A DNA stretch of 64,000 nt from an uncultured Elusimicrobiales bacterium. GTDB taxonomy: Bacteria; Elusimicrobiota; Elusimicrobia; Elusimicrobiales; Elusimicrobiaceae. The stretch covers positions 1 to 64,000 of the forward strand of contig CALUVB010000022.1 of the NCBI GenBank assembly GCA_944324115.1. The letters run 5' to 3'. This document shows positions 1 to 64,000 of the stretch, piece by piece. Each line of letters begins with the position of its first letter. The first letter of the stretch is position 1. The translations under genes were made by a program, and so were the position numbers. The notes below the pieces were generated by a model. It was not told where the DNA came from. It saw only the letters and a list, made by a program, of their open reading frames with translations, and did not search any database.

Positions 1-90
1 CACCAACAGCTCTATCAGCGTAAAGCCGCCAAAATCGGCTTTTCGGAAACTTTTAATACGAAAAATATTTTTTTGATATATCTTGTTCAT
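1..90 (-). CDS. prepilin-like protein, 5' fragment
   Basis: This is the first 30 codons of a type IV pilin or pseudopilin-like gene that runs off the left edge. The ATG at 90 opens a basic leader starting MNKIYQKNIF, followed by [10 protein letters not shown], the class III prepilin peptidase site: cleavage is expected before the Phe and the Glu is at mature position +5. There is no Shine-Dalgarno sequence upstream; instead a T-tract and a TGA-TAAATT box lead straight into the ATG. The start region forms an inverted repeat like those of the two other prepilin genes in this window. Secreted subunits of this type are assembled into pilus or secretion pseudopilus fibres. Which fibre this one joins cannot be told, because the variable C-terminal part lies outside the window. 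Confidence 0.85.
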   Translation of the reverse strand, partial: MNKIYQKNIFRIKSFRKADFGGFTLIELLV

Positions 91-111
91 ACGCAAAATT
101 TATCAAAAAAA
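68..111 (-). promoter_or_regulatory. start-codon dyad and leaderless promoter of prepilin 1
   Basis: Two 18-base arms (68-85 and 94-111) are complementary apart from one A-A mismatch and one G-U pair, read on the minus strand. The 8-base loop contains the ATG. The upstream arm also holds a T12 tract and the extended -10 box TGA-TAAATT. A TTGACT box lies 16 bases farther up and six bases separate the -10 box from the ATG. The same layout recurs at 22259-22300 and 47837-47878. Confidence 0.6.
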
Positions 112-210
112 AAAAATGAGTCAACCCTCTTCCAGCTCTCCCCCTATCTGCCTTCCGATACGGTGCATTTCCCCGCGCGCACTCTCCGCCATTTATCACA
201 AAAGCCAACA

Positions 211-242
211 AAAAACGCGGGAGAAGCAACTCCCGCGTTTTT
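211..242 (-). terminator. intrinsic terminator
   Basis: Stem AAAAACGCGGGAG (211-223) pairs with CTCCCGCGTTTTT (230-242) around a six-base loop. It lies just after the stop codon of the phosphatase-like gene and has a T run on either strand, so it could also act towards the right. Confidence 0.85.
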
Positions 243-257
243 CTGCATTCTCAATTT

Positions 258-1475
258 TTAATTATATAATTCCACTTTGTCTAACTGTTTTCCCTGGTCA
301 TTATAAACAGTAAGCGTCATTTTTCGGTCTGCTATACGAACATCTGCATAATGATAGGCCGACACAAAACGCGCCGTAGAACGGTGGCTGCTGGCGCGCC
401 GGGTAGGGGTAGCTCCTCCACCGCCCAAGGTGACATAGGTTACGCCGCGGGTATGGGCTTCATCTTGATACATAGGGAAAGTACGTTCATAATTGGCTTC
501 CGCCCCCTGCAGTACCAAATCCACCCCATACCGCTCAAACAACGGCACAAAATTAGCCGCCGCTTCATTAGCCGGCCCTTTAGGGCCTGTGGAATACATA
601 GGGGCATTTACCACCACGATTTTCCATTTTTCCCCTGCGCTGGCCAATGTGCTTTGCAGCCATTTATATTGGGCAGATTTTTCATCTATATTCGGCGCCC
701 ATACCGCCCCATAGGCAGCGTTGGCATCTAAGAAAATAAAACGCGCATTGGCGGTATCAAACGAATAATATTTAGGGGTGGCATTGGACCAACTCATGTC
801 ATGGAAACGGGAATAATTGGTACGGACAAAAGCCTTGCTGTCCCGCTGCGTCAGATCCGGCCCATATTCGTGAGCACCTATAGCAATAAACAACGGCGTT
901 TTGCTCAATACATTTCTATAAGGCGCAAAAAACTCCGTATCTGCATCGCCGTCTAGCCCGCTATAGGTCAAATCACCAGTGTGAATTACAAAATCAGCAT
1001 CTGTTTGGGCCATTTGTTCAGCCAGCTGCTCCCGAGGATCCGGCTGCGGCAGCTTGTTTTCCGCCAAGGCGGCCTGTTCTTCTTGCGTCAGCGGCGTTTT
1101 GGCCGTATTTCCAAAAGCTAAAAAATGCACTTCTTTACGCTCTGCGCTGTAAAGCGTCTTGAAATGCCCTTCCACCGGGGCCTGCACGCCGTCACGCGCG
1201 GCGTTATATACATATAGCCGATAGCAAAACTCTTGATTCGGCACTAAGCCATATAAAACGGCTTTATGCTGCGTACCTTCCGGGTTAATTTTCAAAATCT
1301 GATTGCAACGCGGCGCAGGCCCATATTCCAGCCACGCGGGAGTGGGCTCATCTGTCTGCCAGCGTAAGACCATGGTAGTTTGAGTGGGGTCCTCTATATA
1401 GGGACCGCGGATAATCTGCGCGCTATAAGCGCAGCAAGAGGCACAAGCCAATACAAAAGAGAGAAAAATCTTCAT
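258..1475 (-). CDS. secreted purple-acid-phosphatase-like protein, metal site degenerate
   Basis: This 405-residue exported protein has a signal peptide (about 1-19), a fibronectin-like N-terminal domain (about 21-108) as in purple acid phosphatases, and a calcineurin-like metallophosphoesterase fold (about 115-360). In active relatives the dinuclear metal centre is held by GDxG, GDxxY, GNHE, a lone His and GHxH. Here they read FGNTA (121-125), GDLTY (167-171, intact), GAHE (200-203), VVNAP (His to Asn at 290) and GAEANYER (324-331). Most metal ligands are therefore gone while the surrounding YER signature and fold remain. It is probably a pseudo-phosphatase used for binding rather than hydrolysis, though that role is inference. 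It is a single gene, divergent from the barrel operon, with an extended -10 box six bases before the ATG and no Shine-Dalgarno sequence. Confidence 0.85.
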   Translation of the reverse strand: MKIFLSFVLACASCCAYSAQIIRGPYIEDPTQTTMVLRWQTDEPTPAWLEYGPAPRCNQILKINPEGTQHKAVLYGLVPNQEFCYRLYVYNAARDGVQAPVEGHFKTLYSAERKEVHFLAFGNTAKTPLTQEEQAALAENKLPQPDPREQLAEQMAQTDADFVIHTGDLTYSGLDGDADTEFFAPYRNVLSKTPLFIAIGAHEYGPDLTQRDSKAFVRTNYSRFHDMSWSNATPKYYSFDTANARFIFLDANAAYGAVWAPNIDEKSAQYKWLQSTLASAGEKWKIVVVNAPMYSTGPKGPANEAAANFVPLFERYGVDLVLQGAEANYERTFPMYQDEAHTRGVTYVTLGGGGATPTRRASSHRSTARFVSAYHYADVRIADRKMTLTVYNDQGKQLDKVELYN

Positions 1476-1481
1476 ATGAAT

Positions 1482-1490
1482 ATTCTAGCA
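1482..1490 (-). promoter_or_regulatory. extended -10 promoter, leaderless gene
   Basis: TGC-TAGAAT preceded by TTT on the minus strand. The box ends six bases before the ATG at 1475, so transcription should start at or next to the start codon. Confidence 0.6.
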
Positions 1491-1624
1491 AAATATCTCT
1501 TCCTTTCCGCTTAGTCCTTTCGGGCCGGCGGGCTGGTTTGTAGCACTTGTGCGCCAGAACCGGTTATCCAATCGGTTGCTCCCGCGCGTAAAGAGAAATT
1601 TTGCTGTTACAGCGGCACAAATTT

Positions 1625-1633
1625 TGCTAAATT
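1625..1633 (+). promoter_or_regulatory. extended -10 promoter, leaderless gene
   Basis: TTT-TGC-TAAATT on the plus strand, ending six bases before the ATG at 1640. This mirrors the spacing seen for the divergent gene at 1475. Confidence 0.55.
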
Positions 1634-1639
1634 ATGAAT

Positions 1640-2527
1640 ATGAAGAAAATTTTACTATTTTGTCTTTTATCTTTTGCCGCGCTAAGTGCGCAGGCTGCTG
1701 TAGACGCTTCGGCAACGTACATGTATTCTTCCGATTATAACCAGGTACGCGCCGGAGCCGTTTTGCCGTTAGGGCTGAACGCCGCTGTCGGACTGGAAGG
1801 GCGTTATGTGGAGGATAAATTTTCCGAAGAAGAAGGGGCGTTTCAAGATCCCGTCTATTCCGTATATCTGCCCATACACTTGGACTTGGATTTGGTTAAA
1901 ATCAACCTGATTCCTTTCTATTATTTTAAAAATAAATCCGACAACCCGCTGTTGCAAGATACCTCCGCCTATGGGATCAGTACGCAGCTGGTGATGAATC
2001 TACGCCAAGATGAAGTGGAGGAGTTATATACCCAGGCATATATAGGCGTCTCATACGCCCGCCAAAAGGCCACCCTTTACAGAGAAGACACTTTATCTAA
2101 CGAGAACTACACCCAAATGGCTTACACGCTGGGGCTGAGGCAGAATTTCTTTGGAGCATTTACTTTTCATGTGGCCGGTACGGCTTATCAATATCCCAAC
2201 GGAATAAGCGACGTAAAAGATTTCCGCGGCATTATGGACCAAAACGATTTGGCTTTTACCCAGTCCTATGACATAAGCCGCGCTTTGGGAAAATATGTGC
2301 TTTCCACCCGTATTACCCGCGTGTGGCCGCAGAAACGTTCCACGCTTTATGCTGGATACCATTATGCGGAATTTTATACGGCAGACCCGCAACATTCTAT
2401 ATTGGTGGGGAACAGCTTCTTTGTGGCCGCCAATGCCAGTTTAGACGTGGCTTATAACCATCTGCAAAATACAGACGGAAATAACAAACGGGATATCCTG
2501 TTTGTAAATTTGAATTTTGCTTTCTAG
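1640..2527 (+). CDS. outer-membrane beta-barrel-like protein
   Basis: This 295-residue protein begins MKKILLFCLLSFAALSAQA, a clear signal peptide. It continues with alternating polar and aromatic segments typical of an outer-membrane barrel and ends in NLNFAF, the terminal-Phe signature that barrel assembly recognises. No specific family is recognised. The ATG at 1640 is preferred over the in-frame ATG two codons upstream because a TGC-TAAATT promoter box ends exactly six bases before it, as in other genes here; there is no Shine-Dalgarno sequence. It is the first gene of an operon with a histidine kinase 12 bases downstream and two further overlapping genes. A pore or surface sensor role is only a guess. 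Confidence 0.75.
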   Translation: MKKILLFCLLSFAALSAQAAVDASATYMYSSDYNQVRAGAVLPLGLNAAVGLEGRYVEDKFSEEEGAFQDPVYSVYLPIHLDLDLVKINLIPFYYFKNKSDNPLLQDTSAYGISTQLVMNLRQDEVEELYTQAYIGVSYARQKATLYREDTLSNENYTQMAYTLGLRQNFFGAFTFHVAGTAYQYPNGISDVKDFRGIMDQNDLAFTQSYDISRALGKYVLSTRITRVWPQKRSTLYAGYHYAEFYTADPQHSILVGNSFFVAANASLDVAYNHLQNTDGNNKRDILFVNLNFAF

Positions 2528-2539
2528 AGGATACCAACT

Positions 2540-3304
2540 ATGGAAAAAGATATGGTCGCGGAAAATATTCAAAATGACAAAAATCCCACCAAAATGCTTT
2601 CTTTGGTGTCTCATAAACTAAAGACGCCGCTTTCCATCATCAACGGCTATTCAGAAGCGATTTTGTCGCAGTCTGCCAAAGAAAAATTCTCTCCTTTTAC
2701 CGCCAAAGCGCTGGAAGAGATAAACAAGCAAGGCACCAAATTGTGCAACTTGGTGGACAAGTTGCTTCTTTTTAACAAAGTGGAATCCTTACAGCCCAAA
2801 GATTTGGCCAAAAAAAGCATCAATCTCAAAAATTTGATTAAAACCAGCGCCAATGACGCCATTTCCCATGATGACGAAGTGGCTACGGTATCGGCAGGGT
2901 CCACCGTGGCAAAAAAGGGAACTTTTATTGAAATAGACTGCCCCTCTTCCTTAGAAATTAAGGCAGATGAAGAATTGATGAGTTTTCTGCTGGAAGAAAT
3001 GCTTACCAACGCAATTAAATTTAACAATAAAGCAGAAAAAATCATCAAAGTACAATGCACCCATCATGGAGACAGCATTTCCGTGTCTATACGCGACTAT
3101 GGGGCCGGTATCCGCCCGCAAGACGTAAATAAAATCTTTGAAAGTTTTTACCAGGTAGACGACTATTTTACCGGTCAGATTGACGGCTGGGGGCTTGGCT
3201 TGACCATGGTGAAAAAGATTTTGGAATTGCATGGTGGCAGCATCAGCGTAATTTCGGACAGGGGGTTGGGGTCCATTTTCACAGTGAGTCTCCCGGTCGC
3301 ATGA
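2540..3304 (+). CDS. cytoplasmic histidine kinase without sensor domain
   Basis: This is a 254-residue histidine kinase with only the catalytic core. A HisKA dimerisation domain (about 18-90) carries the phospho-acceptor in SHKLKTP (His25). The HATPase_c domain (about 145-252) has an N box around EEMLTNAIKFNN, a G1 box DYGAGI and a G2 box GWGLGL. No membrane segment or PAS/GAF sensor is present and no response regulator lies nearby, so its input and target are unknown. The ATG at 2540 has a GAGGATA ribosome site. It overlaps the next gene by four bases (ATGA), which points to translational coupling. Confidence 0.9.
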   Translation: MEKDMVAENIQNDKNPTKMLSLVSHKLKTPLSIINGYSEAILSQSAKEKFSPFTAKALEEINKQGTKLCNLVDKLLLFNKVESLQPKDLAKKSINLKNLIKTSANDAISHDDEVATVSAGSTVAKKGTFIEIDCPSSLEIKADEELMSFLLEEMLTNAIKFNNKAEKIIKVQCTHHGDSISVSIRDYGAGIRPQDVNKIFESFYQVDDYFTGQIDGWGLGLTMVKKILELHGGSISVISDRGLGSIFTVSLPVA

Positions 3305-3813
3305 AGCAGGAAAATTTGCTAGACGATATTTTAACGCAGACAGAAGCACTGCGCGCCGCAACGGCGCAAACTGCGCGCACCTTGCAGGACTTTAGCCGAC
3401 GGCTGGAATTAATTTTAAGCCAAGACCACAAACAAATCACCGTACGTGATACGTCGTTTGCGGCGGATTTTGCCGCCTTCTGCCACACCCTGCGCCAAGA
3501 CACGGACAAATATATGGACTTCTGGCAGCAAGCCCGGGCCCAATTGCGCTGCGGAACCGGCAAAGAAGGATACTCTTTGGGATTGGCCGCCAAAAGTTTC
3601 GTCAGCCGGGCAAAGACTCTTTCCCGCGCTTGTGACGAACTGATGACGGCATATGATTTTTTTAACCGCTTTTACAAAAATTACACGCTGGCCAAATTGC
3701 CCGTTTGGTTGCTGACCTCTTGTTGTGATGACCTTAACAATTTAACCGGCAAGATTTTGTTTCTCGCACGCGAATTAGCTAAAAAAACAGAAAAAGCACG
3801 GGGGTATGCATGA
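3301..3813 (+). CDS. hypothetical helical protein
   Basis: This 170-residue protein matches no family I recognise. It is rich in Ala, Leu, Lys and Gln with long predicted helices throughout (for example residues 1-45, and 120-165 with LVxAR-type heptads). There is no signal peptide or convincing membrane segment, and several Cys residues sit near the middle and end. It overlaps the kinase upstream and the permease downstream by four bases each, so the three are almost certainly co-translated. The position suggests an accessory or scaffold for the kinase, but nothing in the sequence proves it. Confidence 0.75.
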   Translation: MKQENLLDDILTQTEALRAATAQTARTLQDFSRRLELILSQDHKQITVRDTSFAADFAAFCHTLRQDTDKYMDFWQQARAQLRCGTGKEGYSLGLAAKSFVSRAKTLSRACDELMTAYDFFNRFYKNYTLAKLPVWLLTSCCDDLNNLTGKILFLARELAKKTEKARGYA

Positions 3814-4829
3814 TAGACAAAACTTCTTGGTATTACCAGAAAATGAGCGCCATTTGCTTAACCATTATTGCAGCGGGCATTATTGCTGCTGCGTTGGTGT
3901 ATACACGCGCGCTGATGATTCCATTGGTTATAGCCATTTTCTTCTATACCATTCTGACCCAAATGACGGAAGCGCTGCACCGGCGTTTATCCTTTCCGGC
4001 GTGGCTGGCCTTAACGATATCGGTGTTATTCTTTGCTTTATGTTTAACCGGCATCATTTACTTTACCGTCAGCTCCGTAGGCCAATTCCTTAAAGGGGCG
4101 GAAATGTATAAAGAAAATCTGCTGGCTTCCACTGCAGATGTCGTGGCCAAGCTGGCCCAGCACGGGGTGGATTTGGACCAAGCTTCTATCGTGGCTTATG
4201 TAAAGGGATTGCCGCTTTTTGATTGGTTTAGGAACTTTGGCAGCCAGCTTTTTTCCTTAGTATCCAATACGACGCTGATTATTTTATTTATCATCTTTTT
4301 GTTTATTGGGGAAAAAAAGGTCATTCCTTCCAGCCCCAACCCCACCATGCAAGAGATATTAGCTAATGTTTCCAAATATCTCTTTGTTAAAATCATGACC
4401 TCCCTGGTTACGGCTATCATTGTATGGCTTATCTTGGTGGCTTTCCAAGTGAAGCTGGCTTTCTTGTTTGGACTGATGACTTTTCTGCTGAACTTCATTC
4501 CCAGCATTGGCTCCATTATTGCCGTTCTTTTGCCAGCCCCTGTATTGTTTTTACAATATGGATTTGGCGCTAATTTCTTTGTGGTAATCGGATTAATGAC
4601 GGCAACGCAATTTACCATTGGGAATCTGATAGAACCGCGTCTTATGGGAGAAGGAATGGACTTACATCCAGTTGTAGTAATAGCCTCTTTAATATTCTGG
4701 GGATTAGTATGGGGTGTACCGGGGGCTTTTCTGTCTGTACCCATTACGGCATCAGTAAAAATCGTATTAAGCAAAATAAAACACACCCGCCCTGCAGCGG
4801 AACTCTTAGCAGGAAGGCTGCCCCGTTGA
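3810..4829 (+). CDS. AI-2E family transporter
   Basis: This 339-residue inner-membrane permease belongs to the AI-2E (PerM/TqsA) family. It has paired N-terminal helices (about 12-75), a more polar central stretch with amphipathic segments (about 85-145), and a C-terminal block of hydrophobic helices. The C-terminal block includes the conserved FIPSIGSIIA and GNLIEPRLMG motifs. Family members export small signals or exchange cations; the substrate here cannot be read from sequence. The start overlaps the upstream stop (ATGA). It is the last gene of the operon and is followed by a strong terminator at 4850. Confidence 0.9.
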   Translation: MIDKTSWYYQKMSAICLTIIAAGIIAAALVYTRALMIPLVIAIFFYTILTQMTEALHRRLSFPAWLALTISVLFFALCLTGIIYFTVSSVGQFLKGAEMYKENLLASTADVVAKLAQHGVDLDQASIVAYVKGLPLFDWFRNFGSQLFSLVSNTTLIILFIIFLFIGEKKVIPSSPNPTMQEILANVSKYLFVKIMTSLVTAIIVWLILVAFQVKLAFLFGLMTFLLNFIPSIGSIIAVLLPAPVLFLQYGFGANFFVVIGLMTATQFTIGNLIEPRLMGEGMDLHPVVVIASLIFWGLVWGVPGAFLSVPITASVKIVLSKIKHTRPAAELLAGRLPR

Positions 4830-4849
4830 CACAGCGTCTTATTTACAGC

Positions 4850-4880
4850 GCGCCCTGTTGCCTAAGCAGGGCGCATTTTT
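4850..4880 (+). terminator. intrinsic terminator
   Basis: GCGCCCTG (4850-4857) pairs with CAGGGCGC (4867-4874), followed by ATTTTT. It lies about 20 bases after the AI-2E permease stop. Confidence 0.85.
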
Positions 4881-5108
4881 ATTCGGTAAAAACGCCTCTC
4901 CAGATCTACCTTTAGGTCCTTGCTGTTTCTAATAACTGGTTTTTCTTTCTCCGCTAAGCCGCACCGCACCCGCTGCGGCTGGAGAAATACTTGTTATGAA
5001 TACAGCGGCTGCACTTATCGCCTAGTCAGAGAGAACCCTTTAATGCCGTTTCGGCGCATTTTCAGCTCTCCAGCAAGCTCCTGCCGGCTGGCTCCTGTAT
5101 ATAAATAT
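4881..5108. other. intergenic region, no gene seen
   Basis: This stretch lies between two convergent operons. It holds no open frame with a start signal. The only structure noted is a stem of AGCCGCA and TGCGGCT near 4953-4980, of unknown meaning. Confidence 0.6.
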
Positions 5109-5166
5109 CCCCCAGCCTAGCTGGGGGCACAACAAACAAAAACCCCCGCTTCTTATCAAGCGGGGG
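5109..5166 (-). terminator. tandem terminator hairpins
   Basis: For the minus-strand operon, AAGCGGGGG and CCCCCGCTT (5158-5166 and 5143-5151) form a stem followed by TTTTTG. A second hairpin, CCCCCAGC-CTA-GCTGGGGG (5109-5127), follows. Together they should end the envelope operon. Confidence 0.85.
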
Positions 5167-5181
5167 CGGTGACAAAGAATA

Positions 5182-5700
5182 CTAATGGCTTTCCGCCGGC
5201 GGCTCTGCGGCGGGTTCTTGCGCCGGCATTTCCAAACGGACTTTATTAAACAAATCCGCCGCCGTTGCACGGCTAAGGAAATCCTCCCACTCTGTTGGAG
5301 ACATTTCAAAATCGTCCATCACAATGAAAGATATCTCCCGGGAGCTGTCTTTTCCCAGTGTATGGGTACGGGCATATTCACGTTCCAACTCTACATACCG
5401 GCTGGCAATGGCATAATCAATATCCTGCTGGGAATACGTCGGCTGGGTTGGTGCGGGCGCGCCATCGGTGCCCTGCACGGCCTGCTGCGCAGGCGCCGGG
5501 GCTGCGTCTTCCTCCAAAGTAAACGAAGAAACCGTCTCCGCCGGCTCGGACATAGGATGCTGTGTACCAATCACTACGCCCACCGGTACGCCACGCTCCC
5601 GGCCTGCTATCATATTAGAGCAGGCCGAAGGGTGCACAATAAGATAAATACTTAAAACGATAAAAAACAGCACAGCTGCTTTGAGAAGAATCTTTGCCAC
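5182..5700 (-). CDS. membrane-anchored hypothetical protein
   Basis: This 172-residue protein has one N-terminal transmembrane helix (about 7-25) that would leave the rest outside the cytoplasm. A Pro/Ala/Thr-rich linker (about 60-90) precedes a short acidic C-terminal domain. No family is recognised. The start is a GTG at 5700, chosen because AAGGAGG lies nine bases upstream. A separate TGC-TATTCT promoter box sits at 5734-5742, so it may be transcribed apart from the gene upstream even though it follows the envelope operon. The similar architecture of its neighbour at 5766 suggests a shared periplasmic role; this is inference. Confidence 0.7.
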   Translation of the reverse strand: MAKILLKAAVLFFIVLSIYLIVHPSACSNMIAGRERGVPVGVVIGTQHPMSEPAETVSSFTLEEDAAPAPAQQAVQGTDGAPAPTQPTYSQQDIDYAIASRYVELEREYARTHTLGKDSSREISFIVMDDFEMSPTEWEDFLSRATAADLFNKVRLEMPAQEPAAEPPAESH

Positions 5701-5733
5701 GCAGATATCCTCCTTAATTTCTCTTATAAGATA

Positions 5734-5742
5734 AGAATAGCA
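5734..5742 (-). promoter_or_regulatory. extended -10 promoter
   Basis: TTT-TGC-TATTCT on the minus strand, about 34 bases before the GTG start at 5700. The leader carries an AAGGAGG ribosome site. Confidence 0.5.
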
Positions 5743-5765
5743 AAATTTGACCCTTACGGCGCTTT

Positions 5766-6326
5766 TTATTTTTCACTGGAGCCGCCTGCAACCTTAGCGC
5801 CTTGCAGCACAACTATACTTTGTACAAACTGCGGATTTTGAAAAATCTCCTGCAAGGTACGGACAAACGCAGGATTTTGGGCATGTTTTGCCACTACCTG
5901 CTGCAACTGGGGATACTGCGCCAGCAGCTGCGGCAGTTTCTCTCCGCTTAAAGCCGTCAAGTCTATATCATCGCGCCCGGTAGCTTGACGTAAATCAGCA
6001 TAAAAATCTTGTATTTCCGGGTTATCTTTATAATCGTTAAGTATGGATTTGACCGTTGCGCTGGCTTGTTCTTTTTGTTGCTGCGGCGCAAGGGGAGCGT
6101 CTTCCAAATAAATTTCCTGCGGAGCTTCTCGCCAATATGTTAAAACGGATTCTTCCACGGGAGGCGGCGTTTGCTGTACAGGCACATTATTAAACGTCAT
6201 GGTAGGCGGTTGGCCTTCCTGTTGTTGCTGTACATGCTCCTCATACAAGCGATAAACACGCACAGCGGCAATAAAAGCCAGCCCCACAATAATAACTCCC
6301 AAGAAAAAACGACTCGTTTTAGACAT
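5766..6326 (-). CDS. membrane-anchored hypothetical protein
   Basis: This 186-residue protein has a single N-terminal transmembrane helix (about 8-25), then a Gln/Pro-rich linker (about 33-60) and a helical domain rich in Gln, Leu and Val. Periplasmic exposure is likely. No domain is recognised. The ATG at 6326 lies inside the end of the FKBP gene (stop at 6331-6333), so the two are coupled; a TTG five codons upstream is possible but less likely. The position behind LpoB-type lipoproteins and a periplasmic isomerase suggests envelope assembly, which is inference from context only. Confidence 0.7.
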   Translation of the reverse strand: MSKTSRFFLGVIIVGLAFIAAVRVYRLYEEHVQQQQEGQPPTMTFNNVPVQQTPPPVEESVLTYWREAPQEIYLEDAPLAPQQQKEQASATVKSILNDYKDNPEIQDFYADLRQATGRDDIDLTALSGEKLPQLLAQYPQLQQVVAKHAQNPAFVRTLQEIFQNPQFVQSIVVLQGAKVAGGSSEK

Positions 6327-6330
6327 ATTT

Positions 6331-7047
6331 CTAATCGTCAATACTAATCAGTTCCACTGTAAATACCAAGGCGGAATTGGGCGGTATAATGCCGGCCGGC
6401 CGGTTGCCGTAAGCGGTACTGGCAGGGCAAACAACCGTCGCCTTGGAAGAAGGGCGCATCTGTTGCAACGCTTTTGTCCAACAGGAGATTACATCTGTCA
6501 ATTGAATGGTCAAGGGCTCTCCCCGGTCATAGGAACTGTCAAATTTGGTGCCGTCAATGAGTTTGCCTTCATAGTGTACGGACACTTTGCTGTCTGCTTT
6601 GGCGGTGCGGCCTTTGCCTTTTTTGCTCAATTTAATCATAGCGCCATTGTCCAATACTTTTACACCTTTTTCTTTGGAAAAGTTTTCCAAATACTCTTGT
6701 TGTTCCGCCTCCCGCTTCTGACTAATCAGCTGGGCGTCTTGTTTGTACTTTTCAATAATTTGCGCTTTGTAATCATCTAACGTCGTTTGGGAAGGCTTTT
6801 CCAGCAAGCTGTCCCTCATGCCCTGGGAAAGGGCTTTGTAATCATCTTCATTATCCAAAATCAGTTGCCTTTTTAAATTATCTCCCAGCAAAAACCCCAG
6901 CGAGTACAGCATTTTATTGCGTTCCGCCGGATCCTGCACCGCGGCGGCCGTATCTGTAGAAGCCTGCGTCACCGGCTGCTCAGCTTCTTGTGCAACGACC
7001 GGCCATGCAAATAAAAGTACTGCCCCTGCCATAATTAATTTTTTCAT
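6331..7047 (-). CDS. exported FKBP-type peptidyl-prolyl isomerase
   Basis: This 238-residue Mip/FkpA-like foldase has a signal peptide (about 1-19), an N-terminal helical dimerisation domain (about 40-120) and a C-terminal FKBP domain (about 135-238). The FKBP domain shows VHYEGKLIDGTKFDSSYDRG and TAYGNRPAGIIPPNSALVF. Such proteins catalyse proline isomerisation and act as chaperones for periplasmic proteins. In place of the usual VIPGW stretch it has VISCW, and a second Cys occurs in VVCPAST, so the active-site rim is altered and a disulfide is possible. The ribosome site GGAGAGA precedes the ATG. It is part of the LpoB lipoprotein operon. Confidence 0.9.
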   Translation of the reverse strand: MKKLIMAGAVLLFAWPVVAQEAEQPVTQASTDTAAAVQDPAERNKMLYSLGFLLGDNLKRQLILDNEDDYKALSQGMRDSLLEKPSQTTLDDYKAQIIEKYKQDAQLISQKREAEQQEYLENFSKEKGVKVLDNGAMIKLSKKGKGRTAKADSKVSVHYEGKLIDGTKFDSSYDRGEPLTIQLTDVISCWTKALQQMRPSSKATVVCPASTAYGNRPAGIIPPNSALVFTVELISIDD

Positions 7048-7082
7048 CTAGTCTCTCCATTCCCCCGCTCCAGCAGCGGTAT

Positions 7083-8021
7083 TTATTTCGTTTTTAAATA
7101 ATCCGTCATGCGTTTTACAATCTCAACCGACGCTTTGGCTCCCACTCCTTCCATGCTTTTACGCAGCGAATCGGCTTTGCGGCCGGTGCCGGCCCGGTCA
7201 TACACATTAAACCGCGCAAACGTAGTACCCGCCTGTAAATCACGCAGGCTTACGGCGGCGCTGGTGGCAGCCCAGATCAATCCTTTTAAGCGCTCGGACC
7301 CATACCCGTCAACTTTGGCATCAACTTCCACAGAAAGCAAAGCGGAAGAATCTTCCGCGCCAACCACGCTCAGCCCCATTTGATTTACGGCATCTGTAAT
7401 ACAGGAAAGCAGAACATGGTCTTCTTCCCCCCGGATAATTACAGCCACTTTAACGGCGGCCAAGCGGTCATTATACAGTTTTTTATAATTTTCAAAACGT
7501 TCCGTCTCATAACCCGTTTGTTCTTGGCTGACAAACACATACAAATCCTGCACCACGTTGCGTTGTTCAATCAGCGGTTTCATGGCGAACGCCGCCCGCA
7601 AACCGGCAAATTTATCTTCCGTTCCTTTTAATTGCGCCGCCAACGCCCCCAACCGGGAATCCAAAGCATTGGCCGGCACTTGCAAAATTAATTCCGCCGT
7701 CTGCCGTTTTACAACAGCTAAAGCAAAATAATTTTTAGGGTCTTTGCGGCTTTTGTCGCGCCACACTTTATCTACAGACGCATTGGCCATAATATCATTA
7801 ATTTCAGGCAATGCGGCGGCATCAGGTACGGCTTGGGCAAAGCTGGCCCGCATATTAGCCAATGCGTTGGCGGAGGCGGCTTCTTTGTCCTGTCCTTCGC
7901 CGGCTACAATATAATACATCTGCTGGTCATATTGGCTCATTTGGTAGCTGACCGTATTTTTATTAATTCCCGCGCAAGCACACAAGACCCACGCGGCTAA
8001 CAGCACCCCTGCTTTTTTCAT
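7083..8021 (-). CDS. LPP20-family lipoprotein
   Basis: This 312-residue lipoprotein has the lipobox LCAC near residue 16, so it should be lipid-anchored in the envelope. Residues about 25-160 resemble the LPP20/LpoA-helper domain that often travels with LpoB. The remainder contains a repeat-like alpha/beta region ending in a basic helix. The ATG at 8021 (MKKAGVLL) is preferred to upstream in-frame starts because GAGGAG lies just before it and the upstream gene stops only seven bases away. The exact function is unknown. By context it supports LpoB-dependent peptidoglycan synthesis. Confidence 0.75.
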   Translation of the reverse strand: MKKAGVLLAAWVLCACAGINKNTVSYQMSQYDQQMYYIVAGEGQDKEAASANALANMRASFAQAVPDAAALPEINDIMANASVDKVWRDKSRKDPKNYFALAVVKRQTAELILQVPANALDSRLGALAAQLKGTEDKFAGLRAAFAMKPLIEQRNVVQDLYVFVSQEQTGYETERFENYKKLYNDRLAAVKVAVIIRGEEDHVLLSCITDAVNQMGLSVVGAEDSSALLSVEVDAKVDGYGSERLKGLIWAATSAAVSLRDLQAGTTFARFNVYDRAGTGRKADSLRKSMEGVGAKASVEIVKRMTDYLKTK

Positions 8022-8028
8022 AATCTCC

Positions 8029-9342
8029 TCACTTCGCCGTACGATAATGCAAATATATCCGCCCTCCCGGGAGGACCGGCACATTTTCAAAGGTATGTTC
8101 TCCTACTATATTACCAAATCCGTCTTTAAAACGCAGCGTAATATTGCGTTGACCCGCCGGCACATAAAACCGGGTTAAGCGCATCTGCGCCGGCAAAGTA
8201 AACCATTGGCGGGTATCCGCCTTTTCCGTCAGCGCACCCACCAGGCTGACCACCATACCGGCCAATTCCCCTGTGGATTGGCTGTCGGCGGCTTGTTCCA
8301 CGGCGTGTCGGGTCTGTACGGCAGCCACCCGTTTGGCAATAGCACGCAAAGCCATGCGCACCAATACAGTAGGCATATTATCCCGTAAATCCGCTTGAGC
8401 GGCGGCGGCCAAATCCCCCACCAACTGTGTAGGATACACTTTTCCGTCTTCTGTTACGGCTTCAGAACTTTTAATTAAATAAGCCTGCGGCTGCAAGCCC
8501 GGATAAGACAAAGTAATGCTATTTCCCCATACTCCTGCCATAATGGCATTTTCCAAGCTGGGGTCCACCGTCTGTCCCTCTTGCAGCGTATTAGCCCAAA
8601 TAAAAATATCCCGCCAAGCCACCTGTATCGTTTGGCTTACTTTCAGCGGTATAATGCCATTGGCATGCACTAACACCACTTCCCCCCACTGCGGCCCAGG
8701 CAGCGGTCCCGGAGAAGGAAAAGGAGAACCTTCCGTTTGCCCGGTTAAAGCTTGATATGCATTGAAAGCGCGGGTCCGGGCTATACGCGCATCGTCACGT
8801 TTCCCGGCAGACTCAAACACCAAGCTGGCGAAATACTGCACAAAGGGGTCATCTCTCCAACCGCCCCGGCTGCTGTGGCGCAAATTATCTAAATAAAAAA
8901 CCGCTTTATTTGCTTCCACCAAAGCGCCAGACAGTTTGCCTTGATCCAAAAAATTCATGGCGCGGTAATAATAAGTCAGCGCCTGTTCGTATGGTGCAGG
9001 CGTATATGGCACCGTTAAGTCATTAATCAAGTATTGTCCCACATGCGCCGTAACGCTTTGGGTAAACAATTCTTCTATACGCTGCTGGGCCCAGGCAAAG
9101 CGCATGTCGCTCTCTTGCGCTTTATATTCATCATGCAACACCACCGCCGTGTCCAAATAAAACAACAAGGCATCGCGCTGAGTATATTGCTTGCTTTGGG
9201 ATTTTTCCAGTTTCTGCTCCGCCGCGGCGAAGTTTCCCTCAGCCAGCAGCTTATTGACTTCCTTTTTATGGCGCAAAGAAGGCGCGCCGCACGCCGAGCA
9301 GCACAAAATGACTGTCAGTAGCGTAAGCCAACGCGCCTTCAT
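8029..9342 (-). CDS. COG3014-type lipoprotein with TPR-like repeats
   Basis: This 437-residue lipoprotein has an N-terminal lipobox ending CSAC (about residue 18). It then has helical repeats (about 25-200) resembling TPR hairpins, including ALTYYYRAMNFLDQGKLSGA, and a beta-rich C-terminal half ending in a sandwich-like segment. The pattern matches the COG3014 family, which is repeatedly encoded beside lpoB. It begins four bases after the lpoB stop and has little ribosome site of its own, which suggests coupling. It probably helps to regulate cell-wall synthesis at the outer membrane; this is inferred from the company it keeps. Confidence 0.75.
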   Translation of the reverse strand: MKARWLTLLTVILCCSACGAPSLRHKKEVNKLLAEGNFAAAEQKLEKSQSKQYTQRDALLFYLDTAVVLHDEYKAQESDMRFAWAQQRIEELFTQSVTAHVGQYLINDLTVPYTPAPYEQALTYYYRAMNFLDQGKLSGALVEANKAVFYLDNLRHSSRGGWRDDPFVQYFASLVFESAGKRDDARIARTRAFNAYQALTGQTEGSPFPSPGPLPGPQWGEVVLVHANGIIPLKVSQTIQVAWRDIFIWANTLQEGQTVDPSLENAIMAGVWGNSITLSYPGLQPQAYLIKSSEAVTEDGKVYPTQLVGDLAAAAQADLRDNMPTVLVRMALRAIAKRVAAVQTRHAVEQAADSQSTGELAGMVVSLVGALTEKADTRQWFTLPAQMRLTRFYVPAGQRNITLRFKDGFGNIVGEHTFENVPVLPGGRIYLHYRTAK

Positions 9343-9346
9343 ACAT

Positions 9347-9937
9347 TTACCAACTTACTTTACTTCTTGTAACGTATTTTTTAATCTGTTTTTGGCCGTT
9401 CCAAACGATTTGATTGGTTTCAATGTCAATTAGTTTCATATTCACCTGATAGAACACAACGGCCTTTTTGCTCTGCGAGTCCACGATAGAGTTCAAGGTG
9501 CCGGAAAGCATGTAATCAGCCCCCACTTCCCGACCAAACGCCTTGCGTGTTTCTTCAGAAGCGAATTCATCTTGCTCCAAACGCTCTTGGCGCACCTCGC
9601 CCCGTTCGCTTTGGCTGGCTACAAAATTCACTTTGCCGGAATTAATCAGCGCACGCTGCATTTCTTCCACAAAAGCTCCCGTATTAATATGTTCCATACT
9701 GTCATTGTACACGCTGCCCACAATAACCGTAGGCTCTTTCCCCAAACGGGCGGTGGCTTTGCTGTACCAGCCAGAATTTAAGCAGTCGGTAATCATCTCT
9801 TGAGCCACCATTTGGGAATCGGTATCATTCCAGCGGCCGCTGACATCTTTAATCTCATGCGTATCCATTCGTTCCACTTTGGTAGCGCACGCAAATAACA
9901 GCGGCAGCACCAATAAGCTCAGGCAAACTTTCTTCAT
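9347..9937 (-). CDS. lpoB: LpoB-like penicillin-binding-protein activator
   Basis: This 196-residue outer-membrane lipoprotein has the lipobox LLFAC (Cys17). The family signature follows: SGRWNDTDSQMVAQEMITDC, TVIVGSVYNDSMEHINT, and GADYMLSGTLNSI. In Enterobacteria LpoB reaches through the periplasm to stimulate the glycosyltransferase and transpeptidase PBP1B. The linker after the lipobox is short here, so the reach may differ. An AAGGAG ribosome site precedes the ATG. It follows a pilin-like gene by 21 bases and precedes the COG3014 lipoprotein. Confidence 0.85.
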   Translation of the reverse strand: MKKVCLSLLVLPLLFACATKVERMDTHEIKDVSGRWNDTDSQMVAQEMITDCLNSGWYSKATARLGKEPTVIVGSVYNDSMEHINTGAFVEEMQRALINSGKVNFVASQSERGEVRQERLEQDEFASEETRKAFGREVGADYMLSGTLNSIVDSQSKKAVVFYQVNMKLIDIETNQIVWNGQKQIKKYVTRSKVSW

Positions 9938-9958
9938 AACTATTCTCCTTTCTATAAT

Positions 9959-10384
9959 TTACAAATCCACTTGAGAACAAATACGGGCCCCCACCAAAGA
10001 GCCTTCTTCATACTCACAAGTTATTTTACCTTCTTGCAAAGACACTGTAAACCACTTTGGATAACGGGTATTGCTGACCCGGATTACATTGGCCTGTTCC
10101 AGCACGAAATCATAATGCGGACAATGAAATACCGTACGGCCCTCTTTTACTACAGACGAACAGGGCACATCAGCCGCCAACTGGCTAAAATCAGCCGTAT
10201 AGAAACCATACTTTTCAAAAAAGACTCCCTCCTCCTGTGCCAGCCAGCGGGCGATTTGAGCCGCCTGCCGGGCATAATGTATATCTATTTTTTTCTGAAG
10301 CGGCGGCCATATAAGCGCCACCCCAAATCCTGCCAACAAAATAAGGACCAACATGATTTTATGTAAAAAACCGGTTCTGTTCAT
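9959..10384 (-). CDS. pilin-derived membrane-anchored protein without prepilin signal
   Basis: This 141-residue protein has one N-terminal hydrophobic helix (about 9-26). The next stretch, QAAQIARWLAQEEGVFFEKY, continues to GFYTADFSQLA and resembles the alpha-1 end and first loop of pilins (AQ..YY..NG.Y..DFS.L). It lacks the GFTLIE processing site, so it should stay uncleaved in the membrane. Cys pairs occur near ADVPCS, FHCP and at the C-terminus. The start at 10384 (MNRTGF) is chosen over upstream in-frame codons because AGGAG precedes it. It leads the lpoB operon, with a TGC-TACAAT promoter at 10411. Confidence 0.7.
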   Translation of the reverse strand: MNRTGFLHKIMLVLILLAGFGVALIWPPLQKKIDIHYARQAAQIARWLAQEEGVFFEKYGFYTADFSQLAADVPCSSVVKEGRTVFHCPHYDFVLEQANVIRVSNTRYPKWFTVSLQEGKITCEYEEGSLVGARICSQVDL

Positions 10385-10410
10385 AGTACTCCTGCACAAA
10401 GATTTTTTAT

Positions 10411-10419
10411 ATTGTAGCA
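10411..10419 (-). promoter_or_regulatory. extended -10 promoter of the lpoB operon
   Basis: TTT-TGC-TACAAT on the minus strand, about 27 bases before the ATG at 10384; the short leader includes AGGAG. Confidence 0.6.
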
Positions 10420-10436
10420 AAAGCAGGCCCGCAAAC

Positions 10437-11384
10437 CTAACGCGGAGCTTTAAGCCCTTTGTGTTTTCCCAGCACTTCCGTAATATAATAATATTTAAAC
10501 CGACGGAAAAACGGCGTCAGATACGGAGAGAGCACCACGACCAACACCGAAGAAATAATCAGAGCGATTCCCAACACCAACACCGCGCTAAACGCTTCAC
10601 CGAATACCCATACCCCCACCAAAACCGCCGTCACAGACTCCATGGCTCCCAGTACAGAGGTAAGCGTGGAACCCAAATGTTTTACCGCATAGACCAGCGT
10701 CATATTGGAAGCTACCGTACATACCAGAGCCAATAAGGTCAGATTTATATCACTCTGCAAATTTGGCACCCGCTGAAATTGACCCGCCGCGCAAGCCATC
10801 ACCAACATACCAAAAGAAGCAAACATAAAAACATAAAAATTTAATTTTAAAAGCCCCATGTCTTTCACGCAACAATGATTTAAAAACACAATATAAAGCG
10901 CATAAGAAAGCGCCGAGCACAAATCAATGCCTACCCCCAGTAAACTAGGGTGCCCGCCGCTTCCGCCGCCTAAAGACAAAATAGCCACTCCGCCGAAAGC
11001 AAAAACCAATGCCAAAAAGCTCCACAAAGAGGTTTTTTCTTTAAAACGCCCAATCATAATCAACATAACAAAAACCGGATACAAAAAATTAATGGTAGTA
11101 GCCACCCCGCTGGAAAGATATTTGTAGGACCAAAATAAAAAAACAGCCGATCCATCATAGAACAAACTCAGCCCCGCCAAAGTCAGCAGTTCACGACGAG
11201 TGACGCGCAAACTCTGCCGGCTTAACACCAATACGCCCGCCAATATCAAGGAAGCAATAGCAAAGCGGTAAAATAAAATAGCAGGGAAACGCATTCCTTG
11301 CGCCATCAGAGGCAAGGTAAACAGAGGAATAAGCCCGAAAGTGGAAGAAGTAGCCAACGCAGCCAAAAAACCTTTAAAACGCAT
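10437..11384 (-). CDS. EamA/DMT-family transporter
   Basis: This 315-residue inner-membrane protein has about ten hydrophobic helices arranged as two repeated EamA halves (about 5-140 and 155-290). The second half contains SNMTLVYAVKHLGSTLTSVL, typical of drug/metabolite exporters of the RhaT/EamA type. The substrate is unknown. The ATG at 11384 has no Shine-Dalgarno sequence. A TATAAAAT element lies seven to nine bases before it, so this may be another leaderless gene. It runs in the same direction as the lpoB operon but has its own upstream region. Confidence 0.85.
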   Translation of the reverse strand: MRFKGFLAALATSSTFGLIPLFTLPLMAQGMRFPAILFYRFAIASLILAGVLVLSRQSLRVTRRELLTLAGLSLFYDGSAVFLFWSYKYLSSGVATTINFLYPVFVMLIMIGRFKEKTSLWSFLALVFAFGGVAILSLGGGSGGHPSLLGVGIDLCSALSYALYIVFLNHCCVKDMGLLKLNFYVFMFASFGMLVMACAAGQFQRVPNLQSDINLTLLALVCTVASNMTLVYAVKHLGSTLTSVLGAMESVTAVLVGVWVFGEAFSAVLVLGIALIISSVLVVVLSPYLTPFFRRFKYYYITEVLGKHKGLKAPR

Positions 11385-11534
11385 ATATGTAATTTTATAA
11401 ATTCTGTTTATGAGGCGTAAATCGGGCTGCTTTCTGTTTATTCATTTTTTCCCCAATCCCCAAAGCATCAAATCCCGCCCATTATAACTGATGTCTTTCC
11501 AAACAACTATCCCCGCACGGCGGACTATATACAA

Positions 11535-11559
11535 AACCCCCGCCACAGGAGCGGGGGTT
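11535..11559 (-). terminator. intrinsic terminator of the hydrogenase operon
   Basis: AACCCCCGC (11535-11543) pairs with GCGGGGGTT (11551-11559); the minus strand continues TTTG. It lies 20 bases after the hydA stop. Confidence 0.85.
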
Positions 11560-11578
11560 AAGATACACCGACTTTTTG

Positions 11579-13312
11579 TTAATCTTGATACTTTTTGGAC
11601 TTATAATGCGTATGCAGCAGCTTATGAGCCACCGGGCCGCCGATTTTATCTAAAATCCGCCCATACAACGCCTGCACGCCGCTGTTATCCTGCGACTTAT
11701 AGGCCAGCTCCGTATCTTCTTTATACAAGCCTTCGGCGCGCGTCTTGCGCAAAGCCCAGCCTTCAAACTGCGGCTGGCCCGCACCCGCCACGCACCCTCC
11801 TTGGCAGGACATGACTTCAATAAAGTCATAATGGCTCTTGCCGGCTTTGATGTCATCTAAAAGCTTACGCGCGTTTTTAAGCCCGCTGACTACGGCCACG
11901 CGGATTGTGGCGTCGCCAATCGTCACCGTCTTCTCTTTAAACACTTTGCTTTCGCGCAAGCTGGAGAATTTGACGCTGCGCGCATTTTCCGGGTCCAGCT
12001 CCGCCACTGCATAGCGCAGGGCCGCTTCCATCACGCCGCCGGAAGCGCCGAAAATAACGCCCGCGCCGGTTTTGGTGCCAAAGGGCATATCAAACCATTC
12101 ATTTTCCAAATTCACAAAGTCAATGCCCGCCTCTTTAATCATACGCGCCAAGCCCACGGTAGTTACCACATAGTCCGTATCCGGGTTGCCGTCAACGTAG
12201 AATTCGCCACGTTTGGCTTCGGCTTTCTTGGCAGAGCACGGCATGACCGCCACCACCACCAAGTCTTCGCGTTTGCCGCCTTTTTCTTCAAAGTCAGCCT
12301 TGAGGATAGGCCCCATCATCTGCATGGGGGAGCGGGCAGTGGACAAATTGGGGATAAATTCCGGGGCGAATTTTTCCACATAATTGACCCACGCCGGGCA
12401 GCAGCTGGTCAACTGCGGCAGGTTGGTGCCTTTTTTAAAGCGGTTCAAAAATTCCGTCGCTTCTTCCACAATCGTCAAGTCCGCCGCAAAAGCCGTATCA
12501 TACACATAATCAAAGCCCAGCATGCGCAGGGCAGTGGCGATTTTGCCGTCTATCGGCTCTCCGGCCGGCAAACCGAAAATCTCACCCAAGCCCACACGCA
12601 CCGCAGGCGCGATGTGTACGGCCACTTTTTTGTTGGGGTTATTAATGGCTTTGAACACTTCTTCAATTTCAGAAGAGTTCGGCATCAAAGCCCCCGTGGG
12701 GCACACGCGGGCGCACTGCCCGCAGGACACGCACTCGTGGCTTTCGCCCAATTCTTTGTTAAAAGCGGTGGCGATTTTGGATTTAAACCCGCGGAACGCA
12801 AAATCAATCGCGCCGATACCCTGCACTTCGTTGCAGATACGCACGCAATTGCCACAAAGGATACATTTGCTGTGGTCGCGCACCAAAGCGGGGGAGGTGG
12901 CGTCTTTATGGCTGTCTAATTTTTTGGACTTAAAGCGGATTTCCGTCACGTCCATGTCTTTAGCCAGCTTCTGGAGCTTGCAGTTGTTGGATTTGCTGCA
13001 GAGCGTGCAGTCATGATTGCCAGACGAGAGCAAGAGTTCCAAATTAATACGGCGCAGCTTGCGGATTTCGTCACTGTTGACGCGCACTTTCATGCCGTCT
13101 TTAGGCGTGACCGTGCAGGAGGCCAAAATGCCCATGCCCTCTATTTCCACCAAGCACAGCCGGCACGCGCCATACACCGCCAGCTCCGGGTGATAGCAGA
13201 ACGTGACAATGTTAAAACCCGCCTTGCGGATTAGCTCCAGCAGGTTCTTTTCCCCTTGTATGGGGACTCTTTTTCCTTCAATAGTTACAAAACCTTGTTC
13301 TTTATTTTCCAT
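11579..13312 (-). CDS. hydA: [FeFe] hydrogenase catalytic subunit (HydA/HndD type)
   Basis: This is the 577-residue catalytic subunit of a trimeric NAD(P)-linked, probably electron-bifurcating hydrogenase. It has an N-terminal 2Fe-2S domain (CYHPELAVYGACRLC), a His-ligated 4Fe-4S site (HDCTLCSKSNNC) and two further 4Fe-4S motifs (CILCGNCVRIC, CVSCGQCARVC). The H-cluster motifs are TSCCPAWVNY, MPCSAKKAEAKR and MSCQGGCVAGAGQP. All expected cluster ligands are present, so it should be active. It oxidises ferredoxin and NADH together to make H2, or runs in reverse, in the cytoplasm. The start has AGGAG. It is the last gene of hydCBA. The maturases HydE, HydF and HydG are not in this window. Confidence 0.95.
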   Translation of the reverse strand: MENKEQGFVTIEGKRVPIQGEKNLLELIRKAGFNIVTFCYHPELAVYGACRLCLVEIEGMGILASCTVTPKDGMKVRVNSDEIRKLRRINLELLLSSGNHDCTLCSKSNNCKLQKLAKDMDVTEIRFKSKKLDSHKDATSPALVRDHSKCILCGNCVRICNEVQGIGAIDFAFRGFKSKIATAFNKELGESHECVSCGQCARVCPTGALMPNSSEIEEVFKAINNPNKKVAVHIAPAVRVGLGEIFGLPAGEPIDGKIATALRMLGFDYVYDTAFAADLTIVEEATEFLNRFKKGTNLPQLTSCCPAWVNYVEKFAPEFIPNLSTARSPMQMMGPILKADFEEKGGKREDLVVVAVMPCSAKKAEAKRGEFYVDGNPDTDYVVTTVGLARMIKEAGIDFVNLENEWFDMPFGTKTGAGVIFGASGGVMEAALRYAVAELDPENARSVKFSSLRESKVFKEKTVTIGDATIRVAVVSGLKNARKLLDDIKAGKSHYDFIEVMSCQGGCVAGAGQPQFEGWALRKTRAEGLYKEDTELAYKSQDNSGVQALYGRILDKIGGPVAHKLLHTHYKSKKYQD

Positions 13313-13328
13313 GGGGTTGCTCCTGGCC

Positions 13329-15209
13329 TTATGCGCCGGTAATCACGGCGCCGAATTTGCAGGTGCTCTTGCAGCCGCCGCATTTAATGCACTTCTTGGG
13401 GTCAATATGATGGGGTTTGCCCACCTCGCCCGTAATGGCCTGCACCGGGCAGGCGCGTTTGCACATGCCGCAGCCTTTGCATTTATCGGCCACGATTTCA
13501 AAGCGCGCCAGCGCTTTGCATACCCCGGCGGGGCAGCGTTTTTCCACTACGTGGGCCAGGTATTCGTCGCGGAAATGTTTCATCGTGGAGAGTACCGGAT
13601 TGGGCGCGGTTTTGCCCAGCGCGCACAGCGATGCTTTTTGCACCGCTTTGGCCAAGTCTTCCAAGTTTTCCAGCGTTTTGAGCGTCGCTCGGCCTTCCAC
13701 AATATCATTGAGCATGGTCAGCATCTGCTCGGTTCCTTCGCGGCAGGGCACGCATTTGCCGCAGGATTCGCGCTGCGTAAATTCCAAGAAGAAACGCGCC
13801 ACGTTGACCATACAAGTCTTGTCGTTCATCACAACCAACCCGCCAGATCCCACCATAGCCCCCGCGCCTTTAAGTGAGTCAAAGTCCAGCGGCAAATCCA
13901 AATGTTCCTTGGTCAAACACCCGCCGGAAGGGCCGCCGATTTGCGCGGCTTTAAACGCGGCTTTATTTACGGTGCCGTCATCGTTGGTAGTGCCGCCGGC
14001 CACATCATCAATCACTTGGCGAAGCGTAGTACCCATAGGCACTTCCACCAATCCGGTATTGGCAATATGCCCAGTTACAGCAAACGTCTTGGTACCGGGG
14101 CTGGTCAAGGTACCGATTTTCTTAAATTCTTTGGCGCCCATTTCCATGATTTTGGCAACAGTAGCCAGGGTTTCCACATTGTTAATTACCGTCGGTTTGC
14201 CAAACAATCCTTTCTGGCTGGGAAAGGGTGGTTTCACATTGGGCATACCGCGTTTGCCTTCCACCGAGGCAATCAGCGCCGTTTCTTCTCCGCACACAAA
14301 AGCGCCGGCCCCTTCCATGACGTGAATGTCAAAATCTTTGCCGGAGCCAAAAATATTTTTGCCGAGCAGTCCCAGCTCTTCAGCCTGTTTAATGGCCGTG
14401 CGCATACGCTGCACCGCCAGCGGGTATTCCATACGCACATACACATACCCCTCATCAGCACCGATGGCGCGCGCGGCAATCATCATGCCTTCCAGCACGG
14501 CATTGGGGTTGCCTTCCATGACGCTGCGATCCATAAAGGCGCCGGGGTCGCCTTCGTCTGCGTTGCAGATGACGTATTTTTTCGGGCCTTTTTCAATACG
14601 GGTCAAATCCCACTTCTTGCCGGTGGGGAACCCGCCGCCGCCGCGCCCGCGCAGGCCAGACTCCATGATTTCTTTGCACACTTCTGCATCAGTCATTTGT
14701 GTATAGGCGCGCTTGGCCTGGGCATAACCGCCGTGGGCGATATATTCGTTGATGTCTTCGGGGTTAATGCGTCCGCAGTCGTGCAGTAAAATACGCTCCT
14801 GTTTGGAATAGAACGGGATTTCCGCCGTCGTTTTGCAATGTTTATGGGAGTTGGGATCCACAAAAAGCAGCCGGTCCACCACTTCCCCTTTCATAATCGT
14901 TTTTTCCACGATTTCCGGCACATCTTCGGGCTTAACGTGCGTGTAGAAAATATCGTTGACGCTCACCAACGGCCCGGCGGCGCAGAAGCCGCGGCAGCCG
15001 CTCATGCTGATATAGTTTTCGTGGCAGCCCTTAGTAATATTGAGGCAATAGCCAATTTTGCGTTTGTCCAGCTCTTTTTGAAACGCATCATACACTTTCA
15101 TACTGCCGCCGGCAATACAGCCCGTACCGCCGCAAATAGTGACGCGGCCGGTTATTTTTTTATAAGCGTCATTATAATCTTTGGCAATCTTTTCAATGGT
15201 ATTAGGCAT
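13329..15209 (-). CDS. hydB: NADH/FMN subunit of trimeric [FeFe] hydrogenase (HydB/HndC type)
   Basis: This 626-residue NuoF-like subunit has an N-terminal thioredoxin-like 2Fe-2S domain (about 18-115, with CGGTGC and GCRGFC). The FMN and NADH-binding core (about 160-450) carries GLRGRGGGGFPTGKKW and NADEGDPGAFMDR. A 4Fe-4S site follows (CGKCVPCREGT), then two C-terminal ferredoxin motifs (CKGCGMCKRAC, CIKCGGCKSTC). It takes up or gives electrons to NAD(H) and is the likely bifurcation module. The ATG at 15209 (MPNTIEK) is chosen because GGAGG precedes it; it overlaps the end of hydC by eight bases. It ends 17 bases before hydA. Confidence 0.95.
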   Translation of the reverse strand: MPNTIEKIAKDYNDAYKKITGRVTICGGTGCIAGGSMKVYDAFQKELDKRKIGYCLNITKGCHENYISMSGCRGFCAAGPLVSVNDIFYTHVKPEDVPEIVEKTIMKGEVVDRLLFVDPNSHKHCKTTAEIPFYSKQERILLHDCGRINPEDINEYIAHGGYAQAKRAYTQMTDAEVCKEIMESGLRGRGGGGFPTGKKWDLTRIEKGPKKYVICNADEGDPGAFMDRSVMEGNPNAVLEGMMIAARAIGADEGYVYVRMEYPLAVQRMRTAIKQAEELGLLGKNIFGSGKDFDIHVMEGAGAFVCGEETALIASVEGKRGMPNVKPPFPSQKGLFGKPTVINNVETLATVAKIMEMGAKEFKKIGTLTSPGTKTFAVTGHIANTGLVEVPMGTTLRQVIDDVAGGTTNDDGTVNKAAFKAAQIGGPSGGCLTKEHLDLPLDFDSLKGAGAMVGSGGLVVMNDKTCMVNVARFFLEFTQRESCGKCVPCREGTEQMLTMLNDIVEGRATLKTLENLEDLAKAVQKASLCALGKTAPNPVLSTMKHFRDEYLAHVVEKRCPAGVCKALARFEIVADKCKGCGMCKRACPVQAITGEVGKPHHIDPKKCIKCGGCKSTCKFGAVITGA

Positions 15210-15684
15210 GTTTAGCCTCCGCGGCGATAATTTCGTCAATAAGTTTTACGGCCTGCGCCGGCGTAATTTGCCCGTGCACCGTTTCGTCAATCACCATCAC
15301 AGGCGCCAATCCGCACGCCCCCAGGCAGGATACGCATTCCAGCGTAAAGAGCCCGTCTTCGGTGGTGTCTTGGCCCTCTTTGAGTTTCAGTTTGTCTTTG
15401 ACGGTATTAATCACAAAAGAAGACCCTTTTACATGGCAGGCGGTACCGTTGCACACTTTAATAATGTGTTTTCCTTTGGGCGTAATGGCAAAATGCGCAA
15501 AAAAAGTGGCCACGCCAAATACGCGGGCCGGAGAAATTTCCAATTTATCGGCAATATGGCGCATTACGTCTTCTGGCAAATAGCGGTACAAATCCTGCAC
15601 CTGTTGTAGTATGGGTATGAGTTTGGCCGGGTCGCAGCCGTGCTCTTTAAGTATTTTATCGACGGGGGCGAACTTTTCAGTCAT
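15202..15684 (-). CDS. hydC: 2Fe-2S subunit of trimeric [FeFe] hydrogenase (HydC/HndA type)
   Basis: This 160-residue NuoE-like thioredoxin-fold subunit has four Cys ligands in VCNGTACHVKG and ECVSCLGACG. It relays electrons between the flavin subunit and the rest of the hydrogenase. The ATG at 15684 (MTEKFAPV) has AGGAGA upstream, so farther upstream in-frame starts are unlikely. It is the first gene of the operon and is preceded by about 110 bases of leader and a perfect-consensus promoter. Confidence 0.95.
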   Translation of the reverse strand: MTEKFAPVDKILKEHGCDPAKLIPILQQVQDLYRYLPEDVMRHIADKLEISPARVFGVATFFAHFAITPKGKHIIKVCNGTACHVKGSSFVINTVKDKLKLKEGQDTTEDGLFTLECVSCLGACGLAPVMVIDETVHGQITPAQAVKLIDEIIAAEAKHA

Positions 15685-15732
15685 GGTGTCTCCTGTTAAA
15701 TATACTGCAAAATTACTGCAAGCGGCCCTCTC

Positions 15733-15750
15733 GCACGCGGGGAAGCGTGC
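15733..15750 (-). other. hairpin in the hydrogenase leader
   Basis: GCACGC (15733-15738) pairs with GCGTGC (15745-15750) around a six-base loop within the predicted untranslated leader. There is no T tract, so it may be an mRNA stability or regulatory element rather than a terminator. Confidence 0.4.
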
Positions 15751-15801
15751 CAGCCGCACTACGGTAAAAATTGAAACATGGTTAGGTTGCCTTACTCCCC
15801 T

Positions 15802-15830
15802 ATTATAGTAAGAGCGGCGCAGACTGTCAA
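15802..15830 (-). promoter_or_regulatory. consensus sigma-70 promoter of hydCBA
   Basis: On the minus strand TTGACA (15825-15830) and TATAAT (15802-15807) are both perfect and are separated by 17 bases. This is the strongest promoter seen in the window and implies high hydrogenase expression. Confidence 0.9.
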
Positions 15831-15915
15831 CGGAGGGCCAAAAGAGGCCGCGCCAAGTACAAAAACAAACCTGGGAGCCGTGAAAAGAAAAGAAAATCCG
15901 CGCCGGAGCGCTCCT

Positions 15916-16965
15916 TTACAGCAGGATCCACAACGCCACAAAGTAACCGCCCATCAGCGCCAATCCCGCCGGCACTGCAACGCGGGCCCATTCGCGGCTT
16001 TTAATGCCCAATTTTTCCGCCGCCACGATATTAGGCAAATTGCCCTGCACCAACATACTGCCAAAAGCCGCCAGCCCAATGACCATATACATTAGGTTAT
16101 TAATCGTCACTTCCGGCGTCACTTCAATAGCCGCCAATGTGGCATTGTCTATAATGACAGAAACAGAATTGGCCCAGAACAAAATCTTTCCGCTTAAATG
16201 CGCAATCGTGCTCTGTGCAAACGGACGCAACCCCGTACTGATTAAATGCAAAGCCGCCACAAACAAATACACATGCCAGGTGCGGCGCAGCATGGAGTGG
16301 GTGTCTTCTTTATCCTCGCGTATATGCAGCTGCACTTGGGTATTGACGTCACGCAACGCATAGCCTGCCGCCAAAGACAACAGCAAAACAGCCGGCATAA
16401 TCCACCAGAAGAAATGCCGCAGCATGAAGAAAAAATCCGCTTGATGCGGGCCGGCGGCCAACTCATTGTAAATCACCAGTCCCAGCGGCTCCGCCAGCGG
16501 CAGAAGCACCGCTCCCAACCCAATGGCATAACAAGCATATACCGTCACGCGCACGGTTTGGGTCCGTTCCAAATTGACTACTTGCAGCACTTCGGCCAAA
16601 ATCAAAGCGGCTACGGTTACGCTGAATACGCTGGAAGTCATACCCAGCACAAACACCAAAATAGCAAAGCTGTATTTAGGTTCAAAATAACGGAACAAGA
16701 TAAACAAAACACGGAAAATATAGCGGGAATAATAGTTGAAAATAATACTGACCACCAACACGATAAACGCCACGTTTATAGGCGCGTTTAATGTTTGGTA
16801 AATAAAACTTTTGCTCCAGCCGCCGCTGATGGTCACCGCGGCAACACCCACCAACAGCAGAAATACTTCCAAATGGTTCTCCACCCATTTGCTGACCAGT
16901 GGCCATACCAACAAATTGACTACTACCAAACCGAGCAAAAGTTGGGTTAGCAAAGAAATTTCCAT
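15916..16965 (-). CDS. DUF1646 family putative cation transporter
   Basis: This 349-residue inner-membrane protein has about ten hydrophobic segments and the look of the ion-transporter superfamily. It has two repeated halves with broken-helix motifs near LGAVLLPLAEPLGL and WANSVSVIIDNATLAA, and GNLPNIVAAEKLGI near the end. This matches DUF1646, annotated as putative cation transporters. The ion is unknown. The minus strand reads T7-G-TAAAAT with six bases before the ATG, predicting a leaderless message. It stands alone, downstream of the divergent mntP pair and upstream of the hydrogenase promoter. Confidence 0.75.
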   Translation of the reverse strand: MEISLLTQLLLGLVVVNLLVWPLVSKWVENHLEVFLLLVGVAAVTISGGWSKSFIYQTLNAPINVAFIVLVVSIIFNYYSRYIFRVLFILFRYFEPKYSFAILVFVLGMTSSVFSVTVAALILAEVLQVVNLERTQTVRVTVYACYAIGLGAVLLPLAEPLGLVIYNELAAGPHQADFFFMLRHFFWWIMPAVLLLSLAAGYALRDVNTQVQLHIREDKEDTHSMLRRTWHVYLFVAALHLISTGLRPFAQSTIAHLSGKILFWANSVSVIIDNATLAAIEVTPEVTINNLMYMVIGLAAFGSMLVQGNLPNIVAAEKLGIKSREWARVAVPAGLALMGGYFVALWILL

Positions 16966-16971
16966 GTATTT

Positions 16972-16977
16972 ATTTTA
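16972..16977 (-). promoter_or_regulatory. -10 box, leaderless gene
   Basis: TAAAAT on the minus strand after a T7-G tract. It ends six bases before the ATG at 16965. Confidence 0.5.
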
Positions 16978-17059
16978 CAAAAAAACAGCCTCGGACCCTC
17001 TTTGCAAAACAAATTAATCTCCGCCTTTCTTTCCCCCGCCGCCACACCGCCGCAAACAA

Positions 17060-17084
17060 AAACCCGCGCCGACGGCGCGGGTTT
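17060..17084 (-). terminator. intrinsic terminator of the mntP pair
   Basis: AAACCCGCGCC and GGCGCGGGTTT close a three-base loop; the minus strand continues TTTG. It lies 17 bases past the stop of the second MntP gene. Confidence 0.85.
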
Positions 17085-17101
17085 GCAAAGAGGCGCAGAG
17101 C

Positions 17102-17659
17102 TTATAAAACAATCAGCCGAATAGCCATAAACGCCAATACCAATCCGGCCACAAATTCCGTTTTCTTGCCCCGTATGCTGCGAGCTGTTTTTCTGCCCAA
17201 ATGGAAACCAAGCACCGTCATGGCAAAACTAATTACGATCAGAAAAAGGATCTGCGGGAACCAGCTTTTGCCCATCAGTTCCAGCGCATATCCCACCAAA
17301 AAGAACGGCGCCGCCGCCAAGGCGGATACGCGCACCATTTTTTTTGAATCGTCTACTTCTTTTTCTTTAAAGCTGGGCGACTTTTCAATTGTTTCCAGCA
17401 TGCACTTAATGCCCAAAAGCAACAAGAAAGCAAAGGCAATCCAATTATTTGCGTTTACAAAATAGGGCCGGAAGAAAATAATGCTGAACAAATAACCGGC
17501 AGTAAAAAGCAACGCGTTAAATCCGGCGAAATAAAAAGCCGCTTTAATAGAAAAGACACTTTTGGTTTTCAGCTCCATATTCATAGAAGACATATTGGCT
17601 GTAACCAGATGGTCAGTACACAAACAGATGAAAATAATAATGACCGCCACTAAGCCCAT
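17102..17659 (-). CDS. diverged MntP-like membrane protein
   Basis: This 185-residue protein has six predicted helices and the size and layout of the MntP manganese exporter. It is a paralogue of the gene just upstream. MntP needs an acidic residue in each half. Here the first is kept in LCTDHLVTAN (Asp16) but the second-half TSLDALLVG motif reads AAPFFLVGY (about 117-123), so the second Asp is missing. It may be a partner subunit of the intact MntP, a transporter for a different ion, or a decaying copy. It has its own AAGGAG site and lies about 33 bases after the upstream stop, in one operon. Confidence 0.75.
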   Translation of the reverse strand: MGLVAVIIIFICLCTDHLVTANMSSMNMELKTKSVFSIKAAFYFAGFNALLFTAGYLFSIIFFRPYFVNANNWIAFAFLLLLGIKCMLETIEKSPSFKEKEVDDSKKMVRVSALAAAPFFLVGYALELMGKSWFPQILFLIVISFAMTVLGFHLGRKTARSIRGKKTEFVAGLVLAFMAIRLIVL

Positions 17660-17692
17660 AATTTCTCCTTTGCAGCGTAAGCTGCTTTTATA

Positions 17693-18256
17693 TTACCAAA
17701 TTCCAAGCCCTGCAAGCAGAACTTTTGTACCTACCCCCACCAAAGCAAGCCCGCCCAGTGCTTCCATTAAAGTACCAAACCGACGGCCCAAAAAACTGCC
17801 TAAAAAGAAACCGCTATAGCTGGTAATAAATACACAGCCCGCCATAAAACCCACCGTCAGCCCAAACGGCGCCGCCGTAAGAGAGAGCGCCATACCCACC
17901 AGCAAGGCGTCTAAACTGGTGGCTATCGCCAAAGCCGCAACCGTCTTGATTGATACCAAGCGCTGCAAAGCCGGGCCTTCTTTTTTTTCAAAGGATTCTT
18001 TAATCATTTTTAGTCCGATAAACACCAAGACGAAAAATGCAATCCAATGATCAAAACGATCTATCCAACGGCCCAGCTCCCGGCCGCCCCACCAGCCGCT
18101 GCAGAACATGACCACATGCGCCATGGCAAAACTGCAGCTTACCCAAAAAGTCGTTCCATGCCGCACCCGGCAGGAGGCACAACCGGAAGCCAATGTAACG
18201 GCGAAATTATCCATAGACAAACCTAAGGCGACTATTAAAGCGGATAGAATGTTCAT
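17693..18256 (-). CDS. mntP: MntP-family manganese exporter
   Basis: This 187-residue, six-helix inner-membrane protein has the two MntP half-motifs: GLSMDNFAVT (Asp16) and IATSLDALLVGMALS (Asp116). These are the conserved aspartates needed for Mn2+ efflux in E. coli MntP. A cytoplasmic loop (about 86-102) separates the halves. Four Cys occur between residues 26 and 52. No yybP-ykoY riboswitch fits in the 39-base gap to the divergent sdaA gene. A TGT-TATCAT box ends seven bases before the ATG, so the message is probably leaderless. It is followed by its degenerate paralogue. Confidence 0.88.
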   Translation of the reverse strand: MNILSALIVALGLSMDNFAVTLASGCASCRVRHGTTFWVSCSFAMAHVVMFCSGWWGGRELGRWIDRFDHWIAFFVLVFIGLKMIKESFEKKEGPALQRLVSIKTVAALAIATSLDALLVGMALSLTAAPFGLTVGFMAGCVFITSYSGFFLGSFLGRRFGTLMEALGGLALVGVGTKVLLAGLGIW

Positions 18257-18263
18257 GTAAATT

Positions 18264-18272
18264 ATGATAACA
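18264..18272 (-). promoter_or_regulatory. extended -10 promoter of the mntP pair
   Basis: TGT-TATCAT on the minus strand, seven bases before the ATG at 18256, with no ribosome-binding site between. Confidence 0.5.
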
Positions 18273-18295
18273 TTTTTAAAAGGCGTATACAGAAT

Positions 18296-19510
18296 ATGGA
18301 AACATTACGGGAACTCTATAAAATCGGCTGCGGTCCTTCCAGCAGCCACACCATGGGCCCGCGCAAAGCTGCGGACCAATTCAACCGCCGTTGGCCGCAA
18401 GCGTCGGCCTTTCGGGCCACGCTGTATGGTTCTTTGGCGGCCACCGGCAAAGGCCACTTAACCGATTTTACATTGCGTGAAGCATTTTATCCTAAGCCGG
18501 TAGATATCATTTTTGACGGGGAAACCGTACTTAAAAAACACCCCAACGCCCTTACCTTGGAAGCGCTGGACCAGGCCGGGCATGTAATAGGACAATACAC
18601 GATTTACAGCATCGGCGGAGGGGCTATACGAGACGATGAAACCTTCGGCAAAGAATTAAACAACGTTTATCCGCACAAATCCATGAATGAAATTCTGCAA
18701 TACACCTCAGAGAAACGCATGCTTTTATGGGAATATGTGGAAGAATGCGAAGGGACCGACATTTGGGATTACCTGACGGAAGTATGGCTGACTATGAAGG
18801 AAACCATGAAGCGCGGTCTGTCCAAACGCGGGGTGTTGCCGGGCTCGCTCAATTTGGAGCGCAAGGCCCAGCGCTATTTGTACAAGGCAGAAAACTCCCC
18901 ACAATACTTGCGCCGCATGAATAATTTGTTTGCTTATGCGCTGGCTTGCGCTGAGGAGAATGCTTCCGGCGGCATTGTCGTGACAGCGCCCACCTGCGGC
19001 TCCTGCGGAGTGGTGCCCGCCGTATGCCGTTTGGTGCAGGAAATTTGTGAATTTGAAGACAATACCATTATCCGCGCTTTGGCCACAGCCAGTTTGTTCG
19101 GAAATATGGCCAAAGCCAATGCCTCTATTTCCGGGGCCGAAGTGGGCTGCCAAGGGGAAATCGGCGTAGCATGCGCCATGGCGGCTGCCGCCACCTGCCA
19201 GCTGGAGGGCGGAGACAATAAACGTATTGAGTATTCTGCTGAAATGGGGCTGGAACACCATCTGGGCTTAACCTGCGACCCGGTAGACGGACTGGTGCAA
19301 ATTCCATGTATAGAACGCAACGCCTTAGCGGCGTCGCGCGCGTTGGATTGCGCCACATATGCCTTAATGTCAGACGGGCACAACCGCGTATCTTACGATG
19401 ATGTATTAGCCACTATGATGCAAACAGGCAAAGACATGAATCAAGCTTACCGCGAAACGGCCCAAGGCGGGCTGGCGCGTTTTTTTCACTTAAATCACAA
19501 GGGGGAATAA
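18296..19510 (+). CDS. sdaA: iron-sulfur L-serine dehydratase
   Basis: This 404-residue one-chain L-serine ammonia-lyase deaminates serine to pyruvate. The N-terminal beta domain has GCGPSSSHTMGPRKA. The C-terminal alpha domain has the 4Fe-4S cysteine motifs TAPTCGSCG, EVGCQGEIG and LTCDPVDGL. All cluster ligands are present; the enzyme is normally oxygen-sensitive, which fits an anaerobe. The start at 18296 has only a weak AAGG at a long distance, and a TATACA box lies just before it, so initiation may be leaderless. A nitroreductase follows two bases after the stop. Confidence 0.93.
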   Translation: METLRELYKIGCGPSSSHTMGPRKAADQFNRRWPQASAFRATLYGSLAATGKGHLTDFTLREAFYPKPVDIIFDGETVLKKHPNALTLEALDQAGHVIGQYTIYSIGGGAIRDDETFGKELNNVYPHKSMNEILQYTSEKRMLLWEYVEECEGTDIWDYLTEVWLTMKETMKRGLSKRGVLPGSLNLERKAQRYLYKAENSPQYLRRMNNLFAYALACAEENASGGIVVTAPTCGSCGVVPAVCRLVQEICEFEDNTIIRALATASLFGNMAKANASISGAEVGCQGEIGVACAMAAAATCQLEGGDNKRIEYSAEMGLEHHLGLTCDPVDGLVQIPCIERNALAASRALDCATYALMSDGHNRVSYDDVLATMMQTGKDMNQAYRETAQGGLARFFHLNHKGE

Positions 19511-19512
19511 TC

Positions 19513-20022
19513 ATGCAAACACTAGAAGCTATTACCAAAAGGCGGTCTATCCGCAAATTTACCAACAAAGCGCTCTCTCAGCAAGATATAGAAACGCTGT
19601 TACAGGCTGCCATGTTGGCGCCCACGGCACGCAATGCTCAAGAGTGGGATTTTGTAGTGGTGCGGGACCGGGCTGTTTTAAATCAATTGATGAAAGCGCA
19701 CCCATATTCCCACATGTTATCCACCGCCGACTGCGCTATTATCGTCTGCGGTGACACACAACGCGAAACTGCCGCCGGTTATTGGCCGGGGGATTGCGGC
19801 GCCGCCACGCAGAATATTTTACTGGCTGCCACCGATATGGGTCTGGGCTCTGTATGGCTGGGAGTTTATCCGACTCAGGAGCGCATGGAAGCCATCGCCA
19901 ATGTATTGGGACTGCCTAAACACGTTAAGCCGTTTAATATGATTGCTTTAGGTTACCCAGATGAACACAAAGAAGAGGTGGACCGCTTTGACCCTGCCAA
20001 GGTACACTATGAGAAGTGGTAA
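19513..20022 (+). CDS. nitroreductase-family flavoprotein
   Basis: This 169-residue FMN-dependent oxidoreductase has the N-terminal RRSIRKFTNK phosphate-binding motif, LLQAAMLAPTARNAQEW, a central GDCGAATQNILLAA helix and a C-terminal GYPDE element. The substrate cannot be assigned; family members reduce nitro compounds, quinones or flavins. The ribosome site GGGGG lies seven bases before the ATG and the gene is in an operon with sdaA. A strong terminator follows. Confidence 0.9.
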   Translation: MQTLEAITKRRSIRKFTNKALSQQDIETLLQAAMLAPTARNAQEWDFVVVRDRAVLNQLMKAHPYSHMLSTADCAIIVCGDTQRETAAGYWPGDCGAATQNILLAATDMGLGSVWLGVYPTQERMEAIANVLGLPKHVKPFNMIALGYPDEHKEEVDRFDPAKVHYEKW

Positions 20023-20065
20023 TAAATAAACGCCTCTTTTATTAAACAATGTAGTTTTAATATAT

Positions 20066-20095
20066 AAAAGCGGGCTTTTTTAAGCCCGCTTTTTT
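20066..20095 (+). terminator. intrinsic terminator
   Basis: AAAAGCGGGCTT pairs with AAGCCCGCTTTT and continues as a T run. It ends the sdaA-nitroreductase operon. Confidence 0.9.
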
Positions 20096-20248
20096 AGCTC
20101 TGTTCTAATCATCACAAATACATTATTTGATTTTACCGCCTGTTAGCAAATAAATTCCTTCTATATATAAAAGCCTGCCCAACATCAAAGCTCTGGCATC
20201 TCCATATGCACAGCTGTAAACGCTTGCCTCTGGCTCTCTAGCCCAGAG

Positions 20249-21427
20249 TTATTTTTTTTGATTATTTGCGTTAATAGGCACACCAGCCGCCAACAGCTGT
20301 TCTTCTATCTCTTTGTATCTGTTTTTCTTGGCAATCGTTAAAGCCGTTTGCCCGGCATTATCAGCAATATTCACATCTGCACCCGCTGCCAAAAGCTGCT
20401 GCACTTTTTCCGTACTTCCATCACGCACAGCAAATATCAGCGCTGTTTTACCTCGGTTATCTTTTGCATGTACGTCTGCGCCCGCTGCCAAAAGTTGCCG
20501 CACTATTTCCGTACTTCCATCACTAGCAGCAGTCATCAGAGCTGTTTCACCTTCATTATCTTTTGCATTTACGTCTGCACCTGCTGCCAAAAATAACTGT
20601 ACTATATCTATATAATTATGTTCGATCGCACTAAATAGTGCACGTGTTTTTTGGTGGTTTGAATATATATCCGCTTCAAGTAATACGCGGACCACATTGG
20701 TCTCTCCGTATAAAGCCGCCCTTTTCAATGCAGAATAATCGTCATCGGGAATTTCACCATTTGCCGCTTTCACTACATTTAGCATATCCACAGCAACGGG
20801 AATTTTCTCCTCATCATCTTTAGCGTAATCGGCTATTAAGGATAAGAGATTTTTTTCAATTTTCTTTTCATTAGGTAATGTCACCTGATACTCATTGTCA
20901 AAATTTATTTTTTTCGTTTTACAAGCCTTTTTTAACCCCTCCACATCACCCTGCAAAATGGCAGATAAATAATACTTTTCAAACCTTCTTTCATCTATTG
21001 TTCTTCTAATAAAGGTTTCATGCTTCGTATCCGCCAGAAACACCACTCCCATGGTACAAAGGAAAGCGCCTAAAGTGAATAGGAGTATTTTCAAAGAAAT
21101 TCCTTGGCTTATGATAGAGGGAATTGTCCACAACATACCAATAACTAATCCAATAATAGCCGCTATGATATAACTCGAGACGACTACTTCCCAAAAGGGA
21201 AATTTATCAGCACCCGGCGCAAGCATCACCAACAACGCAGTTTTAATTGTATTTACAATGGCTAAGGGAATTACCACAATCAAAGATATTTTAAATGCTC
21301 GGAAAAGCATTCTAAGCAAGATGGCAAACAATTCTTTTTGGAGAAAATACGAAGACACAAAGAATACAAGTCCAGATACACATAGAGCTATTACCGTCGC
21401 CTTTTGAGTTCCTCCGTAGCAACACAA
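20249..21427 (-). CDS. membrane protein with C-terminal ankyrin repeats
   Basis: This is a protein of up to 392 residues. N-terminal hydrophobic helices (about 10-145) are followed by a linker (about 150-240) and about five ankyrin repeats (about 240-385). The last three repeats are near-canonical, for example AAGADVNAKDNEGETALMTA. The linker (LSAILQGDVEGLKKAC) matches that of the larger ankyrin protein at 34636, so the two form a family. The start is unsure: the TTG at 21427 is the first usable codon, a GGAGG follows 14 bases later without a good start after it, and an out-of-frame ATG lies upstream. An early frameshift or a truncated N-terminus is possible. Confidence 0.75.
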   Translation of the reverse strand: MCCYGGTQKATVIALCVSGLVFFVSSYFLQKELFAILLRMLFRAFKISLIVVIPLAIVNTIKTALLVMLAPGADKFPFWEVVVSSYIIAAIIGLVIGMLWTIPSIISQGISLKILLFTLGAFLCTMGVVFLADTKHETFIRRTIDERRFEKYYLSAILQGDVEGLKKACKTKKINFDNEYQVTLPNEKKIEKNLLSLIADYAKDDEEKIPVAVDMLNVVKAANGEIPDDDYSALKRAALYGETNVVRVLLEADIYSNHQKTRALFSAIEHNYIDIVQLFLAAGADVNAKDNEGETALMTAASDGSTEIVRQLLAAGADVHAKDNRGKTALIFAVRDGSTEKVQQLLAAGADVNIADNAGQTALTIAKKNRYKEIEEQLLAAGVPINANNQKK

Positions 21428-21668
21428 TATAAAAGATTTTCATTATCTGGCAGTACCGTGGATATTTTTGCCACACAATGACAACAAGCTTCTAGCGGTT
21501 GCGCCGCAAAGCACCACCCTATATAGTTATCCATTGTATCATATGTATTACAAAAAATTATCTGCTCACTAAAGAAATAGCTTGAGAAATGAAAGGAAAG
21601 GGGTTATAAAAAGTTAAAATTAAAGATAAAAGCGTATAGAAACGTACAAATAATGCACTCAACCAATA
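21428..21668. other. AT-rich intergenic region
   Basis: About 240 bases between an ankyrin gene start and the end of prepilin 2. It is AT-rich and has no open frame or hairpin that I can support. Confidence 0.5.
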
Positions 21669-22280
21669 TTAAGGCAGCACATAATACTGCAAATCACCTT
21701 CGACGGATAAGGGAGTTCCGCCTAAACTGGCGCAGACTTGTTTGCCGGTTTTATCATTCTTAAGCGCCATGCAATAGCGTTGGGAGCCTAAAGAAGGAGA
21801 GGCAGAATAATACAGATGATACGAATTAAGCATACAGTATGCCACTCCGCGGCTGCTATTATACTCAGACCCGTCTTCTATCCAACATTGATAGGTAGAA
21901 GATGCACACCGCCCCGGATAATCGTGAGATTTACAGTCGCCCAGCGCCACATCTAATTCCGAAAAATCAGTAGCATAAACTCCATTTGCCATATAATAGC
22001 GATCCTGAGCCTGGCGGATAGAGTTGGCTATCGTGACAATTTGCACATAGCGTGCTTTCAATACCGCCGCTTGATATTGCGGCAAAGCGACTGCCGCCAA
22101 AATGCCGATAATCAACACAACCACCAACAGTTCTATCAGCGTAAAGCCGCGCCACGCCCAATTGACAAGTCCATAATGGCAGGACTTTGTAAAGCTGCCA
22201 GAAATGAATTTAAAACATCTTTGTTTGTCTGCCAGCAGTCTTTTTACGGTAAAAATAGTTTTTTGACAAAATCTTCTCAT
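21669..22280 (-). CDS. type IV prepilin-like protein
   Basis: This 203-residue prepilin has a long basic leader ([10 protein letters not shown] onward), then [20 protein letters not shown] (about 43-62) with the prepilin peptidase site and Glu+5. The alpha-1 segment is [17 protein letters not shown], then [20 protein letters not shown]. Cys pairs in the C-terminal domain likely form the disulfide-bonded D-region (YCMAL to VCASLGG). It should be a subunit of a type IV pilus or type II secretion pseudopilus. No Shine-Dalgarno sequence is present; a TGA-TAAAAT box lies six bases before the ATG, and the start codon sits in the loop of an inverted repeat. Confidence 0.92.
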
Positions 22281-22300
22281 AGACAGATTTTATCAAAAAA
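22259..22300 (-). promoter_or_regulatory. start-codon dyad and leaderless promoter of prepilin 2
   Basis: Arms of 16 bases (22259-22274 and 22285-22300) pair with a single G-U on the coding strand. The 10-base loop holds the ATG. The upstream arm contains a T-tract and the box TGA-TAAAAT. Arm sequence differs from the copies at 68 and 47837 while pairing is kept. Confidence 0.6.
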
Positions 22301-22376
22301 AAAGTCAAGAATAAGCCGGATTTTATTTTTATCAGAAAAAAAGAGTCTCCCTATTCTTTACTTATTCTTTTCTTTG

Positions 22377-22385
22377 TGCTATCCT
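22377..22385 (+). promoter_or_regulatory. extended -10 promoter
   Basis: TGC-TATCCT, 27 bases before the ATG at 22413, followed by an AGGGGG ribosome site. Confidence 0.5.
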
Positions 22386-22412
22386 GTAAAAAGGGTTTTA
22401 GGGGGTAGCCAA

Positions 22413-24632
22413 ATGGTCAAAGTTTCCAAATCTGTATTCCGCGCTTTATGGATTATATCCGCCTGCATTTTGGTGTCTGGAGCAGGCCTGTTTTTATATG
22501 TATATCACCTAAGAGCTTCTTTGCATGCAGAGTTGATTTCCTATTTAGATGAAATGGCACAACAGGGGGTCCGTATCCTTAATACCCAAATTAAAGGCGA
22601 TGTCAGCTCCCTCCAATCCGCCGCTACGGCTATTTCTACATACAAAACCTTAGATAACAAACCCTGGACCGAATTGTTAACAGAAGAAACCCGCCAAAAT
22701 GAATTTAAACGCATGGCTTTTATATTACCCAATGGCGTGGCCTATTTAAGCGATGGGTTCTTAATCAATCTGGCCCACCGGGATTATTTCCGCCAAGGGC
22801 TGGAAGGCAAAAGCGCTATTTCGGACCCGTTAACAGATACCGTGGACCAAGGCACAGCCATCATTCTCTCAGTGCCCGTGCTGGCGGCTGACGGACAAGT
22901 ACGCGGCGTATTAATTGCGGCCCACCCAACTGACATGTATGGCAAATTGATTGCAAGCGACAGTTTCCAAGGAAAAGGATATTCACTCATCGTAAAAGCG
23001 AACGGAGACAAAGTAGCCACCTCCCAATTCGCCCAGGCGGACCGCAGCGTAAGCAACATTTTCCAATCCGCGCGCAACCGCAACCTGGATATAGAAGGAA
23101 CTATGCGTAAGGATATGCAAGAAGGCCGCAGCGGCACGTTGCGCTTCTACCGCCAAGGAGAGGGGTGGCTCTATATCAGCTATGTACCGGTAGGAATCAA
23201 TGACTGGTATTTCTTATCTGTCGTGCCGGAACAAGTGGCTACGCAAAAAACTAAGAATTTACTGTATCTCTCCCTGATTTTATGTGCCACAGGATTTATT
23301 GTATTTGTATTTCTATTGTTCTATATTTACCGGCAAAGCAACCGCAATCACGCCACTTTGTACCAAGCTGCTTATATAGACCCCATTTTACAGCGCCCCA
23401 ACTGGGTCAAAATACAGCAAGAAATGGCCGATTTGCTGACACAAAGCCAAGATCCGTATGCGTTTGTGGTGTTTGATATTAATAAATTTAAAGTCGTAAA
23501 TGACCGCTTAGGCTACAACCAATCCAATGATTTATTGCGCCATATCGCCTCTGTGCTGCAAGAAGACGTAAAAGAAGACGAATTGTTCTGCCGCGTACAA
23601 GCAGACGTTTTTGCACTTCTGCTGCGTATACAAACCCCGGAACAATTAAAAAACCGATTAGAATTAATCAATGAAAAAATCGTCAACTTCCACCCGGCAA
23701 CACAAGGCCGGCTGCAACTGATTTTATCTTTCGGCGTATGCCCGGTAACCAACAAAGACTTATCTCCGGCTGATTTGTTTTTGCGCGCAGTATTAGCCCG
23801 GGGAACCGTCAAAGGCCATTATAATGATATCGTTGGATTTTATGATGACAATCTGCGCAGCCGCCTTTTACAGGAGCAGACCATTGAAAATGATATGGAA
23901 GATGCTTTGTTCAACCGGGAATTTACGCTTTTGTTGTCTCCTATCCTCACCATGGAAGCAATCCCTGCCGCCGCCAAAGAATATACGGTATGGACACCCA
24001 AAGATAAACCTGCCATAGATACCGATTTCTTCCTTTCCGTATTTACCAAGAATGGGTTTATTTCCCGCTTAGATACCTATATGGCGGAAGAAGCCTGCCG
24101 CGTTCTCCAAGACTGGAAAACCCAGCAACAAGCAACCGTTCCGATTGCATTAAACGTGTCGGCAGCCAGTTTGCGCAGTCCTTATTTCTCCTCTGTATTA
24201 TTGCAGCTGGCACGGCAGTATGAAATTCCCACTTCCAACTTAATTTTGCAATTAAGCCCCCGCACAGATCCGGCAGATATTCCGCTGCTTAAACAACTGG
24301 CCGAACGGCTGCATAAAGAAGGATTTAGATTGGCCCTCAATCATTTTGGCCGTGGTACCATTTCTTTAGACTTAATCCAAACTCTACCTCTAGATATGGT
24401 CATCATGGAAGGCGAATTTATCCGGGATTTAGAACACAACGCCAAAATTCCGCCCATTTTGCAGGCTTTTGTAGATATGGCCCAAAAACTGCAATTACAT
24501 CTTGTTTTTGACGGAGTGGAAACGGAAAAACAACTCAACCTGTTGCGGCAATTGGGGCCCGCATGGTGGACCGGACCACTGGCTGGAAAGGCAGTGCCGG
24601 CTCAACAATTTTTTTCCGAAAAATCCGAATAA
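22413..24632 (+). CDS. membrane sensor with degenerate GGDEF and EAL domains
   Basis: This 739-residue protein has a helix (about 10-32), a periplasmic Cache-like sensor (about 35-285), a second helix (about 292-315), a GGDEF-fold domain (about 340-485) and an EAL-fold domain (about 500-735). The GGDEF signature reads QADVF, so no cyclase activity is expected. The EAL site is also lost: the EAL residues read KEY, the usual ILEITES is ILQLSPR, DDFG is NHFG, and the metal Glu of EGVET is Asp. It probably binds ligands or c-di-GMP without turning it over, or signals by protein contact; that role is inference. The ATG at 22413 is chosen for its AGGGGG site. The intact EAL paralogue is at 40114. 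Confidence 0.9.
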   Translation: MVKVSKSVFRALWIISACILVSGAGLFLYVYHLRASLHAELISYLDEMAQQGVRILNTQIKGDVSSLQSAATAISTYKTLDNKPWTELLTEETRQNEFKRMAFILPNGVAYLSDGFLINLAHRDYFRQGLEGKSAISDPLTDTVDQGTAIILSVPVLAADGQVRGVLIAAHPTDMYGKLIASDSFQGKGYSLIVKANGDKVATSQFAQADRSVSNIFQSARNRNLDIEGTMRKDMQEGRSGTLRFYRQGEGWLYISYVPVGINDWYFLSVVPEQVATQKTKNLLYLSLILCATGFIVFVFLLFYIYRQSNRNHATLYQAAYIDPILQRPNWVKIQQEMADLLTQSQDPYAFVVFDINKFKVVNDRLGYNQSNDLLRHIASVLQEDVKEDELFCRVQADVFALLLRIQTPEQLKNRLELINEKIVNFHPATQGRLQLILSFGVCPVTNKDLSPADLFLRAVLARGTVKGHYNDIVGFYDDNLRSRLLQEQTIENDMEDALFNREFTLLLSPILTMEAIPAAAKEYTVWTPKDKPAIDTDFFLSVFTKNGFISRLDTYMAEEACRVLQDWKTQQQATVPIALNVSAASLRSPYFSSVLLQLARQYEIPTSNLILQLSPRTDPADIPLLKQLAERLHKEGFRLALNHFGRGTISLDLIQTLPLDMVIMEGEFIRDLEHNAKIPPILQAFVDMAQKLQLHLVFDGVETEKQLNLLRQLGPAWWTGPLAGKAVPAQQFFSEKSE

Positions 24633-24890
24633 ACAGGATACCCCGCACAGGGGCTGTTCCTGCTGACAAGAAGGGCGCGTGCCTGTTGCAAAACATGAAG
24701 GTTTAAATATTTATCAAATATAAGAAACGTAATAATTAAACGACCTCTTAATCATCCAAACCAAGAGGAAACTAGCTGTTTAATTATAATAAAGCCACCC
24801 CAATTAAAAATATATCAGGGGCTTCTTCAGCACTTGATTTGCCTTAGGAAAACTAAAAATAGTAAAATAAAAAAGTAATAGCTGATTTAT
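24633..24890. other. intergenic region before tRNA-His
   Basis: No gene is seen. The last 60 bases are AT-rich and may hold the tRNA promoter, but I cannot place a clear -35 and -10 pair. Confidence 0.5.
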
Positions 24891-24965
24891 GGTGGATGTA
24901 GCTCAGCTGGTTAGAGCGCCGGTCTGTGGAACCGGAGGTCGCGGGTTCAAATCTCGTCATCCACC
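24891..24965 (+). tRNA. tRNA-His (GTG anticodon)
   Basis: A full cloverleaf is visible. The acceptor GTGGATG pairs with CATCCAC. The D arm contains GCTCAGCTGGTTAGAGC. The anticodon stem CCGGT/ACCGG holds loop CTGTGGA with anticodon GTG. The T loop is TTCAAAT. The extra G at -1 (24891) faces the discriminator C, a tRNA-His identity feature. CCA is not encoded. Confidence 0.97.
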
Positions 24966-25205
24966 CTTTTGAACTATTTGCAAAAAGCCGTTTCTCCCAA
25001 GGAAAGTAAAACAGCATCAATAGAAAACATTAAGGAAGATACCGCAGTAAATGTTTTCGGCAAGCAAAATCTTTTTGTCACAGATTAGAAAAAGTCTTGG
25101 TTGGACCACCAAAAACTGTTTCTCTGTGCACCAGCGGTACATTGCTATATGCTTTCTGGCTCTAGCCCTATCTGCCCGCTATTCATTTTTCACCCAATAG
25201 CTGTA
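24966..25205. other. intergenic region after tRNA-His
   Basis: No supported gene. The tRNA is followed by CCTTTT. I found no flanking repeat that would mark an integrated element at this tRNA. Confidence 0.5.
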
Positions 25206-25940
25206 TTATAAAAATATGGCCAAAGCAGGCCATACATATAATAAACTGTCTATTCGATCAGCAAGTCCTCCGTGCCCCGGAAGCAACGTGCCAAAATCCT
25301 TTATTTTTAGCTGCCGTTTCAAAGCAGATAAGGTGGCGTCTCCAGCAAAACCTCCCACAGCCAAAGCTCCCCCACACAAAATGGCTGCCCAACCCCGAAT
25401 CTCCACAAAATACGGCGCGGCCGCATAAGCCACACACGCGCTCGTTGCAATTCCACCCAAAAAGCCTTCCCAGGTTTTGGCAGGGCTGATCGTCGGCAAA
25501 ATGGCGTGTTTGCCCAAACCTTTTCCCCATAAATATTGAAACACATCATTTAATTGCGTAAGAACAGCTGCAAAAAAGAAAAATTCCTGACTTTTGCTAT
25601 ACACTACATAACCGCTAAACCAACTGATCAACAACAGCGCACATACGATAATTCCTAGGAAAACCGCCTTTCCAGAGAAAGGCGGAGACAAGAAAAAAGA
25701 AGAAACAATTTCCCAAACGGACAGCCCCGCCAACAAACCAAATACCAAAACAACACCCGGAACCGGCAACACAAAAAAAGAGGAAAAAACCACGAGAATA
25801 CACGCCCAACTTTTAACACGCAGCCATACCCGTTCCAGTTCCGGCGTTTTCCGGCAGCGCTGCAATATGCGGACAAGAAACGCCGCCACCACCAGCAATC
25901 CGGCCATTACCAACAAACCGCAGGCGATTTTATGGGACAT
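25206..25940 (-). CDS. ynbB: CDP-diglyceride synthase (CdsA/YnbB type)
   Basis: This 244-residue integral membrane phosphatidate cytidylyltransferase has about seven helices. The family signature lies in the C-terminal third: SPAKTWEGFLGG, GDATLSALKRQLKIKDFG and LLPGHGGLADRIDS. It makes CDP-diacylglycerol from phosphatidate and CTP. Its place next to YnbA-, YnbC- and YnbD-like genes marks it as YnbB rather than the housekeeping CdsA, and it is shorter than E. coli YnbB. The ATG at 25940 has GGAGA upstream and overlaps the end of the transporter gene by 11 bases. Confidence 0.88.
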   Translation of the reverse strand: MSHKIACGLLVMAGLLVVAAFLVRILQRCRKTPELERVWLRVKSWACILVVFSSFFVLPVPGVVLVFGLLAGLSVWEIVSSFFLSPPFSGKAVFLGIIVCALLLISWFSGYVVYSKSQEFFFFAAVLTQLNDVFQYLWGKGLGKHAILPTISPAKTWEGFLGGIATSACVAYAAAPYFVEIRGWAAILCGGALAVGGFAGDATLSALKRQLKIKDFGTLLPGHGGLADRIDSLLYVWPALAIFL

Positions 25941-27189
25941 CTGGTCTCCGTATTTTTTTCAGTGCCGCAAAGATATAGAAGGCAACCGGTATATTCGCCA
26001 AAGACAATACCCCCAGCAACACCCAAAGCGGGATTTGCTTCCATAACAGAAAAGAACAAAACAAACTTCCTATTACCATAAAAAGTGCATTGACAATATT
26101 ATTCGCCGCCACAATACGAGCCCGATTATCGGCGGGAGCCAGCATCTGCAACAAACTCACCAACGGTACAATATAGATTCCACCGCATACGGCAAAAACA
26201 AATAACGCCAAGACTATTTGCCAACCATAATTTGTTTGCAAAAATACCCCCAATGGACTGCCGGGAACAGACGGGGCAGACTGGCACAAAAACATCAAAT
26301 AGCCCAAACAGACCACTACTCCCAGCAGGCTGATTAGCGTATATTTAGCCGAAATATGGCCCCTCAAAAGCAATTGGCAGAGGAGCGACCCTACGCCTAT
26401 TCCGCACGAAAACAACGCAATAAAAAGCGTAAACAGAGAATCTTCCCCTCCTAAAAAAGTAACTAAGGTGGGAATCAAGGAAAGGACAACCGTTCCAATG
26501 CCCCAGAACCACGAAATCGCCAAAATACAGATAAAAATATGCCGGTCATAAACCGCAAACGCCATATTTTTAAAGGTACTGCGCAGGAAGTTTACATCTA
26601 CCCGCACTTGCGGATTGCTTGCCTTTTGCGGAAGAATGAACAGGCTGCAAACGTACGTCAGCACACCGGCAGCCAGCAAAATGCCATATAAGCAATATGA
26701 TGGAAGAGAAAAAATCATTCCGCCTAGGATTGTGCCTCCTAAAATAGCCATATACACGGCAGCTTGCATTAATCCATTGGCCAACAATAATTTATGTGAA
26801 GGCAAAATTTCCGGCAAAATACTGTATTTGACCGGGCTTAACATAGAGCCTCCTGCCCCCATTCCCAACAAAGCAACAAATAAACAGGGAAGAAGTGCCC
26901 ACTTAAATCCGATACAACCCAAGAGCACAAAGAAAAATTGACACAAGCAAATAATCCCAATAACGCGGTCTTTGGGATATTTGTCAGCCAATTCTCCCGC
27001 CAGGGCGGAAACTAAAAAAGCAGGCAACATCAACAAAGCAACGGCTACAGCAGCCAAAGAGGAACGGAGCGTGGGAGCCAAAGAAGACATTTCAAATATA
27101 ATAAACGATGTCAGCGCTGTCCGAAAAAAATTGTTGTTAAAAGTATCCCAAAACTGGGCACTATTGACCCAAAAGAAAGGAGTTCCCAT
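25930..27189 (-). CDS. LplT-like lysophospholipid transporter
   Basis: This 419-residue major facilitator has about twelve helices. The N-terminal FWDTFNNNFFRTAL and the segment SPVKYSILPEILPSHKLLLA followed by NGLMQAA resemble LplT, which flips lysophospholipids across the inner membrane for re-acylation. In many bacteria LplT pairs with the acyltransferase Aas; no acyltransferase is present here. Instead it overlaps a CDP-diglyceride synthase. The start at 27189 lies about 25 bases after a 36-base palindrome that separates it from the ynbA-C-D genes, so it may have its own promoter. The substrate is inferred by family only. Confidence 0.82.
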   Translation of the reverse strand: MGTPFFWVNSAQFWDTFNNNFFRTALTSFIIFEMSSLAPTLRSSLAAVAVALLMLPAFLVSALAGELADKYPKDRVIGIICLCQFFFVLLGCIGFKWALLPCLFVALLGMGAGGSMLSPVKYSILPEILPSHKLLLANGLMQAAVYMAILGGTILGGMIFSLPSYCLYGILLAAGVLTYVCSLFILPQKASNPQVRVDVNFLRSTFKNMAFAVYDRHIFICILAISWFWGIGTVVLSLIPTLVTFLGGEDSLFTLFIALFSCGIGVGSLLCQLLLRGHISAKYTLISLLGVVVCLGYLMFLCQSAPSVPGSPLGVFLQTNYGWQIVLALFVFAVCGGIYIVPLVSLLQMLAPADNRARIVAANNIVNALFMVIGSLFCSFLLWKQIPLWVLLGVLSLANIPVAFYIFAALKKIRRPDVP

Positions 27190-27214
27190 AAATCTGCTCT
27201 ATACGCCTATATGC

Positions 27215-27250
27215 AAACATTCTTGCAAGGATATCCTTGCAAGAATGTTT
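27215..27250. terminator. perfect 36-base palindrome
   Basis: AAACATTCTTGCAAGGAT (27215-27232) is followed by its exact reverse complement (27233-27250). It lies between the stop of the small membrane protein gene and the start of the LplT-like gene, both on the minus strand. A terminator or mRNA processing hairpin is most likely, though the T run after it is short (TTT). A protein operator is possible. Confidence 0.65.
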
Positions 27251-27267
27251 ATATTGCAAGATAAGAA

Positions 27268-27729
27268 TTAACGAACGCCCGCCGCCAATAAGGCAAAACC
27301 TATCAGCGTCAGCACCCACTGCGTCACGCAGAGAGATACCGCTTTAAAATAAATAGCTTTCGTACCGGCCCAGCGGCTTTCCAAAGAGCGATTTTTACGA
27401 TGCGCTTTCCAAAAATACCGAATAGTATTATCAAAAGATTCTTCCTCTTGCGGATGAGCGTATAATACTTCAAACAATTTCCCTTCCACAAACAGATGAA
27501 CGCTCAAAAACATAGTCCACAATCCTATCAAAGAGGCAAGCCCCAAAATAGCAGCCCCAACGATATCCATCACGATTTCCGGGTTAAAAAAGAAATTAAA
27601 TCCCATAATCGCCGTTGCATAGGCAACCAAAGAAACAATCAGCAGCTGAGGGGTGACACTTAAGAAAGCCTGCACGACTTTTCCAGCTACCGGAGTTTCT
27701 ATATCTTTTGCATTAAAGTCTTCTTCCAT
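27268..27729 (-). CDS. hypothetical membrane protein of the ynb-like cluster
   Basis: This 153-residue protein has hydrophobic helices at about 25-45, 55-80 and 125-150 and a charged loop between them (EEESFDNTIRYFWKAHRKNR). No family is recognised. It overlaps the end of the PAP2-phosphatase gene by 17 bases, so it is translated with the cluster. It has no counterpart among the four E. coli ynb genes. It may be a small subunit of the lipid enzymes; this is inferred from position only. Confidence 0.72.
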   Translation of the reverse strand: MEEDFNAKDIETPVAGKVVQAFLSVTPQLLIVSLVAYATAIMGFNFFFNPEIVMDIVGAAILGLASLIGLWTMFLSVHLFVEGKLFEVLYAHPQEEESFDNTIRYFWKAHRKNRSLESRWAGTKAIYFKAVSLCVTQWVLTLIGFALLAAGVR

Positions 27730-29059
27730 ACTTCTGTTCTTCCTCCTTGTTGATATAAATATAATCTTTTTTCCATTCTAACAAATATTGGATTTGCAAG
27801 TTGGAAAATATGATTTGCGGCCGCTTTTTGCCGATATAAGCTGCAGCTTCCTGCACCGAAAGAACTTTGTTTGCGGCCATTAAATAAGCTGCCGCCACTG
27901 CTGCACTGCGCGATAATCCCAAGGCACAGCATACAATGGTTGGCCCCAAGGACACCTGCGTCTTCAACAATTCCACAGCCTGTTGGAGTTGTGCCGGCGG
28001 CAAGGCCAACAAATCCAAACACGGATAAACGGTTTTACAACGATACGCCACATCCGAAGAATCAAATTCCGCCGTCAGATCCACTACACGTTCTGCGCAC
28101 GCTTCCCGGGCATAAGGCAAACGGCCCACATACAGTCTGTCCGTTATCTGTGAAACCGCGGGAATACGACGCATAAAATACCGCTGTGAGAGCGCCGCCC
28201 CCCAAAGGTACGGAGCCAATAAAATACGCGCCGAAAGGCTTTGGAGTCCTTGTTCGTCTTTTTGGAAAACCGCCGGCCCCCATATCCAATATCCCAATCC
28301 CACTACCAATAAAGATGCCGCCGGCCATAACAGAAACCACCCCCACGCTCCCAGAAACCATGCACTGCCCGCCAGCAAAATACTTCCCGCCACATAAAAT
28401 CCTCCCAATTTCCAACGTTTTGGGTCTGTCTCCCCCGCAAAACGCGGATATGAGCGCATTGGCAGCAAATAAGAAATACATACCCCCACAGCCAATCCCA
28501 ACACCACATCAATAAAATGATGTTGATAACATGTCAACACAGACACACCGATCAACAGGAACAAACTGTCCACCAGCAGCCGTTTCCAGCCTTTCGTGTG
28601 CGCCCGAAAGCGCAGCCACACCAGCCATGCCAGCACAATATGCAACGAAGGAGCCTGATTATATGGGGCATCTACAAACGAGAGCCCCTTAAACAGGAAG
28701 TGGAAAAACCAATTGGAAATGAAGGGAATCTCAGCGGAACAAGCCAACGGGAACACCATAAAATATGTACAGCAAATACACGACGCCGCAAACAGTCTCC
28801 CCGCGTGGACAGCCAATTCCCGTTTTGTGGTGCACAAAAAAAACGACAGCCCATAAAATAAATCCATACTCCAATAGGGGATAATCATCCACGGGATAAA
28901 GGGGATATATTTTTCCCAACTATAGGGAATACTGGGGACAATTTCCAGCGAAGCCGTATAACGAATGGCCAGCCCGTATGACCAAAAGAAAAAACACGCC
29001 AACCCCACTAAACAGAGGCTGGCGTGTTTATATAACGGGAAACGTTGGCTGAGTTTCAT
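27713..29059 (-). CDS. ynbD: PAP2-type membrane domain fused to dual-specificity phosphatase (YnbD-like)
   Basis: This 448-residue fusion has an integral membrane PAP2-like lipid phosphatase part (about 10-265) and a soluble protein-tyrosine/dual-specificity phosphatase domain (about 305-430). PAP2 motifs are NQAPSLHIVLAW and HHFIDVVLG, whose His residues are the catalytic pair. The second domain has the Cys-x5-Arg loop CALGLSRSA. The same fusion is found in E. coli YnbD. It likely dephosphorylates a lipid such as a phosphatidylglycerophosphate- or phosphoinositide-like product made by YnbA; the substrate is unproven. It overlaps the upstream gene by four bases. Confidence 0.9.
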   Translation of the reverse strand: MKLSQRFPLYKHASLCLVGLACFFFWSYGLAIRYTASLEIVPSIPYSWEKYIPFIPWMIIPYWSMDLFYGLSFFLCTTKRELAVHAGRLFAASCICCTYFMVFPLACSAEIPFISNWFFHFLFKGLSFVDAPYNQAPSLHIVLAWLVWLRFRAHTKGWKRLLVDSLFLLIGVSVLTCYQHHFIDVVLGLAVGVCISYLLPMRSYPRFAGETDPKRWKLGGFYVAGSILLAGSAWFLGAWGWFLLWPAASLLVVGLGYWIWGPAVFQKDEQGLQSLSARILLAPYLWGAALSQRYFMRRIPAVSQITDRLYVGRLPYAREACAERVVDLTAEFDSSDVAYRCKTVYPCLDLLALPPAQLQQAVELLKTQVSLGPTIVCCALGLSRSAAVAAAYLMAANKVLSVQEAAAYIGKKRPQIIFSNLQIQYLLEWKKDYIYINKEEEQKYGRRL

Positions 29060-30822
29060 TTTTTGCGGGCAATAGATACGGAGAACATTCCGTCTTCATC
29101 AATCACTTGCTGCTCCTTTACGAAACCCGCTTTTTCCACCAGAAAGTCCATCTCTCCCTGCGTACGGGCCCGCATCACCCACATTTTATCCGGGGAATGC
29201 AAATCGCGCAGGGTACGGGCAATCAGCTCCAGCTGCGGGTGATACGGTTGAGACGTATATACCAACAGACCGTCTTTTTCCATAGCATTGGAAATGCCCC
29301 GCAATGATTTTTCAATCGGTTCGTTTTGCGGAAAAATTTCATAGAACCCGGACACAACCGCCAACGTAGGCCGCGGCGAAGTGGCGCTGGTCTTTTCCAC
29401 ATCAAAAGCGTCTCCTTGCTCAAAAGTCACTTTCTGCTGCAAGTTCCGCTCGCGGATAAGCGCCTTGCCGGCTTCCACGTTCTGAGGCTGATAATCGCGC
29501 AAAGTTACCGACTCTATCCCTTCCGTATTGGAAATGGCATCTAAAATATACCGGCCTTTCCCGGCGGCAACGTCTAGAATGCGAACGGATTTATTTTCTT
29601 GTTTTAATTTGACAACGGCTTGTTGAATCATTTTTTCCAAATTTACTTTGCGTTGGCGAATGCCTTTCCAACCGGCTGACCTCAAATAACACGTATCAAA
29701 CCATTTTCCCAGCAAGAACTTACCGGAAGGCTCGTTTCGGTAGACATAATCCAGCATAGCTCCGGAATTAAACCCCTGTTGTTTGCCCAGCCTCAAGCCG
29801 TCTGAAAGCTGACCCAACGTATTAAAAGCACACCGGCACAAACGCCACCAGTTCCCTTTTAAGGAATACCAAGGCAAATCACAAGCCAAGTAGCGGTATT
29901 CGTCGGCCGTAGCGCCCCATTCATCTGCATGGGTATAATCCGGATACGCGGGGGCGGGCTGGGAATAAAGCCGTTCAATAAAACGGCGCATATGAGCAAA
30001 TACGCAGCTACGGTTCTGTTCACCCAGCGTATCATGATAGAAGCCTTTCAACACATGCTTTTCTTTTATCAAAGAACCCAAGTTTTGATAAAACTGATGC
30101 TGCGGCCGATGATGCACGACGACATCGCTTCCGGAAATAAACATCTGCACCGGCAGGCGGATTGCCCGTGCGTCTGCCACGAGCCGTTTGCCCAAACGCG
30201 CCAATTCCAGCAGCATATGGCTGGCAATGGCTTTGGTAATAAGCGGATCCTCATTATACGATTTACGCCGCTCCGGATCGTGCGTCAAGAAATTGGCGTT
30301 TACATAAGAAGAAATATAGAAAGAGCGCCCTAAAATTTTCTGCAGCAACGTCATGCCAGCACATGCAAAAGGAACATACAATTTGATGCTTAAAGCCGGC
30401 GAAGCCAAAATCAAACCGCGGATTTTGGGGGCATAATCGTGCGCCCAAGCCGCAGCATATACAGCACTGATGCTTTGGGCAATAACTAAAATATTTTGGG
30501 GCGAAATATGGTACGTCTGCGAAATATATGTCACAAAATCGTCTATATCTTGGACCGAGCGCGCTACCGACGGACTATAACCGCGAGGGCCTTCCGTTCG
30601 GCCATGACCGCGCGCGTCAAATGAGAACATCGGCACATCCGGCATATTCAATTCATCTACAATATGCTGCAAACGAGCACTATGTTCATGTCCCCGGTGC
30701 AGAAGCAGAAAACATTTAGCCGCATTCTCCGTCGGCCCGGTGCCCGGCCACATCCGATAAAAAATTTGCTTTCCATCAGAGGCTTGGAAAAAGCACTCCT
30801 GAGATTGACGATTTGCACTCAT
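29056..30822 (-). CDS. ynbC: alpha/beta hydrolase fused to SAM methyltransferase (YnbC-like)
   Basis: This is a 588-residue cytoplasmic fusion. The N-terminal half (about 1-290) is an alpha/beta hydrolase of the lysophospholipase type with FSFDARGHGRTEGPRG and a nucleophile elbow IAQSISA. The usual Gly residues of GxSxG are replaced (Ala and Ser) but the Ser is kept. The C-terminal half (about 370-588) is a class I methyltransferase with VRILDVAAGKGRYI as the SAM-binding loop. Domain order and length match E. coli YnbC. Together they could remodel or methylate a lipid head group, which is inference. It overlaps both neighbours by four bases. Confidence 0.9.
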   Translation of the reverse strand: MSANRQSQECFFQASDGKQIFYRMWPGTGPTENAAKCFLLLHRGHEHSARLQHIVDELNMPDVPMFSFDARGHGRTEGPRGYSPSVARSVQDIDDFVTYISQTYHISPQNILVIAQSISAVYAAAWAHDYAPKIRGLILASPALSIKLYVPFACAGMTLLQKILGRSFYISSYVNANFLTHDPERRKSYNEDPLITKAIASHMLLELARLGKRLVADARAIRLPVQMFISGSDVVVHHRPQHQFYQNLGSLIKEKHVLKGFYHDTLGEQNRSCVFAHMRRFIERLYSQPAPAYPDYTHADEWGATADEYRYLACDLPWYSLKGNWWRLCRCAFNTLGQLSDGLRLGKQQGFNSGAMLDYVYRNEPSGKFLLGKWFDTCYLRSAGWKGIRQRKVNLEKMIQQAVVKLKQENKSVRILDVAAGKGRYILDAISNTEGIESVTLRDYQPQNVEAGKALIRERNLQQKVTFEQGDAFDVEKTSATSPRPTLAVVSGFYEIFPQNEPIEKSLRGISNAMEKDGLLVYTSQPYHPQLELIARTLRDLHSPDKMWVMRARTQGEMDFLVEKAGFVKEQQVIDEDGMFSVSIARKK

Positions 30823-31427
30823 TTATTTTCTCCTAATGCACGGGAAAAGCGATTCCACACAGTATATAACATAAGCAAATTTATCACGCCGACAAAGCAT
30901 TCTGTCACCATTACGGAAGGCCAATTAAAGGCCGCCAGCAAGCCCAAAAGTCCCAGCCAAAAAGCCCTGTCGCTTTTTCCCATAGGTCCGTCATAACGGC
31001 GGGAAGCCTGTACTTGCAGCCCCATAATCCCGGCAGTTTCGGTTAAGATTAACAAAATACTAAAGAATAAAATTGTCCATGCGCTCATATGGCGCACATA
31101 CAAAAACGGAATGTATAATACTAAATCGGACAAGATATCCCCCATCTCATTTAAGATGGCTCCCAAACGGGTTTGTTGGTTGTATTCCCGGGCAAGCATT
31201 CCGTCAAATGCATTTAAAGCCATGCGAACAAAAAGAAACAGCGGCATTATCAAATATACAATCTGATGAGTCGGCGCGGCGTAACCCACAACCGCCCCCA
31301 CCAAGCAGGAAAGGAAAAACGCGGATAGAGTAACTTGGTTGGCAGAAATATGGTGGGCTGCCAGAAAACCTACTATTGGGCGCAAAAGCCGCTGAAACGC
31401 AGGCTTAAGTTGGTATACAGAAATCAT
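30819..31427 (-). CDS. ynbA: CDP-alcohol phosphatidyltransferase (YnbA-like)
   Basis: This 202-residue membrane enzyme has about six helices and the CDP-alcohol transferase signature at about 74-100: DGMLAREYNQQTRLG, then NEMGDILSD. The first Asp of the usual G-x3-D-x3-D is Asn, as I recall for E. coli YnbA, so this looks like a subfamily trait. It joins a CDP-lipid to an alcohol, which is not known. It is the first gene of the ynb-like cluster. A TGA-TACAAT box ends five bases before the ATG, predicting a leaderless transcript. Four-base overlap with ynbC. Confidence 0.92.
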   Translation of the reverse strand: MISVYQLKPAFQRLLRPIVGFLAAHHISANQVTLSAFFLSCLVGAVVGYAAPTHQIVYLIMPLFLFVRMALNAFDGMLAREYNQQTRLGAILNEMGDILSDLVLYIPFLYVRHMSAWTILFFSILLILTETAGIMGLQVQASRRYDGPMGKSDRAFWLGLLGLLAAFNWPSVMVTECFVGVINLLMLYTVWNRFSRALGENK

Positions 31428-31432
31428 AGTTT

Positions 31433-31441
31433 ATTGTATCA
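31433..31441 (-). promoter_or_regulatory. extended -10 promoter of the ynb-like cluster
   Basis: TGA-TACAAT on the minus strand with five bases before the ATG at 31427 and no Shine-Dalgarno sequence. Confidence 0.6.
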
Positions 31442-32214
31442 TATAAAAAGCGGAAACGAAAAAGGTTCTAAACCAACCCTCTGCACAATAAAATCCGGCG
31501 GTTTCTGCCTTAACAAACGATCAAAATTACAGTCTGGACATTTTCTACCCCTCTATTGGGCATTGCGCCGCTGCAAACTGGAGGAATTTTCCGTTTTGGC
31601 CCGCTCTTTTCAACCGCGGCAAAAAGCCCGCCATACGTTAATAAAAATAAACGAAACAAACCGGTTAAATTTTCCCTCACTGTCCGACGCCGCTTCTCAA
31701 CAAGTTCTTCCGGGACAGCCGGCCTTCCAGCAAGAAGCCAAGTTTTTCTTAGAGTCCAGTACAGGCCCCTTATTTCCCCGCACTATCATCCGCTTTTCTA
31801 GCAAGAGGTTTTGGTAAATACAGACACTTGGGCGGGGGAGTTCATTCTTCACTTTCAAGAGGACCGCAAAAGCCAACGCAAACGATTGTTGCATAGGAGC
31901 GAAACTAGACACATACCCTCAATTACAGGTTAAAGAGTTTTAAAACTAACTGTCCTATGGATTTTGAAAAGCAAGGATACGTCGACCTTTTATACCCCGA
32001 ATATAGGAGTGATAGCGTAAAGAAGACACATATATCCCCCTGGGGAACTGGGCAGATGAATTTAGTTTTACTTTCATTTTCATCTAGCAGCTCCAGCAGA
32101 CGCCTTTTTTATTGGCGGCGCCAATCAAGAAGCGTCTTAAACATCGTTTATCCCGGAATTTAAACAGCAAGCACGGAGAATTGTTTTTTATTGCGCTTCA
32201 TGGGAGCAAATCTT
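31442..32214. other. long gene-free region
   Basis: About 770 bases without a supported gene. Short frames exist on both strands but lack ribosome sites, have mixed composition and show no recognisable family. A few hairpins are possible. It may be a decayed gene or hold an RNA that I cannot recognise. Confidence 0.5.
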
Positions 32215-33333
32215 CTATACTCCCAGGGAGGAACTTTCTCTTGCCGCCTGTTGCAAAAAAGAGACAAATTCCCGCTGGTATCCACTCTCACAGGGGGCTG
32301 TTTTTATATAATCCCAAACCGTTCTTCCTTCCTTATCCCGCAGCGCAGTGGAAGCGCCCTTTTTTAACAGAAAAACACACATTTTTTTATCCAATAATTG
32401 TGCGGCGAGAAACAACAAAGTCCGCCCCTGTGTATCCGGTCGGTTCACATCATAATGCAAATGCTGCAGCAACGTATCCACCACTGCGGCATTGGATTCT
32501 TTGACTGCATAAAACAGCAATTCTTGGTCCGCCCGTACCCCGTTGTGCAACAGCAAATACACCAGCTGGCTGTTGCGGCTGTCTATGGCGGTTTGTAAAA
32601 TCTCTTGGGTAACGGGAATATGAGCTGTCGTCAGCAGCAGCTTGGCCGTACGAAACTTCCCTTCTGAGACGGCTTCCTTAAACAGTTCCGGCAAATCATT
32701 CTGAAAAGCTCCCGTACGCAGCAGCATTTGCAGGCAATCTGCCGAATCCGCCTCTATAGCCGCTATGGCTGGGGTTTGGCGATAACGCCCCGTATAATCT
32801 GCCGTATATAAACCGAGGCGCACATTAGCTCCTTGTTCTATCAGCCAAGCTGTTTTGTCCTTCTGTCCTTCTTGGCAAGCTTTCCACAAAGCCGTATATA
32901 ATGTAAAAGAGGTTATGCCAAATTCCCGGTCGTAGGTCCCGTATCCCATACAGCTGTTAATATCCACTCCGGCTGATAATAATTTTTGGCAAATATTCGA
33001 CTTGGGGGATTGAATAAAAGCCCCCACCTTAGCCGCAGGGGAAACATCTGGCAAATGCGCTTGTATATAATGTCCATTTCCCTGTATAGCCTGTTTGATA
33101 AAAGCATCTGCCCCGGCCAACTCCCAAGCCGCTTGGAAATACGGCAGTAAAGAGAGCAGGCCTTCTTGCTGTTGATCGGACAGATTCCCAGCCATGATTT
33201 GAACCAAGCTGTCTAAGTACCCCACTTCCGTAAAATTTTCAAAACACTGTGGCAAAGCGGAAAACTGTAGTTCGGGCGGCAATTCCAAAAGCCGGATCTG
33301 CCCCTTAAGAAAATCTTCTTTACTTAATTGCAT
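32215..33333 (-). CDS. soluble ankyrin-repeat protein
   Basis: This 372-residue protein has no signal or membrane segment. From about residue 100 to 360 it is built of divergent ankyrin repeats, with the most canonical at the end (NRPDTQGRTLLFLAAQLLDK). The first 100 residues are helical and unrecognised. It is cytoplasmic by prediction; ankyrin arrays bind proteins, and the partner is unknown. It has a good AGGAGG site and a TGC-TAAAAT promoter at 33382. It differs from the two membrane ankyrin proteins and has no linker in common with them. Confidence 0.82.
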   Translation of the reverse strand: MQLSKEDFLKGQIRLLELPPELQFSALPQCFENFTEVGYLDSLVQIMAGNLSDQQQEGLLSLLPYFQAAWELAGADAFIKQAIQGNGHYIQAHLPDVSPAAKVGAFIQSPKSNICQKLLSAGVDINSCMGYGTYDREFGITSFTLYTALWKACQEGQKDKTAWLIEQGANVRLGLYTADYTGRYRQTPAIAAIEADSADCLQMLLRTGAFQNDLPELFKEAVSEGKFRTAKLLLTTAHIPVTQEILQTAIDSRNSQLVYLLLHNGVRADQELLFYAVKESNAAVVDTLLQHLHYDVNRPDTQGRTLLFLAAQLLDKKMCVFLLKKGASTALRDKEGRTVWDYIKTAPCESGYQREFVSFLQQAARESSSLGV

Positions 33334-33381
33334 AGTTCTATTGCCTCCTATTGGTTCGTTTGGTGAGGGGTATCTGTATTT

Positions 33382-33420
33382 ATTTTAGCAGAAAAGTAGC
33401 CCTGCATATTTTGCTACAAT
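33382..33420. promoter_or_regulatory. divergent pair of extended -10 promoters
   Basis: Minus strand TGC-TAAAAT (33382-33390) reads into the ankyrin gene. Plus strand TGC-TACAAT (33412-33420), preceded by TTT, reads into the radical SAM gene. The boxes are 21 bases apart. Confidence 0.6.
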
Positions 33421-33498
33421 ATAGACGCTCAACCTTAAAATCTCCAGAATAAAAAAGCACACAAAAAGGGAAATCGGAGAAACAACAGGGAATAGAAA

Positions 33499-34371
33499 AT
33501 GAAAATACAAAGTTTATCTATTGTCGTGCCGAACAAAAACTGCGTCAACAACTGTGCATTCTGTGTTTCTAAAATGCACACGGAAGACTATCCCAACCAA
33601 AAAGAAGGCAATGACCGCTTCTATGACTTATACGAGAAAGATTATATCAAAAGATTGGAATTTGCCCGGGATAACGGCTGCAATACGGTAATCTTGACCG
33701 GCAACAGTGAGCCACAGCAAAACCGGGAATTTCTAAAGCATTTCGGCACTATCAACAATCATCTCTCCAAGCCTTTCCGCAAAATAGACATACAAACAAC
33801 GGGGGTATTAATAGATGACGAATACCTGCGTTTTATGCGCAATCATGTAGGAATCAACACCATTGCTCTTTCCATATCAGACTTATTTAATGACGAACAA
33901 AATGCCCGCATCAATGGCACGCCCCAACAATTAACCGTGCATATTGCGCACTTGTGCAGTGAAATCAAAAGATATGATTTCAATCTGCGTCTTTCCTTAA
34001 ATATGACGGACACATATAATAACAGAAGTGCAGAAGAAATCTTTGACTATGCCAAAGAGCTCGGAGCCAATCAAATCACTTTTAGGGAGCTTTATAGTTC
34101 CGGTACGGGCACGCCGCAGGACAATTGGATAAAAGAACATGCCGCCTCTAAAGAATTATTGCAGTCCATCAAATCTTTCATCAAAACAAACGGCCGCCCG
34201 CTGCGCATTATGGAATACGGACAAACTCTTTATTCGGTGAAAGAAATGTCTGTAGTAGTAGATGACGACTGTATGTCCACCGCCTTAAAAGAAGAAATGA
34301 AATACTTGATTTTAAGACCCGACTGCAAGCTCTATTCCCTCTGGAACGACAAAGGCAGCCTAGTCTTCTAA
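33499..34371 (+). CDS. radical SAM enzyme of unknown substrate
   Basis: This 290-residue protein has the radical SAM cluster motif C-x3-C-x2-C in NCVNNCAFC (Cys15, Cys19, Cys22). A compact barrel follows with the SAM-binding region around ILTGNSEPQ and the strand LRLSLNMTD. No SPASM or other C-terminal Fe-S domain is visible; single Cys residues near the end (DDDCMST, RPDCKLY) are not clustered. It reductively cleaves SAM to make a radical, but the substrate is unknown. It stands alone with a leader of about 70 bases and no peptide precursor or partner gene beside it. The ATG at 33499 follows GGGAATAG weakly. Confidence 0.85.
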   Translation: MKIQSLSIVVPNKNCVNNCAFCVSKMHTEDYPNQKEGNDRFYDLYEKDYIKRLEFARDNGCNTVILTGNSEPQQNREFLKHFGTINNHLSKPFRKIDIQTTGVLIDDEYLRFMRNHVGINTIALSISDLFNDEQNARINGTPQQLTVHIAHLCSEIKRYDFNLRLSLNMTDTYNNRSAEEIFDYAKELGANQITFRELYSSGTGTPQDNWIKEHAASKELLQSIKSFIKTNGRPLRIMEYGQTLYSVKEMSVVVDDDCMSTALKEEMKYLILRPDCKLYSLWNDKGSLVF

Positions 34372-34583
34372 TTATCCCATAAAGATATAGCGGCGCAGAT
34401 TTTCAGAGTCTATAAACGCCCCATCTTACAAGAACAGACGAAGAAAACATCGCTTTTGATTGGGAGGCCTCGTTTGGCGGCTTTCTTGCTGCACCGCCCT
34501 CCGCCGCAATAGCCGAAAGAAAAACATTTCCCCAAGCACGTCGCGCGCCTGACTGTTTTCTCACCCATGATACTACTAATTAA

Positions 34584-34616
34584 AATTCCCCCGCATAACT
34601 ACAATGCGAGGGAATT
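34584..34616 (-). terminator. intrinsic terminator
   Basis: AATTCCC and GGGAATT with CGCAT and ATGCG form a stem with one C-A mismatch; the minus strand continues TTTAATT. It lies about 20 bases after the ankyrin gene stop. Confidence 0.75.
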
Positions 34617-34635
34617 GACAAAATGACGGCGAAAC

Positions 34636-36243
34636 TTATTTTGCGCCGGCAGCTTTTAACAGCTCTACAATCTCCGAATCATATCTCTTCTCGGCCAAAA
34701 TCCAGGCCGTTTCTTTCTTCTTATTAGCCACATTTACGTCTGCCCCCGCGGCCAGCAATACTTTTACAGCAGCTGCGTTCTCTCTATTTGCAGCCAACAT
34801 CAAAGCCGTATTGCCGTCTATGTTCTGCAGGTTCACATCCGCTCCGAACTCTATGAGCTTCCGCACAGCCTCCGTATTACCTCCGTAGGCAGCACTCATC
34901 AAAGCAGTCCCGCCTTCTGTATCTGGCAGGTTCACATCAGCCCCCGCCTCTATAAGCTTCTGCACAGCCTCTTGATCACCATTCTTGACAGCATTTATCA
35001 AAGCCGTATAGCCGTGTCTGTCCTGCAGGTTCACATCCGCTCCCTCCTCTATGAGCTTCTGCACAGCCTCTTGATCACCATTCTTAGCAACCATCATCAA
35101 GGCCGTATTGCCACTTCTATCCTGCACGTTCACATCGGCTCCCGCCTCTATGAGCTTCCGCACAGCCTCTTGATCACCTCTCTTGACAGCCAGCATCAAA
35201 GCCGTCTCGCCGTCTCTGTTCTGCACGTTCACATCGGCTCCTGCCTCTATGAGCTTCTGCAAAGACCATCGATCGCCCTTCTTAGCAGCCAGTATCAAAG
35301 CCGTCTTGTCCCAGCTGTTCTGCACGTTCACATCGGCTCCCGCCTCTATGAGCTTCCGCACAGCCTCTTGATCACCATTCTCGATAGCCAGCATCAAAGC
35401 CGTCTCGCCGTCTCTGTTCTGCACGTTCACATCAGCTCCCGCCTCCAATAAAACGGCTGAAGCTTCAGAATATTTGTCCTTTATTGCCCGAGATAAGCAA
35501 TCCCCTTCAACGGCCCCCACCTCTTTTAATACATTAACCATAGCAAGAGCCTCAGCCCGCGCCTGCTGATGCGTTTGCGCATAATATGCTGCAAAGAATA
35601 AAGGATAAGAGTTTATTGTTTTCTGAGATAAAAGAGAAAATTGATACTCTCTCTGTAAATTAAATTTATGTTGCTGACATACTTTCTTTAGGTTCTCCGC
35701 GTTTCCTTGTTCAATCGCTGGAATTAAATATCGACGGCATTTTTTCTCCTCACGATAAGCTTTGAAATTCTGACGCAGATCTCCAGCGGAAGCTAACACC
35801 GCCACCAGACACCACCCCGCCACCACAAGCACAACCGGCACCGCTACCAGCACAATAACTTGCCAAACAGGCACACTCGTATCCAATGCCACAGATATGC
35901 TTTTAAGTGCGCCAACCGCTATCCCCAGCAGTCCTGACAACACTACAGAAACAATCATTACGCCAGTAAACCAGGCCTGAACTATAAGACCGAAATAAGG
36001 AAAGAGTAGCATACATAAGCATATGGGGTTAAGGATACCTACCACCAAACCAAAAGCCACTCCACCGACAACAAAACGAAGAAGGATCAAAAGTCCTTCG
36101 TTGACCGCAGCAGAAGGCCCTTTTCCCCAAAAAGAAACAGAAATCCATTCTGCCACAAAGATTAAACAGAATGAAAGCAACAAAGCCACACCAGCCCCAG
36201 ACTCAAAATTATCTGGATTAAAGAATCTTTTCAGCGCCCGCAT
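34636..36243 (-). CDS. membrane protein with long ankyrin array
   Basis: This 535-residue protein has several hydrophobic helices (about 20-165), a linker of about 90 residues related to that of the protein at 20249 (LIPAIEQGNAENLKKVC), and eight 33-residue ankyrin repeats to the C-terminus (e.g. AGADVNVQNRDGETALML). The repeats are nearly identical at both protein and DNA level. The topology predicts a cytoplasmic array anchored at the inner membrane. The ATG at 36243 (MRALKRFF) is chosen because GGAGG lies just upstream. The promoter is TGT-TATAAT at 36272. The binding partner is unknown. Confidence 0.85.
   Translation of the reverse strand: MRALKRFFNPDNFESGAGVALLLSFCLIFVAEWISVSFWGKGPSAAVNEGLLILLRFVVGGVAFGLVVGILNPICLCMLLFPYFGLIVQAWFTGVMIVSVVLSGLLGIAVGALKSISVALDTSVPVWQVIVLVAVPVVLVVAGWCLVAVLASAGDLRQNFKAYREEKKCRRYLIPAIEQGNAENLKKVCQQHKFNLQREYQFSLLSQKTINSYPLFFAAYYAQTHQQARAEALAMVNVLKEVGAVEGDCLSRAIKDKYSEASAVLLEAGADVNVQNRDGETALMLAIENGDQEAVRKLIEAGADVNVQNSWDKTALILAAKKGDRWSLQKLIEAGADVNVQNRDGETALMLAVKRGDQEAVRKLIEAGADVNVQDRSGNTALMMVAKNGDQEAVQKLIEEGADVNLQDRHGYTALINAVKNGDQEAVQKLIEAGADVNLPDTEGGTALMSAAYGGNTEAVRKLIEFGADVNLQNIDGNTALMLAANRENAAAVKVLLAAGADVNVANKKKETAWILAEKRYDSEIVELLKAAGAK
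34651..35442 (-). repeat. eight near-identical 99-base ankyrin units
   Basis: Tandem 99-base units encode AGADVN-type 33-residue repeats. The central units share long identical stretches on the DNA level, which suggests recent expansion by recombination and likely copy-number variation between strains. Confidence 0.85.
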
Positions 36244-36271
36244 AATACCCTCCACCAAACAAATGATTTTT

Positions 36272-36280
36272 ATTATAACA
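36272..36280 (-). promoter_or_regulatory. extended -10 promoter
   Basis: TGT-TATAAT (perfect hexamer) on the minus strand after a T5 run, about 29 bases before the ATG at 36243. Confidence 0.65.
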
Positions 36281-36459
36281 AAAACTCTTGGGCGCAACCA
36301 ACAAGCGGCGCCTTCCTTTTCTTAGCAAATTGGGCTGTTCCTCCCCTCCAGTTTGCTGTGATTGCGTTCGCCGCTTTCTTCTCCAAATACAGCTCTGGCT
36401 TTCTATGCTTATAGCCTTGTCGTTTAAAAAGATATACTATATAGCAAAAGGAGACCAAG

Positions 36460-37080
36460 ATGAACGGACAAGTAATAGGCATTAGCTGGGGGCTGCAATT
36501 ATGGTTTCGTTATCCGAAAATAGCGATTTTTGTGCTCATTTTGTTTTTGGTAACGGTGGGTTGGATTATGTGCGATATACATACGCAAAATACTTATTAC
36601 AGAAACCTTCAAAATATGGCTGACTCTATTCTGCAGGCAGAAAAAGTTTACTATCAAAAACACGGCTCCTTTTCCGCTCATCTTAATAAATTGGACATCT
36701 CTCTGCCCCGTTTGCTGGAGAAAAAACAACGGCAGGGAACATACGCGTACAAAGACGGGCAAAAAATCACAGAGCCAGACACTTATGACGCGCTGACAGA
36801 AAAGGGAGACCGCATTCTCGTAACGGTTTATAACGAACAAAATTCACAAATTCCTTCCTTCGTGCAAATCCAGCTTTACGCCCCGGACCGCACGCTTCCG
36901 GCTTACTATTCTGTCCGTCATTACGAAGGAGGAGACCTTCCGGCACAAACTTTTTATGAATGCAAAATGCTCCCCCCTGCGCAACAGCAGCCCCCTGCCG
37001 GCGGCAACAGAGGCGGCAGCTTTTGCAAAAGACTGGGCGCTTCTCCCACGCATGACCCCCTAGTCTATTTCTTTCAATAA
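36460..37080 (+). CDS. pilin-derived membrane-anchored protein without prepilin signal
   Basis: This 206-residue protein has one N-terminal helix (about 20-38). The segment LQNMADSILQAEKVYYQKHG followed by LDISLP matches the pilin alpha-1/loop pattern seen in the prepilin at 21669. The C-terminus (ECKML ... SFCKRLGASPTHDPL) mirrors that prepilin's disulfide region (YCMAL ... [11 protein letters not shown]). There is no GFTLIE cleavage site, so it should remain membrane-bound. A perfect AAAGGAG site precedes the ATG, unlike the true prepilins. It may cap, anchor or regulate pilin assembly; this is inference. Confidence 0.75.
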   Translation: MNGQVIGISWGLQLWFRYPKIAIFVLILFLVTVGWIMCDIHTQNTYYRNLQNMADSILQAEKVYYQKHGSFSAHLNKLDISLPRLLEKKQRQGTYAYKDGQKITEPDTYDALTEKGDRILVTVYNEQNSQIPSFVQIQLYAPDRTLPAYYSVRHYEGGDLPAQTFYECKMLPPAQQQPPAGGNRGGSFCKRLGASPTHDPLVYFFQ

Positions 37081-37288
37081 ATTCCCATATTTCTGTGGCT
37101 GAAAGGAATAAACTGCGCCTTATAAAAAGACATTCTTCCCGCTCCCGACATGAGACATATAAACCGACGGTTTGATCTATATGGCGGTTGCCGCCAGTTT
37201 GCACATAAAAAAAGACTGCTTTATTTGACGGATTATTTGGCGCTATATGAAACAGGTTTGAAAAAAAGCAGAACGGAGCCGCTCTTTT

Positions 37289-37344
37289 GAGCGTACATAT
37301 CCCGCGGTTATCTCTGAGCGGCCATATCCCGGGCAGTTATTCCT
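37289..37344. repeat. two imperfect direct repeats in a gene-free gap
   Basis: GAGCGTACATATCCCG (37289 on) recurs as GAGCGGCCATATCCCG (37316 on), each followed by GGTTAT or CAGTTAT. The units are about 27 and 29 bases. The rest of 37081-37369 holds no gene that I can support. Confidence 0.5.
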
Positions 37345-37369
37345 CAGCCGCAGCAGACATAGGACCGCA

Positions 37370-38230
37370 TTAAAAATACGTGCTTAAAAAGTGATTTATT
37401 TTATCGGCATAGGCCGCCGCCGCTTCTTTGGCGCAGCTGGTATGTCCGGCCTGGGCAACCGCCCACAATTCTTTCGGACCGGACAACAAAGCATATACTT
37501 TTTCTGCATTGGCAAAAGGAGAAATCGTGTCCTTTGCTCCATGTATCAGCAAGGTGGGCGCCGTTACGCCGGGAGCCGTATTTTTGGGGGACAAGTCATC
37601 TAAACGGCAATGCAGCTTAATATCTTTGAACAATAAGTAGGAATAAACCAGCGGAAAATACGGCGTTTTGCGGCGTTTCCAAATCCAGCGCCGGGCAATA
37701 TCTTTAAAGGAAAAATAAACCGCTTCCAATATAACACAGGATACCCCCTGCTGAGTGGAAGCGTAACGCACGGCAGCGCCTGCGCCTTGGCTCAAGCCGT
37801 AAAGCGCCATCTTTTGCGAAGAAGCTGGTTTAGTCTGCCGGATAAAACGCATCACCGCCTCTATATCACCGGGCTCGGAATATCCCACATCTGTGCGGCC
37901 GGTACTTTCTCCGGAGCCCAAAAAATCAAAATAACAAAGATTATAGTCCTTGGCCAAGAAATGCGTTCGGCGCAAGATATCCCCTTTATTCATAGAAAAG
38001 CCATGCGCCAGCACAATAGTCTTTGTACTGTTTGGATTGGCAATAAACCAGCCGGATATTTCACCTTTTCCGGGCACAGGCACCCGTATATCTTCTTTCA
38101 CCAGGCCAAAATCTTCCGGGAATATCACCACCGGCGGCTTCTTGGCCCGGAAATAATAACACAGAGCCCGCACTACCGACAAAACAACCCACACCAATCC
38201 CAAGGCCAAACAAATAAGAAAAATTTTCAT
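37370..38230 (-). CDS. membrane-anchored alpha/beta hydrolase
   Basis: This 286-residue hydrolase has an N-terminal membrane helix (about 3-22) and an alpha/beta fold. The oxyanion region is VLAHGFSMNKGD, the nucleophile elbow YGLSQGAG, the acid HGAKDTISP and the His in AQAGHTSC. The full triad is present. It resembles BAAT/YqjL-type esterases of unknown substrate. GGAG lies about 12 bases before the ATG. It is a single gene, convergent with the pilin-derived gene. Confidence 0.85.
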   Translation of the reverse strand: MKIFLICLALGLVWVVLSVVRALCYYFRAKKPPVVIFPEDFGLVKEDIRVPVPGKGEISGWFIANPNSTKTIVLAHGFSMNKGDILRRTHFLAKDYNLCYFDFLGSGESTGRTDVGYSEPGDIEAVMRFIRQTKPASSQKMALYGLSQGAGAAVRYASTQQGVSCVILEAVYFSFKDIARRWIWKRRKTPYFPLVYSYLLFKDIKLHCRLDDLSPKNTAPGVTAPTLLIHGAKDTISPFANAEKVYALLSGPKELWAVAQAGHTSCAKEAAAAYADKINHFLSTYF

Positions 38231-38588
38231 AAATACACACTCCGCCTTATTTTACCGTCGGACAAAAGCGCTTGTCTATTAAAATCCAGCCGCCGGCCGC
38301 ACCGGGGACAAACTGCCCGTCAAAGTGCCGCTGCCTTATATTGTGCAAGCCGTTTTCTTCGTATTTAGATTACCATTTTTGCTTTCATCTTGTCAGTGCT
38401 CCACCGCCTCACTTTTTCCAACAGTACAATCTCTTTTGCCCACAGCTGAAGCTATTTCCCGCTTTTTGTCCGTCTTTCCCATGACAGAGACAAACCTATA
38501 CTTGCCGATTCAACCGCTAACCTAAAACTAACTAAGCCCGCAGGCTATTTTTTATCTATAATAAGACCATATTCCAAAAGGAGGGATT
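38231..38588. other. intergenic region with a promoter at its right end
   Basis: No gene is seen in the first 320 bases. TATAAT at 38557-38562 and AAAAGGAGGG before the ATG at 38589 form a clear promoter and ribosome site for the hydrolase. Confidence 0.6.
38557..38562 (+). promoter_or_regulatory. perfect -10 box
   Basis: TATAAT, 26 bases before the ATG at 38589. No good -35 box is seen at the normal distance. Confidence 0.6.
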
Positions 38589-39680
38589 ATGAGGAAAATA
38601 ACTTGTTGTTTGTTTCTGTCCGTCTGTTTGCTGTCTATACATATGCCTGTTTCGGCCTGTACGGGTATTGCTTTCAGCACCCAAGACGGCAGCCGGCTGC
38701 AAGCGCGCACCATAGAATGGGGTGGATATAATCTAAACAGCAAACTGATTGTTTTGCCGCGCGGCCAAAAAAATATTTCACTCACCCAAGGCGGGAAAAA
38801 TGGCCTGGCCTGGGCCAACCGCTACGGGGCCGTAGGCATCAGTGTCGTAGATGACGGATTTATCGGAGAAGGGGTAAACGAAAAAGGATTAGCCGCCGGT
38901 ATATTCTATTTTTCCGGTTATGGCAGTTTGTCTCCTTACAACTCCAAAAAAGCCAAGAAGTCCGTAGGCGATATGGACTTAGTACGCTGGATGCTGACCA
39001 ATTTCTCCACTGTAGATGAAGTAATCAAAGGACTTAAAAGAATAGAGATTGTGCCCATTTATCCACCCGAAGAAGGGCAAAGCGCTCCAACGGGGCATTG
39101 GCGTATTTCAGACGCTTCCGGCCGCAGTATTGTATTGGAAATAGAAAACAATGGCGAAAGGCATATTTATGAAAATACCGTAGGCGTACTGACCAATTCT
39201 CCTTCTTTTCCCTGGCAGGTTACCAACCTTAACAACTATGTCCATATGCTGCCCGGGCCAGTGCCTGCCGCCACTTTTGGCCATACTGAATTGAAAGCCT
39301 TCGGCATGGGAGCCGGCATGACGGGCCTGCCGGGAGATATTACTCCGCCGGCCCGGTTTGTACGCGCTTTCTTTTATGTGCAAACAGCTCCCCAAGCCGC
39401 CGACGCACAAACCGGCATGCTGCAAGCTTTTCACATTTTGAATAACTTTGATTTGCCTATCGGCGTTGAATTTGCACCTGGAGAAAAAACCAGCGGCCTG
39501 CCCAGCGCCACCCAATGGACTACCGTCACGGATATGACGCACCCGGCATTTTATTACCGCACCATGAAAAACAGCCAAATCCGAAAAATTGATTTAAGCA
39601 AAATAGATTTTTCTAACGTAGTTTACCAAGCGCTGGCATTGGATTTACAAGGAGAAAATATTCAGGAACTTGCTTTTTAA
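38589..39680 (+). CDS. exported choloylglycine hydrolase-family amidase
   Basis: This 363-residue Ntn-hydrolase of the penicillin V acylase/bile salt hydrolase family has a signal peptide (about 1-23). Its cleavage would expose Cys24 (SAC-TGIAF) as the N-terminal nucleophile. The conserved Arg lies in QARTIEWGG, the form seen in Gram-negative penicillin V acylases rather than in classical bile salt hydrolases. Export to the periplasm is also typical of that cluster. Substrates may be bile amides, N-acyl amino acids or acyl-homoserine lactones; sequence does not decide. It has a very strong ribosome site and its own promoter. Confidence 0.88.
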   Translation: MRKITCCLFLSVCLLSIHMPVSACTGIAFSTQDGSRLQARTIEWGGYNLNSKLIVLPRGQKNISLTQGGKNGLAWANRYGAVGISVVDDGFIGEGVNEKGLAAGIFYFSGYGSLSPYNSKKAKKSVGDMDLVRWMLTNFSTVDEVIKGLKRIEIVPIYPPEEGQSAPTGHWRISDASGRSIVLEIENNGERHIYENTVGVLTNSPSFPWQVTNLNNYVHMLPGPVPAATFGHTELKAFGMGAGMTGLPGDITPPARFVRAFFYVQTAPQAADAQTGMLQAFHILNNFDLPIGVEFAPGEKTSGLPSATQWTTVTDMTHPAFYYRTMKNSQIRKIDLSKIDFSNVVYQALALDLQGENIQELAF

Positions 39681-39716
39681 GCTGTGGCTTTGTTTCCTCA
39701 GCTGCTTTGGAGAACA

Positions 39717-39742
39717 TAACGCCCCGCTAACACGGGGCGTTA
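39717..39742 (+). terminator. weak terminator hairpin
   Basis: TAACGCCCCG and CGGGGCGTTA form a 10-base stem around a six-base loop after the amidase gene. The T tract is missing, so termination may depend on Rho or be weak. Confidence 0.6.
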
Positions 39743-40113
39743 GTAATGCAGACTCTCTGTTCAAAAACAAGCCAAGGCCCAATCAAATGATACGGCTAAG
39801 CGACACAATGGGAAATATCCGCCAGCGCTTGCTCTTGCCGCTGTTCCATCATATGGCAGTCGGCTGCCGCAGAGACTGCAAGTCGTCTTATGCCCGACAC
39901 GGCAAACGTTTCCAGAAACAGCTAGGCTCTTCAAAGCACAATCTGGCGGACTTTCAAGACTGGAAATATATCTACTTCGGCCACGACATGCTGCGGAATA
40001 GGCGTTTTTGGGGCCGCATTGCGTACCCATTTCCCCAATTGGTGGATATTGGGGATCTTCCGTTGGCATTACACAAAACAGCAAAACGGATTTTGACAAG
40101 GCCTGCTCTGGAT
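39743..40113. other. intergenic region, no supported gene
   Basis: Overlapping open frames exist on both strands but neither has a ribosome site or a recognisable domain. This is the convergent gap between the amidase and the EAL gene. Confidence 0.5.
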
Positions 40114-42357
40114 TTATTTTTTATCCCGCTCGTCTAGCAAACGCTGCTCAAATTCTTGAGGAGGTAGGGGCCGTGAGAACAAATATCCTTGCGCCAGATC
40201 ACAACCGATGCGGCTTAAAAATTCTGCTTGTTCGGCGGTTTCCACTCCTTCAGCCACTACACCGGAACCCAAATCTTTGATCATACGCACCAAACCAGAA
40301 ATAATTTGACGCATACGGGGGTTTCCTTCCCCGCGCACCAAGAATTCTTTGTCCAGTTTGACACAATCAAAATCTAAATTCTTCAGCACATTCAATGAAG
40401 AATACCCCGAACCAAAATCGTCCATCGCCACGGAAAATCCTTTTTCATGTAAACCGTCAATGACTTGTTTCATTAAATCCACATTCCCAAATACCACACT
40501 CTCCGTCAGCTCCACTTCCAGCAGGCGGTGTTCCACGCCATATTTATCCGCTGTTTGCGCTAACACCTCTATAAACCGGGGGTCCTGCAAATGCAGCCGA
40601 GAAAAATTCACCCCCACAGACACCACCGGCTTGCCTTCCTCTTTCCAACGTTTGAGCAAGCGCAGAGTCTCTTCCAACATAAACATATCCAATTTCAGCA
40701 CAAAGCCGTTTTTCTCAAACACCGGAATAAATTGATCCGGCGGGATCATGCCCTTCTGCGGCTGCAGCCAGCGCACCAAGGCTTCCGCGCTGCAAGTACG
40801 GCCTGTTTTAAAATCACATTTGGGCTGCAAATAGATTTTAAATTCTCCGTCGCGCAGCGCTTGGTCCATACTGCTTTCAATGCGTTTTTCTGTTACAATT
40901 TGCCGCCGGGATTGTTCATCATAAAAAGCACAAGTCTGCCCGGCATGCTGTTTAGCCGAAGCCCACGCCAGATTGGCCCTGTCCATCATAATATAAAAAG
41001 GCACTTCCTCATCAATCAAATAAATACCGCACGTCAGAGACAGAGGAAGGCATTCTCCGCTGTTTTGGCAATAGCGCCCCGCACGCAATGCCACCTCATC
41101 TACGCGTTTTCCCAGCTCGGCGCGGTCCGGACAGGCCAACAACAACAAGAAAATATCAGCAGAAGAACGGCACAGCAATTCTCCTTCCCGCAGACACCCT
41201 TGCAAAGCCCCACACACCTGTTTCAGCACCTGGTCCCCTTGCTCAAAACCATAAATATCATTTAGCGCTTTAAACCGATTAATATTTACCATTACAAACG
41301 CATAGGGTAAATTTTTCTCCTTAAAAGCTTTGGCTGCACGGGGAAATTTAAAGCGGAAAGCGTTCAAATTGTCCGCCTCCGTCACCGGGTCCACAAAACC
41401 CATACGGTACAAAGCCCGGCTGCTTTGGCTTTGCATACGGAGAATAAACAGCAACAAAACCCCCAAAATAGCGATAATGGACAAGCACAACACCAGCGAC
41501 AACAACACTAAAGTCTGCGCTCGGTCCGCCACTGATTTTGTGGGCAATACGGCAAAAGCATACCAATCATTGTAGTCCAATGGATAATAAGAAGCGAAGC
41601 GATGTTGGCCTCTTAGCGTATAACCGGTCCAACCGCTTTCGCCGCGGCTCAGCTCCTGTTGCAGACGCAGCGCAGAGCGACCCCGGTCAAAAGAGGAGTG
41701 TTCTCCCGCGACAAATAGATTGTCATACACGGCGCGGGGATAAGCAATAATAATATTCCCATCACGACTTAATACAAAAGAAAGCCCTTCTCCATGCAAC
41801 GCATTGGCGGCTAAGGCTTGAGAATAAAACGCAATAGTCTGTGTGGCAAAAACAACCCCGTTCTGCTTTTGCCCTTGTTGGGCCGGCATAGGTACGGCAA
41901 ACACCAAAATATCTTGTCCGCTGAAAGGTCCTTTGCGCCGGTCTGAAATATAATGTCCGCGGGCATAAACTTCTTCTACTGCTTGGGCAGAAAGAAAATC
42001 CTGCAACACATGCCCGTCAGAAAAAATGGCCCGCCCCTGGGCGTCTTGGTACCCGGTCAGCGTAAAGGCATTGCGTTTGTTCTGGCGGGCCAAATAATTC
42101 ATCAGCTTCTGCTGGTCTTTCAAAGCGCCCGGCTGATCCAAAGAAACCGCTATAGAAGAAAGCACTTGGAATTCCGTGCCCAGCAACCGATCAAAATTTT
42201 CCGCCAGTTCCCGGCTGGCGCTAATAATAGTTTCCCGGGCGTCTTGAGAAAGTTTTTGCGTCACTTGTTTCCAATACCAAACGGAACCGGCCGCCACCAA
42301 AACAGCAGACACCAATATTAATACAAAAGCCCGTTTAAAACCAGTAGTTTTATACAT
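40114..42357 (-). CDS. membrane c-di-GMP phosphodiesterase (degenerate GGDEF, intact EAL)
   Basis: This 747-residue protein has an N-terminal helix (about 10-30), a periplasmic Cache-like sensor (about 35-275), a second helix (about 285-310), a GGDEF fold (about 330-480) and an EAL domain (about 495-740). The GGDEF signature is SSADIF, so no cyclase activity is expected. The EAL site is complete: SAEALVRW, VNFSR, EVELTES, DDFGSGYSSL and AEGVETAEQ. It should hydrolyse c-di-GMP under control of the sensor. The ATG at 42357 has no ribosome site and lies 14 bases after the upstream gene. It is a paralogue of the inactive protein at 22413. Confidence 0.93.
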   Translation of the reverse strand: MYKTTGFKRAFVLILVSAVLVAAGSVWYWKQVTQKLSQDARETIISASRELAENFDRLLGTEFQVLSSIAVSLDQPGALKDQQKLMNYLARQNKRNAFTLTGYQDAQGRAIFSDGHVLQDFLSAQAVEEVYARGHYISDRRKGPFSGQDILVFAVPMPAQQGQKQNGVVFATQTIAFYSQALAANALHGEGLSFVLSRDGNIIIAYPRAVYDNLFVAGEHSSFDRGRSALRLQQELSRGESGWTGYTLRGQHRFASYYPLDYNDWYAFAVLPTKSVADRAQTLVLLSLVLCLSIIAILGVLLLFILRMQSQSSRALYRMGFVDPVTEADNLNAFRFKFPRAAKAFKEKNLPYAFVMVNINRFKALNDIYGFEQGDQVLKQVCGALQGCLREGELLCRSSADIFLLLLACPDRAELGKRVDEVALRAGRYCQNSGECLPLSLTCGIYLIDEEVPFYIMMDRANLAWASAKQHAGQTCAFYDEQSRRQIVTEKRIESSMDQALRDGEFKIYLQPKCDFKTGRTCSAEALVRWLQPQKGMIPPDQFIPVFEKNGFVLKLDMFMLEETLRLLKRWKEEGKPVVSVGVNFSRLHLQDPRFIEVLAQTADKYGVEHRLLEVELTESVVFGNVDLMKQVIDGLHEKGFSVAMDDFGSGYSSLNVLKNLDFDCVKLDKEFLVRGEGNPRMRQIISGLVRMIKDLGSGVVAEGVETAEQAEFLSRIGCDLAQGYLFSRPLPPQEFEQRLLDERDKK

Positions 42358-42371
42358 ATTTAGCCAATAAA

Positions 42372-42962
42372 TTAATCTTTTTTCTCCCCATCGCCCAAAG
42401 GCTGGGCTTCCGTCTTTGCAGACGGAGTTTGTGCGGGTTGCTGCGTTTTTGCATCTTGCTGCGCTTTTTCCTGTTCCGCCCGGAAGGCTCCCAACAACTG
42501 CTGCGTATAAGCAAAAAAGGCATACAACTCATTTTCATGCTGTCGGGCTTGATTTTCGGGCAGCGGCTGCGCGTAAATTTGTCCATCTCCCGATACGGCA
42601 AACAAGGTTACATATTCCGGATCTGTCTGAGGCGCCAGGGCAGTTACCGCAGGCAATTTATCGGCCACTGCCGCAGCCGCTTGCATAAGACGCAACGCCT
42701 TTTCTCTTATCACTCCACTGGAGGCACCGCCTGTAAATCCGCCCAATCCGCTGGCGCTGTTATTCTCAAAATAAACGCTGGCATTGCCCAAAGAAGAAGC
42801 AGCTATCATCAAATTTTTTATTCCGCCCTGCGTATCCCGCGCCGCCATTTCCACGCCGGCTACACAAATTTTACGCTCGGACAAAAGAGGAACCTCTTTC
42901 TTATGCTGCAAATTCGTTACGTCTAACCAAAAACTCCGCATCGTTTCATACGCCTTATTCAT
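42372..42962 (-). CDS. hypothetical cytoplasmic protein
   Basis: This 196-residue protein has no signal or membrane segment. The N-terminal part includes MRSFWLDVTN. A Gly/Ser-rich stretch follows (NSASGLGGFTGGASSG), then an Ala-rich helix and a Gln/Lys-rich C-terminal tail (about 165-196). No family is recognised. The ATG at 42962 is chosen because GGAGGGG is directly upstream. It is co-transcribed with the EAL phosphodiesterase and could be part of its signalling path, which is only positional inference. Confidence 0.7.
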   Translation of the reverse strand: MNKAYETMRSFWLDVTNLQHKKEVPLLSERKICVAGVEMAARDTQGGIKNLMIAASSLGNASVYFENNSASGLGGFTGGASSGVIREKALRLMQAAAAVADKLPAVTALAPQTDPEYVTLFAVSGDGQIYAQPLPENQARQHENELYAFFAYTQQLLGAFRAEQEKAQQDAKTQQPAQTPSAKTEAQPLGDGEKKD

Positions 42963-42995
42963 TTTCCCCTCCGGCAAAACTTTATCTTTGTATAT

Positions 42996-43004
42996 AGTTT
43001 AGCA
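42996..43004 (-). promoter_or_regulatory. extended -10 promoter
   Basis: TGC-TAAACT on the minus strand, about 33 bases before the ATG at 42962. Confidence 0.5.
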
Positions 43005-43069
43005 GAATCGCAGACACACGAAAAGCCAAAAATAAGGTAATCTTTTCCACCGCTTATATATCATTAAAA

Positions 43070-43095
43070 AACCCCGGCCTAAAAAAGCCGGGGTT
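43070..43095 (-). terminator. intrinsic terminator
   Basis: AACCCCGGC pairs with GCCGGGGTT around an A/T-rich loop; the minus strand continues TTTTTAATG. It is downstream of the autotransporter gene. Confidence 0.88.
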
Positions 43096-43112
43096 AGAAG
43101 ATATTTGTTATC

Positions 43113-45827
43113 TCAGAAAGAAAAAGCTAAACGCACATTGGCGCCCCACCCCTGCGTCTGCCCAGCCAGACCAAACACAGAGAGACTGGATTTCATCGGC
43201 ATCATAGCTTCCTCATTTTCATATGCTACACCGATTTCCGCCTGTCCCGTCAATCCAGCCAAATCTGCATCGTTAACGCGGTGGCCGTCTACACGCACAT
43301 TGCTGTCAGCGTCTAATTCATAAATGCCGCTTACTCCCAAATAAGGTTTGTAGCGTTTGCCCCAAGTACCCAAGTCCAACCGCGCGCCAAAACGCCCGAT
43401 TACACTTTGCGTATCTTTAAATTCCAGTTGCTGGCCCAAATTGTCTTTTACATCATCTCCCATCAAATACAGCCATTGCATTTTCCCGTATAATTGCAGG
43501 GAAGATATATTCTGCACCAACCCCGCCGACAAACCGCCGTAAAAAGACTTTTGGTCAAAATCAGAAGAATTGGCTCCTGAGCTGAAATCCCCTTGCTGAT
43601 ATCCCGCACGCAGCGTCGCTTCAAAGCGGCCTTGATCGCTGTAAGGCAGCAACACAAATCCGCCCAGAGCGAACGTGTCCGCATCGCCGACGGCTTTTAC
43701 GGGATCGGTGGAATAATGTCCATGCCCATACTGAGCAAACAAGCCCCACACGTTTTCACCCGCTTTAAACCAGCGCCCCGCCTGAAAGGCAAAGCTCTGC
43801 ATATCAAAGCTGCTTCCCGTATCATAGGAATTATCATAATATTGCAAATTGGCAAACGTGTCATTGGTTTCATTTAACTGCAATGAGCGATCAAAAACGG
43901 AAGAAAGCATTTCTTCTCCCTGTGCCGCCAATGTTAAATAAGCCAGCTGAGCTTGGGCATAAGGTTTAGCCAAGTTATTTTGATAGCTGCCCACTACATT
44001 CCAACTGATTTGACCGTCCTGGCTTACGCGCTGCAAAACATACGAATATGCTCCCAGCGCATCATGGCTTAAAGCAAAAGAAGAATTTCCGGGCGTATAG
44101 GCCAGCGTCTGCACAACTTCCGAAGGTTTGCCATACAAGACGACTTGTACATTTTGCACATCTTCCGTAAAAGTCACCTGGCTGTCCAAGCCGCGCAATG
44201 TCACGGAATCAAAATTATTCAGCGTGCCTATTGTCCCGGTATAGCTGTTTAATAAAAGGGCGTTTCCGGTAGCCGTCGAGCCGTTTCCGCCATAGAAATT
44301 GCCCGTAATTTGAGTCGCGCCGGAGAGGACCAAGGTATTGTTGTTCGTCGCCGCGCCCGCCGTTGTATAACCGGCATACACATCGCCGTTTACCGTCACA
44401 TTATCCAATGTAACTGTATTGCCGGAAGCTTCCCCGCCGGCGGCATATCCGCCATATACGTTGCCGGTCAGTGTACTCCCGGAAGCGGAAAATGTATTTC
44501 CGGTCGCCGCGCCGGTTTGGGAATAACCGCCATACAAAGCACTCGTCAAATCCGCATTGGCTACAGACAAAACGTTCCCCGTGGCTGAAGCAGCGCCGTA
44601 ACCGCCGTACAGTCCGCCGGAAACAGTAAACGCGGAATCAGACACAGATAAAGTATTTCCGGAAGCTTCCGCCGCGTTCGCCCAACCGCCTGCCAACACG
44701 GCTCCGCCGGCTTGAGCCCCGCTGACCGAAAGAGTATTGGACGAAACATTCCCCTGTTTGGCATACCCCCCATACACTTCCGAACCGGTTTGCTCACTGC
44801 TCAACTTCACCTGGTTTTTAGCCGCTTCTCCTTGCTCTGCATAACCGCCATACACGACACTGCTGCCCGTCAAGCCGGAAGCGGAAGTAACAGTTACCTT
44901 ATTATTCAAAGCATTTCCTGTGCCTTCAATCCAGCCGCCCGCTACCAACCCGCTGGCCGTGCCGCCGTTCAAACGGACTTCGTTGCCATAAACTTGTGAA
45001 CCAGCCGCACTATAACCGCCATAAACGGCGCCGGAAACATCAGCCTGGTTTACCAACACCAAGTTATATTCCGCCACAGAAGTATCGCTGTAACCGCCAT
45101 AGAGATCCGCCTCCACGGAGGAAGCGTCTTGGAGCGTGATTTGATTATGATACACATCGCCTTCGGCAGAATATCCACCCATGACCGTGTTGAACAGAGC
45201 AGAGTTTTTGATAGAGCTTGCGCCGGAAACGGTAAGGGTATTATATGCCACGCTGGCCGTGCCTGCGCTGAAACCGGCCGCCGCGTCTGTATCCAGCACA
45301 GAGCCCGAAGTAATATTTAGATTGTTATACTCCACCGTGCCGGAATATCCTTTGCCGGCTATCACTTGATTGCCTGCCGCACTGTTAAAATTAACAGTCG
45401 TATTTTCCAATGTAGCCGTATTATCATTGGCACCTACGGCGCCTTCCCCCGCTACGATATTGGACTGCAAGGTCACATTGCGCACAATCAAGGTATTGTC
45501 ATCAGCGGCGGCACTTTGCGACACACCGGCTTTGAGGTGGGCGGAGTTAATGGTGCCCCCGCTGACCGTAAGTTCATTTTGATAAGCGTCGCCGTTTTCA
45601 CTTTCTCCGGTAATGATATTGCCGTTAAACGTACCTGCGCTGATAGTAAGTTTATTGAGGTAGCTGTCTATTTCCCCTTCTTCATTGTCTTCATAATTTG
45701 CCCGAATAATTTCGTTATACACCCGTTCGGACACATTATAATTTCCACTGCCGCCGGTACCGGCCCAAAGCATAGTGCCGGAGCAAACCAAAACTGCTGA
45801 AACATACGCTATCAAAAATTTTTTCAT
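43113..45827 (-). CDS. autotransporter-like surface protein
   Basis: This 904-residue protein has a signal peptide (about 1-22) and a long passenger (about 30-610). The passenger is made of repeats of 20-30 residues around VYGGY(S/A)-x-G-x-A-x-N-x-(L/V), as in beta-helical adhesins. A C-terminal barrel domain (about 660-904) follows, with FAQYGHGHYS and FGARLDLG strands, and ends in AFSF, a terminal-Phe outer-membrane signal. It should display the beta-helix on the cell surface. No protease motif is seen. The GGAGGAG ribosome site and the TATAAT box at 45860 indicate good expression. It is a single gene. Confidence 0.88.
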   Translation of the reverse strand: MKKFLIAYVSAVLVCSGTMLWAGTGGSGNYNVSERVYNEIIRANYEDNEEGEIDSYLNKLTISAGTFNGNIITGESENGDAYQNELTVSGGTINSAHLKAGVSQSAAADDNTLIVRNVTLQSNIVAGEGAVGANDNTATLENTTVNFNSAAGNQVIAGKGYSGTVEYNNLNITSGSVLDTDAAAGFSAGTASVAYNTLTVSGASSIKNSALFNTVMGGYSAEGDVYHNQITLQDASSVEADLYGGYSDTSVAEYNLVLVNQADVSGAVYGGYSAAGSQVYGNEVRLNGGTASGLVAGGWIEGTGNALNNKVTVTSASGLTGSSVVYGGYAEQGEAAKNQVKLSSEQTGSEVYGGYAKQGNVSSNTLSVSGAQAGGAVLAGGWANAAEASGNTLSVSDSAFTVSGGLYGGYGAASATGNVLSVANADLTSALYGGYSQTGAATGNTFSASGSTLTGNVYGGYAAGGEASGNTVTLDNVTVNGDVYAGYTTAGAATNNNTLVLSGATQITGNFYGGNGSTATGNALLLNSYTGTIGTLNNFDSVTLRGLDSQVTFTEDVQNVQVVLYGKPSEVVQTLAYTPGNSSFALSHDALGAYSYVLQRVSQDGQISWNVVGSYQNNLAKPYAQAQLAYLTLAAQGEEMLSSVFDRSLQLNETNDTFANLQYYDNSYDTGSSFDMQSFAFQAGRWFKAGENVWGLFAQYGHGHYSTDPVKAVGDADTFALGGFVLLPYSDQGRFEATLRAGYQQGDFSSGANSSDFDQKSFYGGLSAGLVQNISSLQLYGKMQWLYLMGDDVKDNLGQQLEFKDTQSVIGRFGARLDLGTWGKRYKPYLGVSGIYELDADSNVRVDGHRVNDADLAGLTGQAEIGVAYENEEAMMPMKSSLSVFGLAGQTQGWGANVRLAFSF

Positions 45828-45859
45828 GTACTCCTCCGCTTTTAAATTACCCTATGACC

Positions 45860-45865
45860 ATTATA
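45860..45865 (-). promoter_or_regulatory. perfect -10 box
   Basis: TATAAT on the minus strand preceded by TG, about 33 bases before the ATG at 45827. Confidence 0.6.
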
Positions 45866-45921
45866 CAGATTTTTTTAGGCGCGCGTACGGAATTTGAAGA
45901 CTTGGAACAAGAGGATTAATT

Positions 45922-45984
45922 TGCTAGAGTAGAGGAAATACCCCTGCCGGGGCTGCATGACAAAACAAAAACGGGCCGTATAAT
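45922..45984 (+). promoter_or_regulatory. two candidate promoters for deoB
   Basis: TGC-TAGAGT (45922-45930) resembles the local extended -10 pattern. ATGACA (45957-45962) and TATAAT (45979-45984) with a 16-base spacer give a nearer alternative, though it leaves a very short leader before the ATG at 45997. Confidence 0.45.
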
Positions 45985-45996
45985 AAAGGAGCGCTT

Positions 45997-47205
45997 ATGT
46001 CTCAGAAAGGAAGAGTAATAATTTTAATGATGGATTCTTTTGGAATAGGAGGAGCAGAAGACGCCGGCCAATTTTCTGACCAAGGTGCCGACACGCTGGG
46101 CCATATTGCCCAACAGCGCGGCGGCATCAAACTGCCCAACTTAGCCTCTCTAGGTTTATTTAAAGCGGCGCAAGCTTCCACCGGCAAGCCCGTATCCGCC
46201 GGAGAACAACCGCAGCCCGCGCTGCAGCTGCCATCTAAATACGGTTATATGAAAGAAGTCAGCAAAGGCAAGGACACCTCCTCCGGCCATTGGGAAATGG
46301 CCGGCGTGCCGGTGACGTTTGATTGGGGATATTTTAAACCGGATTATCCATCGTTTCCGTCGGAGCTGATAGAGAAAATTTGCCAAGAGGCCGGCCTGCC
46401 CGGCATTTTGGGCAACAAAGCCGCTTCCGGAACGGTAATTATTGAAGAATTAGGCGAAGAACACCTAAAAACCGGCAAGCCCATTTGTTACACTTCCGCC
46501 GACAGCGTGTTCCAAATTGCCGCCCATGAAGAGCATTTCGGATTGGAACGTCTGTACAAAGTGTGCGAAATTGCTTTTAAACAGTTAAAGCCCTACAATA
46601 TCGCGCGGGTTATTGCGCGGCCTTTTACCGGGGAGAAAAAAGGAGAATTCAAGCGCACAAAAAACCGCCACGACTATTCGGTCACGCCGCCGCATGAGAC
46701 GTTGCTAGATGTAATGAAAAATGCCGGCGGGAATGTGATTTCCGTTGGCAAAATAGCCGATATTTTTGCCCAAAGCGGCATTACGCGCGCGGTAAAAGCG
46801 TCTGGATTGGAAGAGCTGTGGAATGTCACGCTGCAAGAAGTGAAAACCGCGCCGGACCACAGCATTATTTTCACGAACTTTGTAGATTTTGACATGACGT
46901 GGGGACACCGCCGCGACGTGGAAGGCTATGCGCAGGGATTGGAATATTTTGATTCCCGCCTGCCGGAATTGGCCGCCATCTTAAAAGAAGACGATATCGT
47001 CTTTATTACGGCCGACCATGGCTGCGACCCCACCTACAAAGGCACCGACCATACCCGCGAACACGTGCCTGTACTGATGTTTGGGAAAAACGTAAAACCG
47101 GCTTTTATCGGAGCCAGAGAAAGTTACGCCGACTTGGGACAAACCGCCGCCGATTATTTGGGCTTGCCCCCCCTGTTAACCGGAAAGAGCTTCCTGCACG
47201 ATTGA
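45997..47205 (+). CDS. deoB: phosphopentomutase
   Basis: This 402-residue alkaline-phosphatase-superfamily enzyme interconverts ribose-5-phosphate and ribose-1-phosphate (and the deoxy forms) in nucleoside breakdown. Signatures are MDSFGIGG near the N-terminus, [13 protein letters not shown] (the Thr that is phosphorylated) and [19 protein letters not shown] (metal ligands). Length and motifs are normal for the family. AAAGGAG lies just before the ATG. No other deo gene is adjacent. A strong terminator follows. Confidence 0.95.
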
Positions 47206-47208
47206 TAG

Positions 47209-47236
47209 AAAACCCCCGCCCAAAGGCGGGGGTTTT
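47209..47236. terminator. bidirectional terminator
   Basis: AAAACCCCCGCC, loop CAAA, GGCGGGGGTTTT. It ends deoB on the plus strand and can serve the prepilin gene on the minus strand. Confidence 0.92.
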
Positions 47237-47264
47237 TAAATCCGCTTTCCCTGCCGGAAAGCAG

Positions 47265-47858
47265 TTAACAGCAAAAACAATCTTCGCTCTCTACCCCCAT
47301 CAATTTGGCTACATCTATGTCCAGAAACTTTCCGTTGGCACAGTCGGGTCCTTCTTGTCCAACAGTCAGCTTGCCTTCTCTGTCTATACAAAAACACACT
47401 TCTGCTTTCCAATATTTGGCTACCGCCAACGTGTCATAGGTATTCAATCCGCCTTTATCTACACAGAATAAAAAATTACCCGTGTCAAAGCAGTTGCTTC
47501 CTGGGCTACTAGGAAACTGTATATCTAAATTTTCCACCCTAGTGCAGGCTTCATCTTCTTGTCCGTTGGCCAATTCACAGCGCTGGACAGACTGGGCTAA
47601 GCTTTTCAAATTAATCAACGCCTCTGCAAAGCGGCTTTTCAGAACCGCTTTTTCATATTGAGGCAAAGCAATCGCCGCCAAGATACCAATAATCAACACG
47701 ACCACCAAGAGTTCTATCAGCGTAAACCCCCGGCCCCTTGATGACGGGCACGCAGCTGGAGAACAGGGAACCTCACCAGCACCTTGTTTCAGACGGCCTA
47801 ATTCGCTTTTTTTACGTACTGTAAGCGCAGAAATTATTTTTTGATACATTTTGTTCAT
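47265..47858 (-). CDS. type IV prepilin-like protein
   Basis: This 197-residue prepilin has a long basic leader (MNKMYQKIIS onward, about 43 residues), then [20 protein letters not shown] with the prepilin peptidase site. ALPQYEKAVLKSRFAEA leads into a globular domain rich in Cys (CELANGQ, ACTRV, NCFDTG, FCVDKG, VCFCIDRE and a terminal DCFCC). The number of Cys residues is unusual and suggests several disulfides. The ATG at 47858 is preferred over a TTG two codons upstream, because it has the same six-base spacing to a -10 box as the other prepilins. The start codon sits inside a perfect 18-base inverted repeat. Confidence 0.92.
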   Translation of the reverse strand: MNKMYQKIISALTVRKKSELGRLKQGAGEVPCSPAACPSSRGRGFTLIELLVVVLIIGILAAIALPQYEKAVLKSRFAEALINLKSLAQSVQRCELANGQEDEACTRVENLDIQFPSSPGSNCFDTGNFLFCVDKGGLNTYDTLAVAKYWKAEVCFCIDREGKLTVGQEGPDCANGKFLDIDVAKLMGVESEDCFCC

Positions 47859-47878
47859 AGACAAAATGTATCAAAAAA
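47837..47878 (-). promoter_or_regulatory. start-codon dyad and leaderless promoter of prepilin 3
   Basis: Perfect 18-base arms (47837-47854 and 47861-47878) flank a six-base loop that contains the ATG. The upstream arm contains a T-tract and TGA-TACATT, ending six bases before the ATG. TTGCAT lies 16 bases farther up as a weak -35. This is the best copy of the three. Confidence 0.65.
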
Positions 47879-47977
47879 AAAAAACAATGCAAGCCCCCTA
47901 AAACGAACAGCGCACAAACGGCCCTGCCCCGTCTGATCCCGCAGCTGATTTAACTTGTTTGGCGGCCTATTTGGGCG

Positions 47978-48187
47978 CTAGTTTTCTTTATGGATTGACA
48001 CGACGCGGTACCCCGCTTTTTCTACCGCTTCTTTTAAAGCCGCATCTTCCGCCGGGCCGATTATCTGCGCTTGCTTGTGGGCCAAATCCACTTTAGCGCT
48101 TACACCACTCAGTGCATTGAGCGCCGCCTCCACGCGCCCGGCGCAATGAGAGCACATCATACCTTCAATTTCCATTATTTTTTTCAT
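47978..48187 (-). CDS. possible internal start: free CopZ-like copper chaperone
   Basis: In the copA frame, an ATG at 48187 is preceded by AAAGGAAA (48194-48201) at eight bases, a normal ribosome site. It would make a 69-residue HMA protein (MKKIMEIEGMMCSHCAGRVE onward) of exactly CopZ size, with the Cu-binding CxxC. E. coli makes a chaperone from its copA gene by frameshifting; here internal initiation could do the same job. There is no stop between the ATPase and this domain, so the fused form is also made. This is a prediction from sequence only. Confidence 0.45.
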   Translation of the reverse strand: MKKIMEIEGMMCSHCAGRVEAALNALSGVSAKVDLAHKQAQIIGPAEDAALKEAVEKAGYRVVSIHKEN

Positions 48188-50587
48188 AGTTTGTTTCCTT
48201 TCTTCTCCGCCCAGCGGCACATTTTCCCCCGCTTGGGTCTGGGAAATGGCGGAACCGGCAGCCATTAAAGTACATACTTGAGCCGTCTTTGTTTCCGCTC
48301 TTTTTTCCGCCAAACCGATGGCAGTTCTTTGTCCTGCCGCTGTTTTTTTAAACGGATTAAAATGCCGCAGGCGCAAAGCATTGCTGACTACAAAAACTGA
48401 GCTTAAACTCATCGCCGCAGCGGCAAACATGGGGTTTAACTTCCAACCCCACCACGGATAAAATAATCCGGCCGCCAGCGGAATGCCCAACACATTATAA
48501 AAGAAGGCCCAAAACAAATTCTCTTTGATATTCACTAATACCGCACGAGAAAGCCGCACCGCCGCCGCCACCCCTTTTAAATCATTTTTAATAAGCACCA
48601 CATCGGCGCTTTCCAAAGCCACGTCTGTCCCCGCGCCGACGGCTATCCCTACGTCTGCCCGCGCCAGCGCTGGCGCATCATTCACGCCGTCTCCGACCAT
48701 GATTACTTTATGTCCTTTCTGTTGCAAAAGCCGTATCTGTTTTTCTTTATCCTGCGGGAGCACACCAGCCATCACTTGCTCTATACCCAGCTGACGGCCT
48801 ACAGCCTGGGCCGTTTGTGGGTGGTCCCCGCTCAAAAGCCACACAGAAAGCCCCAGCTCTGTCAGCTCCGCCACCGCTTCCGCCGCATTCGGTTTGGGCA
48901 AATCCGCCAGCGCCAGCAGCCCGGCCAACTTGCCGCCCCAAGCGAAAAATAAGGCCGTTTTCCCTTCCTTTCTCCAATTGTCCGCCTGCAAAGCCAAAGA
49001 CTCCGGAAATGTGATGCCTCTTTGCTCCATCAGCGCGGCATTGCCGCCCAACACCCAAACACCGCCCACCCGTGCCTCCACGCCGGCTCCCGGCAGCGTC
49101 TGAAAATTCTGCACTTCCTGCCACTCCGCTCCTTTTTGCTGGGCTGCGCGTAATACCGCGCGCGAAAGCGGATGTTCTGACGGACTTTCCACCGAGCAAA
49201 CATTTTTCCAAAAAAGAGCTTCTTTCACCCCTTCCGCCAAGACGATATCCGTCACTTCCGGGCGGCCCTGCGTCAGCGTGCCGGTTTTATCCAATACCGC
49301 CGTATCTGCCAAACGCGCCGTTTCTAACGCAGCGGCTGATTTAAATAAAATACCATGACGGGCCCCCGTGCCAGTTCCCACCATAATAGCCGTAGGCGTA
49401 GCCAAGCCCAAAGCGCAAGGACAAGAAATAACCAGAACAGCCACCGCCATACTACACGCAAAAGCCGCCCCATATCCCGCCGCACACCACCCCGCCGCCG
49501 TCAATACCGCCACGCCTATTACCACCGGTACAAAAAAAGCGCTTACCTTATCTGCCAAACGCCCGATGGGCGCTTTGGAAGCGGCGGCTTGCTCCACCAA
49601 ACGGATAATCTGAGACAACAGCGTCTGTTGGGCACATTGAGTCACACGGAAATGAAAATATCCCGATTGGCTGACTGTGCCCGCCCGAACAACACTTCCC
49701 GTCGCTTTATCAACGGGCAGACTTTCCCCCGTCAAAGCAGACTCATCAACCGCTCCCTCTCCAAACACCACTACGCCGTCTGCCGGCACGCGCATGCCGG
49801 CTTTTACCGCCAGCACAACTCCAGTCCGAATTTCTTGAGCCGCGATTTCCCGCTCTCGGCCTTGCTCAACCAAAAGCGCTTTCTTGGGCGTAAGCTGCAA
49901 GAGCTGTTCTATCGCGCTGGAAGTTTTCCGCTTGGCGCGGGATTCTAAATATTTTCCCAGTGTAATCAACGTCAAAATCATAGCGGCAGATTCAAAATAT
50001 ACATCTGCATGCCCTTGCCGCATGCCTGCGCCATTGCATAAGCTTGGCAGCTGCACCAAGCCATACAGGATAGAGGCTCCGCTGCCCAGAGAAATCAGAC
50101 TGTTCATATTGGGTGCACGATGCCACAGAGCCAATAGGCCGTTTTTAAAAATCTCGCGGTTTATATAGACAACCGGCAAAGCCAGCATAAGCTGTACCAA
50201 AGCCCAAGTTCCCGCATGGTGCGGCATTGCCAAAAAAGAAGGCAAAGGCAGTCCCCACATAGGGCCCATTGCCAAATAAAATAAGGGAAGCAAAAAGAGA
50301 AGCGAAAACCAAAAACGAATTTTGAGCTGTTTCTCCTGCAGCTGGGCTGGATTGGCTGTTTGTCCGCCGCCATACATGGGAGCGGGCGCCGCCCCATAAC
50401 CCGCCTGTTCCACAGCGCAGATAATATCCTGCTCTTTGAGCAAGGAAGGATCCCACTCTACCTCTAAAGAATTTTGAAGCAAATTGACAGCGGCGCAGCT
50501 TACTCCGCGCAAAGCAGAAACGCTCTGTTCTACACGGGCAGAACAGGCGGCACAACTCATACCGGAAACAGTAAACTTTTTCTTCAT
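47978..50587 (-). CDS. copA: copper-exporting P1B-type ATPase with C-terminal metal-binding domain
   Basis: This is an 869-residue Cu+ pump. The N-terminal heavy-metal domain has GMSCAACSARVE. Membrane helices include the transport motif ISCPCALGLATP. The catalytic core has DKTGTLTQG (phosphorylated Asp), SPSEHPLSRA and VGDGVNDAPALA. Unlike most CopA proteins it has a second HMA domain at the C-terminus (GMMCSHCAGRVEA), attached through a linker of about 60 residues. The ATG at 50587 has GGGGAG upstream. A good internal ribosome site precedes an in-frame ATG at 48187, so the last domain may also be made as a free CopZ-like chaperone. A TATAAT promoter lies at 50604. Confidence 0.93.
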   Translation of the reverse strand: MKKKFTVSGMSCAACSARVEQSVSALRGVSCAAVNLLQNSLEVEWDPSLLKEQDIICAVEQAGYGAAPAPMYGGGQTANPAQLQEKQLKIRFWFSLLFLLPLFYLAMGPMWGLPLPSFLAMPHHAGTWALVQLMLALPVVYINREIFKNGLLALWHRAPNMNSLISLGSGASILYGLVQLPSLCNGAGMRQGHADVYFESAAMILTLITLGKYLESRAKRKTSSAIEQLLQLTPKKALLVEQGREREIAAQEIRTGVVLAVKAGMRVPADGVVVFGEGAVDESALTGESLPVDKATGSVVRAGTVSQSGYFHFRVTQCAQQTLLSQIIRLVEQAAASKAPIGRLADKVSAFFVPVVIGVAVLTAAGWCAAGYGAAFACSMAVAVLVISCPCALGLATPTAIMVGTGTGARHGILFKSAAALETARLADTAVLDKTGTLTQGRPEVTDIVLAEGVKEALFWKNVCSVESPSEHPLSRAVLRAAQQKGAEWQEVQNFQTLPGAGVEARVGGVWVLGGNAALMEQRGITFPESLALQADNWRKEGKTALFFAWGGKLAGLLALADLPKPNAAEAVAELTELGLSVWLLSGDHPQTAQAVGRQLGIEQVMAGVLPQDKEKQIRLLQQKGHKVIMVGDGVNDAPALARADVGIAVGAGTDVALESADVVLIKNDLKGVAAAVRLSRAVLVNIKENLFWAFFYNVLGIPLAAGLFYPWWGWKLNPMFAAAAMSLSSVFVVSNALRLRHFNPFKKTAAGQRTAIGLAEKRAETKTAQVCTLMAAGSAISQTQAGENVPLGGEERKQTMKKIMEIEGMMCSHCAGRVEAALNALSGVSAKVDLAHKQAQIIGPAEDAALKEAVEKAGYRVVSIHKEN

Positions 50588-50603
50588 AATTCTCCCCGCT
50601 TTC

Positions 50604-50609
50604 ATTATA
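50604..50609 (-). promoter_or_regulatory. -10 box of copA
   Basis: TTTTG-TATAAT on the minus strand, about 17 bases before the copA ATG at 50587. No copper-regulator operator can be recognised. Confidence 0.5.
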
Positions 50610-50831
50610 CAAAACCACTGCCGGCTGCGGACTGAGCCTTAAGAACAGAGCCTGCTTTCCACCCCACGGCATCTATCTGTCCCCGATGCTGATGCGGCGG
50701 AGCCCCCCTGCCGCTTGTTATATAATCCTATGTCTGTTCCCAACAACAGAATTTGCGTCTGTTTGTCTAGGCATTAGCTTAGTTGGAGAACATGACGCCG
50801 CTTGCATTGTATGCTAAATGAAGGATTTCTT

Positions 50832-50840
50832 TGCTATCAT
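50832..50840 (+). promoter_or_regulatory. extended -10 promoter
   Basis: TT-TGC-TATCAT, 16 bases before the ATG at 50857; AGAGG lies between. Confidence 0.5.
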
Positions 50841-50856
50841 AATAAAAGAGGCTCCT

Positions 50857-51579
50857 ATGTTAACAAAAACCTTTGAGATACGGTACGATGAATTAGATTG
50901 CCGGGCTCATATCAGCCCAGTCACATTATTACGCTGTTTTCAAGAAGCTGCCGCGTTAGACGCTGCTTCTTTCGCTTTCGGCTGGGAACAGCTGCAAAAG
51001 AACAACCTTTCATGGGTTTTAACCCATATGCAGCTGGAAATGCTGGAACAGAATATTGCCAAACAGCCCGTTTCCATTAAGACTTGGCACGCATTCTCAG
51101 ATAAAATTTTAAGCCGCAGGGAATTTGAAATATTCTCAGAAAAAGGACAGCCGCTGGCGCGCGGAAGCAGCTGGTGGGCGCTAATAGACGTTACCAAACG
51201 ACGCTTAACAAAAAGTCCGGCGGAATTGCTGGCATTAAATCCGCCGCAGCCTGTCTATGTAATGGAAGAAGAAAATTTTAAACGCCCCGTGCCGCCTCAA
51301 GCTTCGCAAATAGGACAGGCGGTTATTCCCGTACGCCAAGAAGATTTAGACTTGAACAATCATGTAAACAACACCCACTATGCCGCCTGGGCCTTGGAGT
51401 GCGCTCCCCAAGAAAAAAAGCTCAAAAAAATATTGCTCCATTTTAAAAATGAATGCCGGGCCGGCGATAAAATTATATCATCTGCCTTCGCAGACGGCCC
51501 TGATGTGCTCTGCCATACCCTTATTCGCCACTCAGACAGAAAAGAGGCCGCTTATGTAATTACTTATTGGGAGAAATAA
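50857..51579 (+). CDS. acyl-ACP thioesterase
   Basis: This 240-residue double-hotdog thioesterase releases free fatty acids from acyl carrier protein. The N-terminal hotdog (about 3-130) begins with FEIRYDELDCRAHI. The C-terminal one (about 145-240) has the family signature DLDLNNHVNNTHYAAW, with the catalytic Asn and His in NNHVNNTHY. The ATG at 50857 (MLTKTFEI) is chosen for its AGAGG site; an upstream in-frame ATG lies before the promoter box. It is a single gene. Free fatty acids could serve export, membrane tuning or fermentation products. Confidence 0.9.
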   Translation: MLTKTFEIRYDELDCRAHISPVTLLRCFQEAAALDAASFAFGWEQLQKNNLSWVLTHMQLEMLEQNIAKQPVSIKTWHAFSDKILSRREFEIFSEKGQPLARGSSWWALIDVTKRRLTKSPAELLALNPPQPVYVMEEENFKRPVPPQASQIGQAVIPVRQEDLDLNNHVNNTHYAAWALECAPQEKKLKKILLHFKNECRAGDKIISSAFADGPDVLCHTLIRHSDRKEAAYVITYWEK

Positions 51580-51918
51580 GCCTCTTTCCCCACCGAACTG
51601 ACAGAGAAGAAGCCAAGCGGGATTTGTTTTCCAGCGGAAAAAGCCGCTGCATGTTGCTGGTCTTGCGCTTCTCTTTGATTTTATGTTGTCCAGGGAAGTC
51701 CGCCCAACAGATTGCAAACGGCTCTCTCTTAAGCTGCACGGCCCGCCATTTTTTCCGCCACTTCCGGTCTGCCGTTTCCATAGGAAGAAAAACGCTGCGC
51801 CTAAATGGATATATATTGCCGCGTTCTCCGTTTAACATACAAAACAGGCCGTCTCCGCAAAATACATTCTTTCTTAACATAATGCAAAAGGGTAATTTTG
51901 AAAATAAAACGGCGGATT
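51580..51918. other. intergenic region, no supported gene
   Basis: About 340 bases between two plus-strand genes. Open frames on both strands lack ribosome sites and recognisable domains. No clear terminator for the thioesterase gene is seen. Confidence 0.5.
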
Positions 51919-51927
51919 TGCTATACT
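51919..51927 (+). promoter_or_regulatory. extended -10 promoter, near-leaderless gene
   Basis: TT-TGC-TATACT, nine bases before the ATG at 51937, with only a T run between. Confidence 0.55.
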
Positions 51928-51936
51928 TTTTTTTAC

Positions 51937-53232
51937 ATGAGTATAATCATTATCATTTTGATGTTAGCACTAAACGCGTTGCTGGCGGCCTATGAAATGG
52001 CCTTAGCGTCTGCATCGCGTACAAAGTTGTCCATTTTGGCCCAAGAGAAAAAACGCGGCGCCGAAAGTGCATTGTACATGAAAGACCACATGGAAGGCAG
52101 CTTGGCCACCATACAGATTGGGATTACATTGGTGGGAGCCGTGGCAGCCGCCGTGGGTGGAGCCGGGGCAGATGAATGGTTTGCCCCCTGGATGCAAGAA
52201 AACTTTCATATTCCGCTGCGGCTGGCCAATGCACTGGCGGTCATTATTGTGGTGCTTCCGCTGAGCTTTGTAACTATTGTTTTTGCCGAACTAACCCCCA
52301 AAACCTTCGCGCTAAAAAATAAAGAATGGGTGGTGCTTTCATTTTCCCCCATGATGCGGCAGCTGTATCGTATTTTATTTCCTATTGTGCGCATCATGGA
52401 AACAATTGTCGGTATGTTGACAAAAAAAACTGTCCGCAAAACCACCGACCCTAAAGCCGCCCAAAAAGCCGCCATGGCGGATTTGCGCGCGGCCGTGTCT
52501 ATTGCGTCATCTTCTCGCTTATTTGGAAAAGCAGAAGAAAAAATCGTGTTATCCAGCGCCATGTTTTGCACACGCAAAATTAAAGAAATCCAAGTTCCGC
52601 TGGAACAAGTCTATACTTTATACGCCAATGACTCCATTGCAGACACTTTTGTAAAAGCCCATTTGGATATGCACACTCGTTTCCCTGTGCGGGAAAGAGA
52701 AAACGACCCTCAAAGCATCATCGGTTATTTAAACTTTAAAGACATCTTCGCTGCCACCAAAACCGCCGCGCAAGGGGTAGCCCCCACCACCCGTTCCATT
52801 CTGCGCCCCATGCTGCGTTTAGATGAAGACACGCTGATTTCTGCCGCTTTGGAAAAAATGATGAAAGAGCGCCAGCATATTTGTCTGGTAACAGATGATG
52901 AACAAATTACCGGCATTCTGACGTTGGAAGATATTTTTGAAGAAATGGTGGGAGAAATTGAAGATGAATATGATTTCTTCCCGGCATATATTCGTCCGTT
53001 TGGAGATGCCTTAGTGGTCAGTTCCTCTGCCAATATGAAAGAAGTATTCGCCCGTTTACAGCTCCCTGCTCCGCAAGACTTGCCCGCCCTTTTGACAGCC
53101 GAACAGTGGGCTGCTCAAAAAGCAGGACATACGCTGACACCCAGCGAAGCCGTCACGGCAGACGGTCTGCGTATGGCGGCGCGCAAATTCCGCCGGCACA
53201 AACTAATGGAAGTGCTGGTCAGTAAGCTTTAA
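51937..53232 (+). CDS. CNNM-type membrane protein with CBS domains (HlyC/CorC family)
   Basis: This 431-residue protein has a CNNM/DUF21 domain (about 1-175, with AELTPKTFALKNKEW), a CBS pair (about 205-330, ending in GILTLEDIFEEMVGEIEDE) and a C-terminal CorC_HlyC-like domain (about 340-425). Related proteins bind ATP or Mg2+ and export magnesium or sodium. The name haemolysin is historical and no toxin role is implied. The ATG at 51937 is chosen because a TGC-TATACT box sits nine bases upstream; a longer in-frame start at 51898 precedes that box. Confidence 0.88.
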   Translation: MSIIIIILMLALNALLAAYEMALASASRTKLSILAQEKKRGAESALYMKDHMEGSLATIQIGITLVGAVAAAVGGAGADEWFAPWMQENFHIPLRLANALAVIIVVLPLSFVTIVFAELTPKTFALKNKEWVVLSFSPMMRQLYRILFPIVRIMETIVGMLTKKTVRKTTDPKAAQKAAMADLRAAVSIASSSRLFGKAEEKIVLSSAMFCTRKIKEIQVPLEQVYTLYANDSIADTFVKAHLDMHTRFPVRERENDPQSIIGYLNFKDIFAATKTAAQGVAPTTRSILRPMLRLDEDTLISAALEKMMKERQHICLVTDDEQITGILTLEDIFEEMVGEIEDEYDFFPAYIRPFGDALVVSSSANMKEVFARLQLPAPQDLPALLTAEQWAAQKAGHTLTPSEAVTADGLRMAARKFRRHKLMEVLVSKL

Positions 53233-53250
53233 ATTTATCTTTCCTTTTCA

Positions 53251-53274
53251 CCCCGCCCAAAAGGCGGGGTTTTT
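53251..53274 (+). terminator. intrinsic terminator
   Basis: CCCCGCC, loop CAAAA, GGCGGGG, then TTTTT, 18 bases after the CNNM gene stop. Confidence 0.92.
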
Positions 53275-53291
53275 GATTGTGGGGTTTTATA

Positions 53292-54308
53292 TTATAAAAC
53301 TAACGTATCTTCCATGTCCGGTCCGGTGGATATCAGTGCCAGCTTCGGGTGCGGATAGGTTTGCCGGGAAAGTTCACGAATGTTTTCCAAGAATTCCTGG
53401 GCCTGCGGCGTAAAATCCTCATAACTTTTGATATGGTCATTTCCTTCAAACATATCAATATGCGTAATGGCGATTTTGGTGGCATTGTTAATCATTATAG
53501 CGCGGGAAGCGGAACGTTTTTCAAACACGCCTACGCGGCGCAGCCGTTTGCTTACGCTGCCGATTTCGTGACCTTTCGTATGATATATTTCCAAATCTTT
53601 CTCATCAGTCATTTCTTTTTCCAGCGGCCCCGGGCCCACCCGGGTAATATATGGTTTAAACACCACATACACATCGCGCACGCTTTTGGGGCCCAGCCCA
53701 GCTTCCCCTAAAAAAGTGGAGGCGGTGGTATCACGCGAGGTAACAAAAGGATATTCTCCATGAAGCAAAGACAGTTTTATTCCCTGCGTACCCTCCAATA
53801 AAATATGTTCCCCCTTATCCAAAGCGCTGTTCAGCAGTTCCGGCACGTCTTGGATAAATTCTTTAAGCAAAGGCTCATCTTTTGCAAATTTAACAGCACG
53901 GCGTTCTATACGGTCTTTAACCGCTTGCCCCAGCCCTGTACCCACGCTGCCGATATGCTGCATAAAGTGGCTGGCGCCCTTTTCGGCGGCGGTTTCTTCA
54001 TCAGTAATTAATACGGCATATGGGTCTATAATCAGCCGCTCAGCCGTGCCGGTCAGCTCAACTTCTTTAAGCAACCATTCCGTTTTGGTATAAGCTCCTG
54101 CCCCCAGCACCAGCTTCGTCGCCGGGTTTAAAAACCCAGACGGGATATTTTTCAGCGTATAAGATTTGCCGTCAGCCACCACGGTATGCCCCGCATTGGG
54201 ACCGCCTACCCGTACGCAATATTCATAATCTCCTTTATAAGACAAATAAGCAGAAATCTTTCCTTTTCCTTCATCACCGGCCTGTCCGCCGCACACAATA
54301 TCTATCAT
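53292..54308 (-). CDS. purA: adenylosuccinate synthetase, short archaeal type
   Basis: This 338-residue GTP-dependent enzyme makes adenylosuccinate from IMP and aspartate. The P-loop region is GGQAGDEGKGK and the catalytic Asp is kept (GDEG), which argues against the phage PurZ variant. Other signatures are NAGHTVV, SVGTGLGQ, EGTQGIKLSLLHGEYPF and a TTAST element. It is about 90 residues shorter than the common bacterial PurA and resembles the compact archaeal form. The start has GGGAGG upstream and overlaps the purB stop by four bases. Confidence 0.92.
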   Translation of the reverse strand: MIDIVCGGQAGDEGKGKISAYLSYKGDYEYCVRVGGPNAGHTVVADGKSYTLKNIPSGFLNPATKLVLGAGAYTKTEWLLKEVELTGTAERLIIDPYAVLITDEETAAEKGASHFMQHIGSVGTGLGQAVKDRIERRAVKFAKDEPLLKEFIQDVPELLNSALDKGEHILLEGTQGIKLSLLHGEYPFVTSRDTTASTFLGEAGLGPKSVRDVYVVFKPYITRVGPGPLEKEMTDEKDLEIYHTKGHEIGSVSKRLRRVGVFEKRSASRAIMINNATKIAITHIDMFEGNDHIKSYEDFTPQAQEFLENIRELSRQTYPHPKLALISTGPDMEDTLVL

Positions 54309-55699
54309 TTCTTTCCTCCCGCCTGCTCTGCTGCAAGCCCTATATAAGAATCTACAGTTAGAGACAATATCCTTTGTTTTGTATTTTTGTCCAAATGCAA
54401 CGTGTTTACAAAATGCCTCAAATCTTCTTCCGTCACTTCGTGCCCGCGTGTAAGCGCTTTAAGCTGTTCATATGCGTTTTTCACGCCGGCGGCACGCAGC
54501 ATGGTCTGATACCCTTCGGCCAGCACCTCCGGGTGGGCCGCCAATTCCACCCAGGCGGCACGCGCATCAAAATCCGTTTTTTCCAACCCTTTGAGCAAAG
54601 AGCGGTACGCCACCACCCCATGTCCTAATGCCACAGGAATATTGCGCAATACCGTAGAGTCCGACAAATCCCGCTGCAAACGGGAAAGCGGCAATTTTTC
54701 GCTCAAAAAAGACAATAATGCGTTGGCTAAGCCCAAATTTCCTTCCGCATTTTCAAAATCAATAGGATTTATTTTTTGCGGCATGGTGGAAGATCCCACT
54801 TCACCAGCCACGGAACGCTGCGTAACCAGCCCGGCGGAAATATACCGCCACATATCTTGGCACAGCCCCAATAAAATGACATGAATACGCCGCAGCGCAT
54901 CAAACGTCTCAGCATAACTGTCGCGGTTATCTATCTGCGTAGAAACGGGGCTGACAAACAGCTTTATCTTCCGGCCTTTATTTAGCTGTGCGGCCCACAT
55001 ACGGGCCGCGCGGGGCCAGTCAACCGCCGCAAACGCCGCCACATGGGCATTATAAGCGCCTATCGCTCCTCCGGCTTTGCATGAAATTTGCTGCTTTTTA
55101 AATTGTGCCAACTGGCGTGCAAGACGGCTTTCAAACACGCGCAACTCTCTGCCAAATGTCGTCGGAACAGCCGGCTGTCCATGCGTACGCGCCAACATCA
55201 CACGGCGCGCATATTTGCGTGCGCGGCACGCTAAGGCCCGGCGCACCTCTTCCAACAAGGGCAGCACCGCTTTTTCCAAAGCAGCAGAAAGCACTTGCGC
55301 ATAGGCGGCGCTATTGATGTCTTCGCTGGTCAATGCAAAATGCACCCACGACGTATGTGATGAAAAACCATGCTGGGCCAGCTTGTCGGCTATAAAATAT
55401 TCCACCGCCTTCACATCATGATGCGTGGCCGAACGACCGTTCGCCCCTTGCCATTCTATCTTTTCCAGCAAATCCAAATCCGTTTCGTTCAGCTGCGGCA
55501 ACCGCTCAAGCAGTTGTTTTTCTTTAACAGCAATCGGAGCAAACCCCGGCAAATGGAGTTTATCCAAAGTTAACAGCCACACTACTTCCGCCCGCACCCG
55601 CGCACGAGCAAAAGCCGCCGGGCTACATGTTTCCTGCAGCGTACCGAGCTGGTGACGATAACGCCCGTCTAACGGGCTGAGAGCAGTCTGATATTCCAT
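54305..55699 (-). CDS. purB: adenylosuccinate lyase
   Basis: This 464-residue enzyme of the fumarase/aspartase superfamily acts in purine synthesis on SAICAR and adenylosuccinate. It opens with ALSPLDGRYRHQL and has ATHHDVKAVEYF, TSEDINSAAYA and RTHGQPAVPTTFG. The catalytic loop is SSTMPQKINPIDFENAEG; the common His of this loop is Gln here, while the general acid/base His residues of the first motifs are kept. It is the E. coli-like rather than the short B. subtilis-like type. TGC-TAAAAT lies six bases before the ATG, so the purBA message is predicted to be leaderless. Confidence 0.95.
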   Translation of the reverse strand: MEYQTALSPLDGRYRHQLGTLQETCSPAAFARARVRAEVVWLLTLDKLHLPGFAPIAVKEKQLLERLPQLNETDLDLLEKIEWQGANGRSATHHDVKAVEYFIADKLAQHGFSSHTSWVHFALTSEDINSAAYAQVLSAALEKAVLPLLEEVRRALACRARKYARRVMLARTHGQPAVPTTFGRELRVFESRLARQLAQFKKQQISCKAGGAIGAYNAHVAAFAAVDWPRAARMWAAQLNKGRKIKLFVSPVSTQIDNRDSYAETFDALRRIHVILLGLCQDMWRYISAGLVTQRSVAGEVGSSTMPQKINPIDFENAEGNLGLANALLSFLSEKLPLSRLQRDLSDSTVLRNIPVALGHGVVAYRSLLKGLEKTDFDARAAWVELAAHPEVLAEGYQTMLRAAGVKNAYEQLKALTRGHEVTEEDLRHFVNTLHLDKNTKQRILSLTVDSYIGLAAEQAGGKK

Positions 55700-55705
55700 G
55701 TTTTT

Positions 55706-55714
55706 ATTTTAGCA
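55706..55714 (-). promoter_or_regulatory. extended -10 promoter of purBA, leaderless
   Basis: TT-TGC-TAAAAT on the minus strand. It ends six bases before the ATG at 55699 and no ribosome site is present. Confidence 0.65.
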
Positions 55715-56061
55715 AATTCATTTTTATTCTACGCGTATCTCCCCCTTCTATACCCATTAAAAGCAAGCCAGATCTTTCTTTCCTGCAGCCTTCCAGGCCG
55801 CCACCTTAGAAAGCATACAGACAGCCCAGTTCAACCTATCAGTCTACGGAAAAGACCTCTAATGACCACAGGTGCTTGCTAAACTGCGATTATAAAAGTT
55901 CAACCGCTGCCCCCTTTTTCTTCAACTGCACTTTTAGTCAAACAAAACTTAACCTGTTATATGTTCTCTTTTCTCCAATATTTTAAGAGTTTCCCCCTCT
56001 CCGGCCAAGACATTGCTAAACGCGCCGCACATGTCCGCCAGCCAAGACTTTCTATACATAA
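55715..56061. other. intergenic region, no supported gene
   Basis: About 350 bases upstream of purB. No open frame with a start signal and no riboswitch fold was recognised. Confidence 0.5.
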
Positions 56062-56127
56062 AACACCCCGGGGTATACCTGGGGTGTTATGATATATAGT
56101 GCTAAAGACGGCCTCTTAACAGGCCGT
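56062..56127 (-). terminator. two hairpins after the protease-fold gene
   Basis: ACGGCCT/AGGCCGT (56108-56127) directly follows the minus-strand stop. AACACCCC/GGGGTGTT (56062-56088) lies beyond it. Either could end the transcript. Confidence 0.7.
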
Positions 56128-56134
56128 TTTTTAT

Positions 56135-56908
56135 TTAGAGATTAGCCAATATATTGCCGCCATTGTCGCGTGTAAACACAGTAAATTTGGGACGATGGAA
56201 CGGATAACTCCAGTCGCCAGTCCCTTCCTGGCCGCCGGCACTGTTTAAAGCAATAACTCGGTTCCCAATAAACACAGGTTCTCCGAATTGACGTTCCTGT
56301 AAGGCAAAACGCAAGGTAAAAGTATCAAACTGATGCTGAAAAGAGCCAAAATGCCAGCCGCTTTCTCCGCGGAATACAAATTCCTGTTCAAAAGTGTCCT
56401 TTCGTTTACCCGATTTATTATATCCTAACTGTCCTATAACATCTATTCCGTCAGAAACGGAAAGTACAGCCGGGGTTATGTCTTTCAATAAGCCCAGCTC
56501 CTCAGGGATTTTCCAGTAAATAAAAGAACCCGCTCCTTCCGGACTTGCCTCGGCCGAGCCATAGATATAGCCGTTAGAAAAGTGGAAAAACACTCTTGTT
56601 AATTTGGCCGATGCAGAGGCTTTGCGGGGTTTAGAAAGACAGTTGGCGTGAGAAACCAAATACTTTCCTCCCCCTATTAAGACCCCTTTACAAGATGCGG
56701 TATTTTCTTCCCCATTCGGGTTTTTCCATGTAAGCTTAATCTGTACCACACTGGTGCGTGCCACTTTCAGCTGGGCGTTTTCCAGTTCTTCTTCCATAGC
56801 TTGAAAGACACGCCGGACCATATCCGGATTATTTTTCGGATAAGCCGCCCACAACCCTGTGCCCATTAAACACAGGCAAGCCAGCAAAACCAAAAATTTT
56901 TTATTCAT
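56135..56908 (-). CDS. exported trypsin-fold protein with lost catalytic residues
   Basis: This 257-residue protein has a signal peptide (about 1-21), a helical segment (about 28-50) and a fold that looks like chymotrypsin-type proteases. CKGVLIGGGKYLVSHANCLS parallels the usual SGVLI..LTAAHC, but the catalytic His position is Asn. Near the end, RQFGEPVFIGNRVIALNSAG parallels the GDSGGP loop, with the nucleophile Ser absent. It is therefore probably an inactive, secreted or periplasmic binding protein. The resemblance is by eye and needs a profile search. CGGAGG precedes the ATG. Single gene. Confidence 0.65.
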   Translation of the reverse strand: MNKKFLVLLACLCLMGTGLWAAYPKNNPDMVRRVFQAMEEELENAQLKVARTSVVQIKLTWKNPNGEENTASCKGVLIGGGKYLVSHANCLSKPRKASASAKLTRVFFHFSNGYIYGSAEASPEGAGSFIYWKIPEELGLLKDITPAVLSVSDGIDVIGQLGYNKSGKRKDTFEQEFVFRGESGWHFGSFQHQFDTFTLRFALQERQFGEPVFIGNRVIALNSAGGQEGTGDWSYPFHRPKFTVFTRDNGGNILANL

Positions 56909-57166
56909 GCGGGAAACCTCCGTTGTTTCTTTTATTATTTCATCTTTTCTATTGATTTCACAAGGGCCAGAAGGCCCATATAACTGCAGATTTTAGACCT
57001 AAATTTCTATTCACGAAAAACCTGCATTTTGCCAAGGGCTCCGCCAAAGACTGTCACATACCATACTGCAGCCTCAAAAATCTGCTTCCCAGTTATATTA
57101 AGCGGGAAACTGCAGCTTCCAGGGCGGTTCATGCCGCCATACTCCGGCTTACAGAAGGGATTTGTT

Positions 57167-57279
57167 GAAAAGTATGCACCAAAACGCCCTAGGTTTACAG
57201 GTGGATTTCAAAGGAACTTATACGAAAAGTATGTACAAAAAACGCCTTCATCTTATGGGCGGTTTTATATGAAAAGTAA
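57167..57279. repeat. degenerate direct repeats in a gene-free region
   Basis: GAAAAGTATG occurs at 57167 and 57224 and GAAAAGTA at 57271. The first two are followed by CACCAAAACGCC or TACAAAAAACGCC. The region from 56909 to 57279 has no supported gene; one plus-strand frame would encode repeated EKY..K.P blocks but has no ribosome site and runs into a terminator. Confidence 0.5.
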
Positions 57280-57303
57280 AAAACGGCCCCGAAGGGCCGT
57301 TTT
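57280..57303 (-). terminator. intrinsic terminator of the RND operon
   Basis: AAAACGGCCC and GGGCCGTTTT enclose CGAA (TTCG on the coding strand, a stable tetraloop), and the minus strand continues with T. It lies about 60 bases after the outer-membrane factor stop. Confidence 0.92.
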
Positions 57304-57363
57304 ATCTTAACAAGTTTATTTTTAACTAAACGATATTTTTCAGCAAGGATTATTCTCTTGTCT

Positions 57364-58914
57364 CTAATCCGCATTGGCAGCCGGCTGGGACTCCGTCTGC
57401 GCTGCCGGACCCTCTGCGGAAAGAGCGGCTTGTTCCTCTTTCGCTGCCGCTTCGGCAGCAGCTTTTTCCTCCGCGTTCCGCTGTTCAAAAGCGGCCCGTT
57501 CAGATTCTATTTGAGCTTCAAAAGGGCCAAACCCGCACTTATCGTCCCACCCGCCTCCAAAGGCTTTGGAAAGGCCAATCAGAGCCAACAACTCATTTTG
57601 CCGGGCAGTAGCCAAATCCATTTCAGACTGCAGCAAATTACGCTCCACATCTAACAGTTCCATCGTTCCGATTAATCCGGCATCTTCCTGTTTTTTAGTT
57701 AATTCATAACCGCGGCGCAAGGCTTTGGTCTGTGCTAAACGAATTTCAAAAATATCCCGGTTAATACGGTTGCTGTTCAAGGCATCTAATGCTTCTTTGA
57801 AGGCAGTCTGCACCGTTTTCTCATAAGAAGCCAACATCTGTGCATACTGCGCTTTGGCCGCTTTGTTTTGGGCAATAATCCGCCCGCCGGCAAAAATAGG
57901 CTGCGTCAGCTGCCCCGCAAAAGCCCACAGACCGGAAGGCCCTTGGAATAATTCATTAAGCTGATAACTGGCGTAACCGGCAGCTCCGGTCAATGTGATA
58001 TCCGGGAAGAAAGCCGCCCGCGCCGCGCCGATACGAGCATTGGCCGCCATCAGTTGTCCTTCCGCGTTGCGCACATCAGGGCGGCGGGCCAAAAAGCGGG
58101 AAGGCAGCCCGGCCGGCACATTGGGCAGCAGTACGGCATCACGCAAATGCCCTTCGCGCGGTCCCATACCCTCTACAATTTGCCGAGGGGAGCGCCCGGC
58201 CAAGACAGACAAGGCCGTCTCCGTAGTAGCCACCGACAGTTCCAGCGTTTTGGCTGTAGCCGCCACGGCATACATATCCGCCTCCACACGGCGCAAATCT
58301 ACTTCCGTAGCATATCCGGCATTATAACGGCTGGTATAAATGCGCACGCTTTCTTTGCGCGTTTCCAAGGTGCGTTTTGCAATTTCCAGCTGAGCATCTA
58401 AAGTACGCAGCGTAAAATAAGTGGAAGCCACTTCTGCCGTTAAAGCCAACAAGACCGTGTCTTTTGCCGCCATGGAAGAAAGAAGATCCGCTCTTGCGGC
58501 CTCGCTCAAACGGCGGTATTTGCCCCACAAATCCAACTCAAAAGAAGCCACCACCGTACCGGTGCTCAAGGTCTGCCCGGAACCGTAATAGTTTCCGGCC
58601 CGCCCGCTGCCTCCTTGTGCGGCAATGGTGGGCAGCTGGTCCGCCACGGCGCTGGTAACGGCTGCGCGGGCCTGGTCCACACGGGCTACCGCCTGGCGCA
58701 AGTCACGATTATAAAGAAGCGCTTCCGTTTCCAATTTATTAAGCTGTTCGTCTTCAAACATTTCCCACCACTGGTAATTTTGGAAAATGCTGAAGTCTTC
58801 CCCCGGTTGGCTGGAAGGCAAATCCAACTGCGGACGTTTATAATCCGGCCCCATCATACAGCCTGCCAAGGCCATGGCGCATAACGCGGCGCCAGCTAAT
58901 TTTTTAAATATCAT
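57364..58914 (-). CDS. RND efflux outer-membrane factor (NodT/OprM type)
   Basis: This 516-residue TolC-family lipoprotein has the lipobox LAGC (about residue 19) and GPDYKRP after it. Two repeated coiled-coil/barrel halves follow (about 60-270 and 270-465), with LPSRFLARRPDVRNAEG and the FPDITLTGAAGYAS strand. The tail (about 480-516) is Ala/Glu-rich and longer than usual. It forms the outer-membrane exit duct of the efflux pump. The ATG at 58914 (MIFKKL) has GGAGG upstream and overlaps the pump gene's stop by 11 bases. Confidence 0.93.
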   Translation of the reverse strand: MIFKKLAGAALCAMALAGCMMGPDYKRPQLDLPSSQPGEDFSIFQNYQWWEMFEDEQLNKLETEALLYNRDLRQAVARVDQARAAVTSAVADQLPTIAAQGGSGRAGNYYGSGQTLSTGTVVASFELDLWGKYRRLSEAARADLLSSMAAKDTVLLALTAEVASTYFTLRTLDAQLEIAKRTLETRKESVRIYTSRYNAGYATEVDLRRVEADMYAVAATAKTLELSVATTETALSVLAGRSPRQIVEGMGPREGHLRDAVLLPNVPAGLPSRFLARRPDVRNAEGQLMAANARIGAARAAFFPDITLTGAAGYASYQLNELFQGPSGLWAFAGQLTQPIFAGGRIIAQNKAAKAQYAQMLASYEKTVQTAFKEALDALNSNRINRDIFEIRLAQTKALRRGYELTKKQEDAGLIGTMELLDVERNLLQSEMDLATARQNELLALIGLSKAFGGGWDDKCGFGPFEAQIESERAAFEQRNAEEKAAAEAAAKEEQAALSAEGPAAQTESQPAANAD

Positions 58915-61900
58915 GCATCGCCTCCGATTTGGCCCCTTGGGCATTGAGGTCATGTTTTTCTTTCCACCCGCCCGAAATTAAATAGAAGAATAAGGGTACG
59001 AACATAGGCGCAATGGCCGTAGCGCCAAGCATACCGAACACCACCGCCGTACCGATGGAATGGCGGCTGGCTGCGCCGGCGCCGGTGCTAATCGCCAGCG
59101 GCACGCAGCCCAAAATGAAAGCCAATGAAGTCATAATAATTGGGCGGAAACGCAATTTGACCGCTTGCAGAGCCGCCTCATAAGCGGTGGCACCTTGTTC
59201 ACGCACAAGCACGGCAAATTCCACAATCAAGATAGCGTTCTTTGCCGCCAACCCCACCAGGGCCACCAAGGCGATTTGAAAATAAATATCATTGTCCAAT
59301 CCGCGCAGACAAGTACCTAAAAGCGCCCCGAAAATACCAAATGGCACTGCCAAAATAACCGCAAACGGCAAGCCCCACCGCTCATACTGAGCAGCCAAAA
59401 TCAAGAACACCACCAGCATACCCAAAAGCAGCGCAATGGTAGAAGAACTGCCGCTAATCGTTTCTTGATAGGTAGTACCTGTCCAGGCCAACGTATATTC
59501 TTCTCCTAACACTTCGTGGGCCACTTCTTCCATAGCGGCAATGGCCTGGCCGGAGCTGTATCCTTCTGCCGGAGTCGCCATTACTTTAGCGGCGGGGAAC
59601 GCGTTGAAGCGCTCCACCATGTCCGGTCCTAACATAGGCGTCAGCGTAATAAATGCAGACAGCGGCACCATATCGCCGGAATTAGAACGAACATAAATTT
59701 CCCCCAGTTGTTCGGGGCGGGCGCGGTAGTCCCCTTCTGCCTGCATCATCACCTTAAAGCTGCGGCTGAATTTTGTGAAATCATTGATGTAGGCTGTACC
59801 AAACGTACCTTGAATGGTGGAGTAGAGCTCCGAAAGAGACACATTCATAGCCAATGCTTTAATTTCATCTACCTTTAAATTATATTGAGGCGTAGAGGCT
59901 GAAAATGTGGTGCTTACGCTGGCAAGCTCGGGCCGCTTTTGAGCGGCGGCAATAAATTCGTTTACCTTATTTTGCAAGGCATCGCTGCCGGAGCCGGCCC
60001 GGTTCTGCACATAACCTTCCAAACCGCCGGTAGTGCTCATACCCATTACTGGAGGCGGGTTAAACGGCATAACTAACGCACCCGGTATTTGGGCCGCCGC
60101 CAATTTTCCAATAGCGGCAATAGTGCCAAATGAGGACAAAGCTTCCGTTTCGCGTTCTTTCCAAGGTTTTAACGCCACGAAGGAAGCGATGGAACTGCTT
60201 TTCATCGTACTGCTGAGCATATCGTAACCGGCAAAGGTCAATTCTTCTTTTACTGCCGGCTGCTGCAAAATAATTTCTTCCACTTGTTTAGCCACGTTTT
60301 CCGTACTGCTTAAAGAAGAAGAAGGATCCAACATCGTGGCTATCATAACCATACCTTGGTCCTCATCGGGCAGTAAGCTGCCCGGCACGATTTTAAATAA
60401 ACCAAGCGCTGCGGCCCAAATAAGTGCAATCGTCAATACCGCCACCGGAATACGCCGCAGGAAAAACCCTGCCAAGCCGGTATATTTGTCGGTCATTTTG
60501 GCGAACCATTGGTCAAAACGGAAGAAAAAGCCGCTGGTGCGGGGCTTCATATCTCTTAAAAGCAACACGCACAAAGCCGGAGTCAGCGTCAAAGCCACCA
60601 ACCCGGAAATAACCACAGAAACCGCAATCGTAATAGCGAACTGCTGGTACATCACCCCGGTAAAACCGCCCATAAACGCCACAGGGACAAACACAGAACA
60701 CAGCACCAACACGATGGCCACTACCGGGCCGGTCACTTCGTCCATAGCTTTGATAGTGGCTTCTTTAACGGGCAGATGTTCATCATGCATGATGCGCTCC
60801 ACGTTTTCAATTACTACAATGGCGTCATCTACCACGATACCTATTGCCAACACCAACCCAAACAAAGTCAGCGTATTAATAGAAAAGCCCATCAGCAACA
60901 TGCCGGCAAAAGCACCCACAATAGATACCGGCACCGCCAAACACGGGATCAGCGTGGCGCGCCAGTCATGCAGGAACAAATACATAACCAAAAACACCAA
61001 AATCATGGCTTCAATCAGCGTATGAATTACTTCTTCAATAGAAGCCGTTACGAACAGCGTGGTATCATAAGCCACTTTATATGTAATACCGCCCGGAAAA
61101 TTGGCCGCCAGTTCTTTCATGCGCTGGTCCACGGCTTTAGCCGTTGCCACGGCATTGGCCCCCGGAGAAAGGAATACACCAATAGGCACGGCCGGCTGCT
61201 TATTATATTCCCCGGAAAACTCATAAGTCTGGCTTCCCAGCTCAACACGGGCCACATCTTTTAAACGCAAAGAAGTGCCGTCTGGATTGGCGCGTAAAAT
61301 AATTTCTTCAAATTCTTCCGGCGTTTTCAAACGGCCCGGCGCCACAATGGTAAACATGCGGTCCACCGACTGCGGCAGCGGCGGCTGGCCGATTTTACCT
61401 GCGGCGCGCTGTACGTTTTGCGCCTGTACCGCAGTCATTACGTCTGTAACCGACAGCCCCAGCTGGCTCATTACGTCCGGCTTTATCCAAATGCGGATAG
61501 AATAATCGTTGGCGGACATGACTTGCGCATCTCCCACCCCGCTGATACGCTTTAAATCGTCTACCACGTTGACTAACGCATAGTTACCGATATAAGTGGT
61601 ATCATACACCCCGGAAGGGGAATACATGGTGATTAACTGCAAAATGGCCGACGATTTTTTCTCCACCGTGATGCCGTAACGGCGCACGTCTTCCGGCAAA
61701 GACGTTGTGGCGGCCTGCACGCGGTTATTGACGTTAATCATGGCTTGGTCCGGGTCAGTACCCACTTCAAAATAGACCAATAAATTCATGTCTCCGTTCG
61801 CCGCAGAAGTGGAATTCATATACAACATATCTTCCACCCCGTTAACCTGCTGTTCAATCGGCGCGGCCACCGTATCGGCAATTACTTCCGGGCTGGCGCC

Positions 61901-62053
61901 TGGATATTGAGCCGACACCTGCACGGAAGGAGGCGTCAAATCAGGGTATTGTTCTATAGGCAAATTAATAATAGACACAATACCCGCTAATAAAATAAGC
62001 AGGGAAACGACGGTGGAAAAAATAGGGCGGTTAATGAAAAATTTAGAAAACAT
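58904..62053 (-). CDS. RND multidrug efflux pump (AcrB/MexB, HAE1 family)
   Basis: This 1049-residue proton-driven transporter has twelve helices and two large periplasmic loops. Signatures include FFINRPIFSTVVSLLILLAG at the start, GIVVDDAIVVIENVER with the paired Asp residues of the proton path, and AAKNAILIVEFA in TM10 with the conserved Lys. It exports hydrophobic drugs, bile salts or dyes in AcrB relatives; substrates here are not known. AAGGGGCG lies just before the ATG. It is second in the adaptor-pump-duct operon, nine bases after the adaptor gene. Confidence 0.95.
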   Translation of the reverse strand: MFSKFFINRPIFSTVVSLLILLAGIVSIINLPIEQYPDLTPPSVQVSAQYPGASPEVIADTVAAPIEQQVNGVEDMLYMNSTSAANGDMNLLVYFEVGTDPDQAMINVNNRVQAATTSLPEDVRRYGITVEKKSSAILQLITMYSPSGVYDTTYIGNYALVNVVDDLKRISGVGDAQVMSANDYSIRIWIKPDVMSQLGLSVTDVMTAVQAQNVQRAAGKIGQPPLPQSVDRMFTIVAPGRLKTPEEFEEIILRANPDGTSLRLKDVARVELGSQTYEFSGEYNKQPAVPIGVFLSPGANAVATAKAVDQRMKELAANFPGGITYKVAYDTTLFVTASIEEVIHTLIEAMILVFLVMYLFLHDWRATLIPCLAVPVSIVGAFAGMLLMGFSINTLTLFGLVLAIGIVVDDAIVVIENVERIMHDEHLPVKEATIKAMDEVTGPVVAIVLVLCSVFVPVAFMGGFTGVMYQQFAITIAVSVVISGLVALTLTPALCVLLLRDMKPRTSGFFFRFDQWFAKMTDKYTGLAGFFLRRIPVAVLTIALIWAAALGLFKIVPGSLLPDEDQGMVMIATMLDPSSSLSSTENVAKQVEEIILQQPAVKEELTFAGYDMLSSTMKSSSIASFVALKPWKERETEALSSFGTIAAIGKLAAAQIPGALVMPFNPPPVMGMSTTGGLEGYVQNRAGSGSDALQNKVNEFIAAAQKRPELASVSTTFSASTPQYNLKVDEIKALAMNVSLSELYSTIQGTFGTAYINDFTKFSRSFKVMMQAEGDYRARPEQLGEIYVRSNSGDMVPLSAFITLTPMLGPDMVERFNAFPAAKVMATPAEGYSSGQAIAAMEEVAHEVLGEEYTLAWTGTTYQETISGSSSTIALLLGMLVVFLILAAQYERWGLPFAVILAVPFGIFGALLGTCLRGLDNDIYFQIALVALVGLAAKNAILIVEFAVLVREQGATAYEAALQAVKLRFRPIIMTSLAFILGCVPLAISTGAGAASRHSIGTAVVFGMLGATAIAPMFVPLFFYLISGGWKEKHDLNAQGAKSEAMHDI

Positions 62054-62062
62054 AGACGCCCC

Positions 62063-63379
62063 TTATTCGTCTTGCTGGCCCAGCAAAGCGCCGGTCACCG
62101 CATCATTTTTACGCTGCGCCGGGGTACGAATATCCTGCGTATCCGGAATAATATCTTTGCTCAACGCTTCGTCAAAAGCTCCCACGTCAGCCACCGTAGC
62201 TGTGCTGGGTGCGACCGGCTGGGTATATGACGGCACCGCAAAATCTTGCAGCTGGGGCTGCACTTTCATACCTGGGCGGATTTTAATCAACCCGGCAGAA
62301 ATCACGGTTTCCCCTCCTTTAAGGCCTTCGCTGACTATATACATATCATCTTGCAGCTGAACCGTCACCGGTTGGGCTTTAGTGGTGCCGTCTTCTGCCA
62401 CCACATACACCAAATTGCCGGTAGGCGTGCTTAATACAGCAGAGGAAGGAATCAATACAGCATCTTTATAGGTGGCTCCCACCAAACGAACGCGTACAAA
62501 TTGGCCCGGCATCAACATACGTTGATTTTTGGGATTAGGAAATTCCGCTTTAATAGCCAAAGAAGCGGTTTTTACGTCTTCGGTGCTGTCAAAGAAAATA
62601 ATGGCTCCTTTCTCCGGATATACGCGCCCGTCAGACGTGACGGCTTCCACATACAGTGGGTGTTCTCCTTGTGCGTCTAAAGAAATCGTACCGGACAGAT
62701 AGCCGCTGGCTAATTTATAGAACTGGGCGCTGGGCATAGAGAAATTGACCCACAGCGGGTTGATCTGCACCATTGTGGTAAGCAGTCCGCTCCCAGCCGG
62801 GGAAACCAAACTTCCCACCGACTGGGCTTCTTTCCCGGTAATCCCTGAAATAGGCGCCAATACGCGGGTATATTCCAAATTAATTTTCGCCTCATTCACG
62901 CCGGCTTCAGCCACTTTTACAGCCGCCTGTGACGCTTCGTAGGCAGAGAGGGAGTCGTCATAGTCCTTTTGGCTCACGGCATTATCGGCACGCAATTTTT
63001 TCATACGTTCAAAATCACGGCGGGTGCGGCTTTCTTCACTGCGGGCCTGCGCCAAAGAACCTTCTGCACGCTGCAAGGCCACTTCATATTCTTTAGGATC
63101 AATTTGGAACAGCTGCGTGTCTTTTTTTACATAAGCGCCTTCATCAAACAAGCGGGCCTGCAAAATGCCTCCCACCTGGGCACGCACCTGTATTTCCAAA
63201 GAACCTGCCACTTGGGCCGGATACTCTATATTCCAAGGCAAATCCGTTCTTAATACTTTTACGGCAGAAACAGGCACCGCCGCATCTGCGTTTTGTTGGT
63301 CTTGTTTTTTACAAGCGCCCAACAACCCCACACACACAGCCAGGGTCATCATTCCAGTAACACGTAAATATTTGTTCAT
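62063..63379 (-). CDS. RND efflux periplasmic adaptor (AcrA/MexA type)
   Basis: This 438-residue membrane-fusion lipoprotein has the lipobox LLGAC (about residue 22). The biotinyl-lipoyl-like halves VRAQVGGILQARLFDEGAYV (near 60-80) and LEYTRVLAPISGITG flank a coiled-coil hairpin (about 100-160), and beta-barrel domains follow. The last 45 residues are a charged extension not typical of AcrA. The start at 63379 (MNKYLRV) has GAGAGG upstream. It is the first gene of the operon, divergent from an acetyltransferase. No TetR- or MarR-type regulator is adjacent. Confidence 0.93.
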   Translation of the reverse strand: MNKYLRVTGMMTLAVCVGLLGACKKQDQQNADAAVPVSAVKVLRTDLPWNIEYPAQVAGSLEIQVRAQVGGILQARLFDEGAYVKKDTQLFQIDPKEYEVALQRAEGSLAQARSEESRTRRDFERMKKLRADNAVSQKDYDDSLSAYEASQAAVKVAEAGVNEAKINLEYTRVLAPISGITGKEAQSVGSLVSPAGSGLLTTMVQINPLWVNFSMPSAQFYKLASGYLSGTISLDAQGEHPLYVEAVTSDGRVYPEKGAIIFFDSTEDVKTASLAIKAEFPNPKNQRMLMPGQFVRVRLVGATYKDAVLIPSSAVLSTPTGNLVYVVAEDGTTKAQPVTVQLQDDMYIVSEGLKGGETVISAGLIKIRPGMKVQPQLQDFAVPSYTQPVAPSTATVADVGAFDEALSKDIIPDTQDIRTPAQRKNDAVTGALLGQQDE

Positions 63380-63452
63380 TCGTTTCCTCTCTTTCATGCA
63401 TACAAAAACTAAAATCGGCAAAGCTATTTTCCTGCTCTCTGCTGCACAACAT

Positions 63453-63467
63453 ATACCTTATAGGTAT
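63453..63467. promoter_or_regulatory. candidate operator upstream of the RND operon
   Basis: ATACCT-TAT-AGGTAT is a perfect inverted repeat. A tandem TATACAG lies at about 63482-63495. Both sit in the likely promoter region of the efflux operon, so they could bind a repressor encoded elsewhere. Confidence 0.4.
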
Positions 63468-63528
63468 TGTATAAAATTTACTATACAGTATACAGAAAAA
63501 GAAAAGATTTTTTGCATTAGAATAAAAT

Positions 63529-63537
63529 TGCTACAAT
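63529..63537 (+). promoter_or_regulatory. extended -10 promoter, leaderless gene
   Basis: TGC-TACAAT on the plus strand, ending six bases before the ATG at 63544. Confidence 0.65.
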
Positions 63538-63543
63538 AATCCC

Positions 63544-64000
63544 ATGAGTGAAAAAGAAAATATGCTGGCCGGACTCTTTTATAATGCTTCCGACCCCGAG
63601 CTTGTACAAGCTCGCCAGGAAGCCCGCCGTCTATTGTGGAAATATAATGCTACAGATCCTGCCGAAAAAGACAAACGGCGGGAATTGCTTCAGTGTTTAT
63701 TTGGCCACATGGGAAAAAACGTCATCATAGAGCCACCGTTTTTTTGTGATTATGGCGGCCAAATTTCTCTGGGAAACAATGTATTCATTAATTTCAATTG
63801 TGTGATTTTAGACTGTTCCCGCGTGGAAATAGGAGACAATTGCCAAATAGGTCCCAGCGCGCAAATTTATACGGCCACCCACCCGCTGGAACCCAAAGCC
63901 CGCGCAGAAGGCAAAGAATTTGCCGCTCCTGTGAAAATAGGGAAAAATGTATGGATAGGCGGAGGGGCCATTATACTGCCCGGAATAACAATTGGAGATC
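63544..64000 (+). CDS. maltose/galactoside O-acetyltransferase family protein, 3' end outside window
   Basis: The first 152 codons of a hexapeptide-repeat acetyltransferase of the Maa/LacA/NodL type are present. The N-terminal helix domain has SEKENMLAGLFYNASDPELV. The left-handed beta-helix repeats (IEPPFFCDYGGQISLGNNVF, VEIGDNCQIGPS) and the catalytic His in YTATHPLEPKARAEG are intact. It transfers acetyl from acetyl-CoA to a sugar. The ATG at 63544 follows a TGC-TACAAT box by six bases with no ribosome site, so a leaderless message is predicted. It is cut by the right edge. Confidence 0.92.
   Translation, partial: MSEKENMLAGLFYNASDPELVQARQEARRLLWKYNATDPAEKDKRRELLQCLFGHMGKNVIIEPPFFCDYGGQISLGNNVFINFNCVILDCSRVEIGDNCQIGPSAQIYTATHPLEPKARAEGKEFAAPVKIGKNVWIGGGAIILPGITIGD

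What the first reader, a model, noticed from the sequence alone, without database searches (positions are those of the whole stretch)
55699..55714. Extended -10 box TGC-TAnAAT set six bases before the ATG predicts many leaderless mRNAs
The same box recurs before genes starting at 1475, 1640, 5700, 10384, 22413, 33333, 33499, 42962, 45997, 50857, 51937, 55699 and 63544; close variants (TGA or TGT) precede 18256, 31427, 36243 and the prepilins. In 1475, 1640, 55699, 63544, the three prepilins and (with a plain TAAAAT) 16965, exactly six bases lie between the box and the ATG; 18256 has seven and 31427 five. None of these has a Shine-Dalgarno sequence, while genes whose box lies farther away do. 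This suggests two translation-initiation modes set by promoter position, affecting purBA, the ynb-like cluster and pilins.
Basis: partly seen in the sequence, partly recalled or inferred. Interest (0 to 1): 0.65.

Follow-up and report, generated by a model that had tools for sequence, protein, structure and literature searches.

The report
Leaderless promoters in gut Elusimicrobia
In this gut bacterium roughly one gene in nine seems to be transcribed starting exactly at its start codon, with no ribosome-binding leader, and about fifty surface-fibre (pilin) genes share one such promoter built as a DNA palindrome centred on that start, which suggests they are controlled together.

Summary
The window is from an Elusimicrobiaceae MAG. 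In an 844-kb sample of its genome, TGnTAnAAT is followed by an ATG opening an ORF of 80 aa or more at spacing 6 in 28 cases. Other spacings from 0 to 40 give 0-5 each. GTG and TTG give none at spacing 6. A trained motif finds 82 of 663 ATG genes (12%) at N6. In all 82 the base before the ATG is a pyrimidine; almost none lies close behind a same-strand gene; two have a rival Shine-Dalgarno start nearby. purB keeps the adjacent box across the family. N6 exceeds a control spacing 5-fold in the genus and 3-fold in the sister family, but not outside the class. Leaderless transcription is the best reading; no start site has been mapped.

Following the prepilins revealed something less ordinary. About 50 prepilin genes here, and at least 54 in a congener, share a leaderless promoter (TTGCAT, T12, -10, N6, ATG). 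Its -10 box and first codons form a covarying palindrome centred on the predicted start site, probably the operator of a pilin regulon.

The parts
55706..55714 (-). Extended -10 box TGCTAAAAT of purB; spacer AAAAAC (55700-55705); ATG 55697-55699
   Evidence: Exact sequence and spacing; a -10-like box is kept next to the ATG in nearly all purB orthologs of the family
54305..55699 (-). purB (adenylosuccinate lyase), predicted leaderless; purA (53292-54308) follows with a 4-base ATGA overlap
   Evidence: NCBIfam PRK09285.1, E 4e-159; overlap
1482..1490 (-). Box TGCTAGAAT, N6, ATG 1475 of a calcineurin-like phosphoesterase gene (258-1475)
1625..1633 (+). Box TGCTAAATT, N6 (ATGAAT), ATG 1640; an in-frame ATG at 1634 lies directly against the box
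16972..16977 (-). TAAAAT without TG, N6, ATG 16965 of a DUF1646 membrane protein gene (15916-16965)
63529..63537 (+). Box TGCTACAAT, N6, ATG 63544; ORF continues past the window end
47839..47878 (-). Palindromic leaderless prepilin promoter: TTTTTTGATACATTTTG TCT ATG AAC AAAATGTATCAAAA (TTGCAT -35 and T-tract just upstream); prepilin gene 47265-47858
22287..22295 (-). Box TGATAAAAT, N6, ATG 22280 of a prepilin gene (21669-22280); degenerate copy of the palindromic module
71..110 (-). Third palindromic prepilin module (ATG at 90, TTGACT -35); gene runs off the window start
31433..31441 (-). Near variant: TGATACAAT with five bases before ATG 31427

Best explanation
These are sigma-70-type promoters placed so that transcription starts on the A of the ATG. 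RNA polymerase with the primary sigma recognises TTTTGnTAnAAT, usually without a -35, and starts seven bases downstream of the box. The mRNA then has no 5' leader and is translated from its 5'-terminal AUG without a Shine-Dalgarno site. Genes with a box 17 or more bases upstream get a leader and mostly use Shine-Dalgarno. About 12% of genes in this genome use the first mode, mostly single or first genes of transcription units (purB, leuS, tgt, ruvA, recG, def, queH, a cytidylyltransferase, prepilins). A subgroup of about 50 prepilin genes adds a TTGCAT/TTGACT -35, a T-tract of about 12 and a palindrome centred on the start site, most likely a shared operator. Shown: box, fixed spacing, ATG-only use, pyrimidine at -1, gene position, conservation, palindrome with covariation. 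Inferred: the actual start sites, leaderless translation, operator function.
For: Spacing: 28 ORF-opening ATGs at N6 against 0-5 at each other spacing from 0 to 40; 47 genome-wide against 1 for the reversed pattern. A scan of starts without rivals, not seeded with the motif, ranks TAAAA at -12 first. A trained matrix finds 82 of 663 ATG genes at N6, 0-12 at every other spacing, and no excess for GTG/TTG. Base -1 was not part of the matrix and is T or C in 82 of 82; in the 58 non-pilin genes 58 of 58, against 243 of 328 in SD-led genes (Fisher p 2e-7). 2 of 79 lie within 30 nt behind a same-strand gene, against 159 of 351 SD-led genes; rival SD starts within 90 nt in 2 of 82 against 57 of 359. 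Pfam matches of RuvA, QueH, deformylase and MgtC begin at residues 1-8. 31 of 32 distinct purB orthologs keep a -10-like box ending 10 nt or less before the ATG, 14 of them at exactly N6 (counted by eye). The primary sigma keeps HMxE in the region that contacts TGn (the role of these residues is from general knowledge). N6/N9 ratio 5.4 in the genus, 4.6 in other genera of the family, 3.0 in the sister family, 1.7 in the rest of the class, about 1.1 elsewhere in the phylum.
Against: No transcript data exist for this MAG. The box occupies -15 to -7, so absence of an SD there is partly forced. Upstream promoters giving a second, leadered transcript are not excluded. Genes were called with a home-made caller on 55% of the genome. 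Training the same motif at other spacings also yields sites (6-62), but with much lower information. About half of the purB orthologs have N7 to N10, meaning leaders of 1-4 nt if the start rule holds.
Confidence: 0.88

Rival explanations
1. The boxes are real promoters but serve transcripts whose real start codon lies downstream with a Shine-Dalgarno site; the N6 ATG is incidental.
For: Some ORFs have later in-frame starts, and coding scores sometimes peak downstream.
Against: 28 of 29 N6 ATGs open an ORF of 80 aa or more and only ATG is used; SD starts within 90 nt in 2 of 82; Pfam matches begin at or near the N6 ATG.
Confidence: 0.06
2. The upstream motif is not a promoter but a translation-enhancing A/T-rich element on a longer leader.
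For: A/T-rich leaders can aid SD-free initiation (general knowledge).
Against: TGn, TAnAAT and a fixed 6-base spacing with pyrimidine at -1 match promoter geometry; the genes are promoter-proximal.
Confidence: 0.04
3. For the prepilin palindrome: it is a site for a dedicated site-specific recombinase that shuffles pilin cassettes, not an operator.
For: Two long arms around a short variable centre, many copies, tandem copies, patchy spread in the genus.
Against: No conserved 3' boundary. G000, G047 and G093 carry the palindrome with only two tyrosine recombinases each, presumably XerC/XerD, and G093 has no serine recombinase. The conserved block includes a -35 and a T-tract.
Confidence: 0.12
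4. For the prepilin palindrome: in read-through transcripts it folds into a hairpin with the AUG in the loop, so that only leaderless transcripts are translated.
For: Both arms would be present in any transcript starting upstream.
Against: Three copies keep the palindrome without an ATG in its centre and use a downstream SD start (L037, L038).
Confidence: 0.12

Closest known systems
Bacterial leaderless genes with TANNNT about 12 bp upstream of the start (Zheng et al. 2011, PMC3160421)
   Same: -10-like box at the same place, no SD, a minority of genes in the genome, alongside SD-led genes
   Different: Elusimicrobia is not named in that text; here the box is an extended TTTTGnTAnAAT with a very sharp N6, and about 12% of genes use it (their averages: Actinobacteria 19%, Deinococcus-Thermus 39%, other bacteria 8%)
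The -10 motif adjacent to ORFs in Deinococcus-Thermus (PMC12340547)
   Same: -10 at a fixed short distance from the ORF, shown by experiment there to drive leaderless mRNA
   Different: Different phylum and lower share; no extended TGn is mentioned in the text searched
Extended -10 sigma-70 promoters
   Same: TGn upstream of TAnAAT, no -35 enrichment in the non-pilin set, primary sigma present
   Different: Position locked to the start codon
Bidirectional promoters (PMC10268837)
   Same: Dyad symmetry that includes the -10 element
   Different: Known ones share one -10 region with start sites usually 18 bp apart; here the two -10-like arms flank the start site and only one side has a -35 and T-tract

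Membership tests
Bacterial leaderless gene class | -10 box at a fixed distance of about 12 bp before the start codon, beyond chance | tested here: met
Bacterial leaderless gene class | No Shine-Dalgarno site for these starts | tested here: met
   0 of 28 strict sites; partly forced because the box fills the space
Bacterial leaderless gene class | AUG start codon | tested here: met
   No GTG/TTG excess at N6
Bacterial leaderless gene class | First or single genes of transcription units | tested here: met
   2 of 79 within 30 nt of an upstream same-strand gene against 159 of 351
Bacterial leaderless gene class | mRNA 5' end at the A of AUG | not testable with these tools
   No RNA data; indirect support from the pyrimidine at -1
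Extended -10 sigma-70 promoter | TGn before TAnAAT | tested here: met
   Matrix: T 0.91 at -15, G 0.70 at -14
Extended -10 sigma-70 promoter | Primary sigma with the residues that contact TGn (HMxE) | tested here: met
   RpoD reads IPVHMKEL, aligned with IPVHMVET of SigA structures; residue role from general knowledge
Bidirectional promoter | Opposed start sites, mostly 18 bp apart, sharing one -10 region | tested here: not met
   Palindrome axis lies at the predicted start site, arms outside; geometry from PMC10268837
Site-specific recombination site (pilin shuffling) | A dedicated tyrosine or serine recombinase in all genomes that carry the site | tested here: not met
   Carriers G000, G047 and G093 have two tyrosine recombinases each; G093 has no serine recombinase; other recombinase types not tested
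Transcription-factor operator | Inverted repeat over the promoter with arms that covary | tested here: met
   87% complementarity at the axis against 30% in other leaderless genes; pair -10/+11 has C-G 5 of 5
Transcription-factor operator | A protein that binds it | not tested
   No regulator identified

The most novel reading that the evidence does not exclude
Within one Elusimicrobiaceae genus, some species run a regulon of about 10 to 55 or more prepilin genes from one module: -35, a T-tract whose length varies between copies and could make each promoter phase-variable by slippage, a -10 at N6, and a palindromic operator centred on the transcription start and start codon, so that one arm of the operator encodes the conserved first residues (MnKIYQK). 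The coding start has been shaped by the DNA element, and pilins may be switched individually and together.
Probability: 0.35. Interest if true: 0.75.

Novelty: new variant of a known kind. Interest (0 to 1): 0.58.

Why it matters
Leaderless initiation is reported mainly from Actinobacteria and Deinococcus-Thermus among bacteria. A sharp, countable signature in the family Elusimicrobiaceae and its sister family, fading across the class, lets its gain or loss be traced inside one phylum. It also gives better start-codon annotation for these MAGs. The prepilin module shows a promoter and probable operator that dictate protein sequence, and points to coordinated control of dozens of pilins in a gut bacterium.

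Tried and rejected
The tool said to take stretches, so 39 stretches (780 kb, plus the window) were used for spacing statistics, and pattern search for genome-wide counts. A first, strict gene caller found only 460 genes and was replaced. A -35 element was sought in non-pilin leaderless promoters and not found. The peptide motif MnKIYQK as cause of the palindrome was rejected: three copies keep the palindrome outside the coding region, and the arms covary. Bidirectional-promoter geometry was rejected. A dedicated tyrosine or serine recombinase was not found in all carriers. Prepilins of a sample of relatives without the palindrome are mostly SD-led with short leader peptides, so leaderlessness is not a general pilin trait. 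Literature searches for Elusimicrobia with leaderless or Shine-Dalgarno found no report of leaderless genes there; the 2009 Elusimicrobium minutum genome paper, recalled from memory, could not be read.

Full report
What the window is. The best matches of the purB protein in named genomes are Elusimicrobiaceae MAGs from animal guts (70 and 58% identity). The window is contig C22, bases 1-64000, of a 1.53-Mb genome.

Checking the observation. At 55699 the minus strand reads TGCTAAAAT AAAAAC ATG, as claimed. The six-base distance is also right for 1475, 1640, 16965, 63544 and the prepilins at 22280, 47858 and 90. The claim that the same box precedes 13 genes is overstated: only six exact TGCTAnAAT exist in the window, and several listed genes have degenerate or distant boxes.

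Is it more than chance? Yes. Genome-wide, TGnTAnAAT-N6-ATG occurs 47 times against 1 for the reversed pattern. In the 844-kb sample there are 182 such boxes. 28 have an ATG opening an ORF of 80 aa or more at N6; every other spacing from 0 to 40 gives 0-5, spacings 11-16 none, and leadered genes begin at 17. GTG and TTG are absent at N6. A k-mer scan of starts without nearby rivals, not seeded with the motif, ranked TAAAA at -12 first. A trained 12-base matrix (TTTTGnTAnAAT) finds 82 of 663 ATG genes at N6, against 0-12 at each other spacing up to 60, an excess of about 77 genes or 12%. The same training at other spacings gives less informative motifs (12.4 bits at N6, 6.6-9.1 elsewhere).

Independent signs that the A of ATG is the start site. 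Base -1, not part of the matrix, is T or C in 82 of 82 genes; for the 58 non-pilin genes the contrast with SD-led genes (243 of 328) gives Fisher p 2e-7. Leaderless candidates are promoter-proximal: 2 of 79 lie within 30 nt behind a same-strand gene, against 159 of 351 SD-led genes. Rival SD starts within 90 nt are rare (2 of 82 against 57 of 359). Pfam matches of RuvA (from residue 1), QueH and deformylase (residue 4) and MgtC (residue 8) show that the N6 ATGs are plausible gene starts; leuS, recG, tgt and a cytidylyltransferase are also in the set. Non-pilin promoters show no -35 enrichment. The genome has an ordinary primary sigma that keeps the HMxE residues. Class Elusimicrobia has a canonical anti-SD (PMC10783764).

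Conservation. I compared 32 distinct purB orthologs (about 51-79% identity to the window protein). 31 have a -10-like box ending 10 nt or less before the ATG: 14 at exactly N6, 14 at N7-N10 (N8 in the closest relatives, N8-N10 in other genera), and 3 with two ATGs of which the second lies at N6 or N7 (counted by eye). If the start rule holds, leaders are 0-4 nt. Across 150 genomes of the phylum, N6 against a control spacing N9 averages 38.0 vs 7.0 in the genus, 29.2 vs 6.4 in other genera of the family, 24.6 vs 8.1 in the sister family, 13.2 vs 7.7 in the rest of the class, and about 11 vs 10 elsewhere (values copied by hand from the tables, the two lists of the last group differ by one entry).

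The prepilin module. 24 of the 82 leaderless candidates are prepilins, and 24 of 39 prepilins found in the sample are in this class. They share TTGCAT or TTGACT, a T-tract mostly 12 long (9-15), GATAAATTTTGnnT, ATG, nnnAAAATTTATCAAAA. DNA outside this block is not shared, neither upstream nor at the 3' end. The block is a palindrome whose axis lies between the A and the T of ATG, at the predicted start site: 87% complementarity, against 53% or less at neighbouring axes and 30% in other leaderless genes. The arms covary: with C in the -10 box (TACATT) the right arm carries G (AATGTATC) in 5 of 5 sampled genes, which changes the encoded isoleucine to methionine. Further own-genome copies show more C-G pairs and one G-C. 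Three copies keep the palindrome but have no ATG in it and use a downstream SD start (L037, L038), so the element acts as DNA. I count about 50 copies in this genome: 40 listed with up to two mismatches, and about a dozen more degenerate ones. At least 54 distinct places are listed for G036; G067 has similar match counts; six other sampled congeners have fewer, and the remaining congeners and other genera none. Prepilins of a sample of non-carriers are mostly SD-led with short leader peptides. The carriers G000, G047 and G093 have two tyrosine recombinases each and G093 no serine recombinase, which speaks against a dedicated recombinase of those two types. I therefore favour an operator, at about 0.55, over recombination or hairpin roles. 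The T-tract sits between -35 and -10 and differs in length between copies, so phase variation is possible but untested.

Novelty. Leaderless genes with a -10 box next to the start are well known (PMC3160421, PMC12340547). I found no report for Elusimicrobiota in the held library. The palindromic, leaderless, many-copy prepilin promoter is the part for which I found no description.

Noticed in passing
G022, G013, G034, G065, G016 and others: Elusimicrobiaceae genomes of 1.3-1.6 Mb carry 32 to 150 or more matches to a prepilin N-terminus; in G022 the limit of 150 scored was reached.
   Followed up: partly
window 47265-47858 and 21669-22280; L039, L036, L044 and others: Prepilins with the palindromic promoter have unusually long leader peptides before G/FTLIEL: about 20-22 residues, or 42-44 in some, against 3-16 in most SD-led ones.
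   Followed up: partly
L037:7540 and 6910, L038:2081 (minus strand): Prepilin copies where the palindrome is intact but the ATG is gone from its centre and a downstream start with GAGG is used: a natural switch between leaderless and leadered forms.
   Followed up: partly
L129-L132, L048: In the closest relatives purB has the box at N8 (...acgtATG and similar) instead of N6, which predicts a 2-nt leader.
   Followed up: no
window 1634-1642: Two in-frame ATGs: one touching the box (1634) and one at N6 (1640); a gene caller taking the longest ORF would pick the wrong one.
   Followed up: no
window 20249-21427 and 32215-33333: Ankyrin-repeat-like proteins (32215-33333 by NCBIfam matches to ankyrin-type proteins; 20249-21427 by the look of the sequence only).
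   Followed up: no
window 33499-34371: Radical SAM protein with weak similarity to peptide maturases.
   Followed up: no
G000:C25:71-1393: Three prepilin modules about 625-660 bp apart with identical 40-bp palindromes, an apparent recent tandem amplification at a contig end.
   Followed up: no
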